Shown: positions 1-64,000 of the stretch, piece by piece | How the letters are laid out: each line of letters opens with the position of its first letter | Position numbering within the stretch: the first letter of the stretch is position 1 | NCBI GenBank assembly: GCA_016214955.1 | Contig: JACRMN010000001.1 | Span: 62,001-126,000, forward strand | Source of the DNA: Deltaproteobacteria bacterium | GTDB taxonomy: Bacteria; Myxococcota; Myxococcia; Myxococcales; Anaeromyxobacteraceae | Direction: 5' to 3' | DNA length: 64,000 nt | Made by a program: the position numbers and the translations under genes | The notes under the pieces: model-generated | Database searches by the model: none | Seen by the model: the letters and a program-made list of their open reading frames with translations, nothing else | What the model was told of the DNA's origin: nothing

Positions 1-660
1 GTCGAGGAGCTTCTCCAGCGCCACCCTGGCCTGCCGGTCGCCGGCCCGCCCCAGCCCCCGCGCCGCGGCCGCCACCATCCGCGGATCGCCGCTGCCGAGC
101 AGCGGGAGCAGCAGCTTCACCGCCTCGCGGCGGCCGCTCCGGCCCAGCTCCTCGGCGGCCCCGGCGCGCTCGGCGCCTGCGCCGGAGGAGAGGATGCGGG
201 CGTTGCGCTCCCAGAGCCGCCGGGCCTCCAGCTCCACCGCCTCGCGGGCCGAGCCTCCCACGGCCAGGAGCGCCGCCCCCAGCTCGGGCCGGGCCTGCGA
301 GGGCGCCTGCCAGAAGGCCTCGAGGAGGAGCGGCTGGACGCGGCGCTCCTGCGGCTGGGCGGCCAGCCCACGGACCGCGGCGATGGCCACCTCGGGGTCG
401 GGATCGCGCGCCAGCAGACCCAGCCCCTCCACCGAGAGGGGGCCGCCGCGTGCGGTCAGGGCGCCGGCAGCCGCCTTGCGCACCAGCGCGCTCGGGTCCA
501 CCTGGGCGACGAGGAGCGCGTCCCAGCCGGCGTCGGAGCGCGAGCTGCCGAGCGCCGCCACCGCCGCCGCGCGCCGCTCCGGGACCGGCGAGGCCAGGTC
601 GCGGCCGCCGCAGGCCAGGGCCATGGCTAGCACGGCAGGTGCCAGGTGGTGGCGGAGCAT
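1..660 (-). CDS. HEAT-repeat lipoprotein, 3' end cut by window edge
   Basis: The frame is open from an ATG at 660 down to base 1 with no stop, so only the first 220 residues are visible. The first ~17 residues look like a lipoprotein signal ending in LACGG, a slightly atypical lipobox with Cys at about 17. The rest is Ala/Leu/Arg-rich paired helices of ~30 residues with motifs such as VRKAAAGAL, VAIAAVRGL and MVAAAARGLG, typical of HEAT repeats, which serve as protein-binding scaffolds. It lies 86 bases downstream of the pseudouridine synthase gene on the same strand and could be the last gene of the scpA-scpB operon. No enzymatic motif is visible; function unknown. Confidence 0.65.
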   Translation of the reverse strand, partial: MLRHHLAPAVLAMALACGGRDLASPVPERRAAAVAALGSSRSDAGWDALLVAQVDPSALVRKAAAGALTARGGPLSVEGLGLLARDPDPEVAIAAVRGLAAQPQERRVQPLLLEAFWQAPSQARPELGAALLAVGGSAREAVELEARRLWERNARILSSGAGAERAGAAEELGRSGRREAVKLLLPLLGSGDPRMVAAAARGLGRAGDRQARVALEKLLD

Positions 661-746
661 CGCGGGGATGCTGCCCCGGCGCCGGGGCTGGTGCAAGGCG
701 CGCGGTGGGGCCTTGCCGGCGCGCCGGGGCGGCAGGGCGCGGCGGC

Positions 747-1697
747 TCAGCGCCCCTTGCCCCGCCCCTGCCTGGGTCGCCGGGGGCCGGTGCCACGCTC
801 GCCTGCGCTCCGCGCCTGGGGGCGGGCGGCGGCCCGGGGGGCGGGGCGCGGGGCGGGGGCGGGCTCGGCACCGGGCGGCGCCGGCGGGCCATGGCCGTGG
901 CGGCGGGCGGCGCGGGGGAGCTCGGAGGGCGGGCGCGAGGGCTTCTGCGGAGCGGCCTCGCCGCCCTCGAGCCCGACCGCGCGTCGGGCGCCGCGCAGCT
1001 CCTCGGCGGTGAGCGGCCTGTACTGGCCAGGCCGCAGCCCCTGCACCGAGGCGCCGCCGAACTCGGGCCGGAAGAGCCGCAGCACCTGCAGGCCCACCGC
1101 CTCGCAGAGCCGCTTCACCAGGTGGAAGCGCCCCTCCCCCACCTCGACGCGGACCCAGACGTTCTTCTCCGCCTCCTCGTGGACCACGGCCGAGAGGGCC
1201 TTGGCCGGCCCGTCCTCAAGCCGCACGCCGGCCACCATGCGGGCCAGCCCGGCGGCGAGCCGCTCCTCGTCGCCGCCCTTCACCTTCACCAGGTAGACGC
1301 GCCGGTGGCCGTAGCGGGGGTGGGCCAGGCGGTGGGCCAGCTCGCCGTCGGTGGTGAAGAGCACCGCCCCCTCGGCGTCGTAGTCGAGCCGCCCCACCGG
1401 GAAGACCCGCTCCTTCACGTCGCGCAGGTACTCGGCGGCGGTGCGCCGCCCCTGCGGGTCGGAGAGCGTGGTGACGCAGCCTGGCGGCTTGTAGAGCAGG
1501 AAGTAGCGCTGCTCCTCGCGGGCGAAGGCCGCCTTCCCGTCCACGGTGACCACGTCGCGGTCGCCGTCCACGCGCAGCCCCTGCTCGCGCACCACCTGGC
1601 CGTTGACCGTCACCCGCCCCTCGGCGATGAGGGTCTCGGCCTTGCGGCGCGAGGCGATCCCGGCGCGGGCCAGGAACTTCTGGAGGCGCTCCTCCAC
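747..1697 (-). CDS. rluB: 23S rRNA pseudouridine synthase, RluB/RsuA family
   Basis: A 316-residue protein starting at a GTG one base after the scpB stop. Residues 1-60 form an S4 RNA-binding domain (RLQKFLARAGIASRRKAE). The catalytic domain follows with the RsuA/RluB signature VGRLDYDAEGAVLFTTDG, in which the Asp of GRLD is the nucleophile that isomerises uridine in large-subunit rRNA. The last ~80 residues are a basic Arg/Pro/Ala-rich tail that family members often carry. The position directly after scpA-scpB is a common bacterial gene order. RluB is favoured over RsuA from this context and the tail, but subtype is an inference. Confidence 0.9.
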   Translation of the reverse strand: MEERLQKFLARAGIASRRKAETLIAEGRVTVNGQVVREQGLRVDGDRDVVTVDGKAAFAREEQRYFLLYKPPGCVTTLSDPQGRRTAAEYLRDVKERVFPVGRLDYDAEGAVLFTTDGELAHRLAHPRYGHRRVYLVKVKGGDEERLAAGLARMVAGVRLEDGPAKALSAVVHEEAEKNVWVRVEVGEGRFHLVKRLCEAVGLQVLRLFRPEFGGASVQGLRPGQYRPLTAEELRGARRAVGLEGGEAAPQKPSRPPSELPRAARRHGHGPPAPPGAEPAPAPRPAPRAAARPQARSAGERGTGPRRPRQGRGKGR

Positions 1698-1698
1698 G

Positions 1699-2688
1699 TC
1701 AGCTCCCCTTCCCGGGCTCGCCCGGCGGCGGCGCCTCGGGGACGGCGGGGCCGGCCTGGGCCTCCGCGCCCTCGGGCGGCGGCGGCTCGGGCGGCCTCAG
1801 CACCACGTCGGCGGCGCGGCTGGTCTCGTCGGCCTTCTCGATGGCCTTCTCCAGCTCCTCGAGGGCCCTGTCCCCCTCGGCCTGGCGGGCCTCGAGCGCG
1901 GCGCGCAGCGCCGGGTCGGCGAGCTCGCTCACCAGCCCGTCGAAGCGGGGCCCCTCCTGCGGCGGCCGCTCCTTCTCGACGATGTCGCGGTGCTCCTCGG
2001 AGAGCTCGTGGAACTCGCGCAAGGTGGGGAGCGAGGCCAGGTCCTTCAGGGCGAAGAACTCCAGGAACTCGCGGCTGGTGCCGTAGAGGATCGGCCGGCC
2101 CGGCTCCTCCTTCTTGCCCAGGATCTTGATGAGCTTGCGCTCCAGGAGCGCCTTCACCACGGCGCCGGAGTCCACCCCGCGCACGTCCTCGATCTCGGGC
2201 CGGGTCACCGGCTGGCGGTAGGCGATGATGGCCAGGGTCTCCAGCGCCGCCCGGGTGAGCCGCTGCGGCTTCACCTTGAGGAAGCGGCGGGCGTACTCGG
2301 CGTTGTCGGGGGCGCTGCGGAGCTGCCAGCCGCCGGCCAGCTCGTGGAGCACGATGCCCGAGACCCCCTCGCGGTAGGTGCCGCCGAGCTGGTCCAGGGC
2401 CTGGGCGATGCGCGCCACCTCCAGGCCGGTGGCGGCGCGGATCTCCTCGGCGGTGAGCGGGCGCTCCGCCAGGAAGAGCAGGCTCTCGACGATGGTGCGC
2501 ACCCGCTCCGGCGTCAGCCGCCGGGCCCGGGCCGCCAGCTTGTCGAAGGGCTCCTCCTTCTCGGCCTCGGCTGCCTCGATGGGCGCGGCCTCGACCTCGT
2601 CGAGGGCCGGGTCGCCCTTCTGCTCCTCGGCGGCCTGGGCCGCCTGGAGCTCGGCGTCCGACAGCGGGTTCTTCCTCTCCTCGCTCAT
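1699..2688 (-). CDS. scpB: Segregation and condensation protein B
   Basis: A 329-residue winged-helix protein. ScpB dimers bind the kleisin ScpA and activate the SMC ATPase for chromosome condensation and segregation. The core at about residues 40-210 shows the family pattern: VRTIVESLLFLAERPLTAEEI, then ALETLAIIAYRQPVTRPEIE and VKALLERKLIKILG. An acidic N-terminal tail and a Pro/Glu-rich C-terminal tail of ~110 residues make it longer than the usual ~200. The ATG overlaps the scpA stop by one base (TGATG), so the two are translationally coupled. Confidence 0.93.
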   Translation of the reverse strand: MSEERKNPLSDAELQAAQAAEEQKGDPALDEVEAAPIEAAEAEKEEPFDKLAARARRLTPERVRTIVESLLFLAERPLTAEEIRAATGLEVARIAQALDQLGGTYREGVSGIVLHELAGGWQLRSAPDNAEYARRFLKVKPQRLTRAALETLAIIAYRQPVTRPEIEDVRGVDSGAVVKALLERKLIKILGKKEEPGRPILYGTSREFLEFFALKDLASLPTLREFHELSEEHRDIVEKERPPQEGPRFDGLVSELADPALRAALEARQAEGDRALEELEKAIEKADETSRAADVVLRPPEPPPPEGAEAQAGPAVPEAPPPGEPGKGS

Positions 2689-3584
2689 CAGCGGTAGTCC
2701 TCTGGTGCGGCCTGAACCGCCCCTTCACCCAGCGTCTCGCGCGCCTCGACCACGATCTCGGCCCCGGCGCCGGCCTCGTCGCCGGGGGGCTGGTAGATGC
2801 GCAGCAGCCGGAGCCGCGCCATCTCCAGCAGCGCCAGGAAGGTGGCGATCACCGCCGAGCGGCCGTTGCGCCCGTCGGGCCCGGCCAGCAGCTCCTCGAA
2901 GGAGAGCCGCCGGTGAAGCCGCAGCACCTCGGCCACCCGGCTGATGGCGTCGGTGATGGAGAGCCGGTCGACCGCCACCTCGTGGCCGATGCGCGGCCCG
3001 GCCTTCTGGATGGCCCGATCGAGCGCCTCCACCAGCTTGAAGACCGAGACGTCGGCCAGCCCGTCGGGCCCCTCGGGCGCGGCCGGCCGCTCCGCCCGCG
3101 CCCGGCGCACGAAGACGTCGCGGTCGAGGATGTCGTGGCGCGCCAGCTCCTCGGCCGCGGCCTTGTACTTCTGGTACTCGAGGAGCCGCCGCACCAGCTC
3201 GGCGCGGGGGTCGGCCACCGGCTCGTCGCCGCCCGCGTCCTCGGCAACCTCGGTGCGGGGCAGGAGCAGCCGCGACTTCATGAGCAGGAGCTGCGCCGCC
3301 ATGTGCAGGAACTCGCCGGCGATGTCGATGTCCAGCTCGCGCATGGCCGTGAGCGTGGCCAGGTAGGCCTCGGTGATCCGGGCGATGGGGATGTCGAAGA
3401 GATCGACCTGGTGCTCCTTGACCAGGTGGAGCAGCAGGTCCAGCGGCCCCTCGAACGGCGACTCGCCCTCCTTGAAGGGCGGCAGGCGCACCTTGAAGGC
3501 GTCGAGCGCCGCGCGCGGGGCGGCGCCGGGATCGAGTGCAGGCTCGTCGGCGGCGGGCGCCGGTCTGTGGGGGGCCTTGGGCAT
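2688..3584 (-). CDS. scpA: Segregation and condensation protein A (kleisin)
   Basis: A 298-residue kleisin that bridges the heads of the SMC dimer. After a ~35-residue Ala/Pro-rich leader, the N-terminal domain reads FEGPLDLLLHLVKEHQVDLFDIPI, the diagnostic ScpA start, followed by YLATLTAMRELDIDIAGEF and LLLMKSRLLLP. The C-terminal winged helix contains FLALLEMARLRLLRIYQ. It follows trpS by 43 bases and overlaps scpB by one base, consistent with one transcript M50-trpS-scpA-scpB-rluB. Confidence 0.94.
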   Translation of the reverse strand: MPKAPHRPAPAADEPALDPGAAPRAALDAFKVRLPPFKEGESPFEGPLDLLLHLVKEHQVDLFDIPIARITEAYLATLTAMRELDIDIAGEFLHMAAQLLLMKSRLLLPRTEVAEDAGGDEPVADPRAELVRRLLEYQKYKAAAEELARHDILDRDVFVRRARAERPAAPEGPDGLADVSVFKLVEALDRAIQKAGPRIGHEVAVDRLSITDAISRVAEVLRLHRRLSFEELLAGPDGRNGRSAVIATFLALLEMARLRLLRIYQPPGDEAGAGAEIVVEARETLGEGAVQAAPEDYR

Positions 3585-3627
3585 CTCTCGACGCGCTGCC
3601 CCGGGGCAACCGCCCGGGCCGGGTAGC

Positions 3628-4617
3628 CTACAGCTTCATCGCCGCGCGGACCTCCTCCATCGTCCGCGCCGCCGCCGCCCGGGCCTTCTGGGTCCCGAGC
3701 TGCACCAGCTCCTCCACCTCGCCGGGTCGGGCCAGGAGCGCCTCGCGCCGCGCCCGCATCCGCTCCTGGTCGGGCCCCAGCTTCTCCAGCAGCTTCTTCT
3801 TGCAGTCCACGCAGCCGATGCCGGCGGTGCGGCAGTTCTGATCCACCCAGGCCACGTCGGCCGGGGCCGAGTAGATCTTGTGGAGGTAGAAGATGCCGCA
3901 GACGTCGGGGTTGCCCGGGTCCTTGCGCAGCTTGCGGGCCGGGTCGGTGACCGCGCCCATGACCTTCTTGGCGGTGCTCTCGGCGCTCTCCCCCAGCTCG
4001 ATGGAGTTGCCGTAGCTCTTCGACATCTTGCGCCCGTCGGTGCCCACCACCTTGGCGGCCTCGGTGAGCAGCGGCTGGGGCTCGGGGAAGACGTTGCCGT
4101 ACTGGAAGTTGAAGCGGCGGGCGATCTCGCGGCACAGCTCCAGGTGCGAGACCTGGTCGGCGCCCACCGGCACCCGGGTGGCCTTGTAGAGGATGATGTC
4201 GGCGGTCATCAGCACCGGGTAGCCGAGGAAGCCGTAGAGGGCCAGCTCGCGGTCGGTGATGTTCTCGCGCATCTCCTTGTAGGAGGGGGAGCGCTCCAGC
4301 CAGCCCAGCGGCGTGATCATGCCCAGCAGCAGGTAGAGCTCGGCGTGCTCCTTCACCTGGCTCTGGACGAAGAGCGTCGACTTCTGGGGATCGATGCCGG
4401 CGGCGATGAAGTCCACGAACATCTCGCGCTCGGCCTTCTTGATGTCCTCGGTCCGGTCGTAGCTGGTGGTGAGCGCGTGCCAGTCGGCCGAGAAGTAGTA
4501 GCAGTCGTTCTCCTCCTGGAGCTTCACCCAGTTGGCGAGCGCGCCGTGGAGGTGGCCGAGGTGGAGGCGCCCGGTGGGGCGCATGCCGGAGACGACGAGG
4601 GGGCGGGCAGAGGGCAT
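3628..4617 (-). CDS. trpS: Tryptophanyl-tRNA synthetase, iron-sulfur-type
   Basis: A 329-residue class I synthetase that charges tRNA-Trp. The HIGH signature is HLGH at residues 19-22 and KMSKS is at 197-201. Residues 240, 262, 269 and 272 are Cys spaced C-x21-C-x6-C-x2-C in the anticodon-recognition domain. This is almost the C-x22-C-x6-C-x2-C pattern that binds a [4Fe-4S] cluster in Thermotoga maritima TrpRS; E. coli-type enzymes lack it. Cluster binding here is inferred from the motif. It starts at an ATG 3 bases after the M50 protease stop and precedes scpA. Confidence 0.96.
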   Translation of the reverse strand: MPSARPLVVSGMRPTGRLHLGHLHGALANWVKLQEENDCYYFSADWHALTTSYDRTEDIKKAEREMFVDFIAAGIDPQKSTLFVQSQVKEHAELYLLLGMITPLGWLERSPSYKEMRENITDRELALYGFLGYPVLMTADIILYKATRVPVGADQVSHLELCREIARRFNFQYGNVFPEPQPLLTEAAKVVGTDGRKMSKSYGNSIELGESAESTAKKVMGAVTDPARKLRKDPGNPDVCGIFYLHKIYSAPADVAWVDQNCRTAGIGCVDCKKKLLEKLGPDQERMRARREALLARPGEVEELVQLGTQKARAAAARTMEEVRAAMKL

Positions 4618-4620
4618 GGG

Positions 4621-5265
4621 CTAGACGATGGCGTCGAGGAGGCGCTGCAGGAGACCGAAGAAGAGGCGGCGCGGGCCGGCGATGAGGGCGCCACCGTAGA
4701 CCACCACTCCGATGAGCAGGAAGGGGGCGATGCGGGCGAAGGATTCCCAGCCGGCGCGGAGCCGGTTGGGGATGAAGGCCTCGACGATGCGGCTGCCGTC
4801 GAGCGGCGGGACGGGTAGCAGGTTGAAGATGGCCAGGCTCACGTTGATGCCGATGATGGCCTTGAGCAGGGCGTCGAGGGCTGGCGTGGTGGCCAGCGTC
4901 TCGGGGGCGAAGCGGATGAGGAGGCCGAACGCGATCGTCGCCAGGACGGCGAGGATCACGTTGGAGATGGGGCCGGCACTTGCGGTGATGGCCATCCCGG
5001 TGCCCATGTTCACGTCGCGGCGGAAGCGGGTCGGGTCGATGGGCACGGGCTTGGCCCAGCCGAAGGGGATGCCCAGCAGGGGCAGGAGCACGGTGCCGAT
5101 GAGGTCGATGTGGACGAGCGGGTTGAGGGTCATGCGCCCCTCGCGCGCCGCCGTGTCGTCCCCGAGCTTGTAGGCGCTCCAGGCGTGGGCGAACTCGTGG
5201 ACGGAGAGCGAGAGGACGAGGGGCACGAGGTACATCAGCCCCTGCGTGAGATTCAGGCCTGGCAA
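4621..5265 (-). CDS. Site-2 protease family (M50) membrane metalloprotease
   Basis: A 214-residue integral membrane protein. Zn-binding HExxH appears as SVHEFAHAW near residue 22 in the first membrane helix, and the third ligand is in NLLPVPPLDGSRI near residue 150. This short rhomboid-like arrangement without a PDZ domain matches the compact bacterial M50 proteases often found beside trpS and scpA. The substrate is unknown. The start is a TTG; starting lower, at the internal ATG, would shorten the first membrane helix. AAGGGG about ten bases upstream may serve as the ribosome site. A promoter-like sequence lies just upstream. Confidence 0.88.
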   Translation of the reverse strand: MPGLNLTQGLMYLVPLVLSLSVHEFAHAWSAYKLGDDTAAREGRMTLNPLVHIDLIGTVLLPLLGIPFGWAKPVPIDPTRFRRDVNMGTGMAITASAGPISNVILAVLATIAFGLLIRFAPETLATTPALDALLKAIIGINVSLAIFNLLPVPPLDGSRIVEAFIPNRLRAGWESFARIAPFLLIGVVVYGGALIAGPRRLFFGLLQRLLDAIV

Positions 5266-5284
5266 CGGGAAAACCCCTTGAAAA

Positions 5285-5320
5285 AAGAAGCCTTCTAGCA
5301 GCGCCGGGAGGGCGGGTCAA
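5285..5320 (-). promoter_or_regulatory. Sigma70-type promoter for the M50-trpS-scpAB-rluB operon
   Basis: On the minus strand, TTGACC (5320-5315) and TAGAAG (5297-5292) are separated by exactly 17 bases, giving 5/6 and 4/6 matches to the vegetative consensus. The predicted transcription start near 5285 leaves a leader of about 20 bases before the TTG start at 5265. It lies in the 101-base gap after xerD and is one of the few AT-richer spots in the region. Confidence 0.55.
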
Positions 5321-5366
5321 CGCGGGATGGAACCCTCGGGATTCGCTCGCCCTTCCCTGCCGCGCG

Positions 5367-6266
<900 letters not shown>

Positions 6267-6316
6267 GGTGGGACGATATCGCCGCGGGGCGGCAGCGCCA
6301 GTTTCGGTGCGAGGTT

Positions 6317-6937
6317 CTACAGCAGCAGGTCCGCGGCGTCGCCCTTGCCCTGCCGCACCACCCGCGGCTCGGGGCCGGTGAGGTCCACCACCGTGGAGGG
6401 GTCGTTGGGCCTGTAGCCGCCGTCGAGGATCAGGTCGAGGCCGTGCCCGAGCTTGTCCTTGATGTCCTTGGGGTCGATGAGCACCTCGCCGTCGGGCGTG
6501 GCCGCCGAGGTGGAGATGAGCGGGTGCTCCAGCCTGCGGACGATCTCGAGGGCGATGGGGCTCTGCGGGACCCGGATCCCCACCGTCTTCTGGCGCCGCA
6601 GCACCAGGTCGGGCACCAGGCGCGTGGCCGGCAGGATGAAGGTGAAGGGGCCGGGGGTCTTGCGCCGCAGCACCCGGTAGGCGGCGTTCTCGACGATGGC
6701 GTAGCGCGAGATCTCCGCCAGGTCGGCGCAGATGAAGGCCAGCTCGTGGGTCCGCGGGAGCTGCTTCAGCTGGTAGATGCGCTCGATGGCCCGCTTGTCG
6801 AAGAGGTCGCAGCCCAGGCCGTAGTAGGTGTCGGTCGGGAGCGCCAGCAGGCCGCCGGAGGAAAGGACGCTGACCGCCTTCTCGATGAGGCGCGGCTGCG
6901 GGTGCTCGGGGTCGATGGCCACGATGGGAGCCGCCAT
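6317..6937 (-). CDS. YciO/Sua5-family (threonylcarbamoyl-AMP synthase-like) protein
   Basis: A 206-residue YrdC-fold protein. Sua5/YrdC enzymes make threonylcarbamoyl-AMP for t6A37 tRNA modification; the role of the YciO branch is less settled. Seen: LALPTDTYYGLGCDL near residue 32, the YQLKQLPRTH lysine-arginine loop, TPGPFTFILPA, and STSAAT in place of the SxN-type loop. Length fits YciO (~206) better than YrdC (~190) or Sua5 (~340). The ATG at 6937 was chosen because AAGAAGGAA lies just upstream; the frame is open far beyond it, but that extension overlaps the divergent gene and has no similarity. Confidence 0.85.
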   Translation of the reverse strand: MAAPIVAIDPEHPQPRLIEKAVSVLSSGGLLALPTDTYYGLGCDLFDKRAIERIYQLKQLPRTHELAFICADLAEISRYAIVENAAYRVLRRKTPGPFTFILPATRLVPDLVLRRQKTVGIRVPQSPIALEIVRRLEHPLISTSAATPDGEVLIDPKDIKDKLGHGLDLILDGGYRPNDPSTVVDLTGPEPRVVRQGKGDAADLLL

Positions 6938-7108
6938 GGATTCCTTCTTACCAGCTTTCCCGGGAGCCGTCCCCGGCGACGCTCCCCCTCCATCCGGGCG
7001 AAGGGCCACGGGAAATCCCGGGGTGCCCGCGGCGCGTGCGCCGGGTGTCACTCCGGAGGAACGGAGCATCGGCGGCCCAGCGGTCCGCCAGCGAAAGGAA
7101 TCACACCC

Positions 7109-8599
7109 ATGACTCGCACCCTCGCCCGGACTCCCCTCCTCCTCGCCTCCCTCCTCGCCTCCCTCCTGGTCGCCGCCTGCGGTGGTTCGTCGTCGCAGCC
7201 TGCCGCCGCCGCCAGCCCGCCGCCCCCGGCATCCCTGGCGCTCAAGGGCACCGTCTCCGCCCGGTCCGCCGGGACGCTCACCGTCAACGGCCTCGCCGTC
7301 GACACCACCGGCGCCCAGGTCGAGATCGAGCGGCGCCAGGGCGCCGAGGCCGAGGTGCACCGGGGCATGAAGGTCCGCGTCCGCGGCACCTACGACCACG
7401 CCACCGGCAAGGCCAGGGCCACCCGCGTCGAGTACGGGGACGACCTGCAGGGCCGCTCCGCCGACGACGTCGCCGCCGGCGACGACCGCCTCACCGTCGG
7501 TGGCCGCGAGGTCCGCATCGAGGACGGGACCCGCGTCATCGACGACCACGGCAACGACCTGGCCCGCGACGCCATCAAGCGCGACGACCGGCTCAGCGTC
7601 TCCGGCTACACCGACGACCACGGCAACCTGCGCGCCTCCACCCTCCAGCGCCTGGCCTCGGCCAGCGCCGACGACAGCTTCGAGGTGAAGGGCTTCGTGG
7701 TGGCCATCGCCGCCGACCGCCGGTCCTTCGACCTCTCCCTCTCCCGCGGCGGCAGCCTGGCCTTCGCCGTGACCCTGGCCACCGGCACGCTCGACGCCGC
7801 CATCGCCGTTGGCAGCCTGGTCGAGGTCCACGCCCCGGGCGCCGCCGCGGGCACCAGCGTCACCGGCGCCACCGTCTTCCTGGAGGACGGAAGCATGGGC
7901 CAGGCCGAGACCGAGGTGGAGGTCGAGGGCATCGTCACCTCCGGCACCTCCGCCGCCTTCGTGGTGGACTCGCAGCCCGTCACCACCACCTCCAGCACCC
8001 GCTGGGAGTTCGGCACCTCCGCCGACCTGGCCGTGGGCGTGAAGGTCGAGGCCGAGGGCAAGCTCGACGCCGCCGGCAACCTGGTGGCCGACAAGGTCTC
8101 CTTCCGCGACAGCCTCCGCATCCAGGGCACCACCTCGGGGACGCTCACCGCCGGCGCCGGCACCATCACCGTCCTCGGCAAGGCCATCCAGATCGGCGCG
8201 CTCACCCGCATGGACGACGCCTACCAGGAGGGCGCGGTGTTCGAGATCCGCGGCGTGCCGGCCGTCAACACCCCCGGCGTCGACGTCATCGCCACCCGCG
8301 TGAAGCGCACCAGCAGCGGCGGCGGCGGCGCGCGCCCCTTCCTCCAGGCGGTGGTGACCGCGGCCAGCCTGGCCACCGAGCACCTCACCATCCTGGGCAC
8401 CGACGTCGGCACCTCCGGCGCCACCTACCAGAACCACGACCAGGCCGACGGAACCCCCAGCATCGGCAAGGATGCCTTCTACGGGCAGATCACGGTGGGC
8501 CGCACGGTGGTGAAGGCCAAGTTCGACGCCTCCTACGCCGGCGGCGCCGGGACGGCCCGCGAGGTGGAGCTGGAGGACGAGCCCAGCAACCACCGCTAG
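7109..8599 (+). CDS. DUF5666-type repeat lipoprotein
   Basis: A 496-residue secreted lipoprotein: a strong signal peptide ends in LLVAACGG (Cys near 27), then a short Pro/Ala linker. The remainder is about six tandem beta-rich units of 60-70 residues with recurring patterns such as LKGTVSARSAGTLTVNG, EVKGFVVAI, VEVEGIVTSG and RIQGTTSGTLTAG, each followed by GxxVEV-type strands. This matches the DUF5666/OB-like repeats common in environmental bacteria; function unknown. AAAGGAA lies 8-9 bases before the ATG. Translation upstream of 7109 in the same frame is unlikely because the signal peptide begins here. Confidence 0.82.
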   Translation: MTRTLARTPLLLASLLASLLVAACGGSSSQPAAAASPPPPASLALKGTVSARSAGTLTVNGLAVDTTGAQVEIERRQGAEAEVHRGMKVRVRGTYDHATGKARATRVEYGDDLQGRSADDVAAGDDRLTVGGREVRIEDGTRVIDDHGNDLARDAIKRDDRLSVSGYTDDHGNLRASTLQRLASASADDSFEVKGFVVAIAADRRSFDLSLSRGGSLAFAVTLATGTLDAAIAVGSLVEVHAPGAAAGTSVTGATVFLEDGSMGQAETEVEVEGIVTSGTSAAFVVDSQPVTTTSSTRWEFGTSADLAVGVKVEAEGKLDAAGNLVADKVSFRDSLRIQGTTSGTLTAGAGTITVLGKAIQIGALTRMDDAYQEGAVFEIRGVPAVNTPGVDVIATRVKRTSSGGGGARPFLQAVVTAASLATEHLTILGTDVGTSGATYQNHDQADGTPSIGKDAFYGQITVGRTVVKAKFDASYAGGAGTAREVELEDEPSNHR

Positions 8600-8619
8600 G
8601 CGAGCGCGCTCGAGGACCG

Positions 8620-8650
8620 GCGGGGCGGTGCCAGCGCGGCGCCGCCCCGC
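8620..8650. terminator. Strong GC hairpin between convergent genes
   Basis: A 13-bp stem (8620-8632 with 8638-8650, one G-U pair) and a 5-base loop fill the 65-base gap between the DUF5666 gene and glnD, which converge. No clear T run follows on either strand, so bidirectional termination is inferred from stem strength and position only. Confidence 0.45.
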
Positions 8651-8664
8651 TGCGGTTTCCGGCG

Positions 8665-11472
8665 CTAGACCGGGCGGCTCGACAGCACCTGGGTGAGCGT
8701 CTCCTTCACCCGCTCCCCGTCCTCGGGCCCCAGGCGGCGGCCGGCGGAGGTGCGGACGTAGAAGGCGTCGGCGGCGCGGTGCCCCTCGGTGGTGATCCGG
8801 GCCAGGTCCACCGTCAGCCCCAGCTCGAAGAAGGTGCGGGCCAGCAGGTGCAGGAGGCCCATGCGGTCGGCGGCGAAGACGTCGACCACCGAGGCGTCGC
8901 GGGAGCTGTCGTTGTCGATGACCACCTTGGGGGCGATGCGCGGCAGCGGCTTCTGGGCGATGGAGGACTCGCGCAGCTTGCGGGCCACCAGCGAGTCGAG
9001 CGACTCCTCGCCCGAGAGCACGCGGCGCAGGTCGCGGCGGGCAAGGCGCCAGCGCGCCGGCTCCAGCGCGCCACCCTCGGGGCTGCGCACCTCGAAGAGG
9101 TCCAGGGCCCGGGCCGAGGCCCAGCCCAGCCGCGGCCCGTCGTCGGGCGTCGAGAAGACCTCGGCGTGCTGGATGTCGATGCGGTTGGCGGCCAGGACGC
9201 CGGCCACCAGCGCCAGCAGGCCGGGCCGGTCGGCGGCGGTGATGGTGAGCTCGGAGTAACCCAGCGCCGGGCGGTGGCGGATGCCGGCGGCGAAGGGCAG
9301 GCCGCGCCCCAGCTTGAGGAGCCGGAGGTGGCGCGGCGCCTTGCGGGCGTCGACGGTGACGAAGTAGCGGGCCGGCATGGCGGCCAGGAAGCGCTCCTGG
9401 TCGCCCTGCGGGCGGCCGGCGATGGCGGCGGCGGTCCGGGCCCGGCCGGCGGCCTCGGCGGTGCCGGGCTCGGGCCGGACGTGTACCTCGGTGGAGAGCA
9501 CCGCCCGGGTCTTCAGGTAGAGCTCCTTGAGGAGCCGCGACTTCCAGTCGGTCCAGGTGCGCGGCCCCACGGTGGCGATGTCGGCGTAGGTGAGGAGGTA
9601 GAGCTTCTCCAGCCGGTCGAGGGTGCCCACCTCCTCGGCGAAGGCGTGGATCAGGTCCGGGTCGGAGAGGTCGCGCCGCTGGGCGATGGAGGACATGCGC
9701 AGATGCTTCAGCACCAGCCACTCCACGTCGGCGGCGTCGGACGGGTCGAGCCCCATGCGCACGCAGGCCGCGGCGGCGATCTGCGCGCCGACCACCGAGT
9801 GGTCGCCCAGCCCCTTGCCGATGTCGTGAAAGAGCGTGCCCAGGTAGAGGCCCAGGGGGCGCGCCTGGGCCTGCATCAGCGGCGTCAGCGTCTCCTCCTG
9901 CACGTCGCCGCAGCGCATGGCCAGCAGGCGCCGGGCGGCGAAGAGGCTGTGAACGTCCACGGTGTACACGTGGTAGACGTCGATCTGGCGGCGCGCCGTC
10001 ACCCGGGCGAACTCCGGCATCACCCGCGGCAGCACCCCCTGCTCGTGCATGGTGGAGAGGAACTTGCCGCGCGTCCCCGGGCGCATCAGCGCCGAGAGCA
10101 GCTCCTGCGAGAGCTCCGGGTCGGTGGCCGCCTCCGGCGGCAGGTCGGCGGCCGCCTGGGTGGCGAGGTCGCGGGCGTACGGGTAGAGCTCCAGCCCCTC
10201 CCTGTCGGCGGTGGTGAAGAGGCGGACCAGCGCCGCCGGCGAGCGGCGCAGCACCTCCTTGTCCACCACCGTGAGCCGGCCGCGGAACACCTTGAGCTCG
10301 CCGCCGGGCAGCCGCCACTCGCCCCGCAGCGGCGCCCGGCCCTTCTCGGCGCCGGTCATGGCCGCCGGCGCCGGCACGTGGCGCCAGCGGCTCTCGGGGG
10401 GCTCCACCGCCCGGTCCACGATGGCGTCGCAGGCCACCAGCACCGTCTTGGCCGCCAGGTAGTAGTGGCGCATCAGCTGCTCGACGCCGCTGCCGTCGGC
10501 CCCGTCCACGTAACCCAGCGCCGCCGCCACCGGCGGCTGCACGTCGAAGGTGATCTGGTCCACCTTGCGCCGCGCCTGGTAGTGCAGCTCGTTGCGCAGC
10601 CGCCAGAGGAAGTCGCGGGCCCGGCGCAGGTCCCGGATCTCGCGCTCGGGGAGGATGGCGCGGGCCAGCAGCTCGGTGACCCCGGCCACCTTCCAGCGCG
10701 CCCGGGCCACCCACAGCGCCGCCTGCAGGTCGCGCAGGCCGCCCTCCGACTGCTTCAGGTTGGGCTCGAGGAGGTAGAGCGAGTCGCCGAACCGCTCGCG
10801 CCGCTCCCGCATCTCCTGCACCTTGTCGCTGATGAAGGACTCGAGCCGGGCCTGCGAGAGGCCGTGGAGCTGCTCCCGCTCCAGCTCCCGGTAGAGCTTC
10901 TGGTCGCCGGCCATGTGGCGCAGGTCGAGCAGCGCGGTCCGGGCGGTGTGGTCCTGCCCGGCCAGCTCCTCGCAGGCGGCCAGGTCCCGGACGCCGTACC
11001 CCACCTCCAGCCCCAGGTCCCAGAGCGAGTAGAGGAACTTCTCGCTGGCCTCGCGGATGAAGCCGTCGGGCTCGCCCGGGCCGTGGAGCAGGAGCAGGTC
11101 CACGTCGCTGTACGGGGCCAGCTCCCGGCGGCCGTAGCCGCCCAGGGCCACGAGCGCCATGGGGGAGCCGGGGGCCTTCTTGCCCGCGCCCCGGCCCCGG
11201 GCCTTCGCCTTCCCCTTGCCGGCGGGGGTCGCGGCCGCCAGCGCCCGGTCCCAGAGCATGACGACGATGCGGTCGGTGGCGGCGCTCTGCAGCCGGACAA
11301 CGGTGTGGCCGCTGGCCCCGCTGCGGTGGAGCGCCTCCAGGTGCTGCCGGGCCGCGGCCAGGTCGGCCTTGGCGTCGCCCGTCAGCGCCGGAAGCTCCGG
11401 GAGGCGGGCCTCGTACTCGTAGGGGCGCGGGGCGGGAAGCTCGGTGATCCCGGCGTCGGAAGGAAGGCGCAT
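8665..11472 (-). CDS. glnD: Bifunctional [protein-PII] uridylyltransferase/uridylyl-removing enzyme GlnD
   Basis: A 935-residue nitrogen-status sensor that adds UMP to, or removes it from, PII. Domain order: nucleotidyltransferase with GGYGRRELAP at 111-120 and SDVD at 122-125; GlnD helical domain (LLEPNLKQSEGGLRDLQAAL); HD hydrolase domain with LFHDIGKGLGDH near residue 547; two C-terminal ACT domains near 735 (ITAADRPGLLALVAGVLA) and 850 (VFAADRMGLLHLLARTFFELG), which sense glutamine. A Lys/Arg/Gly-rich loop at 84-100 precedes the active site. It starts 23 bases after the amidase stop, so co-transcription is possible. Confidence 0.96.
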   Translation of the reverse strand: MRLPSDAGITELPAPRPYEYEARLPELPALTGDAKADLAAARQHLEALHRSGASGHTVVRLQSAATDRIVVMLWDRALAAATPAGKGKAKARGRGAGKKAPGSPMALVALGGYGRRELAPYSDVDLLLLHGPGEPDGFIREASEKFLYSLWDLGLEVGYGVRDLAACEELAGQDHTARTALLDLRHMAGDQKLYRELEREQLHGLSQARLESFISDKVQEMRERRERFGDSLYLLEPNLKQSEGGLRDLQAALWVARARWKVAGVTELLARAILPEREIRDLRRARDFLWRLRNELHYQARRKVDQITFDVQPPVAAALGYVDGADGSGVEQLMRHYYLAAKTVLVACDAIVDRAVEPPESRWRHVPAPAAMTGAEKGRAPLRGEWRLPGGELKVFRGRLTVVDKEVLRRSPAALVRLFTTADREGLELYPYARDLATQAAADLPPEAATDPELSQELLSALMRPGTRGKFLSTMHEQGVLPRVMPEFARVTARRQIDVYHVYTVDVHSLFAARRLLAMRCGDVQEETLTPLMQAQARPLGLYLGTLFHDIGKGLGDHSVVGAQIAAAACVRMGLDPSDAADVEWLVLKHLRMSSIAQRRDLSDPDLIHAFAEEVGTLDRLEKLYLLTYADIATVGPRTWTDWKSRLLKELYLKTRAVLSTEVHVRPEPGTAEAAGRARTAAAIAGRPQGDQERFLAAMPARYFVTVDARKAPRHLRLLKLGRGLPFAAGIRHRPALGYSELTITAADRPGLLALVAGVLAANRIDIQHAEVFSTPDDGPRLGWASARALDLFEVRSPEGGALEPARWRLARRDLRRVLSGEESLDSLVARKLRESSIAQKPLPRIAPKVVIDNDSSRDASVVDVFAADRMGLLHLLARTFFELGLTVDLARITTEGHRAADAFYVRTSAGRRLGPEDGERVKETLTQVLSSRPV

Positions 11473-11495
11473 CGGCCGGGCAGTATAGCGGCCGG

Positions 11496-13262
11496 CTACC
11501 GCGCCGCCACCCGGGCCTCGCTCCGGGCGAAGGCGCCGATCCCCCGGGCCAGGGCCTGGGCCAGCGCCTCCTGGTAGCGGGGCTCGCGCAGCCTCTTCTC
11601 CTCGGTCCGGTTGGAGATGAAGCCGGTCTCCACCAGCACCGCCGGCATGGCCGCGCCCAGCAGCACGTAGAAGAGCGCGCTCTTCACCCCGCGGTCGCGG
11701 GCCTCGCCGCCCTGGGCGCGAGCCTCCTTCACCAGCTCCCGCTGCACCTGCAGCGCCAGCCGGCGCGAGGGCTCGGCGCTGGCCTGGGCGTTCAGGTCGG
11801 CCAGGATGCGCTTGGCGTCGGCCCCCTCGGCGCCGTCGTCGGAGAGGGCGCCGTTCTCGCGGGCCGCCAGCCGCCGCGCGTACCGGTCGTCGGCGGTGTT
11901 GAGGACGTAGGTCTCGATGCCGCGCCTGTCGCGGCGGGGGTGGGCGTTGACGTGCAGCGAGACGAAGAGGTCGCCGCGGTGGGCGTTGGCGAACCAGGTG
12001 CGCTCCTCGAGGCGCAGGTACCGGTCGTCGCTGCGGGTGAGGAGCACCTCGTACCCCTGCCCCTCCAGCCGCTGCTTCAGCTTCCTCGCCAGGGCCAGGG
12101 TGACGTCCTTCTCCTTCACCCGCCCGGGACCGATGGCGCCGGTGTCGTGCCCGCCGTGGCCGGCGTCGAGGATGATGCGCTTCACCGGGCGGCGGATGGC
12201 GTGCTCCGCCTCGGGCCGCCCCGCCACCAGCGGCGACTGGCGAGCCTCGCGGGCGGCCTGGTGGCCCACGTCCACGATGATGCGCGGCGGATCCTCGAGC
12301 GCCACCAGCCGCAGCTCCTCGTCGCCGTGGAGGTCGAGCACCACCCTCACGGTGGAGGGGCCGTTCTGGCCGGTGCGCACCTGGTCCACCTGGCCGTTCT
12401 GGACCGCGTGGGCCGCGGCCGCACCGTCGAGGACCGCGCCGTCGATGTCGATGGCCAGGCGCCGCGGATGGCTGCCGTCGGCCGGCAGCTCGAGCTGCCG
12501 GTAGCGGGCCGGCCGCGAGAGGTACACGGCCACGCGCGTGGCCTCGGCCTGAGACCAGCTCCGGACCTCGTGGACCCGCACCGGCCCGCCGTCGGCCGGG
12601 GCGGACCCGGCAGCCAGGCCGGGCCCCTCGGGCACGGCGTCGAAGGGGCGCGGGCTGGGCCGGGCGTCGTCCTGCTCCCCCGCCGCCAGCGCCTTGTCGA
12701 GCGCCTCGTCGAGCGAGGGCTCGTCGGCGTCCTCGTCCGGCTCGGCGGGCTCGGGGGTCGGGGGCGAGGTGGCGGGGCGGCCCCTGGGCGCCGGGCGAGC
12801 ACGCTTGGCGCTGCGCGAGGGGCGCGGCTCGTCGCCGGCCTCGCGCCGCACGGCGGCCACGAAGGTGGCGGCGTCGCGGGCCCCGGCCTTGCGGGCCTGG
12901 GCGCCGAGCCGGAGCGCCTCGTCGCGGTCCGACTCCACCTGCGAGAAGCGGTAGAGCGCGTAGCGCCCGCGGGCCGCGGCCAGGAGCCCCGCCGCCCGGT
13001 CCTTCCCCTGGGCGGCGTCGGTCACCGCCTTGAGCGCCCGCTCCCAGTGGTGCCGGTACTTCCGCCGCTGGGGGTCGCGCCGGACGGCGGCGAGCTGGGC
13101 CAGCGCCTTCTCCAGCTTCCCCGCGGGTTTGCGCTCCTTCTGGACCTTTGCCGCCCGCGCCTTGGGCCTGGCGCTCCCCTTGCGCGCGCCGGCGGTGTCG
13201 CCGAGCGCCGGCAGGGGCGTGGCGAGGAGCAGGGCCAGGGCGGCGCAGCAGGGCCGGAGCAT
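11496..13262 (-). CDS. N-acetylmuramoyl-L-alanine amidase with AMIN domain
   Basis: A 588-residue periplasmic cell-wall amidase (Amidase_3), AmiC-like. Order: signal peptide (CCAALALLLATPLPALG), a basic helical region, an acidic Pro-rich linker near 160-215, an AMIN domain near 235-340 (VHEVRSWSQAEATRVAVYLS), then the catalytic domain. Zn ligands and catalytic Glu are visible in LDAGHGGHDTGA, VKEKDVTLAL, FVSLHVNAHP and VLVETGFISN. It cuts the bond between MurNAc and L-Ala during daughter-cell separation. The ATG at 13262 was chosen because the signal peptide follows at once; another ATG at 13298 adds 12 charged residues. Confidence 0.92.
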   Translation of the reverse strand: MLRPCCAALALLLATPLPALGDTAGARKGSARPKARAAKVQKERKPAGKLEKALAQLAAVRRDPQRRKYRHHWERALKAVTDAAQGKDRAAGLLAAARGRYALYRFSQVESDRDEALRLGAQARKAGARDAATFVAAVRREAGDEPRPSRSAKRARPAPRGRPATSPPTPEPAEPDEDADEPSLDEALDKALAAGEQDDARPSPRPFDAVPEGPGLAAGSAPADGGPVRVHEVRSWSQAEATRVAVYLSRPARYRQLELPADGSHPRRLAIDIDGAVLDGAAAAHAVQNGQVDQVRTGQNGPSTVRVVLDLHGDEELRLVALEDPPRIIVDVGHQAAREARQSPLVAGRPEAEHAIRRPVKRIILDAGHGGHDTGAIGPGRVKEKDVTLALARKLKQRLEGQGYEVLLTRSDDRYLRLEERTWFANAHRGDLFVSLHVNAHPRRDRRGIETYVLNTADDRYARRLAARENGALSDDGAEGADAKRILADLNAQASAEPSRRLALQVQRELVKEARAQGGEARDRGVKSALFYVLLGAAMPAVLVETGFISNRTEEKRLREPRYQEALAQALARGIGAFARSEARVAAR

Positions 13263-13277
13263 CCCACCCACTCTACG

Positions 13278-13323
13278 GAGGTGGATATCGCCGTCCATTT
13301 TTCGGCGGTAAGATCCCCACCTC
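13278..13323. promoter_or_regulatory. Nested dyad in the amidase/elbB divergent region
   Basis: GAGGTGG (13278-13284) pairs with CCACCTC (13317-13323), and inside it TATCGCCG (13286-13293) nearly pairs with CGGCGGTA (13303-13310). The inner right arm overlaps TAAGAT (13309-13314), a possible -10 for elbB. The dyad sits between two divergent starts, where an operator would be expected. Sequence alone does not prove regulation. Confidence 0.3.
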
Positions 13324-13343
13324 TCCACACAGGAGGCGTCCAC

Positions 13344-14009
13344 ATGGCTGCCGAGAAGCGCGTCGCCGTGGTTCTGTCCGGGTGCGGATTCCTCGACGGG
13401 GCGGAGATCCAGGAGGCGGTCTGCACCCTGCTCTCGCTCGACAGGCGCAAGGCGCGGGTCCAGGCCTTCGCCCCCGACGTCCCGCAGATGCACGTCGTCG
13501 ATCACCTGAAGGGCGAGCCGGCGGCCGGCGCCGGCCGGGGCGTGCTGGCCGAGTCGGCCCGCATCGTCCGCGGCCAGGTGAAGGACCTGGCGCAGGCGCG
13601 GGCGGCCGACTTCGACGCCCTCGTCTTTCCCGGCGGCTACGGGGCAGCGAAGAACCTGTGCAGCTACGCCGTCGAGGGGCGCAAGCTCCAGGTGAACCCG
13701 GAGGTGGCGCGCCTCATCCACGACCTCCACGCCGCCCAGAAGCCCGTCGGCTTCATCTGCATCGCCCCCATCATCGGCGCCAAGCTCCTGGGCGCCGAGG
13801 GCGTGAAGCTCACCATCGGCAACGACCCGGGCACGGCGGCCGACGTCGAGTCGTTCGGGGCCCGGCACGTGGTCTGCCGCGTGGAGGACGCCTGCGTGGA
13901 CGAGCGGCTCAAGGTCGTCTCGACCCCAGCCTACATGCTCGGCCCCAGCGTCGGCCCGGTCTCCCAGGGCATCGACAAGCTGGTGTCGGCCGTCCTCGAG
14001 ATGTCCTGA
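13344..14009 (+). CDS. elbB: Isoprenoid biosynthesis glyoxalase ElbB
   Basis: A 221-residue DJ-1/PfpI-superfamily protein. E. coli ElbB has glyoxalase III-like activity and has been linked to isoprenoid synthesis. Seen: VVLSGCGFLDGAEIQEAV at the N-terminus, VFPGGYGAAKNLCSYA, and the nucleophile elbow GFICIAP containing the active-site Cys. Length fits the family (~217). AGGAGG lies 7 bases upstream of the ATG. It is divergent from the amidase gene and no obvious partner is adjacent. Confidence 0.92.
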   Translation: MAAEKRVAVVLSGCGFLDGAEIQEAVCTLLSLDRRKARVQAFAPDVPQMHVVDHLKGEPAAGAGRGVLAESARIVRGQVKDLAQARAADFDALVFPGGYGAAKNLCSYAVEGRKLQVNPEVARLIHDLHAAQKPVGFICIAPIIGAKLLGAEGVKLTIGNDPGTAADVESFGARHVVCRVEDACVDERLKVVSTPAYMLGPSVGPVSQGIDKLVSAVLEMS

Positions 14010-14227
14010 CGGTGGTCCTGTCCGGGGCGGCCCGGCCGGGGATGAAAGGGCAGATCGGGCGTGGCCGGAGCGCGGGCCCCAGGGGCCAACATCCCGGCCG
14101 CTCTGTGAAAATTGCCTGCTGCGACAACGAGCCGCGCCGCTCGCTTGAACAGCCCGGGTAACGTGCGCGTCCGTCCCGCTAGGGGGTAGTCCTTCAACCA
14201 ACCAACCCGCAAGGGGGGGAGTAACGC

Positions 14228-14548
14228 ATGAACCGTATCCTCGGTACGTTCGCCGCCGCCGTCCTGTTCGCCGCCAGCGCCGCCTTCGCCGCCGCTCCTG
14301 GCAAGGTCACCATCCCGGCCCCGGCCGCCGGCAAGCAGGGCGCCGTCAACTTCGATCACGCCGGCAAGACCCACGCGGCCCAGAAGTGCACCGCCTGCCA
14401 CGCCGACGACAAGGGCGGCAAGATCGCCGGCCTCGACATGAAGAAGGGGCACGAGACCTGCCAGAAGTGCCACAACGAGACCGCCAAGGCCGACGCCACC
14501 AAGGCCGCTCTCAAGGCCTGCACCAACTGCCACGCCAAGAAGGGCTAG
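14228..14548 (+). CDS. Triheme c7-type periplasmic cytochrome
   Basis: A 106-residue precursor with a signal peptide ending near AFAAAPG and a mature part of ~83 residues. Three CXXCH heme sites are visible: CTACH, CQKCH and CTNCH. FDHAGKTHAAQKCTACH gives the distal His pattern of class III/c7 cytochromes, as in the PpcA family that shuttles electrons in the periplasm of metal-reducing bacteria. Lys-rich surface. AGGGGGGAG lies close before the ATG, and a strong terminator follows, so it looks like a single-gene, well-expressed transcript. I see no clear -35/-10 in the 218 bases upstream. Confidence 0.9.
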   Translation: MNRILGTFAAAVLFAASAAFAAAPGKVTIPAPAAGKQGAVNFDHAGKTHAAQKCTACHADDKGGKIAGLDMKKGHETCQKCHNETAKADATKAALKACTNCHAKKG

Positions 14549-14572
14549 GCGACGGGCAATCCGCGGCATCCC

Positions 14573-14607
14573 GAGGGGCGGGCCGAGAGGCTCGCCCCTC
14601 TGCTTTT
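14573..14607 (+). terminator. Intrinsic terminator of the c7 cytochrome gene
   Basis: GAGGGGCGGG (14573-14582) pairs with CTCGCCCCTC (14591-14600) with one G-U pair and an 8-base loop, followed by TGCTTTT. The T run is on the plus strand only. It starts 24 bases after the cytochrome stop and ends at the mutS stop codon. Confidence 0.75.
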
Positions 14608-17243
14608 CAGGAGAGCCGCTTCTTCCAGTCGCTGAGCAGGTTGAGCGCGTCGAGGGGGCGGAGCGCGTCCACGTCGAGCTGCTGGAGCTCGCGGCGCAGC
14701 GCCTCGAGGCGAGGGTCGCCGGCGGCGAAGAGGCCGAGCTGGGCGGCGGGCGGCGGGGCCGGGCGCCGCTTCCCGCCGCGGGCCAGGGCGGCGTGCCCCC
14801 CCTCGTCCACCTCCAGCGCCTCCAGGTTGCGCAGGATCTCGCGGGCCCGCGCCAGGATCTCGGCCGGCACGCCGGCGAGCTTGGCCACCTCGATGCCGTA
14901 GCTGCGCGAGGCGCCCCCCTGCACCAGCTTGCGCAGGAAGACCACCCGGTCCTGCACCTCGCGCACCGCCACGGTGAGGTTGCGCACCCGGGGCCGCTCC
15001 CGGGCCAGGTCCTGGAGCTCGTGGTAGTGGGTGGCGAAGAGCGTCCGGCAGCCGGTGCGGTCGTGGAGGTGCTCGGCCACCGCCCAGGCGATGGAGAGGC
15101 CGTCGAAGGTGGAGGTGCCGCGGCCGATCTCGTCGAGCACCACCAGCGAGCGGCGGGTGGCGTTGTGCACGATGGCCGCGGTCTCGGTCATCTCCACCAT
15201 GAAGGTGGAGCGGCCGCGGGCCAGGTCGTCGGAGGCGCCCACCCGGGTGAAGATGCGGTCCACCAGCCCCACCCGCGCCCGCCGCGCCGGCACGAAGCTG
15301 CCCATCTGCGCCAGGAGCGCGATGCAGGCTGCCTGGCGCATGGCGGTGCTCTTCCCGGCCATGTTGGGGCCGGTGATGATGAGCAGGCTCGCGGCCGACT
15401 CGCCCTCGCCGGCCGAGGCCACCGAGAGGTCGTTGGGCACGAAGCCGCCGGAGTCGGCCGGGAGCAGCGCCTCCACCACCGGGTGGCGCCCGTCCACGAT
15501 CTCCAGCACCTCGGAGCCGTCCACCACCGGGCGGGCGTAGCCCCGCTCCGCGGCCACCCGCCCCAGCGAGAGCAGCGCGTCGGCGTCGGCCGCGGCCCCG
15601 GCGGCGGTGCGGATGGCGCCGGCCTGGCCCAGCACCGCGGCCCGCAGATCCTCGAAGAGCCGGGCCTCGAGGGCGAAGCGCTTCTCCTCCGCCCCCAGCA
15701 CCAGCTCCTCGAACTCCTTCAGCTCCGGGGTGACGAAGCGCTCGCCTCCCACGGTGGTCTGGCGCCGCTGGTAGTCCGGCGGCACGAGGTGCAGGTTGGG
15801 CCTGGTGACCTCGAGGTAGTAGCCGAAGACCCGGTTGTACCGGACCTTGAGCGAACCGATGCCGGTACGCTCCTTCTCCTTGGCCTCGAGCCGGGCGATG
15901 GTGCCCTTCCCGTCCTCGGCCACGGAGACGATGCGGTCGAGCTCCTCCGAGAAACCGCGCCGGATGATGCCCCCCTCCTGGATGCCGGCCGGCGGCTCCT
16001 CGGCCACTGCCCTGTCGAGGAGGGCGGCCAGCGCCTCCAGCCCGCGGGTGCCCTCCCCGGCCTGGCGCAGCAGCGCCGAGCGGGCGCGGGAGAGCTCCTC
16101 GTCGAGCCGCGGCAGCGCCAGGAGCGCCTGGCAGAGCGCCCGCAGGTCGCGCCCGCTCCCCTGGCGCAGGGCCAGGCGCGAGACCACGCGGGCCAGGTCG
16201 CCCACCGCCTTCAGCGCCTCGGCCAGCCCCTCGCGCAGCACCGCCGAGCCGCAAAGCTCCTCCACGGCGTCGAGCCGGGCGTCGATGGCGGCCACGTCGA
16301 GGAGCGGGTACCGCAGCCACTCCGCCAGCCGTCGCGCCCCCGGCCCGGTGACTGCCCGGTCGAGCAGCCCGAGCAGGGAACCCTTGCGCTTCGCCCCGGA
16401 GAGCGTCCGCTCCAGCTCCAGGTTGGCGCGGGTGGCCTCGTCGAGGAGCAGCACCCCGTCCACCGGCAGGCGCGAGATGCGGTCCACGTGCACGGCGTCG
16501 CTGCGCTGGGTGTCCTCCAGGTAGGCGACCGCGGCGGCGGCGGCGGCGAGGCCCAGCGGCAGGCCCTCCACCCCGAAGCCCTGCAACGTGGCCACGCCGG
16601 TGCGGCGCCGGAGCTTTTCCTCGGCCCGCTCGAAGTCGGCCGGCTCCCGGGCGGCAACCGGCGCGCCCACCGCCCGCGCCAGGGCCTGCCCGCGCTCGGA
16701 GGCCGCCGCCTCGCGCTCCAGGAGGAGCTCCCGCACCCCGGCGCGGCGCAGCTCGTCCGCCAGCCGGCCGTCGTCGCCCACCTCGCCGCAGCGCAGCTCG
16801 CCGGTGGTGGCGTCGAGCAGGGCCAGGCCGCCGCCTGCCTCGCCGAGCGCCACCGCCCCGAGGAACGAGGACTCTCGCGGGTCGAGCACCTGCTCGTCGA
16901 GCACCATGCCCGGGGTCACCACCCGGGTGACCTCGCGCTTCACGATGGCCGACTTGCCCGGCTCCTCCACCTGGTCGCAGATGGCCACCTTGAAGCCCTG
17001 CTCCAGCAGCCGGGCCACGTAGCCGCGGGCGGCGTGGTGCGGGACCCCGCACATGGGGACCTTGTCGTCCCCCTTGGATCGGGCCGTGAGCGTGATCTGC
17101 AGCGCCTCGGAGGCCCGGATGGCGTCGTCGAAGAAGAGCTCGTAGAAGTCGCCGAGGCGGAAGAAGAGCAGCGCGTCCGGGTACCGGGCCTTCACCTCCA
17201 GGTACTGGCGCATCATCGGCGTGGCGGCGGCGATCTCGGGCAC
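14607..17243 (-). CDS. mutS: DNA mismatch repair protein MutS
   Basis: An 878-residue mismatch-recognition ATPase. The mismatch-binding Phe-x-Glu is F33-Y34-E35 in LGDFYELFFDDA. Connector, core and clamp domains follow; the ATPase has Walker A GPNMAGKST near residue 625, STFMVEM, Walker B LVVLDEIGRGTST and the ATHYHEL switch. The C-terminal helix-turn-helix region is present, so the protein is full length (E. coli 853). The start is a GTG; M-P-E-I-A-A-A-T-P-M-M-R-Q-Y matches the usual beginning. It is divergent from ubiB across 72 bases. MutL is encoded 21 kb away. Confidence 0.97.
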   Translation of the reverse strand: MPEIAAATPMMRQYLEVKARYPDALLFFRLGDFYELFFDDAIRASEALQITLTARSKGDDKVPMCGVPHHAARGYVARLLEQGFKVAICDQVEEPGKSAIVKREVTRVVTPGMVLDEQVLDPRESSFLGAVALGEAGGGLALLDATTGELRCGEVGDDGRLADELRRAGVRELLLEREAAASERGQALARAVGAPVAAREPADFERAEEKLRRRTGVATLQGFGVEGLPLGLAAAAAAVAYLEDTQRSDAVHVDRISRLPVDGVLLLDEATRANLELERTLSGAKRKGSLLGLLDRAVTGPGARRLAEWLRYPLLDVAAIDARLDAVEELCGSAVLREGLAEALKAVGDLARVVSRLALRQGSGRDLRALCQALLALPRLDEELSRARSALLRQAGEGTRGLEALAALLDRAVAEEPPAGIQEGGIIRRGFSEELDRIVSVAEDGKGTIARLEAKEKERTGIGSLKVRYNRVFGYYLEVTRPNLHLVPPDYQRRQTTVGGERFVTPELKEFEELVLGAEEKRFALEARLFEDLRAAVLGQAGAIRTAAGAAADADALLSLGRVAAERGYARPVVDGSEVLEIVDGRHPVVEALLPADSGGFVPNDLSVASAGEGESAASLLIITGPNMAGKSTAMRQAACIALLAQMGSFVPARRARVGLVDRIFTRVGASDDLARGRSTFMVEMTETAAIVHNATRRSLVVLDEIGRGTSTFDGLSIAWAVAEHLHDRTGCRTLFATHYHELQDLARERPRVRNLTVAVREVQDRVVFLRKLVQGGASRSYGIEVAKLAGVPAEILARAREILRNLEALEVDEGGHAALARGGKRRPAPPPAAQLGLFAAGDPRLEALRRELQQLDVDALRPLDALNLLSDWKKRLS

Positions 17244-17315
17244 GGGACCTCGGGGCGGGATCTAGCACGGGGGTCCGTCGTGGCGGGAGCGCGGCGCCGT
17301 GGTACCGTCCGGGCC

Positions 17316-19043
17316 GTGCTCCGCGAGGCCTTCCAGGACCTGAACCGCCTGCGGCAGATCGCGACCGCGGTGGCCCGCCACGGCTTCGGCGCCTACCTCG
17401 ACTCGGCCCGGCTGCCGCGGCGCGAGGCCGAGGTGCTGCGCGAGGGGGCCCGCGAGGCCGCCGCACCGCCCCCCGAGCCCGGCGAGCCCGACCGCAAGAC
17501 GGCGGCCCGCTTCCGGCAGCTGCTCATCGACCTGGGTCCCACCTTCATCAAGCTGGGCCAGCTCCTCTCCTCGCGCCCCGACATCCTGCCCTCGCACTGG
17601 GTGGACGAGCTCTCGGAGCTGCAGGACGCCGTCCCGCCCATCCCCATCGCCGCGGTGCAGGCCGAGATCGCCCGCGGCCTGGGGCGCCCGGCCTCGGAGA
17701 TCTTCGGCTGGCTCGACGAGCGGCCGCTGGCCTCGGCCTCCATCGCCCAGGTCCACCGGGCCCGCACCCACGCCGGCCTCGAGGTGGCGGTCAAGGTGCA
17801 GCGGCCCGGCACCCGGGCCCGCATCGAGGCGGACCTGCCGCTGCTCTACTACCTCGCCTGGCTGCTGGAGGCGGCCATCGAGGAGACCGGCGTCTACACC
17901 CCCACCGGCATCATCGAGGAGTTCGACCGCTCCATCCGCGAGGAGCTCGACTTCTCGCACGAGGCCCGCAACGCCGCCGCCATGCGCGAGGCCTCGCTGG
18001 GGCTCGACTTCCTGGTGGTCCCGGCGGTCCACGCCGAGCTGTCGAGCGCCACGGTGCTCACCCTCGACTTCGTGGAGGGGGTGAAGGTCACCGAGCTGCC
18101 GCCGGACCAGGGGTACGAGCCGGAGCTGGTGGCGCGCCGGATCATCGAGGCCGCCTTCCGGCAGGTCTTCGAGAAGGGGATCTTCCACGGCGATCCCCAC
18201 CCCGGGAACGTGCTGGTGCTCCCCGGCAACCGCATCGCGCTCCTCGACTTCGGGCTGGTGGGCAGGCTCACCCGGCCCATGCAGGACGTGCTGGTGCTGC
18301 TGGTGGTGGCCGTGGCGCTCCGCGACCCCGCCACCCTGGCGCGGCTCCTCAACAAGGTGGGGGTCCCGGAGGAGCACTCGCCGGTGGCCGCCTTCCGGGC
18401 CGACATCCAGGCCATCCTCGATCGCTACATCGGGCTCACCCTCGACGAGATCCGCGCCACCTCGCTGCTGCGCGACCTCATCGACCTGGCCGTGAAGCAC
18501 CGCATCCGCGTGCCCAAGGAGTACGCGGTGCTGTCGCGCGCCGCGGTGGCGGTGGAGGGGATGATCCGCCGGCTCCACCCCAAGCTCGACATCCTGGCGG
18601 TGGGGTTGCCCTACGCGCGGGAGCTCCTGGTGCAGCGGCTCAGCCCGGGCGACGCCGGCGGCGCGGTGATGAAGTCGCTGCTCGGGCTGCAGACGCTGGC
18701 GCAGGACGTGCCCGGGCAGCTCGCCCAGATCCTGGTGGACGTGGAGTCGGGCAAGCTCCGCGTCAACGTCCACTCCGAGCAGCTCGACCGCATCGCCACC
18801 GCCATCCGCACCGGAGGCCTCACCCTCTTCCTGGGGCTGGGGGCCGCCAGCTTCACCATCGGCGGCTTCATGCTGCTCGACACCGCCACCGCCGGCTGGG
18901 ACCGGAAGGCCTGGCTGGGCGTCGCGGCGCTGGTCTTCGCGGCGGCGCTGGTGGGCGCCGCCCTGGCCATGCAGCTCGCCGGCCTGCCGCGGAAGAAGCT
19001 CTCGCTGCGCCGCTGGTTCCTGCGCGGGCGCGAGCCGGGGTAG
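17316..19043 (+). CDS. UbiB/ABC1-family atypical kinase
   Basis: A 575-residue ABC1/ADCK/UbiB protein, an atypical ATPase/kinase tied to quinone synthesis and membrane lipid metabolism. Seen: the family KxGQ motif in FIKLGQLLSSRPD, ASIAQVHRA replacing the Gly loop, VAVKVQRPG, IFHGDPHPGN and LLDFGLVGRL. Two C-terminal membrane helices near 505-555 anchor it. The start is uncertain: GTG 17316 begins at the first conserved helix (LREAFQDLNRLRQIATA) but lacks a clear ribosome site, and the open frame extends upstream into the mutS antisense. It is followed by galT after 18 bases. Confidence 0.88.
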   Translation: MLREAFQDLNRLRQIATAVARHGFGAYLDSARLPRREAEVLREGAREAAAPPPEPGEPDRKTAARFRQLLIDLGPTFIKLGQLLSSRPDILPSHWVDELSELQDAVPPIPIAAVQAEIARGLGRPASEIFGWLDERPLASASIAQVHRARTHAGLEVAVKVQRPGTRARIEADLPLLYYLAWLLEAAIEETGVYTPTGIIEEFDRSIREELDFSHEARNAAAMREASLGLDFLVVPAVHAELSSATVLTLDFVEGVKVTELPPDQGYEPELVARRIIEAAFRQVFEKGIFHGDPHPGNVLVLPGNRIALLDFGLVGRLTRPMQDVLVLLVVAVALRDPATLARLLNKVGVPEEHSPVAAFRADIQAILDRYIGLTLDEIRATSLLRDLIDLAVKHRIRVPKEYAVLSRAAVAVEGMIRRLHPKLDILAVGLPYARELLVQRLSPGDAGGAVMKSLLGLQTLAQDVPGQLAQILVDVESGKLRVNVHSEQLDRIATAIRTGGLTLFLGLGAASFTIGGFMLLDTATAGWDRKAWLGVAALVFAAALVGAALAMQLAGLPRKKLSLRRWFLRGREPG

Positions 19044-19061
19044 CGGCGGGAGCCTCGCCCC

Positions 19062-20048
19062 ATGTCCGAGATCCGCCGCAATCCGGTGACGGGGGAGTGG
19101 GTGGTGATGGCGCCCGAGCGCGCGCGCCGCCCCCAGCCGGCCGGGCCCGCTGCGGTGCCGGCGGCGCGGCCGCGCCGGAGCGCCGACTGCCCCTTCTGCC
19201 CGGGCAACGAAGCGCAGACCGAGCCCACCGCATACCGCGAGCCGGACGGCGAGTGGGAGGTCCGCTCCTTTGCCAACCGGTTCTCGCTCCTGGCGGCCGC
19301 GGGCGAGCCCTGGCTGCGCGAGGAAGGGCTCCGGGCGACGGCGGCGGCCGTCGGGCCGCACGAGGTGGTCTGCGAGTCCCGGCGCCACGATCTCTCGCTG
19401 GCCCGGCTCGAGCCGCCGGCGGTGGCCCGGGTGGTGCGCGCCTGGCACGCCCGGTTCGCGGCCTTCCACGCCGACCCGCGCGTCGCCTTCGTGAGCCTCT
19501 TCAAGAACCAGGGGCTGGAGGCCGGCGCCTCCCAGGAGCATGCCCACTCGCAGGTGGTGGGGCTGCCGCTGGTGCCGGCGGTCTTCGCCGAGCGGCAGGC
19601 CCGGGCCCGGCACCACCACGCCGCCACCGGCGGCTGCCTGCTCTGCCGGATCCTCGAGGAGGAGATGCGGGACGGCGGCCGGCTGGTGCACGCCACGGAG
19701 CACTTCGTCACCTTCGTGCCCTGGGCCGCCCTCTCGCCCTATCACCTGTGGCTGTTCCCGCGGCGCCACGCGGGCTCCTTCGCCGCCGCGCTGCCGGAGG
19801 AGCTGGTCGACCTGGGCGCGCACCTCCGCGCCGTCCTCGGGGGAATCGCCGGCGCGCTCGGAGACCCCGCCTTCAACCTGGTGGTGCAGTCCGATGGGCC
19901 CGGCGTCGCCGGGGACCCGGCGCTCCACTGGTACCTCTCGGTCGTGCCCCGGGTGGGACGGGCCGCCGGCTTCGAGCTGGGCACGGCGATGTACGTGAAC
20001 CCCTCCCGGCCCGAGGACTGCGCCGCGCTGCTGCGGGCCGCCTGCTGA
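19062..20048 (+). CDS. galT: Galactose-1-phosphate uridylyltransferase-like (HIT superfamily)
   Basis: A 328-residue GalT-family nucleotidyltransferase with two HIT-like halves. The N-terminus reads RRNPVTGEWVVMAPERA, and the Zn pair is CPFC near 43-46. Canonical GalT uses HPH with the middle His as nucleophile; here it is EHAHSQ, with Ala for Pro. The second half has CLLCRIL and SPYHLWLFPRRH. Because the Pro is changed and no other Leloir gene is nearby, the true substrate could be another sugar phosphate. It lies between ubiB and a LonB-like protease gene. Confidence 0.82.
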   Translation: MSEIRRNPVTGEWVVMAPERARRPQPAGPAAVPAARPRRSADCPFCPGNEAQTEPTAYREPDGEWEVRSFANRFSLLAAAGEPWLREEGLRATAAAVGPHEVVCESRRHDLSLARLEPPAVARVVRAWHARFAAFHADPRVAFVSLFKNQGLEAGASQEHAHSQVVGLPLVPAVFAERQARARHHHAATGGCLLCRILEEEMRDGGRLVHATEHFVTFVPWAALSPYHLWLFPRRHAGSFAAALPEELVDLGAHLRAVLGGIAGALGDPAFNLVVQSDGPGVAGDPALHWYLSVVPRVGRAAGFELGTAMYVNPSRPEDCAALLRAAC

Positions 20049-20159
20049 CCCGCCGCCTCGCCGTCCATATCGCCGCAGGGTGCAGCCGCGGCCTTTGCCG
20101 GGGCGTATCGTGGAAGCGTCGGTCGGGCCCCGGGTGTCTCCGGGTGAAAGGAGCGCCTC

Positions 20160-22589
20160 GTGCCGCTCGCCAGCCTGCCGCCCGCAGCCCTGCGCCGCAT
20201 CTGCGACGAGGGGACGCTGCCGTTCGAGACCACCTCCGCGCTCGATCCCCTCCCCGGCCCGCTGGGCCAGGAGCGGGCGGTGGAGGCCATCCGCCTCGGA
20301 GCCGCGATGGGGCGGGCTGGCCACCACGTGTTCGTCCTGGGCCCGCCGGGCGCCGGGAAGCGGCGCCTCGCCGAGGCGCTCCTGGCGGAGCGCGCGGCCC
20401 GCGAGCCGGTGCCCTCCGACTGGTGCTACCTGCACGACTTCGCCGATGCGCGGAGGCCGCGGGCCGTCGAGCTGCCGCCGGGCGTGGGCGCCAGGGTGGC
20501 TCGCGACATCGAGGCGCTCGTCGACGAGCTCAAGGCGGTGGTCCCGGCCGCCTTCGAGAGCGAGGACTACCGCACCCGGCTGCAGATGATGCACAAGCGG
20601 CTGGAGGAGGAGCGCGAGCAGGCCATGTCGGAGCTGGGGCGGCGCGCCCAGGCCAGGGGCGTGGGCATCGTGCGCACGCCGGTGGGCCTGGCGGTGGCGC
20701 CGGTGCGGGACGGCGAGGTGCTGGAGCCGGACGTGTTCCAGAAGCTGCCCCCGCCCGAGCGCGAGAAGATCCAGAAGGACCTGGCCGAGATGCAGGAGGC
20801 GCTGGCGGCGCTGGTGCGCTCCTTCCCGGCGGCCGAGCGGCGCCACCGGGAGCAGGTGAAGGAGATGAACCGGGAGGTGGCGCTCTTCGCGGTGGGCCAC
20901 CTGCTCGACGACCTGCGGAGCCGGTACGCCGCCCTGCCCGCGGTGCTGGCCCACCTCGAGGCGGTGCAGAAGGACGTGGTGGACAACGTCCACGAGTTCC
21001 TGGGCGCGGCCGACGGCGCCGAGGAGGCGATGGCCACCCAGATTCGCCGCCTCTTCACCGAGACCCCGGCCTTCCGCCGCTACCTGGTGAACGCGCTGGT
21101 GGACCGCACCGGCCTCTCGGGGGCGCCGCTCGTCCAGGAGGACCTCCCCACGCTTGCGGCGCTGGTGGGGCGCATCGAGCACCAGGCCCACTTCGGCTCG
21201 CTGGTCACCGACTTCACCCTGCTGCGCTCGGGGGCGCTGCACCGGGCCAACGGCGGCTACCTGCTGGTGGACGCCCGGAGGCTCCTCACCCAGCCCTTCG
21301 CCTGGGAGGAGCTGAAGCGGGCGCTGCGCTCGGGCCTGGTGCGCATCGAGCCGCTGGAGCGGCGCTTCGGCTCCTCCTCCGGAACCGCCCTCGAGCCGCA
21401 GCCCATCCCGCTCTCGGTCAAGGTGGTGCTCTTCGGCGAGCGGCAGCTCTACTACCTGCTGGCCGAGCTCGACCCCGAGTTCGCACGCCTCTTCCAGGTG
21501 GCCGCCGACCTGGAGGACGACGTCCCCCGCGCCGAGGGGGGCGAGCTGCGCTTCGCCCGGCTGCTGGCCCGGCTGGTCGCCGAGGAGAAGCTGCGCCCGC
21601 TGGGCCGAGGAGGCGTGGCCCGCACCATCGAGCAGGCCGCGCGGCTGGCCGGCGACGCCACCCGGCTCACCGCCCGGGTGGACGACCTGGCGGACCTGCT
21701 GCGCGAGGCCGACAGGGTGGCCGCCGACGCCGGTCGCACCACCATCGAGGCAGCCGACGTGCAGGCGGCGGTGGACGGCCAGCGGCGCCGCGCCGCCCGC
21801 ATCCCCGAGCGCGTCGGCCGCGCCATCGCCGACGGCACGCTCCTGGTGGACACCGCCGGCGCCCAGGTGGGCCAGGTGAACGGCCTCTCGGTGGTGACGC
21901 TGGCGGGCCAGAGCTTCGGCCGGCCGAGCCGCATCACCGCCCGGGTGCGGCTGGGGCGCGGCGAGGTGGTGGACATCGAGCGGGAGGTGGAGCTGGGCGG
22001 CCCCATCCACTCCAAGGGGGTGCTGATCCTCTCCGCCTTCCTCGGTGCCCGCTACGCCGCCGACAGGCCCTTCTCGCTCTCGGCCAGCCTGGTCTTCGAG
22101 CAGTCCTACGGCGGCGTCGAGGGGGACAGCGCCTCCTCGGCCGAGCTCTACGCGCTGCTCTCGGCACTCTCCGGCCTGCCCATCCGCCAGGGGCTGGCGG
22201 TCACCGGATCCGTGAACCAGCACGGGCGCATCCAGGCCATCGGCGGCGCCAACGAGAAGGTGGAGGGCTTCTTCGACGTCTGTGCCGGGCGCGGGCTCAC
22301 CGGGGAGCAGGGGGTGCTGCTCCCGGCCGCCAACGCCAAGGATCTCATGCTGCGCGCCGACGTGGTGGAGGCGGCGCGGGCCGGCCGCTTCGCCGTCTGG
22401 GCGGTGGAGTCGGTGGACCAGGGCATCGAGCTGCTCACCGGGGTGCCGGCCGGCGAGCCGGGGCCCGAGGGCAAGTACCCGCCCGAGAGCGTCAACGGCC
22501 GGGTCGCGGCCCGGCTCGAGGCCCTGGCCGCCGCGGCCCGGGCCTTCGGGCGCAGCGACGAGCCGCGCCCACCGGAGCCGGGCCGATGA
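20160..22589 (+). CDS. LonB-like ATP-dependent protease (AAA_32 plus Lon proteolytic domain)
   Basis: An 809-residue protein with Walker A GPPGAGK at 61-67, a long helical insertion (~130-290), Walker B-like GGYLLVDARRLL, and a C-terminal Lon protease domain. The Ser-Lys dyad is S657 (GVEGDSASSAEL) and K700 (GGANEKVEGF), 43 apart, the same spacing as in this window's Lon. There is no N-terminal Lon substrate domain, so it belongs to the LonB-like branch. It starts at a GTG with GAAAGGAG about 9 bases upstream. The usp gene overlaps its stop (ATGA), suggesting a linked stress role. Confidence 0.9.
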   Translation: MPLASLPPAALRRICDEGTLPFETTSALDPLPGPLGQERAVEAIRLGAAMGRAGHHVFVLGPPGAGKRRLAEALLAERAAREPVPSDWCYLHDFADARRPRAVELPPGVGARVARDIEALVDELKAVVPAAFESEDYRTRLQMMHKRLEEEREQAMSELGRRAQARGVGIVRTPVGLAVAPVRDGEVLEPDVFQKLPPPEREKIQKDLAEMQEALAALVRSFPAAERRHREQVKEMNREVALFAVGHLLDDLRSRYAALPAVLAHLEAVQKDVVDNVHEFLGAADGAEEAMATQIRRLFTETPAFRRYLVNALVDRTGLSGAPLVQEDLPTLAALVGRIEHQAHFGSLVTDFTLLRSGALHRANGGYLLVDARRLLTQPFAWEELKRALRSGLVRIEPLERRFGSSSGTALEPQPIPLSVKVVLFGERQLYYLLAELDPEFARLFQVAADLEDDVPRAEGGELRFARLLARLVAEEKLRPLGRGGVARTIEQAARLAGDATRLTARVDDLADLLREADRVAADAGRTTIEAADVQAAVDGQRRRAARIPERVGRAIADGTLLVDTAGAQVGQVNGLSVVTLAGQSFGRPSRITARVRLGRGEVVDIEREVELGGPIHSKGVLILSAFLGARYAADRPFSLSASLVFEQSYGGVEGDSASSAELYALLSALSGLPIRQGLAVTGSVNQHGRIQAIGGANEKVEGFFDVCAGRGLTGEQGVLLPAANAKDLMLRADVVEAARAGRFAVWAVESVDQGIELLTGVPAGEPGPEGKYPPESVNGRVAARLEALAAAARAFGRSDEPRPPEPGR

Positions 22590-23395
22590 CGGCCCGCCGC
22601 ATCGTCCTCGCCATCGACGCCTCCTTGCCGAGCGTGGAGGCGGCCCGCACGGCAGCCGAGGTGGCGGCAGCCCTGGGGGCGGAGCTGCTGGGCGTATTCG
22701 TCGAGGACCTGAACCTGCTGCGGCTTGCCGCCCTGCCCTTCGCCCGCGAGCTGCGCGTCCCGGACGGCGCGGAGCGGCCCCTGGAGCAGGCCCGTCTCGA
22801 GGCCGAGCTCCGCGCGCTGGCGGCCTGGGCGCGGGCCGAGCTGGAGCGGGCCGCCACCGCCGCCCACGTCCGCTGGTCATTCGAGGTCCGCCGCGCCGCG
22901 CTGCCCGAGGCCGTGCTGGCGGCCGCCGGGGAGTCGGATCTGCTGGTGCTCGGGAGCCACGGCCACGCCGCCCGGGGCAGGCCGGGCTCCACCGCGCGGG
23001 CCGCGGCCGCTCGCTCCACCCGGCCGGTCCTGCTCCACCCCAGGGGCGCTGCCGGCGGGCGCGGGATCCTGCTGGTGAACGACCTCACGCCCGGAAACGA
23101 GCGAGCCGAGGCGGCGGCGGGAGCCCTGGGCGGCAGGCTCGGCGGAGTGGCGGTGCTGGCGCTCACCGCCGACCCGGCAGGCGCGAGCCGCCTGGCCGCC
23201 GCGCTGCAGCGCAGCGGCCAGCCGCCCACGCCCGTGCGCTGGGCGGGCGGCGCGACCCTCGACCACCTGCTGTCTTCGGCGCGCGAGCTGCGTCCGGCGC
23301 TGCTGGTGCTGCCGGGGGCGAGCCCGCTCCTCAGCGGGGAAGGGCTGGAGCGGCTGATCGCGGAGGCGCCGAGCCCCGTGCTGCTGGTGCGCTGA
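22586..23395 (+). CDS. Universal stress protein (UspA) domain protein
   Basis: A 269-residue protein with an N-terminal Usp domain (RRIVLAIDASLPSVEAA ... LLVLGSHGHAARGR ... TRPVLLHP) and a second, weaker Usp-like half ending PALLVLPGASPLLSG ... PSPVLLVR. The first half carries a G-x2-G-x9-G-S/T-like ATP loop only in degenerate form. The start ATG overlaps the lonB stop, so the two are translationally coupled. Its 3' end overlaps the convergent membrane protein gene by 65 bases, so the two transcripts are antisense there. The ligand is unknown. Confidence 0.82.
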   Translation: MTARRIVLAIDASLPSVEAARTAAEVAAALGAELLGVFVEDLNLLRLAALPFARELRVPDGAERPLEQARLEAELRALAAWARAELERAATAAHVRWSFEVRRAALPEAVLAAAGESDLLVLGSHGHAARGRPGSTARAAAARSTRPVLLHPRGAAGGRGILLVNDLTPGNERAEAAAGALGGRLGGVAVLALTADPAGASRLAAALQRSGQPPTPVRWAGGATLDHLLSSARELRPALLVLPGASPLLSGEGLERLIAEAPSPVLLVR

Positions 23396-24296
23396 GCCAG
23401 GGCTCCCCGGGCTGGAGGTGGCAGGCCAGCGCGGCCACTGCGCCGAGCCGCCAGAGCTCGAAGAGCGCTCCCACCATCGCGCCGACGGCGCCGAAGGCGA
23501 GCTGGGGCACGACCAGCAGCACCGGCGGCAGCCGCGCCGCCACCAGGTTGATCACCACCTGGCCGGCGATCTGTGCCGAGCCACCCACCACCAGGGCCGC
23601 TGCGCCCACCGCCAGCGCCACCGCCAGGAAGGCCGAGGGGCGCGCGCCGAATCGCACCAGGGCGGCGCCGAACGCCTCAAGGGGCCCCTCGCCGCGGAGC
23701 GCCGCGCGGGCCAGGGCTGCGTCGGCGAGGAGCCCGACAGCCACCGGCAGCATCACCGCGGCGGTGGCCGCCCCCGCCCCGGCGAGGGCCAGCAGGGGCC
23801 CGCCCCGCCCCTCGAGCCGCACCGCGAGCGCCACCGCCGACCAGCCGATGCCGAGCGCGGTGCCCAGGGCCAGGGCCTCCGCCAGCAGGCCCATGAGCCA
23901 GGTGCAGAGCAGGCGCGGGTAGGTGCGCACCGCGCCCGAGGCGAAGGCGGGCCAGCGCCGCCCCGAGAGCTCCTCGCCCAGCGTGGCCAGCACCCCGCCG
24001 AGCCAGAGGACGCGGAGGGCGCCCTGGAGCAGCAGCGCCACCAGGCCCAGGCCGGCGGCGGTGAGGAGGGCGCGCGGCGCCAGCAGCGCCGCCAGGCCCG
24101 CTTCGAGGGCCTCGCCCGGAGCATGGCCGCTGGCGGCGACCCCGCGGGCCAGGATGGCACCGGGGAAGAGCTGGACGGGCAGCCAGGCGGCGGCGAGGGC
24201 CGCCGCGAGCCCGAGCGCCAGGGCCGCGAGCCACAGCGAGCCTGCCACCGCCCGCGCCGAGAGTCGCAGCGCCTGGATGACCGTCGGAGGAGCCAC
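23331..24296 (-). CDS. Polytopic membrane protein of unknown function
   Basis: A 321-residue, very Ala/Leu/Val-rich protein with about six to seven predicted membrane helices, including LWLAALALGLAAALAAAW at the N-terminus. It resembles general 'glycerophosphoryl diester phosphodiesterase membrane-like' or DUF-type integral proteins in composition only; I recognise no family motif. The start is a GTG; no strong ribosome site. It is divergent from lexA across 161 bases and overlaps the usp gene tail-to-tail. Confidence 0.7.
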   Translation of the reverse strand: MAPPTVIQALRLSARAVAGSLWLAALALGLAAALAAAWLPVQLFPGAILARGVAASGHAPGEALEAGLAALLAPRALLTAAGLGLVALLLQGALRVLWLGGVLATLGEELSGRRWPAFASGAVRTYPRLLCTWLMGLLAEALALGTALGIGWSAVALAVRLEGRGGPLLALAGAGAATAAVMLPVAVGLLADAALARAALRGEGPLEAFGAALVRFGARPSAFLAVALAVGAAALVVGGSAQIAGQVVINLVAARLPPVLLVVPQLAFGAVGAMVGALFELWRLGAVAALACHLQPGEPWLSAPAARGSAPPRSAAPALPR

Positions 24297-24350
24297 GCGC
24301 GGACGGTACGGCGGGGAGTGGGCGCGCGCAAGGCGGCGGGACCGTGGGCC

Positions 24351-24390
24351 CCGACCGCCAACCGAACGCGAACCCGACCCCGACCCCGAG
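24351..24390 (+). repeat. Short CCGACC-type hexamer-rich stretch upstream of lexA
   Basis: Contains back-to-back variants of the hexamer CCGACC/CGACCC outside any gene. The same hexamer builds the Thr-Pro tracts at 40095-40190 and 59764-59850, so this is probably a non-coding copy of the same low-complexity family. Confidence 0.45.
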
Positions 24391-24410
24391 AAGGGCTGCT
24401 CGGCGGTTTC

Positions 24411-24448
24411 TTGCGTCTGAACGCAATAGCAGTATACTCCCGTTCAGG
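24411..24448 (+). promoter_or_regulatory. lexA promoter with two abutting LexA boxes
   Basis: TTGCGT (24411-24416) and TATACT (24433-24438), 16 bases apart, form a plausible promoter. Two LexA-box-like 17-mers overlap it head to head and share base 24432: one on the minus strand (24416-24432, core CTGAAC) and one on the plus strand (24432-24448, core GTTCAG). Against the Myxococcus xanthus consensus as I recall it (CTRHAMRYBYGTTCAGS), they match at 14 and 15 of 17 positions. This implies autorepression. The ribosome site AGGAG overlaps the end of the second box. Confidence 0.7.
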
Positions 24449-24457
24449 AGACCCGCC

Positions 24458-25141
24458 ATGAACGGACTCACCGATCGCCAGCTGGAGGTCCTTCGCTTCA
24501 TCGCCCGCCAGATCGACGAGGCCGGCTATCCGCCCACCATTCGCGAGATCGGCGAGGCTCTCGACATCCGCTCCACCAACGGCGTCAACGACCACCTGAA
24601 GGCGCTGGAGAAGAAGGGGTTCCTGGCCCGCGACCCGGTGAAGTCCCGCGCGCTCATCCCCACCCCGGCCGCCAAGGAGGTGCTGGGCGCCGGCAAGGTG
24701 ATCTCGCTCCAGCGCCACGCCCAGGCCCGAGCCTCCACTGCCCGACTCGTCGAGGTCCCCATCGTCGGCCGCGTCGCTGCCGGCCAGCCCATCCTGGCCG
24801 ACGAGCGCATCGAGGATACGGTCCAGGTGGACAGCTTCCTCCTCGGGAACGCCGGCCGGAAGGTCTACGGCCTCAAGGTCCAGGGCGACTCGATGATCGG
24901 CGACGGCATCCTCTCGGGCGACTACATCTTCGTCCGCAAGCAGATCACCGCCGACGACGGGGACATCGTGGTGGCCCTCATCGACGACGAGGCCACGGTG
25001 AAGCGGGTCTACTTCGAGGGGGACCGGGTCCGCTTTCAGCCCTCCAACCCGCGCATGGCGCCCATCTACGTCCGGCGCGAGGACTTCAAGAGCACCATGA
25101 TCCTCGGGCTGGTGGTCGGCCTGTATCGGAGAATGAGCTAG
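24458..25141 (+). CDS. lexA: LexA SOS repressor
   Basis: A 227-residue repressor. Residues 1-65 are the winged helix (LTDRQLEVLRFIARQI ... PPTIREIGEALDIRSTNGV). The self-cleavage bond is A108-G109 (RVAAG), with catalytic S145 (GDSMIGDGI) and K182 (ATVKRVY). On RecA activation it would cut itself and derepress repair genes. The frame is open upstream to 24344, but the ATG at 24458 has AGGAG 7 bases before it and matches the family start (MxxLTxRQ). Two LexA boxes lie in its promoter. Confidence 0.96.
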   Translation: MNGLTDRQLEVLRFIARQIDEAGYPPTIREIGEALDIRSTNGVNDHLKALEKKGFLARDPVKSRALIPTPAAKEVLGAGKVISLQRHAQARASTARLVEVPIVGRVAAGQPILADERIEDTVQVDSFLLGNAGRKVYGLKVQGDSMIGDGILSGDYIFVRKQITADDGDIVVALIDDEATVKRVYFEGDRVRFQPSNPRMAPIYVRREDFKSTMILGLVVGLYRRMS

Positions 25142-25169
25142 GGCGTGCGCGCCGACCGCGGAGTTCGCC

Positions 25170-26480
25170 CTACCGCGTCTTCGCCTGGCGCACGTACCGG
25201 TCCAGGTCCTCGCGGTCGATGAGCGACAGGATCTCCACCGCGTTCTGCTTCTCGCCGCGGCGGTAGAGGAGGCGGACGTCGGTGGCCACGCGCACTCGGT
25301 AGTAGCCCGGCAGCCCCTCGAGCGGCAGCGCCCGCAGGCTGGGGTGGCGGTGGTCCTGCGCCAGCAGGTGGGCCTGCTTGAAGGCGGCCCGCTGGATGCG
25401 CCGGTCCCAGCCCTCGAGGGAGTCGTAGAACTCGCGGGTGTAGACCGGGAAGAGCCAGCTCTGCTGGGCTTCCTCCTCCCCCTCCCCGCCTGCCTCGGCC
25501 TCCCCCGGCCCCTGGGCGCTCGCCGGCGCCGGAGCGGCCGAGCGCGCCGCATCCCGCTCCGCGGCGAGCTGGGCCTCGCGCTCGCGGGCGCGTTCGAGCC
25601 GCGCCTCCAGCGCGTGGAGCTTCCCCTCCAGCTCCCGCGCCAGGGCCCTCGCACGCTGCGCCTCGCCGTGCGCGTCCTCGCCCCGCAGCGCCGCCGCGGC
25701 CGCCTCGGCCCGCGCCTGGTCCCGGCGAGCCGCCTCGGCCACCTCCCGCGCCCGCGCCGCATCCCCGGCCGCCTGGGCCTCGCGCGCCCGCGCCTCCTTG
25801 AGCTGTCCCTGGAGCTTCTCCCGGGCCTCCTCCTCCTTGCGGCGGGCCGCCTCGGCGCGGGCCCGCTCCTCGGCCACGGCCTTCCGCTCCTTCGCCAGCT
25901 CCGCCTCCAGCTTCCGGATCCGCTCCTCCGGACCGCCGTCGCCGGCGGCGCGCCCGGCGGGGGACGGCTCCTGTGGCCCGCCGCCCTCGGGGGGGCCGTA
26001 GTAGCGCTTCGCCAGCTCGTCGAGCCATGGGCGCACCACCGCCTGGACGGCCTCGTCCGGGTCGGCGAGCAGGCGCCACAGCACCAGCGCCAGCGCCGCT
26101 TCGCTCTGCACCAGGCCGCCCAGCTCCTCGGCCCCGCGGCCGTCGATGCGCCAGGCGGCGAGCGGCAGCGGCCCGAAGGCCTTGCGGAGCATCTCGATCA
26201 CCGCCCCGGCTCGCTCCGGCGCTGCCCGGATCTCGTCGGCCAGGAGATCGCAGCGCTGGATCTCCCCCAGCCCCTGCGGCCGGAAGCCCGGCTGGGAGAG
26301 GCCCCAGTCCCGCACCAGCCCGGCGGTCTCCTCCGGCAGCAGCGCCAGGTAGAGGAAGACCGAGAGCTGATCCCGCGAGAGGGCGTGGAGCGGCGCCTCA
26401 CCCGTCTCGGGCGGCAGCGGCGGCGGGGCCTTGCGGGCCGCCGCCTTGCGGGGCTTGGGCGCCGCCTTCCTGGCCGCCAC
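25170..26480 (-). CDS. Coiled-coil protein with C-terminal RelE/ParE-like domain
   Basis: A 436-residue protein. Residues ~25-160 are a helical domain (LSVFLYLALLPEETAGL ... LALVLWRLLADP). Residues ~185-335 are an Ala/Arg/Glu-rich coiled coil with almost unbroken heptads. The last ~95 residues read like a RelE-superfamily fold: FYDSLEGWDRRIQRAAFKQA, then HPSLRALPLEGLPGYYRVRV, DVRLLYRR and an end VEILSLIDREDLDRYV. The GTG start overlaps the upstream stop (TAGTG). No antitoxin-like gene is adjacent, so a classical toxin is doubtful; a nucleic-acid or ribosome-binding sensor is equally possible. Confidence 0.72.
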   Translation of the reverse strand: MAARKAAPKPRKAAARKAPPPLPPETGEAPLHALSRDQLSVFLYLALLPEETAGLVRDWGLSQPGFRPQGLGEIQRCDLLADEIRAAPERAGAVIEMLRKAFGPLPLAAWRIDGRGAEELGGLVQSEAALALVLWRLLADPDEAVQAVVRPWLDELAKRYYGPPEGGGPQEPSPAGRAAGDGGPEERIRKLEAELAKERKAVAEERARAEAARRKEEEAREKLQGQLKEARAREAQAAGDAARAREVAEAARRDQARAEAAAAALRGEDAHGEAQRARALARELEGKLHALEARLERAREREAQLAAERDAARSAAPAPASAQGPGEAEAGGEGEEEAQQSWLFPVYTREFYDSLEGWDRRIQRAAFKQAHLLAQDHRHPSLRALPLEGLPGYYRVRVATDVRLLYRRGEKQNAVEILSLIDREDLDRYVRQAKTR

Positions 26481-27412
26481 TACTTCTTCCCGCGCGGTGC
26501 CGGCGCCAGCGACGGGTCCTCGCGCTTCTCCCCCTGGAAGCTCTGGCCCGGAGCCAGCTTCCACTCCTCGGCCACCGGGAGGTCGAAGGCGAAGGAGGCG
26601 GGGAGCGCGGCGGAGCCGGCCCCGGCCACCGAGACCTGCACCGAGGCCGAGAGGCGCGCCGCCTCGCGCGGGAAGGGCTCGACCCACCAGGTGCCGAAGA
26701 GCAGCCCCGGCGGGAAGTCCTCCACGAAGCGCTCCGGGTCGGCGAGCTTGAGGTACGGCTCTCCCGAGCCCGCCATCTCGCCGTAGGGCTTCCCGTCGGC
26801 GTCGGCGAAGCGCAGCGTCAGCCGCTGGAACGAGGCCACCAGCGCGGCCCGCTCCGGCCCGCGGCCGCCGGGCTGCGGATCCCTGTCGGTGCGGCGCGGG
26901 GCGCCCCAGAGCGCGAAGTCGATGCGGACTCCACGCTCCTTGGTGGCCGGGTTCTGGCCGGCCTGCACGGCGAGCAGGTCGAGGCGCAGGCCCGAGGCGC
27001 CCGCCACGTGGAGCGGGTCGAGCCGGCCCGCCCGCAGCCCCTGCCAGCGGTCGGAGGCGTACTGGAAGAACTCGGTGAGGGTCTCGCGCTCGGCGGCGGT
27101 GGCCTTGGGTCGCTGCTCCAGCAGGGCCGCCAGGCTCGTCTCGCGCGGCTCCCGCGGGTGGCGGTTGTGCACCGCCTGGACCTCGTCGGCGTACCAGCGG
27201 AGCAGCGAGCGCGACTCCTCGGCCGCCTCCTTCTGCCTGTCGGTCGCCAGGGCGCGGGCCACCAGCGCCCGCTCCACGAACTCGCGCTTCACCCGGGTGC
27301 GCTCGGCCCGCAGGGAGAGCGCCTCGGTGCGGGCGCGGCAGGAGGACCACAGGGCCCACAGCGCCGCTCCGGCGAGGAGCAGCGGGACCAGCACGCGCAG
27401 GACAGGTCTCAT
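26480..27412 (-). CDS. Single-pass membrane-anchored protein, unknown function
   Basis: A 310-residue protein with one N-terminal membrane helix (LRVLVPLLLAGAALWALW) followed directly by an Arg/Glu-rich amphipathic helix and a soluble, probably beta-rich domain (IDFALWGAPRR ... FQRLTLRFADADGKPYGEM ... PPGLLFGTWWVEPF). This layout resembles periplasmic or inner-membrane assembly proteins, but no family is recognised. Its stop overlaps the start of the RelE-like coiled-coil gene, so the two are almost certainly made together. It lies 60 bases downstream of the phosphoesterase gene. Confidence 0.7.
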   Translation of the reverse strand: MRPVLRVLVPLLLAGAALWALWSSCRARTEALSLRAERTRVKREFVERALVARALATDRQKEAAEESRSLLRWYADEVQAVHNRHPREPRETSLAALLEQRPKATAAERETLTEFFQYASDRWQGLRAGRLDPLHVAGASGLRLDLLAVQAGQNPATKERGVRIDFALWGAPRRTDRDPQPGGRGPERAALVASFQRLTLRFADADGKPYGEMAGSGEPYLKLADPERFVEDFPPGLLFGTWWVEPFPREAARLSASVQVSVAGAGSAALPASFAFDLPVAEEWKLAPGQSFQGEKREDPSLAPAPRGKK

Positions 27413-27472
27413 GGCGCCAAGGGATACCGCCCGCTGCGCCGGGCGGCAAGGACGCAGCGCCGCGGCCGGCGG

Positions 27473-28312
27473 TCAGGCCGAGCTGGCCACCAGGGTGTCG
27501 GTGGCGCGCAGGCCGGTGCGGTCGAGCTGGTGGATGAGGGCCCGGGGGCGGCGCGCCGGCTCGTCGTGCAGGCGCGACGCCGACCCGGAGCAGATCACCG
27601 GTGTGGGGCGCGAGGGGCCGGGGATCTCCAGCCGGAATGCGGCGTGCCGGTGGCCGTGGAGCACCGCCGCCACCGGGCTCTCGGCGCAGAGCCGCACCAG
27701 CTTGTCGGCGTCGTAGAGCGGCATCCGGGCCAGCTTGGCGTCGGAGGCCACCCGCTCGGGCGGGATCATCAGGTGGTGATGGAGCGCCAGGACCGCCGCC
27801 TTGCCCTCCTTGGCGGCGTCGCGCACCAGGTCGCGGGCCCGGGCGAGCTGGTCGGAGCCGAGCCAGCCGGGCGACTCCAGCGGCTCCTCGCCGAAGCGGG
27901 CGCTGTCGAGGCCGATGAGCACCACCTCGGGCGAGAGGTCCACCTTGTGCGGGTAGGCCTGGTAGGGCTTCTTCATGCCCTTGCCGTCTGGGCCGATGGC
28001 GCGGAGGAACCGGTGGGTGGCGGCCGCCTCGCGGCTCCAGACGTCGTGGTTGCCGGGCAGCACCGTGAGCTTTCCCTCGCGGGCGAAGGGGGCGAGGAGC
28101 TCGAGCGCCCGCTCGAACTCGGAGGCCTCACCGGAGAGGGTCAGGTCGCCGGTGACGAGGAGGTGGTCGACCTTCTCCTCGCGCAGCGCGCCGATGAGCT
28201 TGCGGGCCACCTTGGCGGAGTGGCGGTCGCAGTCCTTGGGGACCAGGCCGTGGCGCGGGTAGCGCGAGCGGTCGCCGACGTGCAGGTCGCTGATGTGACC
28301 GAGACGGACGAT
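27473..28312 (-). CDS. Calcineurin-like metallophosphoesterase, apparent ATC start
   Basis: A 279-residue phosphoesterase with the metal-ligand series of the family: SDLHVGD at the N-terminus, LVTGDLTLSG, VLPGNHDVWS, ALHHHLMIPP and VLHGHRHAAF. The substrate is unknown; cyclic-nucleotide or general phosphodiesterase activity is typical. The conserved SDLH lies upstream of the first in-frame GTG (28210). No ATG, GTG or TTG exists between that GTG and the upstream stop at 28346-28348. ATC at 28312 has GGAGG five bases before it and is the best start; CTG at 28330 is the alternative. Confidence 0.75.
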   Translation of the reverse strand: MVRLGHISDLHVGDRSRYPRHGLVPKDCDRHSAKVARKLIGALREEKVDHLLVTGDLTLSGEASEFERALELLAPFAREGKLTVLPGNHDVWSREAAATHRFLRAIGPDGKGMKKPYQAYPHKVDLSPEVVLIGLDSARFGEEPLESPGWLGSDQLARARDLVRDAAKEGKAAVLALHHHLMIPPERVASDAKLARMPLYDADKLVRLCAESPVAAVLHGHRHAAFRLEIPGPSRPTPVICSGSASRLHDEPARRPRALIHQLDRTGLRATDTLVASSA

Positions 28313-28577
28313 GGCAGCCTCCGCGGGCAGGTGAGCGGCGCGATGCTACCCTGCCCCGCGCCCGCGACCAAGGTCCTGGCCGAGCCCCCCCGGTCCGGCC
28401 GGGTCGCGAAGCGGGGCGCACTCGCCGTGCAGAGTCGCCGGGAGGGGTCGCGCCGGGGGAGGCCCGGGTCGCGGTCAACGCCTTGACCTCGCGGAGGGAA
28501 TATCAGTTGCACCTTCCGGTGGGCGTGGGTATCCCTTTTGGAAGCGTCCGCCGTCGCGCGGAGCGCGGGGAGACATC

Positions 28578-31046
<2,469 letters not shown>

Positions 31047-31049
31047 CCC

Positions 31050-32093
31050 TTGCCGCGCACCGCCCTCCTGACCGGAACGCCCGGGGCCCGCGAGCAAGCG
31101 GTGGCGGCCGAGCTCGGCGCCCGCGGCTGGGAGGTGCGGCGCCTGCCCTTCACCGGCGACGCCATCCCCGAGGTGGGGCAGGCGGCCGCCGGCGCCGAGG
31201 TGGTGGTGCACCTCGGGGTGCGCACCTCCCACGAGCGCACCGCCGCCGAGCGGGCCCGCGCCGAGGCCGAGGCGGTCTCGGCCTGCGCCCGGGCCGCCCG
31301 CCAGGCAGGTGCCGCCCGCTTCCTCCTGCTCTCCACCGCATCGGTCTACGGCCGGCCGCGCCACCTGCCCTGCGACGAGGGGGAGCTGAAGCGGCCGCGC
31401 ACGCCGCGGGAGCGGGCCCGCTGGCAGGCGGAGTGCGCCGGCTGGCGGGCGCTGCGCGAGGGCACCCCGCTGGTGGTGCTGCGGCCGGTGGTGACCTACG
31501 GGCCCACGCTGCGCGGCGGGGCCATCCGCGCCCTCTCCCTCATCGCCCTGCTCAACCAAGGGCGGCGGCGCGTGCCCATCCTGCGACGCGGCCCGGTGGC
31601 CCACCTGGTCCACCTCGACGACGTGGCCCGGGCGGTGGCCTTCCTGGCCGAGCACCCGCGCGACGCCGAGGTGGTGGGGCGCGCCTTCAACGTCGGCGAC
31701 GAGGCGCCGCTGCCGCTGGGTGAGCACCTGGCCGCCGCGGTCTCGGCGCTGGGCTTCCGGCCCGGCCGCATCCTGCCCACCTGGCCACGGCTGACGCGGG
31801 CGCTCCTCTGGCTGGTACGCAGGCTGCCCGACAGGCTGCTGTTCGCCCCCGCCAACCGCAGGCTCGGCGGCGCCTGGGAGCGGCTCACCGCGGCCTCCGG
31901 CGCAGCGCCCGCGCTGGCGCCGCGGCTCGACCGCGAGGCGCTGCACTGGATGTCGGGCGACCACTACTACGACACCAGCCGCCTGGCGGCCCTGGGCTTC
32001 CGGACGCTCCACCCCACCTCCCTCGAGGCGCTGCCCGAGACCGTGCGCTCCCTGGTGGAGCAGGGGCTCCTGCCGGCCGTCGCCCGTCGCTAG
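31050..32093 (+). CDS. Extended SDR/NAD-epimerase-like protein with altered active site
   Basis: A 347-residue protein of the extended SDR fold: beta-alpha start LLTGTPGAREQ, VVVHLGVRTSHERTA, LLLSTASVYGRP, VLRPVVTYGP and AHLVHLDDVARAVAFL. The active Tyr-x3-Lys is replaced: the stretch PRERARWQAE aligns with PYxxSKxxxE, putting Arg in both places. The glycine motif TGxxGxxG has Glu at the third Gly. Catalysis by the usual route is therefore unlikely; it may be a binding protein. It starts at a TTG 3 bases after lon, so it is in the same operon. Confidence 0.75.
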   Translation: MPRTALLTGTPGAREQAVAAELGARGWEVRRLPFTGDAIPEVGQAAAGAEVVVHLGVRTSHERTAAERARAEAEAVSACARAARQAGAARFLLLSTASVYGRPRHLPCDEGELKRPRTPRERARWQAECAGWRALREGTPLVVLRPVVTYGPTLRGGAIRALSLIALLNQGRRRVPILRRGPVAHLVHLDDVARAVAFLAEHPRDAEVVGRAFNVGDEAPLPLGEHLAAAVSALGFRPGRILPTWPRLTRALLWLVRRLPDRLLFAPANRRLGGAWERLTAASGAAPALAPRLDREALHWMSGDHYYDTSRLAALGFRTLHPTSLEALPETVRSLVEQGLLPAVARR

Positions 32094-32138
32094 GTCTCGC
32101 AGGTGCCCGGAATCCGGTCCCGGACTGGCCCGCCCCTG

Positions 32139-32203
32139 CCACCCGTGTCATAGTTCCGGCGCCGCTCGCGCCATCCGTGTCGCGATATGCACCATCGGTG
32201 TTG
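32139..32203 (+). promoter_or_regulatory. Three direct repeats upstream of the Ser/Thr kinase gene
   Basis: CCACCCGTGT (32139), CCATCCGTGT (32171) and CCATCGGTGT (32192) share CCAYCSGTGT. They start 32 and 21 bases apart, that is close to three and two turns of DNA, so they face the same side. They fill the gap between the SDR gene and the kinase gene and fit binding sites for an unidentified regulator. Confidence 0.45.
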
Positions 32204-32208
32204 ACGCC

Positions 32209-34008
32209 GTGCGGCACGCCAGGGGAAACGTGATCCGGAAGGTCGATCGTTACGAGCTCCTCGAGGAGGTGGGAAGCGGCGGCATGGCGGTCGTCTACCG
32301 CGGCCGCGACAGCGCCCTCGACCGCGAGGTGGCGGTGAAGCTCCTGCACCCGCACCTGGCGGCGCGGGCCGAGTCGCGCGCCCGGTTCTCGCGCGAGGCC
32401 CGGGCGGTGGCGCGGCTCTCCCACCCCAACATCGTCGAGATCTACGACTACGCCGGCGACGCCGCGCTGGAGAGCTTCCTGGTCACCGAGTTCGTCCGCG
32501 GCCGGACGCTGCGGGCCTTCTTCGACCAGGCGGCCGCTCCCCTGCCGGAGCTGGGGGTGCTGCTGGCGAGGGCCCTCGCCGACGCACTGGCGCACGCCCA
32601 CGCAGCCGGCGTCATCCACCGCGACCTGAAGCCGGAGAACGTCCTCATGCTGGAGGACGGCCCGCGGCGCGCGGTGAAGCTGGCCGACTTCGGCATCGCC
32701 CGCATCGTCACCTCCGACGAGCGCATGACCCTCACCGGCGCGCTGGTGGGCTCCCCCAACCACATGGCGCCGGAGATCATCGAGGGGCGCGAGGCCACCG
32801 CCCGCAGCGACGTCTTCTCGCTGGGCACCATCCTCTACTGGCTGGCCACCGGCCGGATGCCCTTCGCCGCCCCCAACCCCACCGCCACGCTGCGCCGGGT
32901 GATCGAGGGGCGCTACGACGATCCCCGCTCGGTCTCGCCGCTGGTCTCCGACGAGCTCGCGGCCATCGTGAGCCGCAGCCTGGCCCTCGACCCGGAGGAG
33001 CGCTTCGCCTCGGCGGCCGAGCTGCGCGAGGCCCTCGACGCCCTGCTCGCCGAGGAGGGGCTGGCCCGCCCCTCGGAGGAGCTCGCCGCCTACCTGACCG
33101 ACCCCGCCGGCTACGCCCGGGCGCTGGTCCCGCGCCTGGTGGCGACCCTCTCCGCCGCCGCCGAGGCGGCGCTCGCGAAGGGCGCCTCCGCCCGCGCGCT
33201 GCGCCTCTGGAACCGCGTCCTGGTGCTCGACCCGGGGAACCGGCCGGTGCTGGCGGCCCTGCGGCGGCTGGAGGGCCGGGCCCGGCTCTGGCGCCTCCTG
33301 GGGCGCGCCGGCCTGGCTGCGGGGGCCATGGCCCTGGCGGTGCTCGTGGGCCTCGCCGCCTACGCCCTCCGCCCGGGGGCCAGCCGCACCGCTCCTCCGG
33401 CCGCCGCCCTCCCCGCGGCCGCAGCGCCGCGAGAGGAGCCCCGGGAAGAGCCACCGGCGCCGGCCTCGTCGACTCCGGCGCCTCGCGCCGCCGAGCCTGG
33501 CCCGCGGCCCGCGCCGCGGCCTCCGCCCGCGCCCCCTGCCACGGTGCTGGTGCTGGTGCGCCCCTACGCCCAGCGCGCGCTCCTCGACGGCGTGGAGGTG
33601 GCCCGGGGGGCCCAGCAGGTGCGGGTGGAGCTGGAGCGCGGCCGCGGCCACCGGCTGGAGGTGCTTCACGACTGCTGCACCCCTTTCGTGCGCGAGTTCC
33701 CCGCCGGAGAGGCCATCCCGCAACCCCTGGAGCTCAAGGTGCCGCTTCAGCCGCTGCCGGCGCTGCTCCGGGTCCAGGCCGATCCCCGGGCGCTGGTGTT
33801 CGTGGGTGGCCGGCGGGTGGGGACGGCGGAGGAGAGCCAGCGGGCGCCCATTCCCATCCCGGTGCCCGCCGACGCCGAGAGCCCCTACGAGGGCGACACC
33901 GAGATCCGCATCGAGGCGCCGGGCCGGCCGGTCTTCGCGACGACGGTGCGGGTCCGGGCCGGCGCCGTGGTGGCGGTGGTGGCCCCCGACAGCGAGGTGA
34001 CGCGGTGA
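32209..34008 (+). CDS. Membrane Ser/Thr protein kinase (Hanks type)
   Basis: A 599-residue kinase. Gly loop VGSGGMAVVYRG near 21-32, ATP Lys K44 (VAVK), catalytic HRDLKPEN at 137-144, DFGIA at 160-164 and MAPE at 186-189 are all intact, so it should be active. A membrane helix (~367-387) follows, then a Pro/Ala-rich linker and a C-terminal extracytoplasmic domain with a PEGA-like turn (RALLDGVEVARG). It probably senses an envelope signal. GTG 32209 is used; GTG 32230 after AGGGGA is a fair alternative. The next gene overlaps its stop (GTGA). Confidence 0.9.
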   Translation: MRHARGNVIRKVDRYELLEEVGSGGMAVVYRGRDSALDREVAVKLLHPHLAARAESRARFSREARAVARLSHPNIVEIYDYAGDAALESFLVTEFVRGRTLRAFFDQAAAPLPELGVLLARALADALAHAHAAGVIHRDLKPENVLMLEDGPRRAVKLADFGIARIVTSDERMTLTGALVGSPNHMAPEIIEGREATARSDVFSLGTILYWLATGRMPFAAPNPTATLRRVIEGRYDDPRSVSPLVSDELAAIVSRSLALDPEERFASAAELREALDALLAEEGLARPSEELAAYLTDPAGYARALVPRLVATLSAAAEAALAKGASARALRLWNRVLVLDPGNRPVLAALRRLEGRARLWRLLGRAGLAAGAMALAVLVGLAAYALRPGASRTAPPAAALPAAAAPREEPREEPPAPASSTPAPRAAEPGPRPAPRPPPAPPATVLVLVRPYAQRALLDGVEVARGAQQVRVELERGRGHRLEVLHDCCTPFVREFPAGEAIPQPLELKVPLQPLPALLRVQADPRALVFVGGRRVGTAEESQRAPIPIPVPADAESPYEGDTEIRIEAPGRPVFATTVRVRAGAVVAVVAPDSEVTR

Positions 34009-34892
34009 CCCGAGCCCTCCTGCTGCTGCCGCTGGTGCTCGCCGCCGGGCCGTCGCTGGCCCAGACCCGCGCCGCGGCCGGCGTTCACCCCGACCTGCGC
34101 CGGGCCTCGGCCCGCTTCGAGTTCGGCGCCTGGGCCGAGGCGGCCGGCATCGTGCAGCAGTACCTGGCCGCCCACCCCGCTCCCCCGGAGCAGGAGGCGG
34201 TGCTCGCCTACCGCATCCTCGGCATCTCCGAGTGGCACCTGGGCGACAGGGCGCACGCCCGCGCCGCCTTCGTGGCCCTGCTCTCCGAGGACCCCGACTA
34301 CAGGCTCGATCCCTTCCTGGTGCCGCCCCCCATCGTCGAGTTCCTGGAGGAGGTGCGGCGCGAGCACGAGCCCACCCTGGGCCCGCTGCGGGAGCAGAAG
34401 CGGATGCTGCGCGAGCAGGAGCGGCTGGCGGACGAGGCGCGGCGCCGCCTGCTGGCCGAGGAGCGAGCCCGCACCGGCCCGCCCAGCAAGGTGGTCCGGG
34501 TGCAGGAGCGGGTCTACGCGCTCAACTGGCTGCCCTTCGGCGCCGGCCAGTTCCAGAACGGCCAGACGGGCAAGGGCACGGCGTTCGCCGCCGGCGAGCT
34601 GGCGCTGGGAGCCATCAACGTCGCCGCCATCGTCGTCCACGACCAGATCATCAACGACCCTGCCAACCGCTGCGTCCCCTCGGAGGCGGGCTGCGAGGCC
34701 AGCGGCTACAAGTCCACCGCCCGCAGCCGGCTCCGCCTGGTGGACGCGGTCAAGTACACCTCTGCCGGCCTCTTCTGGGCGCTGTACGGGCTCGGGGTCT
34801 ACGACGCCCACCGCAACTACGTCCCGCGCATCGAGACCGAGATCACGCCCCGCGAGGCGGGCGTCACCGTGTCGCTGCGCTGGGACTTCTAG
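34005..34892 (+). CDS. Exported TPR-like protein of the kinase cluster
   Basis: A 295-residue protein with a signal peptide (LLLLPLVLAAGPSLA). Residues ~30-110 form TPR-like helices (FEFGAWAEAAGIVQQYL ... AYRILGISEWHLGDRAHARAAF). A charged helix near 120-155 (EQKRMLREQERLADEARRR) leads to a C-terminal part with two possible membrane or hydrophobic stretches (GELALGAINVAAIVVHD; YTSAGLFWALYGLGVYDA). It may connect envelope events to the kinase; this is inference from co-translation: its GTG overlaps the kinase stop. No known family is assigned. Confidence 0.75.
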   Translation: MTRALLLLPLVLAAGPSLAQTRAAAGVHPDLRRASARFEFGAWAEAAGIVQQYLAAHPAPPEQEAVLAYRILGISEWHLGDRAHARAAFVALLSEDPDYRLDPFLVPPPIVEFLEEVRREHEPTLGPLREQKRMLREQERLADEARRRLLAEERARTGPPSKVVRVQERVYALNWLPFGAGQFQNGQTGKGTAFAAGELALGAINVAAIVVHDQIINDPANRCVPSEAGCEASGYKSTARSRLRLVDAVKYTSAGLFWALYGLGVYDAHRNYVPRIETEITPREAGVTVSLRWDF

Positions 34893-34900
34893 GAGCCGCC

Positions 34901-36741
<1,841 letters not shown>

Positions 36742-36745
<4 letters not shown>

Positions 36746-37278
36746 GAGCCGCGCGCTGCCCTGCCTGGCTTTCGGCGTCGCTGCTGCTGCTCGCCGGCTG
36801 CCCCCTGCCCCAGGCGCTCCCCGAGACCGTGGCCGGCGGCACCGGCGGCTTCGGGCCGCGCATCGCCTTCGAGCTGGTCGCGCCCCAGTCCACCTTCGTG
36901 GACGTCGGCAAGGCCTGCGCCACCCCGCCCCGCTTCGACCTGCACGCGACGGTGGTGGACCGGGACCAGCTCGAGGCGGTGAAGGCCCGCTGGTTCGTCG
37001 ACTACCACCCGGCGACCAACTTCGGCATCGCCCGCCAGGACGACGCGGCCGGGAACGGCCAGGACTTCCTCCGCCCCCTGCCGTCCTTCGCCTACGTGCT
37101 CCAGGACGGGGCCGGGGAATACCCGGTGCACGTGGTCGACCTGGTGGTCTCGAACGGCTTCAAGGACCTGGACCTCTCGGCCGACGCCCTCCCCAACCGC
37201 ATGCCCGTGCCCGGCCGCGACACCCAGACCTTCCGCTGGGTCTTCCGCTACGTGGACAGCGGCGGCAGCTGCCCCTGA
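36742..37278 (+). CDS. Small lipoprotein of the kinase/FHA cluster
   Basis: A 178-residue lipoprotein with lipobox LLAGC near residue 20. The mature part is Pro/Asp/Val-rich and may be one Ig-like beta domain (FELVAPQSTFVDVGKAC ... FRWVFRYVDSGGSCP); two Cys could form a disulfide. No homologous family is recognised. The ATG overlaps the upstream stop (ATGA) and GAGGAGG precedes it, so it belongs to the same operon and may be an envelope target or sensor. Confidence 0.75.
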
Positions 37279-37282
37279 GGCG

Positions 37283-37810
37283 CTACCGGACCTGCCCCAC
37301 CGCCTGGCGCGCGTGAGCCAGGGCCTCGGCGGCGGCGTTGGCGAGGTCGCCCTCCTCCTGCGCGAAGCGGTTCACCTGGGCCTGGTAGGCCCGGTGGAGC
37401 GCCAGCATCGCGTCGCGCGCCGCCGCCAGCTCGGTGCGCTCCTTGTAGCCCTCGCGGTCCGAGGCGTCGAGCCGGCAGCGGTCGGTGAGATCGTCGACCT
37501 TCCTCTCCCAGATGCGGGCCCACGCGTTCCAGGTGGCCAGCGGGTCCTTGCCCTCGAACTCGGCTCCCAGGGCCCAGGCTCGCTCGTTCTGCTCGCGGTA
37601 GAGCTCCTCCAGGTCGCCGAGGCAGAGCCGCAGCGCGGCCCGGGTGGGCAGCTCGCCGGAATGGGGCGGCCGCGGCGGCCCCTTGAGGTGGCGGGCGACG
37701 CTGAAGATGAGCAGGCCGATCCCGAACAGCGTCACGGCGAAGTAGGTGACCCACAGCGCCGCGCGGTACGGGCGGAGGCGGGGGTCGCGGCCTGGCGGGG
37801 ACGTCGGCAC
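37283..37810 (-). CDS. Small membrane protein, unknown
   Basis: A 175-residue protein with one membrane helix near residues 17-40 (LWVTYFAVTLFGIGLLIFSV) and a C-terminal helical domain of ~125 residues (LCLGDLEELYREQNERAWAL ... RDAMLALHRAYQAQVNRF) with coiled-coil character. No known family. The GTG at 37810 is chosen because the extra 77 upstream residues are low-complexity and overlap the inverted-repeat region; no strong ribosome site is seen. It converges with the lipoprotein gene, 4 bases apart. Confidence 0.7.
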   Translation of the reverse strand: MPTSPPGRDPRLRPYRAALWVTYFAVTLFGIGLLIFSVARHLKGPPRPPHSGELPTRAALRLCLGDLEELYREQNERAWALGAEFEGKDPLATWNAWARIWERKVDDLTDRCRLDASDREGYKERTELAAARDAMLALHRAYQAQVNRFAQEEGDLANAAAEALAHARQAVGQVR

Positions 37811-37860
37811 CGCGCGACTCTGCCATCGGGGCGGGGGCAGCGTCCACGGGGTGTGGTGGG

Positions 37861-38070
37861 GAGCGATTGCAGATCCGAAATCGCTCTGCACGGATGCAAT
37901 GCCGGCGGACTGCACCCGGAGGCTGTGACCTCCTGTCGCGCCCGAAAAGGCAGGGGAATTCACCTGGAGGGGCGCTGGCCTACCACTTGCTAACACGTAA
38001 GGTGAGAAGCGCATCGAAGGCCACGAGGGGACCCCCCGCACCTCTCTCGCCTCGATTGCGCTTCTTTTTG
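37861..38070 (+). ncRNA. Candidate structured small RNA with terminator-like 3' end
   Basis: Part of the only gene-free stretch over 300 bases (37811-38135). It is visibly AT-richer than the neighbours. On the plus strand it holds GAGCGATT/AATCGCTC (37861-37868, 37879-37886), GGAGG/CCTCC (37918-37922, 37929-37933), GCGCCC/GGGCGC (37938-37943, 37970-37975) enclosing CAGG/CCTG, and a last stem AGAAGCGCA (38005-38013)/TGCGCTTCT (38057-38065) followed by TTTTTG. The T run makes sense only for a plus-strand transcript, and no plus-strand gene lies just upstream. I found no convincing promoter. A regulatory or repeat element is the alternative. Confidence 0.35.
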
Positions 38071-38095
38071 TTTCCGGGTGGGTGCGGCCCGGCGT

Positions 38096-38124
38096 GGCGC
38101 GAGCCCGCGTGCCGGGCCCGCGCC
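38096..38124. terminator. GC hairpin downstream of mutL
   Basis: A 12-bp stem (38096-38107 with 38113-38124, one G-U pair in the minus-strand RNA) with a 5-base loop lies 12 bases after the mutL stop. No T run follows on the minus strand, so it may be a weak or Rho-assisted terminator. Confidence 0.35.
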
Positions 38125-38135
38125 TCCCGCCTTGG

Positions 38136-39911
<1,776 letters not shown>

Positions 39912-39939
39912 CGCGCCTTCTACCACGCACCTCCCACGT

Positions 39940-39968
39940 TTGACGGCCCTGCCGGGGCCGTCTATACA
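39940..39968 (+). promoter_or_regulatory. Consensus-like promoter with an 8-bp palindrome in its spacer
   Basis: TTGACG (39940-39945) and TATACA (39963-39968) are 17 bases apart. The arms GACGGCCC (39942-39949) and GGGCCGTC (39955-39962) form a perfect inverted repeat around a 5-base centre and fill the space between the two hexamers. A transcription start near 39975 would lie almost on the ATG at 39977, so the mRNA would be leaderless. Confidence 0.6.
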
Positions 39969-39976
39969 GCCCGCGA

Positions 39977-41059
39977 ATGGCCGGCAAGAGAGCGAAGAGG
40001 GCGCCGCAGGCCACCGCGCGCAAGCCGGCGCGCCGCGTGCTGGGGAACGATCCCTTCGCGCGGGGAGCGGCACCGAGGATGGAGCGGGAGGAGGCGACTC
40101 CGACCGCGACTCCGACCCCTACCCCGACCCCTACCCCGACTCCGACCGCGACCTCGACCCCGACCTCGACCCCGACCTCGGTCTCGACCGAGACGTCGTG
40201 GAGCGGAGAGCTTCAGGATGCACTCGGCCTGCTGCTGCCCGCGCTCCGGGCGCGCCTGACGAGCCTCTCCCGGCTCTGGCGACTCGGGGAGCCGGCCGCG
40301 CCCCTCGACCCGCACGGCATGGACCCGTCACTGCTGGAGCGGGCCGCGCCGCTCCTCGACTTCCTCTACCTGACCTGGTGGCGGGTGGAGGTGAGGGGGG
40401 CAGCCGCGCTGCCGGCTGGGCCGGTGGTGGTGGTGGCCAACGGCTCCGGGGGTGTGCCCTGGGATGCGCTGGTGCTGCGGCTCGCCTACCGGCGCGAGAG
40501 CCCGGGCCACCGCGACCTGCGGCCGCTCGTCGACGCCTCGGTGCTCCAGCGGCCGATGGTCGGCGCCGCGGCGCGGCGCCTGGGCGCCGTCGAAGCCACG
40601 CCCGAGAACGCGCGGGCGGTGCTGCGGGAGGAGTCGGCCCTGGGCGTCTTTCCCGAGGGGCCGGCCCCGCACCCCTGGCCGCAGCGCTACCGCATCGGCG
40701 CCTTCGGCCGGGGCGGATTCGCCAAGATCTCCCTCCGCGCGGGCGCCTCGATCGTCCCCTGCGCCATCGTCGGCAGCGAGGAGGCCAGCCCGCCACTCGA
40801 CCGTCCCGGATTCCTGGCGGACGCGCTGCGGCTGCCGCTCCTGGCCTCCGTGCCCGGCGTTCCGCTGGGCCCGCTGGGCGGGCTCCCCCTGCCCTCGCGC
40901 TGGACGCTCACCTTCGGCGCGCCCATCGCCACCGGGGCGCTGGGCCCGGACGCGGCCGCCGATCCGCAGGCGGTGGCGCGCCTCACCGGCGAGGTCCGGG
41001 AGCGGCTCCAGGCACTGCTCGACGCGGGCGTTGCCGCCCGCCGCTCCGTCTTCCTGTAG
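39977..41059 (+). CDS. Acyltransferase-like protein with Thr-Pro repeat linker
   Basis: A 360-residue PlsC/lysophospholipid-acyltransferase-like protein. A basic N-terminal segment (~35 residues) is followed by a Thr/Ser-Pro repeat tract (~40-75). The domain shows [30 protein letters not shown] and [14 protein letters not shown], typical of the family; but the HxxxxD motif has NGSGGVPWD, so the His is missing. It may therefore be inactive or work differently. No ribosome site is seen; the promoter places the start next to the ATG. It converges with the desaturase gene. Confidence 0.75.
40095..40190 (+). repeat. Imperfect hexamer repeat coding Thr/Ser-Pro tract
   Basis: About 95 bases of CCGACC/CTACCC/CGACCT-type hexamers read in frame as alternating Thr/Ser-Pro/Ala. 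Repeat units vary at two positions, so it is not a perfect tandem. The same hexamer family occurs at 59764-59850 and, outside genes, at 24351-24390. Confidence 0.7.
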
Positions 41060-41062
41060 CGG

Positions 41063-41935
41063 CTACCAGGCCTCGAGGGCCGGCGCCGTCGCGCCGGGCT
41101 GCGGATCGCCCTCGCGCCCTTCCAGCACCGCGCGCGGAGGCAGGCGCAGGTCGCGGACCAGGCCCAGGAGCGCCAGCCCCCGGAGCACGTAGTAGGAGAC
41201 GTCGACCTCCCACCAGAACCAGCCCTGGTTGGCGGTGGACTGGTAGTGGTGGTGGTTGTTGTGCCAGCCCTCACCCAGGGTGACGAGGGCGATGAGCAGG
41301 CTGTTGCGCGAGTGATCGGCGGTGGGGTAGCGGCGCTTGCCGAAGAGGTGGGTGAGCGAGTTCACCAGGAACGTGCCGTGCCACAGGAACGCGGTGGAGA
41401 CGAAGAAGCCCCACAGCAAGGCCGGCATGCCGCCCGCCAGGTAGAAGGCCGCCGCATAGCCGCTCACCACCCAGAGGTGGTTGCGGTCGAGCCAGAGCAG
41501 CTCCGGGAAGCGGGCCAGGTCCTTCACCCGCTCCAGCCGCGTCTCGTCGTAGCGCCGCGCCAGGATCCAGCCCACGTGGCTCCACCAGAAGCCGCGGACG
41601 ATGGGCGAGTGGATGTCGTCGGCGGTGTCGCTGGTGCGGTGGTGGTGCCGGTGGTGCGCCGCCCACCAGAGCACGCCCTTCTGCGCCGAGGTGGTCCCGA
41701 GCACGGCCAGGAAGAGCTGGAAGGCCCGCCCGGTGCGGTAGGAGCGGTGCGAGAAGTAGCGGTGGAAGCCGGCGGTGATGCCGAACATCCGGATCGCGTA
41801 GCTGGCGGCGGCCAGGGCCACCCACTCCCATCCGAAGGGCGTGAGGAACGGCGTGGCCAGGGCCACTGCGTGGACAAGCCAGAAAGGGACGGAGGCCTTC
41901 CAGGCAGGGCGGTCGAGCGGGTCGAGCTGGGCCAA
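41063..41935 (-). CDS. Membrane fatty-acid desaturase (acyl-CoA Delta9 type)
   Basis: A 290-residue di-iron desaturase. The three His boxes are present: HRYFSH at 58-63, HHRHHH near 94-99 and HNNHHH near 240. Four membrane-spanning or hydrophobic stretches surround them. It would insert a double bond into membrane fatty acids using O2, so the organism meets oxygen at times. The start is a TTG with GAGGTGAG about 5 bases upstream, which decides it. It is convergent with the acyltransferase gene (3 bases apart). Confidence 0.92.
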   Translation of the reverse strand: MAQLDPLDRPAWKASVPFWLVHAVALATPFLTPFGWEWVALAAASYAIRMFGITAGFHRYFSHRSYRTGRAFQLFLAVLGTTSAQKGVLWWAAHHRHHHRTSDTADDIHSPIVRGFWWSHVGWILARRYDETRLERVKDLARFPELLWLDRNHLWVVSGYAAAFYLAGGMPALLWGFFVSTAFLWHGTFLVNSLTHLFGKRRYPTADHSRNSLLIALVTLGEGWHNNHHHYQSTANQGWFWWEVDVSYYVLRGLALLGLVRDLRLPPRAVLEGREGDPQPGATAPALEAW

Positions 41936-42020
41936 GTACTCACCTCGGTGACGGGAGAACGCTCGCCCAAGACTTGCCCGGGGCCTGTCACCAGCGGGTC
42001 ATCGTCCGCGCGGGACGCGC

Positions 42021-42374
42021 CTACCCGCCCCAACCGCGGCGCCGGAGGGCCATCCAGGCGTACCCGGCATCCAGGGCCCTGCGGAGGCCCGGCAGGTAGT
42101 AGAGCCGCAGGAGCGGCCCGTACCAGCGCCTCCGGAGCGCCCGGCAGACGGCCTCCAGCCCCTCGCTCACCCGCCCGTCGGCCTCGACGAGGTGGAGCGC
42201 CCGCTCGCAGCGCTCCGCGTCCACGGGCAGGCCGGCCAGTGCGCCGGGGGTCCGGAAGGAACGGACCTCGCACCTGCCCTGCAGGTGGGGGGTGAGGGCC
42301 GAGGCCGCCGTGCGGCAGACGGGGCAGTCGCCGTCCACCAGCAGGAGGTCGCGATCTGGGTCGGCCAGGGGCAC
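42021..42374 (-). CDS. DCC-family (DUF393, YuxK-like) thiol-disulfide protein
   Basis: A 117-residue protein with the family signature VDGDCPVCRTAASAL near the N-terminus; the D-x-C-x2-C gives the DCC name and CPVC resembles a thioredoxin active site. The rest (FRTPGALAGLP ... RRWYGPLLRLYYLPGLRRA) fits the DUF393 pattern. Function of the family is poorly known, and no redox partner is obvious beyond the cytochrome gene just upstream. The GTG at 42374 puts the motif ~15 residues in, as usual; no good ribosome site is seen. Confidence 0.8.
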   Translation of the reverse strand: MPLADPDRDLLLVDGDCPVCRTAASALTPHLQGRCEVRSFRTPGALAGLPVDAERCERALHLVEADGRVSEGLEAVCRALRRRWYGPLLRLYYLPGLRRALDAGYAWMALRRRGWGG

Positions 42375-42421
42375 GCCACCGGCAATAGCCGCCCGGGCCT
42401 CCCGGGGCCAGCCAACCGCGA

Positions 42422-43306
42422 TCAGGGGCGCGAGGCCGGCGGGGGGACGGGGTAGCCGGGCGAAGGCTGGCGAGGCGCCGGCGGCCTCACCTCGTCCTCG
42501 GGCCGGTCGGCGCCGGCGCGGGCAACCACCTTGAGGAAGGCGGCCACCTGCTGCGCCGCGGCCGGGGCGAGCTCGGGGGCGCCGGGGATGCCGGAGCGCG
42601 GCGCCAGGTGGCTGGCCAGCAGGGCGACCACGTCGAGGTCCGGCTTCTCGACGCCCAGCCGCGTCAGCTCTGGCCCGACGACGCCGCCGCGGCCGCGCAG
42701 CCGGTGGCACTGGAAGCACTGCCGGGCGAAGACGTCGGCGCCGAGCCGCGCCTCACCGCTGGCGCCCAGCGGGACGCGGGTGGCGCGGCCCACGGTTTCC
42801 TGCCAGGGGCCGAGCTCGATGCGCTCCACGCCCCGCACCCAGTACCAGCGCTGCCGGCTGTCGGTGCCCAGGCCGGGGGCCTCTGCGTCGGGCCAGGCGA
42901 GGAGGAGCGGGCCGCTCTCGGGGCTGGCCTCGGCGAGCGGCTTGCCGTCCATCTGGTCGGCGAGCACCGGCTGGCTCTGCCGGATGGCGTTCAGGGGCAC
43001 GGCGGCGACGTAGCCCCCGCGCCCGTGGAAGAAGGCGGTGTCCGCGCCGCGCAGCAGCGGGAGCCCCTCGTTGAAGAACGGGGGAAGGGAGGCGCCGGCG
43101 TAGGCGGCCTCGCGCCCGCCCCGGGGATCGACTCCGCGGAGGGTCCGCCGCTCCAGCTTGGCCAGGTCGGCGGCGGAGAGGCCGAAGGGGCCCCTGTCCA
43201 CGTGGCCCTCGATGCGGAGCAGGTCGGAGGCCGCGGGCGGCCGGAGCTTGGACCAGGCGCTGCAGGACGCCAGGGCCGCGAGGAGGAGCACGCCGAACGT
43301 TCTCAT
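42422..43306 (-). CDS. Cytochrome c lipoprotein with molybdopterin-fold-like N-terminal domain
   Basis: A 294-residue lipoprotein (lipobox LAALASC, Cys near 15). Residues ~30-165 resemble the oxidoreductase molybdopterin-binding (SUOX-like) beta domain: IEGHVDRGPFGLSAADLAKL, GRGGYVAAVPLNAI, LADQMDGKPLAEASPESG and WYWVRGVERIEL. No cofactor-binding Cys is evident there, so it may bind no molybdenum. A single-heme cytochrome c follows with CFQCHRLRG and a Pro-rich tail. It probably passes electrons at the outer face of a membrane. The DCC-protein gene follows it. Confidence 0.78.
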   Translation of the reverse strand: MRTFGVLLLAALASCSAWSKLRPPAASDLLRIEGHVDRGPFGLSAADLAKLERRTLRGVDPRGGREAAYAGASLPPFFNEGLPLLRGADTAFFHGRGGYVAAVPLNAIRQSQPVLADQMDGKPLAEASPESGPLLLAWPDAEAPGLGTDSRQRWYWVRGVERIELGPWQETVGRATRVPLGASGEARLGADVFARQCFQCHRLRGRGGVVGPELTRLGVEKPDLDVVALLASHLAPRSGIPGAPELAPAAAQQVAAFLKVVARAGADRPEDEVRPPAPRQPSPGYPVPPPASRP

Positions 43307-43367
43307 GGGGCCGGTTCTACGCTATGTTCCGTGGCTCCCCAAGGGGCAACGAGAAGAGGCGAGACCA

Positions 43368-43589
43368 ATGGCGAGAGCTTTCATCGGGTCGGTCGAGTGC
43401 CAGGTCCAGGTGGACAAGGATCTGGGGGACAGCTGGGCGGTCACCGTCGTTCCCCCGCGGCCCAGGAAGGGCGAACAGGCCCTGGCGAGCCGGGTGGTGA
43501 AGCTCCAGGGCGAGGACCGCGACAAGGTCACCGCCGGCGCCCTCGAGATCCTCCAGAAGCACGGCCAGATCGACAAGTTCGAGCTGTGA
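43368..43589 (+). CDS. Small conserved-looking protein, unknown
   Basis: A 73-residue charged protein with a probable beta-rich body (FIGSVECQVQVDKDLGDSWAV). No membrane segment or cofactor motif; no recognised family. Coding character is supported by the codon pattern and by AGAAGAGG upstream of the ATG at 43368. It lies 68 bases before the giant TPR gene, separated by two hairpins. Confidence 0.65.
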   Translation: MARAFIGSVECQVQVDKDLGDSWAVTVVPPRPRKGEQALASRVVKLQGEDRDKVTAGALEILQKHGQIDKFEL

Positions 43590-43591
43590 GC

Positions 43592-43629
43592 GCGGGGGCT
43601 TGACCCCGCCGGCCCGCCTCGCGCGGGCC
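43592..43629 (+). other. Tandem hairpins between the small gene and the TPR gene
   Basis: GCGGGG/CCCCGC (43592-43597, 43604-43609) and GGCCCG/CGGGCC (43611-43616, 43624-43629) stand back to back. No T run follows, so they may stabilise mRNA ends or regulate rather than terminate. Confidence 0.35.
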
Positions 43630-43656
43630 GTGATGCCGGCGTCGGAGTGAGGGCTG

Positions 43657-46600
43657 ATGGCCGACGGCAGCAACCGCGCCGAGACGACGCCGCCTGCCAG
43701 GGAGCGGAGCGGCGTCGACTCCATCGCCGAGGAGCTTGCCGCCCGCATCGAGGACCTGCCGGGCGAGGGCGATGCCGTCGACTGGGCCGCCACCGCCGCG
43801 ACCTGCGAGCGGGAAGCGGCCGAGCGCGGCCCGGGCCGCGAGGCGGCCCTGCTGCTGCACCAGTCCGGCCGCATTCACGAGGAGCGGCTCGGCAGCCCGG
43901 AGGTGGCCCTCGCCTACTACGAGGGCGCGCTGGCCCTCGACCCCACCCACCTGCCCTCGCTCCAGGCGGCCCGGCGCATCGCCGCCGCCTGGGGCTACGC
44001 CACCCGCGAGTGCCGCTTCCTGGAGGCCGAGGCGCGGGTGACGCCCGATCCGGCCCGGGCGGCAGAGCTGGACTATGCCCGGGCCCGGCTCCTGGCGGGC
44101 GCGCTGGGCAAGCCGGAGGAAGCCCGGGCCCTCCTGGCCGAGGCGGCCACCCGCCACCCCACCCACCTGCCGCTGCTCTCGGACCATGGCCGGCTCTCGG
44201 CGGCCCACGCGCCCGAGGCGCTCCTGGCCGACTGGCGGCGCGCCGCGGAGATCGCCGACGACGCCACCGCTGCCCAGCTCCTCTGCGCCGCCAGCCACCT
44301 GGCCGCGGAGCGGCTGGGACGGCCCGACGAGGCCGCGGAGCTGGCGCTGGCCGCCTTCCGCCGCTGCCCGGCCGACCCGGGGGCGCGGGCGCTGGCCCTG
44401 CGCCACGCCGAGCGCCGGGGCCAGGACGACGACCGGGCGGCGATGCTGGCGGCCGAGGGGCGCGAGGCCTCCACGCCGCGAGCGGCGGCGCTCGCGCTCC
44501 TGCAGCTCGCCCGAGCGGAGGAGGAGCGCGGCCGGCCAGAGCAGGCGCTGGAGGCGCTCACCGAGGCCCGGCGGCGGGCCCCGGCAGACCCGGCCGTGCT
44601 CCGGGAGCGAGCCCGCCTGGCGGAGCGGCGAGAGGCCTGGGGGGAGCTCTGCGAGGTGCTGCGCGCCCGCGCCGAGATGCACCGGCCCGAGAGCGGCGGC
44701 GATCCCGCCGAGCGGGTGGCGGCGCTCCTGCAGCTCGCCGACGTGACCGACCAGCGGCTGGGGCAGCCGGACGCCGCCGCCGCCTGCTGGCGCGAGGCCC
44801 GCCTCCTCCAGCCGGGGAACCGCACCGCCCTCTCGGCGCTGGGCCGCTACCACGCTCGCCGCGGCGAGTGGGAGCAGGTGCTGGAGACCTTCCTCGCCGA
44901 GCGCGACGCAGCCGACGACCCCCGCGAGCGCGCCCAGCGCTGCTTCAAGGCGGGCGAGCTGCTGGAGGAGCGCCTGGCGCGGCCCGACGAGGCCGCGGCC
45001 CTCTATGGCGAGGCGCTCGCCCACGACCGCACCCTGCTCTCCGCGGCGCGGGCCCAGGAGCGGTTGCTGACGCGCCTGGGGCGCGTCGAGGAGCTGGCGG
45101 CCCTGCTGGAGAGCGAGCTCGGCGCCAGCACCGATCCGGGCCAACAGATCGCACTGCTCTTCCGCCTGGCCCAGCTCCGCGAGGACCGGCTCGGCGACCT
45201 GGACGGCGCCGCCGACTGCTACCGGCGGGCGCTGGAGGTGGACCCGGGCCACCTCCTGGCGCTCCGGTCGCTGGCGGTGGTCCTGGACCGCGCCGGCAAG
45301 CGGGCCGAGCTGGCGGTGGCCCTCGAGCACGCCGCCGCGGTGGTGAAGGACCCGCCGCAGGTGGTCGACCTCCTCACCCGCGCCGGCGAGGTGCGCGACG
45401 AGGCCGGCGACGAGGCCGGCGCCGCCGCCGCCTGGGAGCGGGCCCTGGCCATCGATCCCGCCCACCTGCCGGCGCTGCGCTCCCTGGGCAGCCTCTGCGC
45501 CCGGGCCGGGCGCTGGGAGGAGCTGGTGGACATGTGCCGGGCCGAGGCCCAGGCCCTGCCCTCCGCCGAGGCCGCCGCCGCGCTCCTGGTGCGGGTGGGC
45601 GAGATCCTGGAGGACAAGCTGGAGCGGCCGGCCGAGGCCATGGCCGCCTGGCGCGAGGCCCTCACCCTCTCGCCCGCCCACCCCCGGGCGCTGGCCTCGC
45701 TGGCACGGCTCCACCGGACCCGCGGCGAGCTGGAGCCGCTCGTCGAGGTGCTGCGCGCCGACGCCGACGCCCGCACCTCGTCCACCGAGCGGGCCGCGCT
45801 CCTGGCCGAGGTTGCCGAGGTCCACGAGCGCCAGCTCCACGACCCGGTCGCGGCCGCGGAGGTCCACGAGGAGGCGCTGCGGGCCGACCCGGGCTTCGCC
45901 CCCTCGCGCCGCGCCCTGCACCGGCTCCTGGCCGCGGCCGAGCGCTGGCCGGAGCTGGCCCAGGCGCTGCGCTCCGAGGCCGACGCGACCGAGGGCCCGG
46001 AGCGCTCGGCGGCGCTGCTGGAGCTCGCCTGGCTGCAGGCGGAGCGGCTCGGCGACCCCGAGGCGGCCGAGCGGACCTGCCGCGAGATCAGGTCGGCCGA
46101 GCCTGCCCACGTCGGGGCCGGCCTGCTCCTCGATCGGCTGGGCGCCGCGCCCGACGCCGCCGCGCGCGCCGGCCAGGCGAGCCTGGTCTCCGACCCCGCC
46201 GTGGCCCGGCCGCTCTGGGTGGCCTCGGCGCTGGACCTGCGGGTGGCCGGGGCCGATCCGTCGCCGGCGCTGGAGCGGGCCGCCGCCCTGGACCCCTCCG
46301 ACCCGGTGGCCGGGCCGGCCATGGAGGGCCAGCTTCGCGCCCAGGGCCGCTTCGCCGACCTGGCCCTTCACTGGGAGGCGCGGGAGAAGACCGACGGCGA
46401 CGGCGAGTCCCGCGCCGAGTGCGCCCTGCGCGCCGCCGAGGCATGGGACGACGCCGGCGATCGGGAGCGGTCCCGCGCCGCCATCGACCGGTGCCTGCGC
46501 CTCACCCCCGACGCCCTTCCCGCCTGGCAGGCGCTGCGCCGCCACCACCTGCGCTGCGGCGACTGGGCCGGCGTGCGCCACGCCCTGCAGGCCGAGGCGG

Positions 46601-48651
46601 CCCGCTCCCGCGACGCCCGCTCGGCGGTGGCCGCGCTCTCCCAGGCGGCGGCGGTGGCCCAGAGCCGCCTGGGGGACCCGCGGGGTGCGGTCGAGGACCT
46701 GCGGAGCGCCCTGGAGCGCGACCCGCTCGACGCCGCGCTGGCGGCGCGCCTGGTGGATCTGCTGCACGGCTCCGAGTCGGCTGCCGACCTGTGCGCGCTC
46801 CGGGAGGCCCGCGCCCGCGCGGCGCGGGGGCCGGTCGAGGCGGCCGAGGAGTGGCTGGCAGCCGCACGGGTCGCCGCAGGACCGCTCCAGGACCCGGACC
46901 GGGCGCTGGAGGCCGTGGACCAGGCGGTGGCGCTCCGGCCCTCCTGGCAGGAGGCGCTCCTGGAGCGGGCCCGCCTGCTGGCCTCCGTCCCGGGCCGGGC
47001 GGCCGACGCAGCCCGGGACCTGGGCGCCTGCCTCACCCTGGGCGGCGAGCCCGCCGCCCTGGCGCCGGTGCACCTGGAGCTCGCGGCCCTCCACCAGGGT
47101 CCCCTCGGCGACGCGCCGCGGGCCATGAGCCACCTCAACGCGGTGCTGGCCTCCGCCCCCGAGAACGTGGAAGCGCTGACGCGGCTCGCCCGCATCCACC
47201 GCGAGGCCCAGAACTGGCCAGCCGCCGCCGACGCCCTGCGCCGGCTGGTGAGCACGCAGGCCCTCTCCGGCGACGAGCAGGTGCCGCGGCTCCTCGAGCT
47301 CGCCGAGGTGCGGGCCGAGGGGTTCGACGATGCGCCGGCGGCCGCCGAGCTCTGCGAGCGGGCGCTCGACCTCGCTCCGGGACACGCCCCGGCCCTCGAC
47401 CTGCTGGTGCGGGTCCGGGAGAAGGCCGAGGACGTGCCCGGCCTGGTGACGGCGCTCATCCGGGCGGGGCGCGAGGGCAAGGACGGGGCCCGGCGCGGCT
47501 CGGCGCGGATGCGGGCGGCCCGGCTGCTGGCCGAGCGGCTCGGCGACCCGGTGCAGGCGGCGGAGCTGCTGCGCCAGGCCATCGCCGAGGAGCCCGGCTC
47601 CATTCCGGCGCGGGAGCAGCTCGCCGAGCTCCTGGCGCAGGGCGAGCCGGAGCGGGCCGCCGAGGAGCAGCGGCTCATCCTGGATCTGGACCCGGCCCGC
47701 GTGGAGACCTGGCACTCGCTCTACCGGCTCTTCCAGCGCTCGCGGGCCCACGACCGCGCCTTCGTGGCCGCCTCGGTCCTGCGCTTCCTGCAGGCCGCCG
47801 ACGCGGGCGAGGCCGCCTTCCTCGCCGAGACCACGCCCCAGGCGCCGCGCCTGAGCGCCCAGACCGTGGGGCCGGACGAGTGGGAGGCGCTGCGCCACCC
47901 GCTCGACAGGGGCCCGCTCTCCGAGCTCATGGCGCTGGCCGGCGAGCACCTGGGCCGGCTGCTGCCCGCCCCCGCCGAGGCGCCGCGCCTGAAGGGCTCC
48001 CACCCGGTGCGGCGACAGCTCGAGGAGCTGGCCCGCAACCTCGACGTCCGCGACTTCACCTTGCTGGAGGGCGGCGAGGGGGCGGCGCTGGCGCTCGACC
48101 CCACCCCGGCCGACCAGGCCCGCGTCGGCGGCGAGTTCCAGCGGCGCCACGGCCCCGCCGAGCAGCGCTTCCTGCTGGCGCGGGTCGCGGCGCGACTCCG
48201 GGCCCGCAACGGCCTGGCCGACCACCTCGGGCCGGGACGCCTGGGCGAGTTCCTCGCGGCCACGGTGCGGCAGGTGGCCGGGAACTGGTCGGCCACCGGC
48301 GACCCGGGCGAGGGGCTCGTGAAGCAGGTGGCCAAGGTGCTGCCGCGGCGCACGCGCCGGGCCGTCGAGGAGCTGGCCGGGAGGCTCGCACCCCTCGAGG
48401 TGGACCTCATCGCCTGGTACGCGTCGATGTCGGGCACCGCCGACCGCGCCGGCCTGCTGCTCTGCGGCGACGTCACGGCGGCACTGCAGCTGGTGCTGCG
48501 GGACGGAGCCCCGGCTCCGCCCCGCCCCGAGCCCGCCACCGACGTCCGGGAGGCGGTGCGCACCCGGCCCGACCTGCAGGAGCTGCTGCGCTTCGCCGCC
48601 TCCGACGAGCACTTCCGGCTGCGCCAGCGGCTGCGGATGGCCATCGCCTGA
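43657..48651 (+). CDS. Giant TPR-like repeat protein (1,664 residues)
   Basis: A 1,664-residue cytoplasmic-looking protein without a signal peptide. Ala/Leu/Arg-rich helix pairs of ~34-40 residues repeat through nearly all of it, with units such as ALAYYEGALALDPTHLPSLQA, AADCYRRALEVDPGHLLALRS, AMAAWREALTLSPAHPRALAS and AAELCERALDLAPGHAPALDL. This marks it as TPR, an assembly scaffold. The C-terminal ~350 residues are less regular. The ATG at 43657 follows GAGTGAGGG. Proteins of this kind are frequent in myxobacteria; partner and role are unknown. Confidence 0.85.
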   Translation: MADGSNRAETTPPARERSGVDSIAEELAARIEDLPGEGDAVDWAATAATCEREAAERGPGREAALLLHQSGRIHEERLGSPEVALAYYEGALALDPTHLPSLQAARRIAAAWGYATRECRFLEAEARVTPDPARAAELDYARARLLAGALGKPEEARALLAEAATRHPTHLPLLSDHGRLSAAHAPEALLADWRRAAEIADDATAAQLLCAASHLAAERLGRPDEAAELALAAFRRCPADPGARALALRHAERRGQDDDRAAMLAAEGREASTPRAAALALLQLARAEEERGRPEQALEALTEARRRAPADPAVLRERARLAERREAWGELCEVLRARAEMHRPESGGDPAERVAALLQLADVTDQRLGQPDAAAACWREARLLQPGNRTALSALGRYHARRGEWEQVLETFLAERDAADDPRERAQRCFKAGELLEERLARPDEAAALYGEALAHDRTLLSAARAQERLLTRLGRVEELAALLESELGASTDPGQQIALLFRLAQLREDRLGDLDGAADCYRRALEVDPGHLLALRSLAVVLDRAGKRAELAVALEHAAAVVKDPPQVVDLLTRAGEVRDEAGDEAGAAAAWERALAIDPAHLPALRSLGSLCARAGRWEELVDMCRAEAQALPSAEAAAALLVRVGEILEDKLERPAEAMAAWREALTLSPAHPRALASLARLHRTRGELEPLVEVLRADADARTSSTERAALLAEVAEVHERQLHDPVAAAEVHEEALRADPGFAPSRRALHRLLAAAERWPELAQALRSEADATEGPERSAALLELAWLQAERLGDPEAAERTCREIRSAEPAHVGAGLLLDRLGAAPDAAARAGQASLVSDPAVARPLWVASALDLRVAGADPSPALERAAALDPSDPVAGPAMEGQLRAQGRFADLALHWEAREKTDGDGESRAECALRAAEAWDDAGDRERSRAAIDRCLRLTPDALPAWQALRRHHLRCGDWAGVRHALQAEAARSRDARSAVAALSQAAAVAQSRLGDPRGAVEDLRSALERDPLDAALAARLVDLLHGSESAADLCALREARARAARGPVEAAEEWLAAARVAAGPLQDPDRALEAVDQAVALRPSWQEALLERARLLASVPGRAADAARDLGACLTLGGEPAALAPVHLELAALHQGPLGDAPRAMSHLNAVLASAPENVEALTRLARIHREAQNWPAAADALRRLVSTQALSGDEQVPRLLELAEVRAEGFDDAPAAAELCERALDLAPGHAPALDLLVRVREKAEDVPGLVTALIRAGREGKDGARRGSARMRAARLLAERLGDPVQAAELLRQAIAEEPGSIPAREQLAELLAQGEPERAAEEQRLILDLDPARVETWHSLYRLFQRSRAHDRAFVAASVLRFLQAADAGEAAFLAETTPQAPRLSAQTVGPDEWEALRHPLDRGPLSELMALAGEHLGRLLPAPAEAPRLKGSHPVRRQLEELARNLDVRDFTLLEGGEGAALALDPTPADQARVGGEFQRRHGPAEQRFLLARVAARLRARNGLADHLGPGRLGEFLAATVRQVAGNWSATGDPGEGLVKQVAKVLPRRTRRAVEELAGRLAPLEVDLIAWYASMSGTADRAGLLLCGDVTAALQLVLRDGAPAPPRPEPATDVREAVRTRPDLQELLRFAASDEHFRLRQRLRMAIA

Positions 48652-48654
48652 GGT

Positions 48655-48682
48655 AGCCGGGCCGCCCTCGGGCTGCCCGGCT
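48655..48682. terminator. Strong hairpin between the TPR and CinA-like genes
   Basis: AGCCGGGC (48655-48662) and GCCCGGCT (48675-48682) form an 8-bp stem enclosing a smaller CCC/GGG stem. It lies 4 bases after the TPR stop and 32 before the convergent stop. No T run; bidirectional termination is inferred. Confidence 0.42.
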
Positions 48683-48714
48683 CGCGAACCCCGGTACCGG
48701 CCGCGCCCGGGCCG

Positions 48715-49461
48715 TCAGGGCCCCTGCGACCGCACCAGCGAGCCGGCCGGGAGCCGCGCGAGCAGCTCCCGGAGCGCCGCCTCCACCCTGGCCCGGTCCT
48801 TGGACTCCAGGGTGACCTTCACCCGGTGATCGGCGTCGTCGAAGCGCGGGTAGCTCCCGATCTCGACGGCGGCGTGCTCCACCGCCAGCCTGTCGAGCAG
48901 CGGCGCGAGCTGGTCCTCGCCCACCGACACGAAGACCTCGGCGAGCTGGAACGGGGCCACCACCAGGTCGGCGGTGAAGCGCTCCAGCTGCGCCTGGAAG
49001 AAGCGCGGCACGCCGGGCAGCATCACCACGTTCTCGACGGCCAGGATGGGGTAGCCCGGGTCGCCGGCCAGGCGCGTTCCCTCGGGAACGTCGGCCATCC
49101 GCAGGCTGGCCTCCGGGGCCTCGGCGCCGTTCCACCACCGCCGGTGGGCGCGGCGGATGGCCTCGACCAGGCCCGGGTGGCGCGTCAGCGGCCGGCCGAG
49201 TGCCCGCGCCACTGCCGCCAGGGTGACGTCGTCGTGGGTCGGTCCCACGCCGCCGGCGGTGAAGAGCCAGTCGGCCCGTGCCCGCTCGCGGGTCACCGCC
49301 TCGGCGAGGACCTCGACCTCGTCGGGGAGCGTCAGCATGGCCGAGAGCCGGATGCCGACGCGGCGGAAGCGCTCGGCCGCCCAGGGGCCGTTCTCGTCCC
49401 GGACCTTGGCCGAGAGCACCTCGTTGCCGACGACGATGAGGGCGGCGGTGGGCGTCCGCAT
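48715..49461 (-). CDS. CinA/MoaB-fold protein (competence-damage inducible A-like N-domain)
   Basis: A 248-residue molybdopterin-binding-fold protein (MoCF_biosynth). Seen: ALIVVGNEVLSAKVRDENG, FTAGGVGPTHDDVTLAAVA, NVVMLPGVPRFFQAQL. It corresponds to the N-terminal half of CinA and lacks the C-terminal amidase (PncC) domain, as in short FAD-synthase-like or damaged-nucleotide enzymes. The ATG at 49461 was chosen because the family sequence begins here. The tmk gene lies 65 bases upstream on the same strand. Confidence 0.83.
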   Translation of the reverse strand: MRTPTAALIVVGNEVLSAKVRDENGPWAAERFRRVGIRLSAMLTLPDEVEVLAEAVTRERARADWLFTAGGVGPTHDDVTLAAVARALGRPLTRHPGLVEAIRRAHRRWWNGAEAPEASLRMADVPEGTRLAGDPGYPILAVENVVMLPGVPRFFQAQLERFTADLVVAPFQLAEVFVSVGEDQLAPLLDRLAVEHAAVEIGSYPRFDDADHRVKVTLESKDRARVEAALRELLARLPAGSLVRSQGP

Positions 49462-49526
49462 CCGACTTCGATACCGCGCCCCAGGTCCGGACGCCAGCGC
49501 GGGATTCGCGGGACGCGCGCCGGCCT

Positions 49527-50162
49527 CTACGCCGGGCGCCCACCGGCGGCGGCGAGGACCGCGCCGGCCACCTCCTCCACCGGGCGCTCGCCGTCCAGCA
49601 CCAGCACCTCCTGGCCCTGGCGCCGCAGCACCGCCAGGGAGCGCTCGTAGGAGCGGGCCACCCGGCGCTGGAAGGCCGGGACCTCGTACAGCTCGCCGCC
49701 GCCCGACTCGGCAAAGCGGCGCCGCCAGGCCACGGCCGGCCGCACCCGCAGGAAGAGGGTGGCGGTGGGGGCCGGGGCGCGCCGGTTCAGAGCCTCGACC
49801 CAGCGGGCGTCGCCGGTGGTGAGGGACTGGTAGGCCAGCGAGGAGAGCGTGTAGCGGTCGGAGACCACGTCCTCGCCGCGCGCCAGGCGCGGGGCGATCT
49901 CGGCGGCGTGGTGGTCGAGCCGGTCGGCGGCGAAGAGCAGCGCCAGCGCGTGGGGGTCGAACTCGCCGCCGGGCGAGGCCACGCGCCGGGTGAGGACCTG
50001 GCGCACCAGTGCACCCACCGGGCCGCCGGAGGGCTCGGCGGTGAGGTGCACACGCCGCCCCTGGCGGCGCAGGGCCTCGGCCAGGAGCCGCGACTGGGTG
50101 GTGGTGCCGGCCCCGTCGAGCCCCTCCAGCACCCACAGGCTGCCCGGTCGGCGGCGGCTCAC
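49527..50162 (-). CDS. tmk: Thymidylate kinase with altered P-loop
   Basis: A 211-residue dTMP kinase. P-loop LEGLDGAGTTTQSRLL at ~12-27 carries Thr where the invariant Walker A Lys (GxDGAGKST) stands. Other motifs are normal: DRYTLSSLAYQS with the DR(Y/H) pair, FLRVRPAVAWRR, and a LID-like RRFAESGGGELYE. So it is a genuine tmk relative, but nucleotide binding must work without that Lys or it has diverged. The GTG start overlaps the upstream stop (GTGA). Length is normal. Confidence 0.85.
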   Translation of the reverse strand: MSRRRPGSLWVLEGLDGAGTTTQSRLLAEALRRQGRRVHLTAEPSGGPVGALVRQVLTRRVASPGGEFDPHALALLFAADRLDHHAAEIAPRLARGEDVVSDRYTLSSLAYQSLTTGDARWVEALNRRAPAPTATLFLRVRPAVAWRRRFAESGGGELYEVPAFQRRVARSYERSLAVLRRQGQEVLVLDGERPVEEVAGAVLAAAGGRPA

Positions 50163-50502
50163 GGGTCGAGCCCCAGGCGGGCGCGGAGCGCCCGCAGCTC
50201 CTCGAAGTCGGCCCTCTCCTGGGCCATCAGGCGGCGGGCCCGCAGGAAGGCGCGGATCGTGAAGAGGAGCACCAGGATCGCGGCGGCGGCCGCCAGGTAC
50301 AGGTAGACGCCTCGCCCCTGGATGCGGCCGGGCCGCACCGACCACCAGCGGTCGTAGGCCAGCTTCGCGGTCAGGCCGATGCCGATGATGGAGAAGAGGA
50401 TCCCGTAGGCCCCCTGGCGCACGTGGTCGATGGAGCGGCGCACGGCCAGCCGCGCCGCCAGCGCGTCGTGGGCGGCCCGCAGGCCCTCGGGAGCGGCCTC
50501 GG

Positions 50503-50506
<4 letters not shown>
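50159..50506 (-). CDS. Small two-helix membrane protein, unknown
   Basis: A 115-residue protein with two membrane helices (GILFSIIGIGLTAKLAYD near 36-52; YLYLAAAAAILVLLFTIRA near 71-89) and charged tails, the last helix ending in ERADFEELRALRARLG. No recognised family. It overlaps thrC and tmk at both ends by GTGA, so it is embedded in the thrC operon. Confidence 0.72.
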
Positions 50507-51876
<1,370 letters not shown>

Positions 51877-51982
51877 GGAATGGGATCCAGCGGGCCTGGC
51901 GGACGCCGGTCGCCCGGCGGCGCCCGGTGCGGGGCCCGGAATGTGCCGCGCTCACGCGCAAAAGGCAAGCGCCGCAGGCCTT

Positions 51983-52534
51983 TCAGCCCGGCGTCACCAT
52001 GCGTGCCCCGCAGCGGCGGCAGCGAGGCCCCGCCCCCATGGCTCCGCAGTCGCGGCACACCAGCTCGCCGCGCTCGCTGCCGGCGAGGTGGACCGGGTCG
52101 AAGCGCATGAGCCGCATGCCGCAGCGGCCGCAGAACTTGTCGCCGGGCATGGCGGTGCTGCGGCAGTAGCGGCACACCACCGGCGCCAGCGGGTCGAGCC
52201 CCGGGCCCTCGGGGATGGGCTCGGCCCGGTGGTGCTCCAGGTCGGGCACGGTCTCGACGGCGACGGCGGCGGCCGGCTCGGCGCGGGTCTGCTCCACCCA
52301 GCCGAGGTCCTCGGCCGCGGCTTCCGGCGCCGGCGACAGCCGCGTTGGCTCCAGGTCGGGCACGGTCTCGGCCGGCACCTCCACCGCCTCCATCCGCGTG
52401 GGCTCCAGGCCGGGGAGCGCCGCCACCGGCAGGCTCTCGGCCCCGGGGCCGGTGAGCCGGCGGCCGCAGACCTCGCACTCGGCGCCGGCGGCCTGCTGGT
52501 GCTCGCACAGGGGGCAGGTGACCATCGCCGGCAT
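51983..52534 (-). CDS. Triple zinc-ribbon protein with LEPTR repeats
   Basis: A 183-residue protein with three Cys quartets: C7/C10/C20/C23, C121/C124/C135/C138 and C160/C163/C172/C175, each a CxxC...CxxC ribbon. The middle is acidic, Pro-rich and unstructured, with short related motifs GLEPTR (42-47), DLEPTR (60-65), WVEQTR (79-84) and DLEHHR (98-103). The Thr in these could be kinase targets or FHA-binding points. It probably acts as an adaptor for nucleic acid or protein. ATG 52534 is used; ATG 52525 is an alternative. Confidence 0.8.
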   Translation of the reverse strand: MPAMVTCPLCEHQQAAGAECEVCGRRLTGPGAESLPVAALPGLEPTRMEAVEVPAETVPDLEPTRLSPAPEAAAEDLGWVEQTRAEPAAAVAVETVPDLEHHRAEPIPEGPGLDPLAPVVCRYCRSTAMPGDKFCGRCGMRLMRFDPVHLAGSERGELVCRDCGAMGAGPRCRRCGARMVTPG

Positions 52535-52569
52535 CCTAGCAGAGGGCGGCGCGCCTCGCGCCCGGGCGC

Positions 52570-55212
52570 TCACCCCACCTGCGCCAGCGAGAGCCTGCCG
52601 CTCCAGCGCCCGGCCAGCGCCTCGCGGGCGGCGGCGTTCTCCGGGCGGGCCAGGCCGGGGTCGGCCTCGGCGAGGGCGAAGGCCTCCTCCCGCGCCTCCT
52701 CCAGGATGGCCTCGTCGCGGTACAGGTCGGCCAGCTCCAGGAGCTGCTGGCCGGACTGGCGCGTCCCCAGCAGCTCGCCGGGCCCGCGCAGCCTCAGGTC
52801 GGCGCGGGCGATCTCGAAGCCGTCCTGGGTGCGGGCCAGCACCCGAAGCCGCTCCCGGGCGTCCTGGCCGGCGCGGCCGAAGTGGGCCAGCAGCAGGCAG
52901 TGGCTCCTCGCCGCCCCGCGCCCCACCCGCCCGCGCAGCTGGTGCAGCTGCGAGAGGCCGAAGCGCTCGGCGTGCTCCACCGCCATCACCGTGGCGTTGG
53001 GCACGTCCACCCCCACCTCGATGACGGTGGTGGCCACCAGGACCGCCAGGTCGCCGGAGCGGAAGCGGCCCATCACCCGCTCCTTCTCCTCGGGCTTCAT
53101 CTGGCCGTGCAGCAGCCCCACGGCGTGCGGGGCCAGCGCCTGGGCCAGCTCGGCGGCGCCGCTGGTGGCGTCGGCGAGATCGGTCTTCTCCGACTCGGCC
53201 ACCAGCGGGTAGACCACGTAGGCCTGGCGCCCGGCCTCGATCTGCTTGCGCAGGAGCTCCAGCGCCCTGGCGCGCTGGCTTTCGCCGAAGACCTTGGTCT
53301 CCACCGGCGTCCGGCCCGGGGGCAGCTCGGAGATGGTGGTCTGGTCCAGGTCGCCGTAGAAGGCCAGCGCCAGGGTGCGGGGGATGGGCGTGGCCGTCAT
53401 CACCAGCACGTCGGGCCGCACGCCCTTGGCCATGAGCTGGGCCCGCTGCAGCACGCCGAAGCGGTGCTGCTCGTCCACCACCACCAGGCCCAGCTTCTCG
53501 AAGGCCACCGCCTGCTCCAGGAGCGCGTGGGTGCCGACGGCGATGCGCGCCCGCCCGGCGGCCACCGCCTCGCGGGCCTCGCGCTGCTCCTTGCCGCGAG
53601 CCTGGGCGGCCACCAGCGCCACCTCCACGCCGCGCCCCGCCAGCCAGCCGCGCAGCGTCCGGGCGTGCTGCTCGGCGAGGAGCTCGGTGGGGGCCATGAT
53701 GGCCGCTTGCCAGCCGGCCTGGACCGCCAGCATGGCGGCGGCGAAGGCCACCGCGGTCTTGCCGCTGCCCACGTCGCCCTGCAGCAGCCGGTTCATGGGC
53801 TCGGGCCGGGCCATGTCGGCGGCGATCTGCTCGATGGCCTTCATCTGGGCGCGGGTCAGCGTGAAGGGGAGCGGGGCCAGGGCCGCCGCCATGCGCTCGG
53901 GGGTGACCTCGAAGGCGATGCCCGGATCGCGCCGCAGGCCGCGCCGCCGCAGGGCCAGCGCCAGCTGCAGGAAGAAGAGCTCCTCGAAGACGAGCCGGCG
54001 GAAGGCGGGCGTCCCCCGGCCGGCGGCGAGCAGCAGGTCGGTGCCGGCCGGCGGGAAGTGGACGTGGCGCAGCGCCTGGCCCACCGGCACCAGCCCGCGC
54101 CGCTCCCGCACCGCCGCCGGCAGGTCCTCCACCGCCTGGGGCGCGAACTCGTCGCAGAGCCGCTTCATCAGCTTGCGCAGCGCCGGGTGCTGCCAGTCGG
54201 AGGGGCCCGGGTAGAACGGCACGATGCGGCCGAAGCTGGCCGAGTCGCCGGGCTGCACCTTCTCCACCTCGGGCTGCGACATCTGCGGCTTGCCGCCGAA
54301 CCCCTCGCTCACCTTCCCCGAGGCCAGGAGCGTGTCGCCGGCTGCGTACTGCCGCATGCGCCAGGGAGCGGGGTTGAAGAAGACCAGCTCGAGCCGCCCG
54401 CTGGGGTCCTGGAGCCCGAGCCGCAGGATGGGCTTGCCGCTGCGCATCCGGGCGCTGCGGACGTGCGTCACCTGCCCGAGCGCCGTCCCCTCCTCGCCTG
54501 CCTTCAGCCCGGCGATGGGCGCGGGGCGGCTCCGGTCCTGCCAGGCCTTGGGCCAGAAGCCGAGCGCGTCCTGCACCGTCAGGTACCCGCGCTCCTCCAG
54601 CAGCCCGCGCGGAGCCGGGTGGAGCCCCGGCACCTCGGCGAGCCGGGTGACGAGGCGGGCGCGACGCGCCGCTCGTTCGGCCGGGGTCCTGGCCTCGGGA
54701 AGGAGCGGCGGCTCCGGCACGGCTGGATGGGGTGGCGATCGGTCCTCCCACGCCGCCGAGGGCGCCGGCGGCGGGGCGGTGTCCCGGCGCGACGCGGTCG
54801 GGGTCCGTGCCGGCGTCGCGGGCGGCCCTTCGACTCGGGCCCGCCGAGGCGGGCCCTCGCCCGGGGCAGGGGTCGGGGCCGGGCCCGGCTTCCCCTTCGG
54901 CGTCGGCGTCCTCGCCCTCCGCGCCAGCTCCGCGATCTCCTCCGGCACCGGCACCAGGGCCGCCAGCAGGGCGCTCACGCGAAGCAGGGCGCGCTGCCGC
55001 TCCGCCAGTGGGAGCGCGTCGAAGCGCTCTCCCTCTCCCAGGAGGCCGCGCAGTGCCGCCGAGTCGGGCGCGCCCGCGCGCCTGGCGCCGGCGACCGCCT
55101 CCTGCAGCATCTTCCCGAACCCGGCGAGCCGCCGCAGCCCCGCGAAGCCGTCGCGGGCCGCGAAGCGGATGGGCGGCACCAGCGCTTCGAGGAAGGCCGC
55201 GGGGTCGGCCAC
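52570..55212 (-). CDS. recG: ATP-dependent DNA helicase RecG
   Basis: An 880-residue replication-fork-reversal helicase. Motif I GSGKTAVA lies near residue 480 and motif II is DEQHRFGVLQR; motif V-VI region is LHQLRGRVGRG, with the TRG/wedge section upstream. E. coli RecG is 693 residues: this protein has a ~190-residue N-terminal extension holding a helical domain (1-105) and a disordered Pro/Arg-rich linker (~105-190) that contains a dispersed repeat. It starts at a GTG 3 bases after greA, so the two are co-transcribed. Confidence 0.94.
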   Translation of the reverse strand: MADPAAFLEALVPPIRFAARDGFAGLRRLAGFGKMLQEAVAGARRAGAPDSAALRGLLGEGERFDALPLAERQRALLRVSALLAALVPVPEEIAELARRARTPTPKGKPGPAPTPAPGEGPPRRARVEGPPATPARTPTASRRDTAPPPAPSAAWEDRSPPHPAVPEPPLLPEARTPAERAARRARLVTRLAEVPGLHPAPRGLLEERGYLTVQDALGFWPKAWQDRSRPAPIAGLKAGEEGTALGQVTHVRSARMRSGKPILRLGLQDPSGRLELVFFNPAPWRMRQYAAGDTLLASGKVSEGFGGKPQMSQPEVEKVQPGDSASFGRIVPFYPGPSDWQHPALRKLMKRLCDEFAPQAVEDLPAAVRERRGLVPVGQALRHVHFPPAGTDLLLAAGRGTPAFRRLVFEELFFLQLALALRRRGLRRDPGIAFEVTPERMAAALAPLPFTLTRAQMKAIEQIAADMARPEPMNRLLQGDVGSGKTAVAFAAAMLAVQAGWQAAIMAPTELLAEQHARTLRGWLAGRGVEVALVAAQARGKEQREAREAVAAGRARIAVGTHALLEQAVAFEKLGLVVVDEQHRFGVLQRAQLMAKGVRPDVLVMTATPIPRTLALAFYGDLDQTTISELPPGRTPVETKVFGESQRARALELLRKQIEAGRQAYVVYPLVAESEKTDLADATSGAAELAQALAPHAVGLLHGQMKPEEKERVMGRFRSGDLAVLVATTVIEVGVDVPNATVMAVEHAERFGLSQLHQLRGRVGRGAARSHCLLLAHFGRAGQDARERLRVLARTQDGFEIARADLRLRGPGELLGTRQSGQQLLELADLYRDEAILEEAREEAFALAEADPGLARPENAAAREALAGRWSGRLSLAQVG
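54823..54853 (-). repeat. Dispersed repeat copy in recG (palindrome plus tail)
   Basis: On the minus strand, cccgcctcggcggg, two bases, then cgagtcgaagggccg. It is in frame in the RecG linker. The plus-strand copy at 59875-59905 differs only in the two spacer bases and one flank, so 29 of 31 bases are the same. Confidence 0.75.
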
Positions 55213-55215
55213 CGA

Positions 55216-55740
55216 CTACGAGGACCCGGCCGGCTCGTCGCTCGCCGGGACCTCCTCCTCGACGAACTCCACCGCGCTGATCTCGTACTCGCGCTCCCCG
55301 CCCGGCGAGCGCACCTGCACCACGTCCCCCTCGCTCTTGCCGATGAGGGCCCGGGCGATGGGGCTGGTGACGCTGATGCGCCCCTGCTTGAGATCGCCCT
55401 CCAGCTCGCCGACGATGCGATAGCGCACCTCCTCGCCGTCGCCGTCGGACAGGGTGACGGTGGCGCCGAACACCACCCGGTCGCCCTTGTGCCGGGAGAC
55501 GTCGATGACCTCGGTCCGGGCGATCCAGTCCTCCAGCTGCGCGATGCGGCCCTCGAGGTGGGACTGCTTGTCCTTGGCGGCGTGGTACTCGGCGTTCTCG
55601 GAGAGGTCGCCGTGGGAGCGGGCCTCGGCGATCTCCTTCACGATCTGCGGCCGCTCCACGTACTTGCGCCGCTTCAGCTCTTCCTTGAGCCGTACCAGCC
55701 CCGCCTTGGTGATGGGTATGCGCGCGTTGGCTTCGGCCAT
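55216..55740 (-). CDS. greA: Transcription elongation factor GreA
   Basis: A 174-residue Gre factor that reaches the RNA polymerase secondary channel and restarts backtracked complexes. N-terminal coiled coil with acidic tip: [16 protein letters not shown] gives the D/E tip residues. C-terminal domain: [18 protein letters not shown]. The ATG at 55740 is chosen because GGAGAGGGT lies just upstream and [14 protein letters not shown] matches the family; an ATG at 55755 adds 5 residues. A promoter-like sequence and a terminator lie in front; recG follows. Confidence 0.96.
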
Positions 55741-55755
55741 CCGGACCCTCTCCAC

Positions 55756-55790
55756 AAAAATTCCGCGGCCGCCCCCTCGGGAGCGGCCGC
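55756..55790 (-). terminator. Intrinsic terminator between carB and greA, within the probable greA leader
   Basis: On the minus strand, GCGGCCGC (55790-55783) and GCGGCCGC (55772-55765) make an 8-bp stem with an inner CCC/GGG pair, then GGAATTTTTG. The T run (55760-55756) is on the minus strand. It ends 16 bases before the greA ATG at 55740. It could end the carB transcript or attenuate greA. Confidence 0.7.
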
Positions 55791-55801
55791 TCGACGGTGA
55801 A

Positions 55802-55827
55802 AATGTGCCCTCTCGCCGCGCTCCCTG

Positions 55828-55831
<4 letters not shown>
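55802..55831 (-). promoter_or_regulatory. Possible greA promoter overlapping the carB stop
   Basis: TTGACA (55831-55826), an exact -35, overlaps the carB stop codon. CACATT (55807-55802), 3/6 for -10, follows after 18 bases. The transcript would start near 55795, so its 5' leader would carry the hairpin at 55790-55765. Confidence 0.4.
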
Positions 55832-59076
<3,245 letters not shown>

Positions 59077-59166
59077 ATGGGGCGGGGAACCTAGCACATC
59101 GCACCCACACCCGTGAGCCCGGGTGGCCCCGCTTCCGGGGCGCTGCCTGGCGGCGGGAGAGCCGGC

Positions 59167-59619
59167 TCAGGGAGCGGGCTCGGGCCCCTTGGCCCGGGCC
59201 GTGCGGAGGGCGGCGAGCAGCTTCGCCACCCGCGGGAAGCGGGCCGCCAGCGCCACCACCACCGGCCCCGGCACACGCACCACCGTGAGGTCGGTGCGGG
59301 CCTCCACCGCGGCCATCCGCGCCGGGGTGCCCAGGGCGGCGAGCTCGCCGAAGATGGCGCCGCGGTCCAGGTAGGCCATCTCGCGGCGCTCGCCGCCCGA
59401 CTCCACCAGCACGACGGCCGTGCCGTCGCGCACCAGGAAGAGCTCGTCGCCGGCCTCGCCCTGCTTCACCACCACCTCGCCGGCCGGGTAGACGAGCTGC
59501 TCGGCAACGCGCAGGAGGTCGTCGTGCGCCTCGGGGTCGAGCGACTTGAAGAGGGGGCTCGACTCCACGAAGGCGCTGGCTGCCAGGTCACCCCAGATCG
59601 GCGCGGCTTCGCTGGCCAT
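59167..59619 (-). CDS. Cyclic-nucleotide-binding-domain protein
   Basis: A 150-residue protein, almost only one cNMP-binding beta-roll: FKSLDPEAHDDLLRVAEQL, AGEVVVKQGEAGDELFLVRDG and GAIFGELAALGTPARMAAVEA. The PBC loop has FGELAALG then TPARMAAV where Crp has the cAMP Arg, so ligand binding is plausible. No DNA-binding domain, so it is a small sensor or subunit. The ATG at 59619 is used; an ATG at 59637 adds 6 residues. Divergent from the SnoaL-like gene. Confidence 0.82.
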   Translation of the reverse strand: MASEAAPIWGDLAASAFVESSPLFKSLDPEAHDDLLRVAEQLVYPAGEVVVKQGEAGDELFLVRDGTAVVLVESGGERREMAYLDRGAIFGELAALGTPARMAAVEARTDLTVVRVPGPVVVALAARFPRVAKLLAALRTARAKGPEPAP

Positions 59620-59650
59620 GGCCGAGAACGGTAGCATAAGCTCAGCGTCA

Positions 59651-60391
59651 ATGATGAACCTGGCGGGACACGTGCTGGCGCTGGCCCTGGCGCAGACCCC
59701 GGTGCCCGAGACGCCGCCCCCGGCCCCGGCCGCCGAGGCGGCTGCTCCGGCTCCCGCGCCGGAGACCCCGACCTCGACCCCGACCCCGACCCCGACCCCG
59801 ACCGCGACCCCGACCGCGACCCCGACCTCGACCCCGACCTCGACCGCGCCCCCGACCCCCGCCCTGAGCGAAGACCCGCCTCGGCGGGCGCGAGTCGAAG
59901 GGCCGACCGCGACCCCGAAGCCGGCCTCGACCCCGAAGCCGGCCCCCACCCCTGCCCCGACCGCCGCCCCACCTCCCGTGACGCCGGCGCCTGCTCCCGC
60001 CGCCGCGCCCCGCCCTCGGCCCGAGGTGACGGCGCTGGCGACGGCGGAGCGGTTCCTTGCTGCGCTGGGGAACCGGCGAGCGGAGGAGCTGGCCGCACTG
60101 TGCCGGCCCACCTTCAGCTTCGACGGGCACAGCGCCGGCGGCGCCGAGGAGGTGCAGCGGAGGTGGCGGGAGATCCTGGCAGCCCGGGCGGGCCCGCACG
60201 AGAAGGTGGCGGAGCTGGAGATCCTCCAGCCGGCAGAGGCGCTCGCCCGGCTGGGCAAGCCGCCGAAGCGGCTCGAGGCGGCGCTGGCGGCTGCCCACGC
60301 GATCGCGCTGGCCCGGGTCGGTGGCAGGCAGGTGGCGCTCTTCCTGGTGCGGCAGGGCAGCGGCTGGGCCGCCCTGGGGATGTCCGACTGA
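59651..60391 (+). CDS. Exported protein with TP-repeat linker and SnoaL/NTF2-like domain
   Basis: A 246-residue protein. A short hydrophobic start (MNLAGHVLALALAQT) may be a signal peptide. Residues ~20-125 are a Pro/Thr/Ala-rich linker of hexamer repeats ([15 protein letters not shown]) including the 31-base dispersed element near 75-86. Residues ~130-246 look like an NTF2/SnoaL fold: ALATAERFLAALGNRRAEEL, LCRPTFSFDG and VALFLVRQGSGWAALG. Function unknown. ATG 59651 has another ATG next to it. It converges with the sigma-factor gene, 3 bases apart. Confidence 0.72.
   Translation: MMNLAGHVLALALAQTPVPETPPPAPAAEAAAPAPAPETPTSTPTPTPTPTATPTATPTSTPTSTAPPTPALSEDPPRRARVEGPTATPKPASTPKPAPTPAPTAAPPPVTPAPAPAAAPRPRPEVTALATAERFLAALGNRRAEELAALCRPTFSFDGHSAGGAEEVQRRWREILAARAGPHEKVAELEILQPAEALARLGKPPKRLEAALAAAHAIALARVGGRQVALFLVRQGSGWAALGMSD
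59764..59850 (+). repeat. Hexamer repeat coding TP-rich tract
   Basis: Imperfect CCGACC/CGACCT hexamers in frame as Thr/Ser-Pro. Same family as 40095-40190. Confidence 0.7.
59875..59905 (+). repeat. Dispersed repeat copy in the SnoaL-like gene
   Basis: cccgcctcggcggg (59875-59888), a 2-base spacer and cgagtcgaagggccg (59891-59905). In frame as PPRRARVEGP. It matches the recG copy at 54823-54853 on the other strand, in 29 of 31 bases. Confidence 0.75.
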
Positions 60392-60394
60392 CGG

Positions 60395-60967
60395 TCAGTC
60401 GATGAGTCCCTCTTCCTTGGCGGCCCTCGCGAGCTTGTCCTTCAGCCGCTCGAAGCGCTTGCGCAGCGCCGCCTCGTCGGTCCGCTCGCCCTCCTCGCCG
60501 GCCAGGACCTCGGCCACCTCGCCCCAGGAGAGGGCGCGGTCGACGCGGAGGATGAGCAATGTCTGCTCGTCCTCCTCCAGCTTGGCGCGGAGCCGCTGGA
60601 GCTGCTGCGCGCGCCATTCGTGGCGGATGACGGTGCTGGCGACCACGCTGCCGGCCACGATGGAGGCCTGTGTGGTCTCGAAGCGCTCGCCGCGGCGGCG
60701 AAAGGGGTCGCGCTTGTGGCGCAGGGCCGCGTGACGCGCCAGCCGGTAGGACCAGGTCCGCAGGGACGACTCCCAGCGAAATCCCGGCAGGCCGCGCCAC
60801 AGGTCCTCGGCGAACTGCGAGAAGACGTCGCTCGCCTCCGAGGCCTCGTGCAGCAGCGCGGTCAGGTAGCCGAGGATCTCCGGGCCCAGCGAGCGGATGG
60901 CGAGCGTGGCCGCGGCCTCCATGTCGCTGCGATCCACCAGCGCCTTGACGTCGGTGTCGAGGGACAT
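60395..60967 (-). CDS. ECF-like RNA polymerase sigma factor
   Basis: A 190-residue sigma70-family protein. Region 2-like: DVFSQFAEDLWRGLPGF and WESSLRTWSYRLARHAAL. Region 4-like helices: LILRVDRALSWGEVAEVLAG and DEAALRKRFERLKDKLARA. There is no anti-sigma gene adjacent. Region 2 keeps the FxxDxW-type core contact but region 4 is divergent, as in many myxobacterial ECF factors. Starts at ATG 60967; coaD lies 9 bases upstream on the same strand. Confidence 0.8.
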   Translation of the reverse strand: MSLDTDVKALVDRSDMEAAATLAIRSLGPEILGYLTALLHEASEASDVFSQFAEDLWRGLPGFRWESSLRTWSYRLARHAALRHKRDPFRRRGERFETTQASIVAGSVVASTVIRHEWRAQQLQRLRAKLEEDEQTLLILRVDRALSWGEVAEVLAGEEGERTDEAALRKRFERLKDKLARAAKEEGLID

Positions 60968-60976
60968 CGTCGCGCC

Positions 60977-61465
60977 CTACGGCGTGCGCCGGAAGCGGGC
61001 CTGCAGGGCCCTGAAGACGTTGGGGGGCACGAGCCGCGAGACGTCGCCGCCGAAGCTGGCGACCTCCCGGACCAGGCTGGAGGCCACGTAGAAGTAGTCC
61101 TCGCCGGTCATCATGAAGACGCTCTCGAACTCCGGGTCCAGGTTGCGGTTCATGTTGGCGATCTGGAACTCGTACTCGAAGTCGGACACGGCGCGCAGGC
61201 CGCGCAGCACGGTGTGGACGCCCTGGTGCTTGGCGTAGTCCACCAGCAGGCCATCGAAGCTGTCCACCTCCACGCGCGGGTCGTTGCCCACCGCCTCGGC
61301 GATGAGCGCCCGGCGCTCGTCCACGCTGAAGAGCGGCTTCTTGGCCGGGTTGTTGGCGATGGCCACGATCAGCCGGTCGAAGACCTTGAGCCCGCGCTGG
61401 ATGAGCGAGAGGTGGCCGTTGGTCATCGGGTCGAAGCTGCCGGGGTAGATGGCGCGGCGTGCCAT
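60977..61465 (-). CDS. coaD: Phosphopantetheine adenylyltransferase
   Basis: A 162-residue enzyme for the penultimate CoA step. Nucleotidyltransferase signature [18 protein letters not shown] (residues 5-22), [16 protein letters not shown] and [15 protein letters not shown] are present, and length is as usual (~160). It follows rsmD by 18 bases, a conserved bacterial order (rsmD-coaD). Confidence 0.97.
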
Positions 61466-61483
61466 GGAGGACGGCAGTATCGA

Positions 61484-62020
61484 TCAGCGTCGCCGATAGA
61501 TCGAGATCCCGGTGCTGCCCCAGGTGCGGCGCGCGTCCAGGGCGAGCCCCGGCGGGTCGTCGGGCGGCGGCGCGCCGGCGTCGTGCTCGGCCACCACCGT
61601 GGCCTGCGGCGCCAGCAGGGGCGCGAGCGCGGCCAGGGCCGCGCCCGGACCCACCTCGTAGGGCGGATCGAGGAACACCAGGTGGAAGGCGCCGCCGCCC
61701 AGCCGCGCCAGCGCTCGCTCCACCGGCTCGCAGCGCACCTCCACCCGCCCGGCCATCCCGCAGGCCCCGGCGTTCCTGCGGATGCACTCGGCGGCGCGCC
61801 GATCGGCCTCGACGCACACCGCTCGCTCGCAGCCCCGCGACAGCGCCTCCAGCGCCAGGGCGCCGGTGCCCGCGTAGAGGTCCAGGACCCGCCCGCCCTC
61901 GAAGAACTGGCCCAGCACGTTGAAGAGCGCGCCACGCACCTTGTCGCTGGTGGGGCGGGTGGCCTGCCCCGGCGGCGCCTGGAGCCGGCGCCCCCGCGCC
62001 TCGCCGGCCACGATCCTCAC
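61484..62020 (-). CDS. rsmD: 16S rRNA (guanine966-N2)-methyltransferase RsmD
   Basis: A 178-residue SAM-dependent methyltransferase. Seen: IVAGEARGRRLQAPPG, RPTSDKVRGALFNVLG, DLYAGTGALALEALSRG (SAM loop) and FLDPPYEVG (catalytic DPPY). It modifies G966 in the small ribosomal subunit. The GTG start overlaps the upstream stop (GTGA). coaD follows. Confidence 0.94.
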   Translation of the reverse strand: MRIVAGEARGRRLQAPPGQATRPTSDKVRGALFNVLGQFFEGGRVLDLYAGTGALALEALSRGCERAVCVEADRRAAECIRRNAGACGMAGRVEVRCEPVERALARLGGGAFHLVFLDPPYEVGPGAALAALAPLLAPQATVVAEHDAGAPPPDDPPGLALDARRTWGSTGISIYRRR

Positions 62021-63000
62021 GGGCGCCTCTCCGGTCCCGCCAGGGCCTCCACCACCAGGTCGGCGGTCCCGCTCGCGCCGAGCGCCTCCACCAGGGCTGC
62101 GGCCTCGCCGTAGAAGAGCCCCTCGCCCCCCTCCCCGCCCGCCGGCGGCGCGCGCAGGCGCTCGCCCGGCGCGCCGCGCTGCAGCGCTGCCTCGCGCTCG
62201 GCGGGAGGGAGCGCCGGGAGGCCGGCCTGCAGCACCGCCTCGCCGTCCTCGACGACGGCCACGCCGGCGGGGCGCAGCACCGGCAGCAGCAGGCGGCCCG
62301 CCGGCCCGCGCCGCAGGAGCGGGGTCGGGCCCAGCGCCCGGGCCACCGCCGCCAGCGCCCGGGCCTGGGCCCGCGCCTCCTCGACGCCGGCCGGCGCCTC
62401 GCAGCGCACACCCAGCAGATCGGGCTCGAGCCCCCAGCCCTGCAGCTCCTCCAGGAAGGCGGTGGCCACGTCGGCGTCGAGCCCCTCGCCGCCGCCGGGG
62501 ACCAGGCACTCCACCGCCAGCTCCCGCTCGGCGGCCTGGGCCGCCACCTGCGCCGCGGCCCGCGCCCGCTCGGCCACCGGGATGCGGTCCACCGCCACCG
62601 CCAGGTGGGTGAGGCCGGCCTCCACCAGCCTGTAGGCGTGAGCCACCGCCGCCTCGACGCCGCCGGGCGCGACGGCGATCGAGGCCGAGAGGAAGACCGG
62701 CAGCCGGGGCGCCAGCTCCTCGGCGGCGGCGGCCGCGGCCGCGAACCAGGGCTCCGGCGCCAGGCCCGCCGGCAGCCCCAGGCCGAGCGCGCTGCGGGCC
62801 TCCTTGCACGCCAGCAGCGCCGCCCGCATCAGGGCGGGGAGCGGCGCGGAGAGCAGCGGGACCGGGCGGCCGGCGGCGCGCAGCGGAGGCAGGAGGTCGC
62901 GCAGCGAGAGCACGCAGGCCTCGCTGCGCGGCCGGAGGCGCTGCACGACGCTGGCCGGACGGAAGGCGAGCAGCGGCCGCTTGCCGGGGCCGGCGCTCAA
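62017..63000 (-). CDS. Unknown Ala/Leu-rich protein between CDF and RsmD
   Basis: A 327-residue Ala/Leu/Glu-rich protein. There is no membrane helix. Repeating beta-alpha-like stretches (VFLSASIAVAPGG, AGLTHLAVAVDRIP, LAVECLVPGGG, GLEPDLLGVRCEAP) suggest a barrel-like fold, but I recognise no family or catalytic motif. The TTG at 63000 overlaps the CDF stop (TTGA), and its stop overlaps the rsmD GTG, so all three are coupled. Its function is not assigned. Confidence 0.68.
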   Translation of the reverse strand: MSAGPGKRPLLAFRPASVVQRLRPRSEACVLSLRDLLPPLRAAGRPVPLLSAPLPALMRAALLACKEARSALGLGLPAGLAPEPWFAAAAAAAEELAPRLPVFLSASIAVAPGGVEAAVAHAYRLVEAGLTHLAVAVDRIPVAERARAAAQVAAQAAERELAVECLVPGGGEGLDADVATAFLEELQGWGLEPDLLGVRCEAPAGVEEARAQARALAAVARALGPTPLLRRGPAGRLLLPVLRPAGVAVVEDGEAVLQAGLPALPPAEREAALQRGAPGERLRAPPAGGEGGEGLFYGEAAALVEALGASGTADLVVEALAGPERRP

Positions 63001-63953
63001 TGGGTGTGGACCTCGTGGCGGTGGTCGTACTCCGCCGACTCGATCTGCAGCGTGGTGTGCTCGATGCCGAAGCCGTGGGAGAGGCGCGACTTGACGTCGT
63101 GCAGGATCTCGTCGTTGCGCCCCATCGACTGGGCCTGGATCACCAGGTGGGCCGAGAGGGCGTAGAGGCCGCTGGAGATGGTCCAGATGTGGACGTCGTG
63201 CACCTCGCGCACGCCCTCGGCCGTGCGCATGGCGCGGCACACCTCGTCGAGGCGCAGGTGGCCCGGCACCGCCTCCATGAGGATGTCGGCCACCTCGCGC
63301 AGGAGCCGCACCCCGCCCCAGAGGATGAGGGCGGCGATGAGGAGCGAGAGCACCGGGTCCAGCCAGGCGAGCGAGGGGGCGAGGGCCATGGCCCCGGCGC
63401 CGGCCAGCACCGCCAGCGAGGAGACGGTGTCGGAGAGCACGTGGGCGAAGGCGGAGCGCACGTTGATGCCCCGCTCGCCGTGCAGGGTCCAGAGGATGAC
63501 CCCGTTGCCCAGGAGACCCAGCGCCGCCACGCCGGCCATGAGCCCGAGCTGGATGGTGGGAGGCGGCGCGCGCAGCCGCTCCAGCGCCTCCCAGCCGATG
63601 AAGGCGGCCAGCGCCAGGAGCGCCGCCACGTTGATCTGTGCCGCCAGCACCTCGGCCCTCCGGAACCCGAAGGTCCGGCGCGGGTCGGCCGGCCGGGCGG
63701 CGAAGAGGAGCGCCAGCAGGGAGAGGCCCAGCGAGCCGGCGTCGGTGAGCATGTGGCCGGCGTCGGAGAGCAAGGCCAGGGAGCCGGAGAGCCAGCCGCC
63801 CACCGCCTCGACCAGCATGATGGCGGCGGTGAGCCCGAGCGACAGGGCCATGCGCCGCACCGAGCCGGGCGAGGTCCCCTGCCCCTCGCCGGAGGCGTGG
63901 TCGTGGAGGTGCCCGTGGCCGTCGCCGCCGTGGCTGTGATCGTGCCCGAGCAT
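62997..63953 (-). CDS. Cation diffusion facilitator (zinc exporter, CzcD/ZitB family)
   Basis: A 318-residue membrane transporter. The N-terminus is His-rich (HDHSHGGDGHGHLHDH), a metal-capturing segment. Six membrane helices follow; transport sites are SDAGHMLTD in helix 2 and FAHVLSDTVSS in helix 5, fitting HxxxD. The cytoplasmic C-terminal domain has VHDVHIWTISSGLYALSAHL. It exports Zn(II) or similar by proton exchange. The ATG at 63953 is followed by the His run. The gene downstream overlaps its stop. Confidence 0.95.
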   Translation of the reverse strand: MLGHDHSHGGDGHGHLHDHASGEGQGTSPGSVRRMALSLGLTAAIMLVEAVGGWLSGSLALLSDAGHMLTDAGSLGLSLLALLFAARPADPRRTFGFRRAEVLAAQINVAALLALAAFIGWEALERLRAPPPTIQLGLMAGVAALGLLGNGVILWTLHGERGINVRSAFAHVLSDTVSSLAVLAGAGAMALAPSLAWLDPVLSLLIAALILWGGVRLLREVADILMEAVPGHLRLDEVCRAMRTAEGVREVHDVHIWTISSGLYALSAHLVIQAQSMGRNDEILHDVKSRLSHGFGIEHTTLQIESAEYDHRHEVHTH

Positions 63954-64000
63954 CGGGTGCTCCGCCGCGCCTCCGCCCCGCTTCGTTTGCCCAAGTCTAC

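Follow-up and report, generated by a model that had tools for sequence, protein, structure and literature searches.

A predicted sigma-54 small RNA of the Pxr kind beside mutL in Anaeromyxobacteraceae

In Myxococcus, multicellular development is gated by Pxr, a well-known small RNA of recent origin. Pxr is controlled by pxrR and pxrK (PMC5684412), and its origin has been placed inside the suborder Cystobacterineae (PMC5684412, PMC8538405, PMC11928866). Either a C-to-A change in the loop of stem-loop SL1 or deletion of this loop abolishes Pxr function (PMC5684412, PMC5568312), and Hfq has been reported to be absent from sequenced myxobacteria (PMC5568312). In mycobacteria, the small RNA 6C/B11 uses the C-rich loops at the tips of its hairpins to pair with the G-tracts of ribosome-binding sites (PMC10470900).

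The locus described here lies in a 64-kb window, meaning the whole stretch of DNA that was analysed, from a member of the Anaeromyxobacteraceae, the family that includes Anaeromyxobacter sp. PSR-1, A. oryzae, A. soli, A. terrae and A. oryzisoli. To our knowledge, this family is not known for fruiting bodies. The locus occupies the roughly 310 nt of intergenic DNA that separate a small membrane-protein gene (37283-37826, no Pfam family, start uncertain) from mutL (38136-40073, with its stop at 38136 and an uncertain start). As a sequence-only reading of this DNA had claimed, both genes are encoded on the minus strand, mutL being the convergent neighbour of the predicted RNA. No plus-strand gene lies upstream of the terminator within the intergenic stretch, which agrees with the earlier claim that the terminator serves no known gene, and the GC content of about 66%, against roughly 70-81% in the surroundings, bears out the unusual base composition. 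The sequence-only reading had taken this composition as a possible sign that the stretch is what remains of a mobile element. We give this next to no probability, as the lower GC content is accounted for by the regulatory DNA in the stretch, a looser pattern search for additional copies in the same genome returned the mutL locus as the sole match, the same locus beside mutL is occupied in 16 of 20 cases across the family, and plasmids gave zero matches. On the far side of the membrane-protein gene, the window carries an FHA-GAF-AAA-HTH sigma-54 activator gene (34883-36745, plus strand), which keeps its synteny with mutL across the family. Behind it comes a short gene, likewise on the plus strand, that begins with a lipoprotein-like signal (34883-37278 for both genes).

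The RNA signal resides in the 3' hairpin, that is, in the last ~70 nt, since the entire 215-nt stretch folds at z -2.4 relative to shuffled sequences, whereas positions 38002-38070 folded alone (69 nt) reach a minimum free energy of -33.0 against -18.9 +/- 3.1 kcal/mol in shuffles (z -4.5, 0/200). The 9-bp stem described earlier on the plus strand is exact: AGAAGCGCA (38005-38013) pairs with TGCGCTTCT (38057-38065). The 4-bp stem past a bulge is there too, as a TCGA/TCGA pairing beyond a bulged T. The complete plus-strand hairpin spans 38004-38066 and runs into T5 (TTTTTG), so that the 3' arm of the terminator stem together with T5 covers 38057-38069. At its top, the apical stem GAGGGG/CCUCUC (38025-38046, plus strand) holds the loop ACCCCCCGCA, in which a run of six C (38032-38037) is the predicted pairing seed. 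With the start placed 12 nt past the C of the -12 element and the end at the T-tract, the predicted small RNA is ~69 nt long (38002-38070, plus strand), and it is backed by its fold, by the covariance models R1 and R2 and by covariation. The candidate had originally been drawn as one 210-nt RNA at 37861-38070 with at least four paired inverted repeats. These boundaries did not hold: 37861-38000 constitutes enhancer and promoter, three inverted repeats were found, and the 5' repeat (37856-37891) is a DNA dyad region containing the enhancer sites rather than RNA structure. What did hold is the proposal of a trans-acting small RNA, which as a prediction is well supported by synteny, sigma-54 promoter, dyads, covarying hairpin and a T-tract confined to the plus strand. 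When the window was scanned with Rfam, the sole match was a chance mir-207 hit, and a scan for sigma-70 promoters and terminators gave none, its loop limit ruling out a hairpin like 38004-38066.

Upstream of the hairpin, TGGCCTACCACTTGC (37976-37990, plus strand) is a putative -24/-12 promoter of the form TGGC-N7-TTGC, the sigma-54 consensus being TGGCAC-N5-TTGC. The motif alone is weak as evidence, with 7 matches in the 64-kb window against 1.6 expected. Its core GGC-N8-TTG is kept in all 16 mutL-locus orthologs, and in every one of them the C-run lies 52-57 nt past the promoter start. Three copies from genus g3 have TTGA instead of TTGC as the -12 element, and the mutL-locus copies of this genus show no T-tract directly after the hairpin. 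Two tandem dyads precede the promoter start by ~110 and ~90 bp (near -109 and -90), ~20 bp apart: TTGCAGATCCGAAA (37867-37880, plus strand), whose place and spacing are kept in 16/16 orthologs, and, 19 bp past it, CTGCACGGATGCAA (37886-37899, plus strand), each matching TTKCA-N4-TGMAA at 9 of 10 positions. Allowing at most one mismatch, the motif occurs three times in the whole window, two of these at this enhancer. Sites with at least 8/10 matches number 33 in the 16 upstream regions on which the motif was also defined, compared with 2.4 +/- 1.5 (maximum 9) in shuffles; an independent test comes from the loci linked to pxrR, from pxr and from G188, a genome of another class, where the motif is found again. 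A promoter with -24 GG and -12 GC, enhancer sites and an own terminator, the marks of a sigma-54 small RNA, can all be recognised at the sequence level, and we consider it very likely that the locus is a sigma-54 small-RNA gene. At the promoter level only, it resembles the Qrr RNAs of Vibrio, in which an NtrC-type activator, LuxO, drives a sigma-54 small RNA from upstream sites; as is generally known, Qrr RNAs have another structure, depend on Hfq and use another enhancer motif.

Conservation at this position was followed in two ways. A BLAST search of 60 relatives with the stretch as query detected the hairpin in four of their genomes, all of the same family; a match at L006 was an unrelated GC-rich stretch with neither promoter nor C-loop and was taken as chance. 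When the region downstream of mutL was read in 20 Anaeromyxobacteraceae loci, 16 proved to have a sigma-54-like promoter followed by a hairpin with a C-run. At the remaining four loci (G007, G011, G012, G014), the stretch between the genes has collapsed, and the mutL-locus RNA, lost in 4 of 20 loci, is therefore not essential there. In the 16 orthologs the stem of the C-run hairpin is stronger than in shuffles (0/300), and the apical stems vary (GAGGGG/CCUCUC, CCUGGA/UCCAGG, CGGUA/UACCG, CGGCAU/AUGCCG) around a constant run of six to nine C. In a MAFFT alignment of 23 sequences made without structure, 88.8% of cells pair, compared with 26-53% when the register is slid, and 10 of 19 pairs show changes on both sides, the pairs having been picked by eye from the known structure. 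The R2 alignment, which was fitted to the structure, gives 94.1% of cells paired and double changes in 15 of 22 pairs. In both alignments the hairpin therefore covaries among relatives.

Searching with R1, the covariance model of the mutL-locus hairpin, uncovered a second RNA type, which most of the family and further families of the order possess. Its promoter and tandem upstream dyads are the same, its hairpin is of the same kind, with the loop GGUCCCCCCCCGCC, and a T-tract is again present. It is flanked by an NtrC-type activator gene on one side and by a small receiver gene on the other; in Anaeromyxobacter, this sister RNA lies between the PxrR gene and a gene for a stand-alone receiver domain of ~110 aa (L018, L029 and other type-B loci, for example L018:1141-1575). 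R2, built from both RNA types, matched in several families of the order and in one genome of another class, G188 (~40% GC). There, directly downstream of a PxrR-type (NtrC-type) activator gene, TGGCATTATATTTGC and two perfect (10/10) TTTCATATATGAAA dyads, which stand 20 bp apart, precede a hairpin with a C9 loop. Because promoter and dyads are not part of R1 or R2, they confirm the model matches independently. Two weak matches, L180 (G012) and L184 (G148), lack both dyads and a correctly placed promoter, and were taken as chance. C-loop RNAs also occur in multiple copies per genome (L037, L039, L171 and L190), in tandem in G025 and G040, several times in G044 and as five copies of the pxr type in G061. 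G188 contains a second C8-loop hairpin (L196:1440-1560, G188:C126) with a terminator-like T-run and a very similar loop, GGTTTCCCTCCCCCCCC, and with neither sigma-54 promoter nor dyads.

For comparison with Pxr itself, pxr loci were located in 44 genomes of the order by a pattern from the 3' end of M. xanthus pxr (primer sequences, PMC5684412). Myxococcus-type loci have tandem dyads at about -111/-92 (in the four loci examined), a sigma-54 promoter and an SL1 with a C7 loop. The mutL RNA shares with Pxr (RF01812) the sigma-54 promoter and the upstream tandem enhancer dyads, a C-run loop (ACCCCCCGCA in its apical stem, compared with GGUUCCCCCCC in Pxr SL1, GGUUCCCCCCCACC) and the presence of a PxrR ortholog in the same genome. 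It differs in being one hairpin with a built-in terminator, in contrast to SL1-SL3 of Pxr, of which SL2 and SL3 are absent here, and in its place at mutL rather than beside pxrR/pxrK. The Rfam model RF01812 has no match in the window at E up to 10, and none in the sister RNA at L018 or the distant one at L183 (G188), while a Myxococcus-type locus scores 129 bits. Rfam scans of the window likewise had no match to 6C/B11, which belongs to another phylum and has two C-loop hairpins instead of one, and shared ancestry is not suggested. We know of no sigma-54 promoter for 6C/B11. The layout common to mutL RNA, sister RNA and pxr also bears on a simpler explanation, by which this strong hairpin, standing with its T5 between mutL and the next gene, merely terminates or insulates adjoining transcripts and no regulatory RNA is made. 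This is very improbable given that mutL is oriented the opposite way, that only the plus strand has the T-tract, and that the C-run is kept along with promoter and enhancer dyads at fixed spacing.

The activator beside the second RNA type is, judged by sequence, the ortholog of PxrR. PxrR of the present genome has as its best match in a Myxococcus-type genome the gene immediately upstream of pxr (63%, versus 52% for the second-best paralog), and the PxrR-type proteins group in a single clade (support 100/99), outside which the best matches of G007 and G012 fall. In the present genome, the PxrR gene follows a histidine-kinase gene on another contig than the mutL RNA and has no RNA beside it; of the RNA family, this genome yielded only the copy at mutL. 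At L170 (G000:C12:52000-62000), a selB-like gene, a GAF/PAS-type histidine kinase gene and PxrR stand in a row, adjoined by nuo genes on the opposite strand. As nuo genes directly adjoin PxrR where the RNA is missing, the receiver gene seems to have been lost as well (G000, G005, G006, G015). PxrR is encoded in 14 of the 16 family genomes that are at least 90% complete, and each of the 14 has at least one such RNA, at mutL, linked to pxrR, or both. Only the mutL copy occurs in G005, G006, G010, G015 and the present genome, and only the pxrR-linked copy in G011; G007 and G012, both at least 90% complete, have no PxrR and neither RNA. On the strength of this co-occurrence and the shared dyads, we think with good confidence that PxrR would be the activator of the mutL-locus RNA. 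Instead, the same RNA could be driven by the FHA-GAF sigma-54 activator, whose gene lies at a distance of 1.2-1.9 kb, given that this gene is syntenic with mutL in genomes where both can be placed and that activators often adjoin their own targets. This appears improbable: the dyads are identical in kind to those at pxrR-adjoining loci and at pxr, and the FHA-GAF gene is kept in G007, G012, G011 and G014, all of which have no mutL RNA, while it is PxrR that tracks the RNAs.

Taken together, we regard it as likely that the mutL locus holds a self-contained gene for a Pxr-like small RNA: PxrR would activate it, and the C-run of its single-hairpin product would pair with G-rich ribosome-binding sites. 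In the mechanism we propose, phosphorylated NtrC-type PxrR, switched by its own kinase, would bind the two dyads ahead of the promoter and drive sigma-54 RNA polymerase from 37976-37990. The product would be one long hairpin ending in its own terminator and displaying six C in the apical loop, and this C-run would base-pair with G-rich Shine-Dalgarno stretches of several mRNAs, blocking their translation without Hfq. For the pairing step as such, which is supported by the conserved C-run, the inactive SL1 loop mutants, the reported absence of Hfq and the similar action of 6C/B11 loops, we lean only slightly towards acceptance. A C-tract-binding regulatory protein might occupy the loop in place of an mRNA; a homopolymer loop that stays constant while the stems vary would suit a protein-bound motif, and a target search for G7-N3-12-ATG in the AT-rich genome G188 (8 matches, 4 in the control) gave no convincing gene, one match being the antisense of another C8-loop hairpin. 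No C-tract-binding regulator is known to us in this group. Protein binding therefore seems rather unlikely, pairing of C-run loops with ribosome-binding sites being an established mechanism (6C/B11, PMC10470900).

RNAs of this kind are not in Rfam, and we found no paper linking Pxr to Anaeromyxobacter RNAs, the 2014 survey of Chen et al. lying outside the search; the claim of a wider and older family therefore rests on the present analysis. The distribution suggests that RNAs of the Pxr kind are older and more widely spread than the literature says. On balance, we favour a scenario in which PxrK/PxrR, the TTKCA-N4-TGMAA dyads and C-run-loop RNAs would be one ancient regulatory module that the phylum possessed before fruiting-body development arose, the Pxr of Myxococcus would be a late three-stem-loop elaboration of it, and the mutL RNA would be a copy kept independently after loss of the pxrR-linked copy. 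With Anaeromyxobacter and another class sharing activator, enhancer and C-loop, the ancestral job was probably not the control of fruiting bodies. In agreement with the inactivation of Pxr by the loop mutation, the wider family also suggests that the C-run is the working part, and its one-hairpin versions offer a simple setting in which targets may be sought by conservation.
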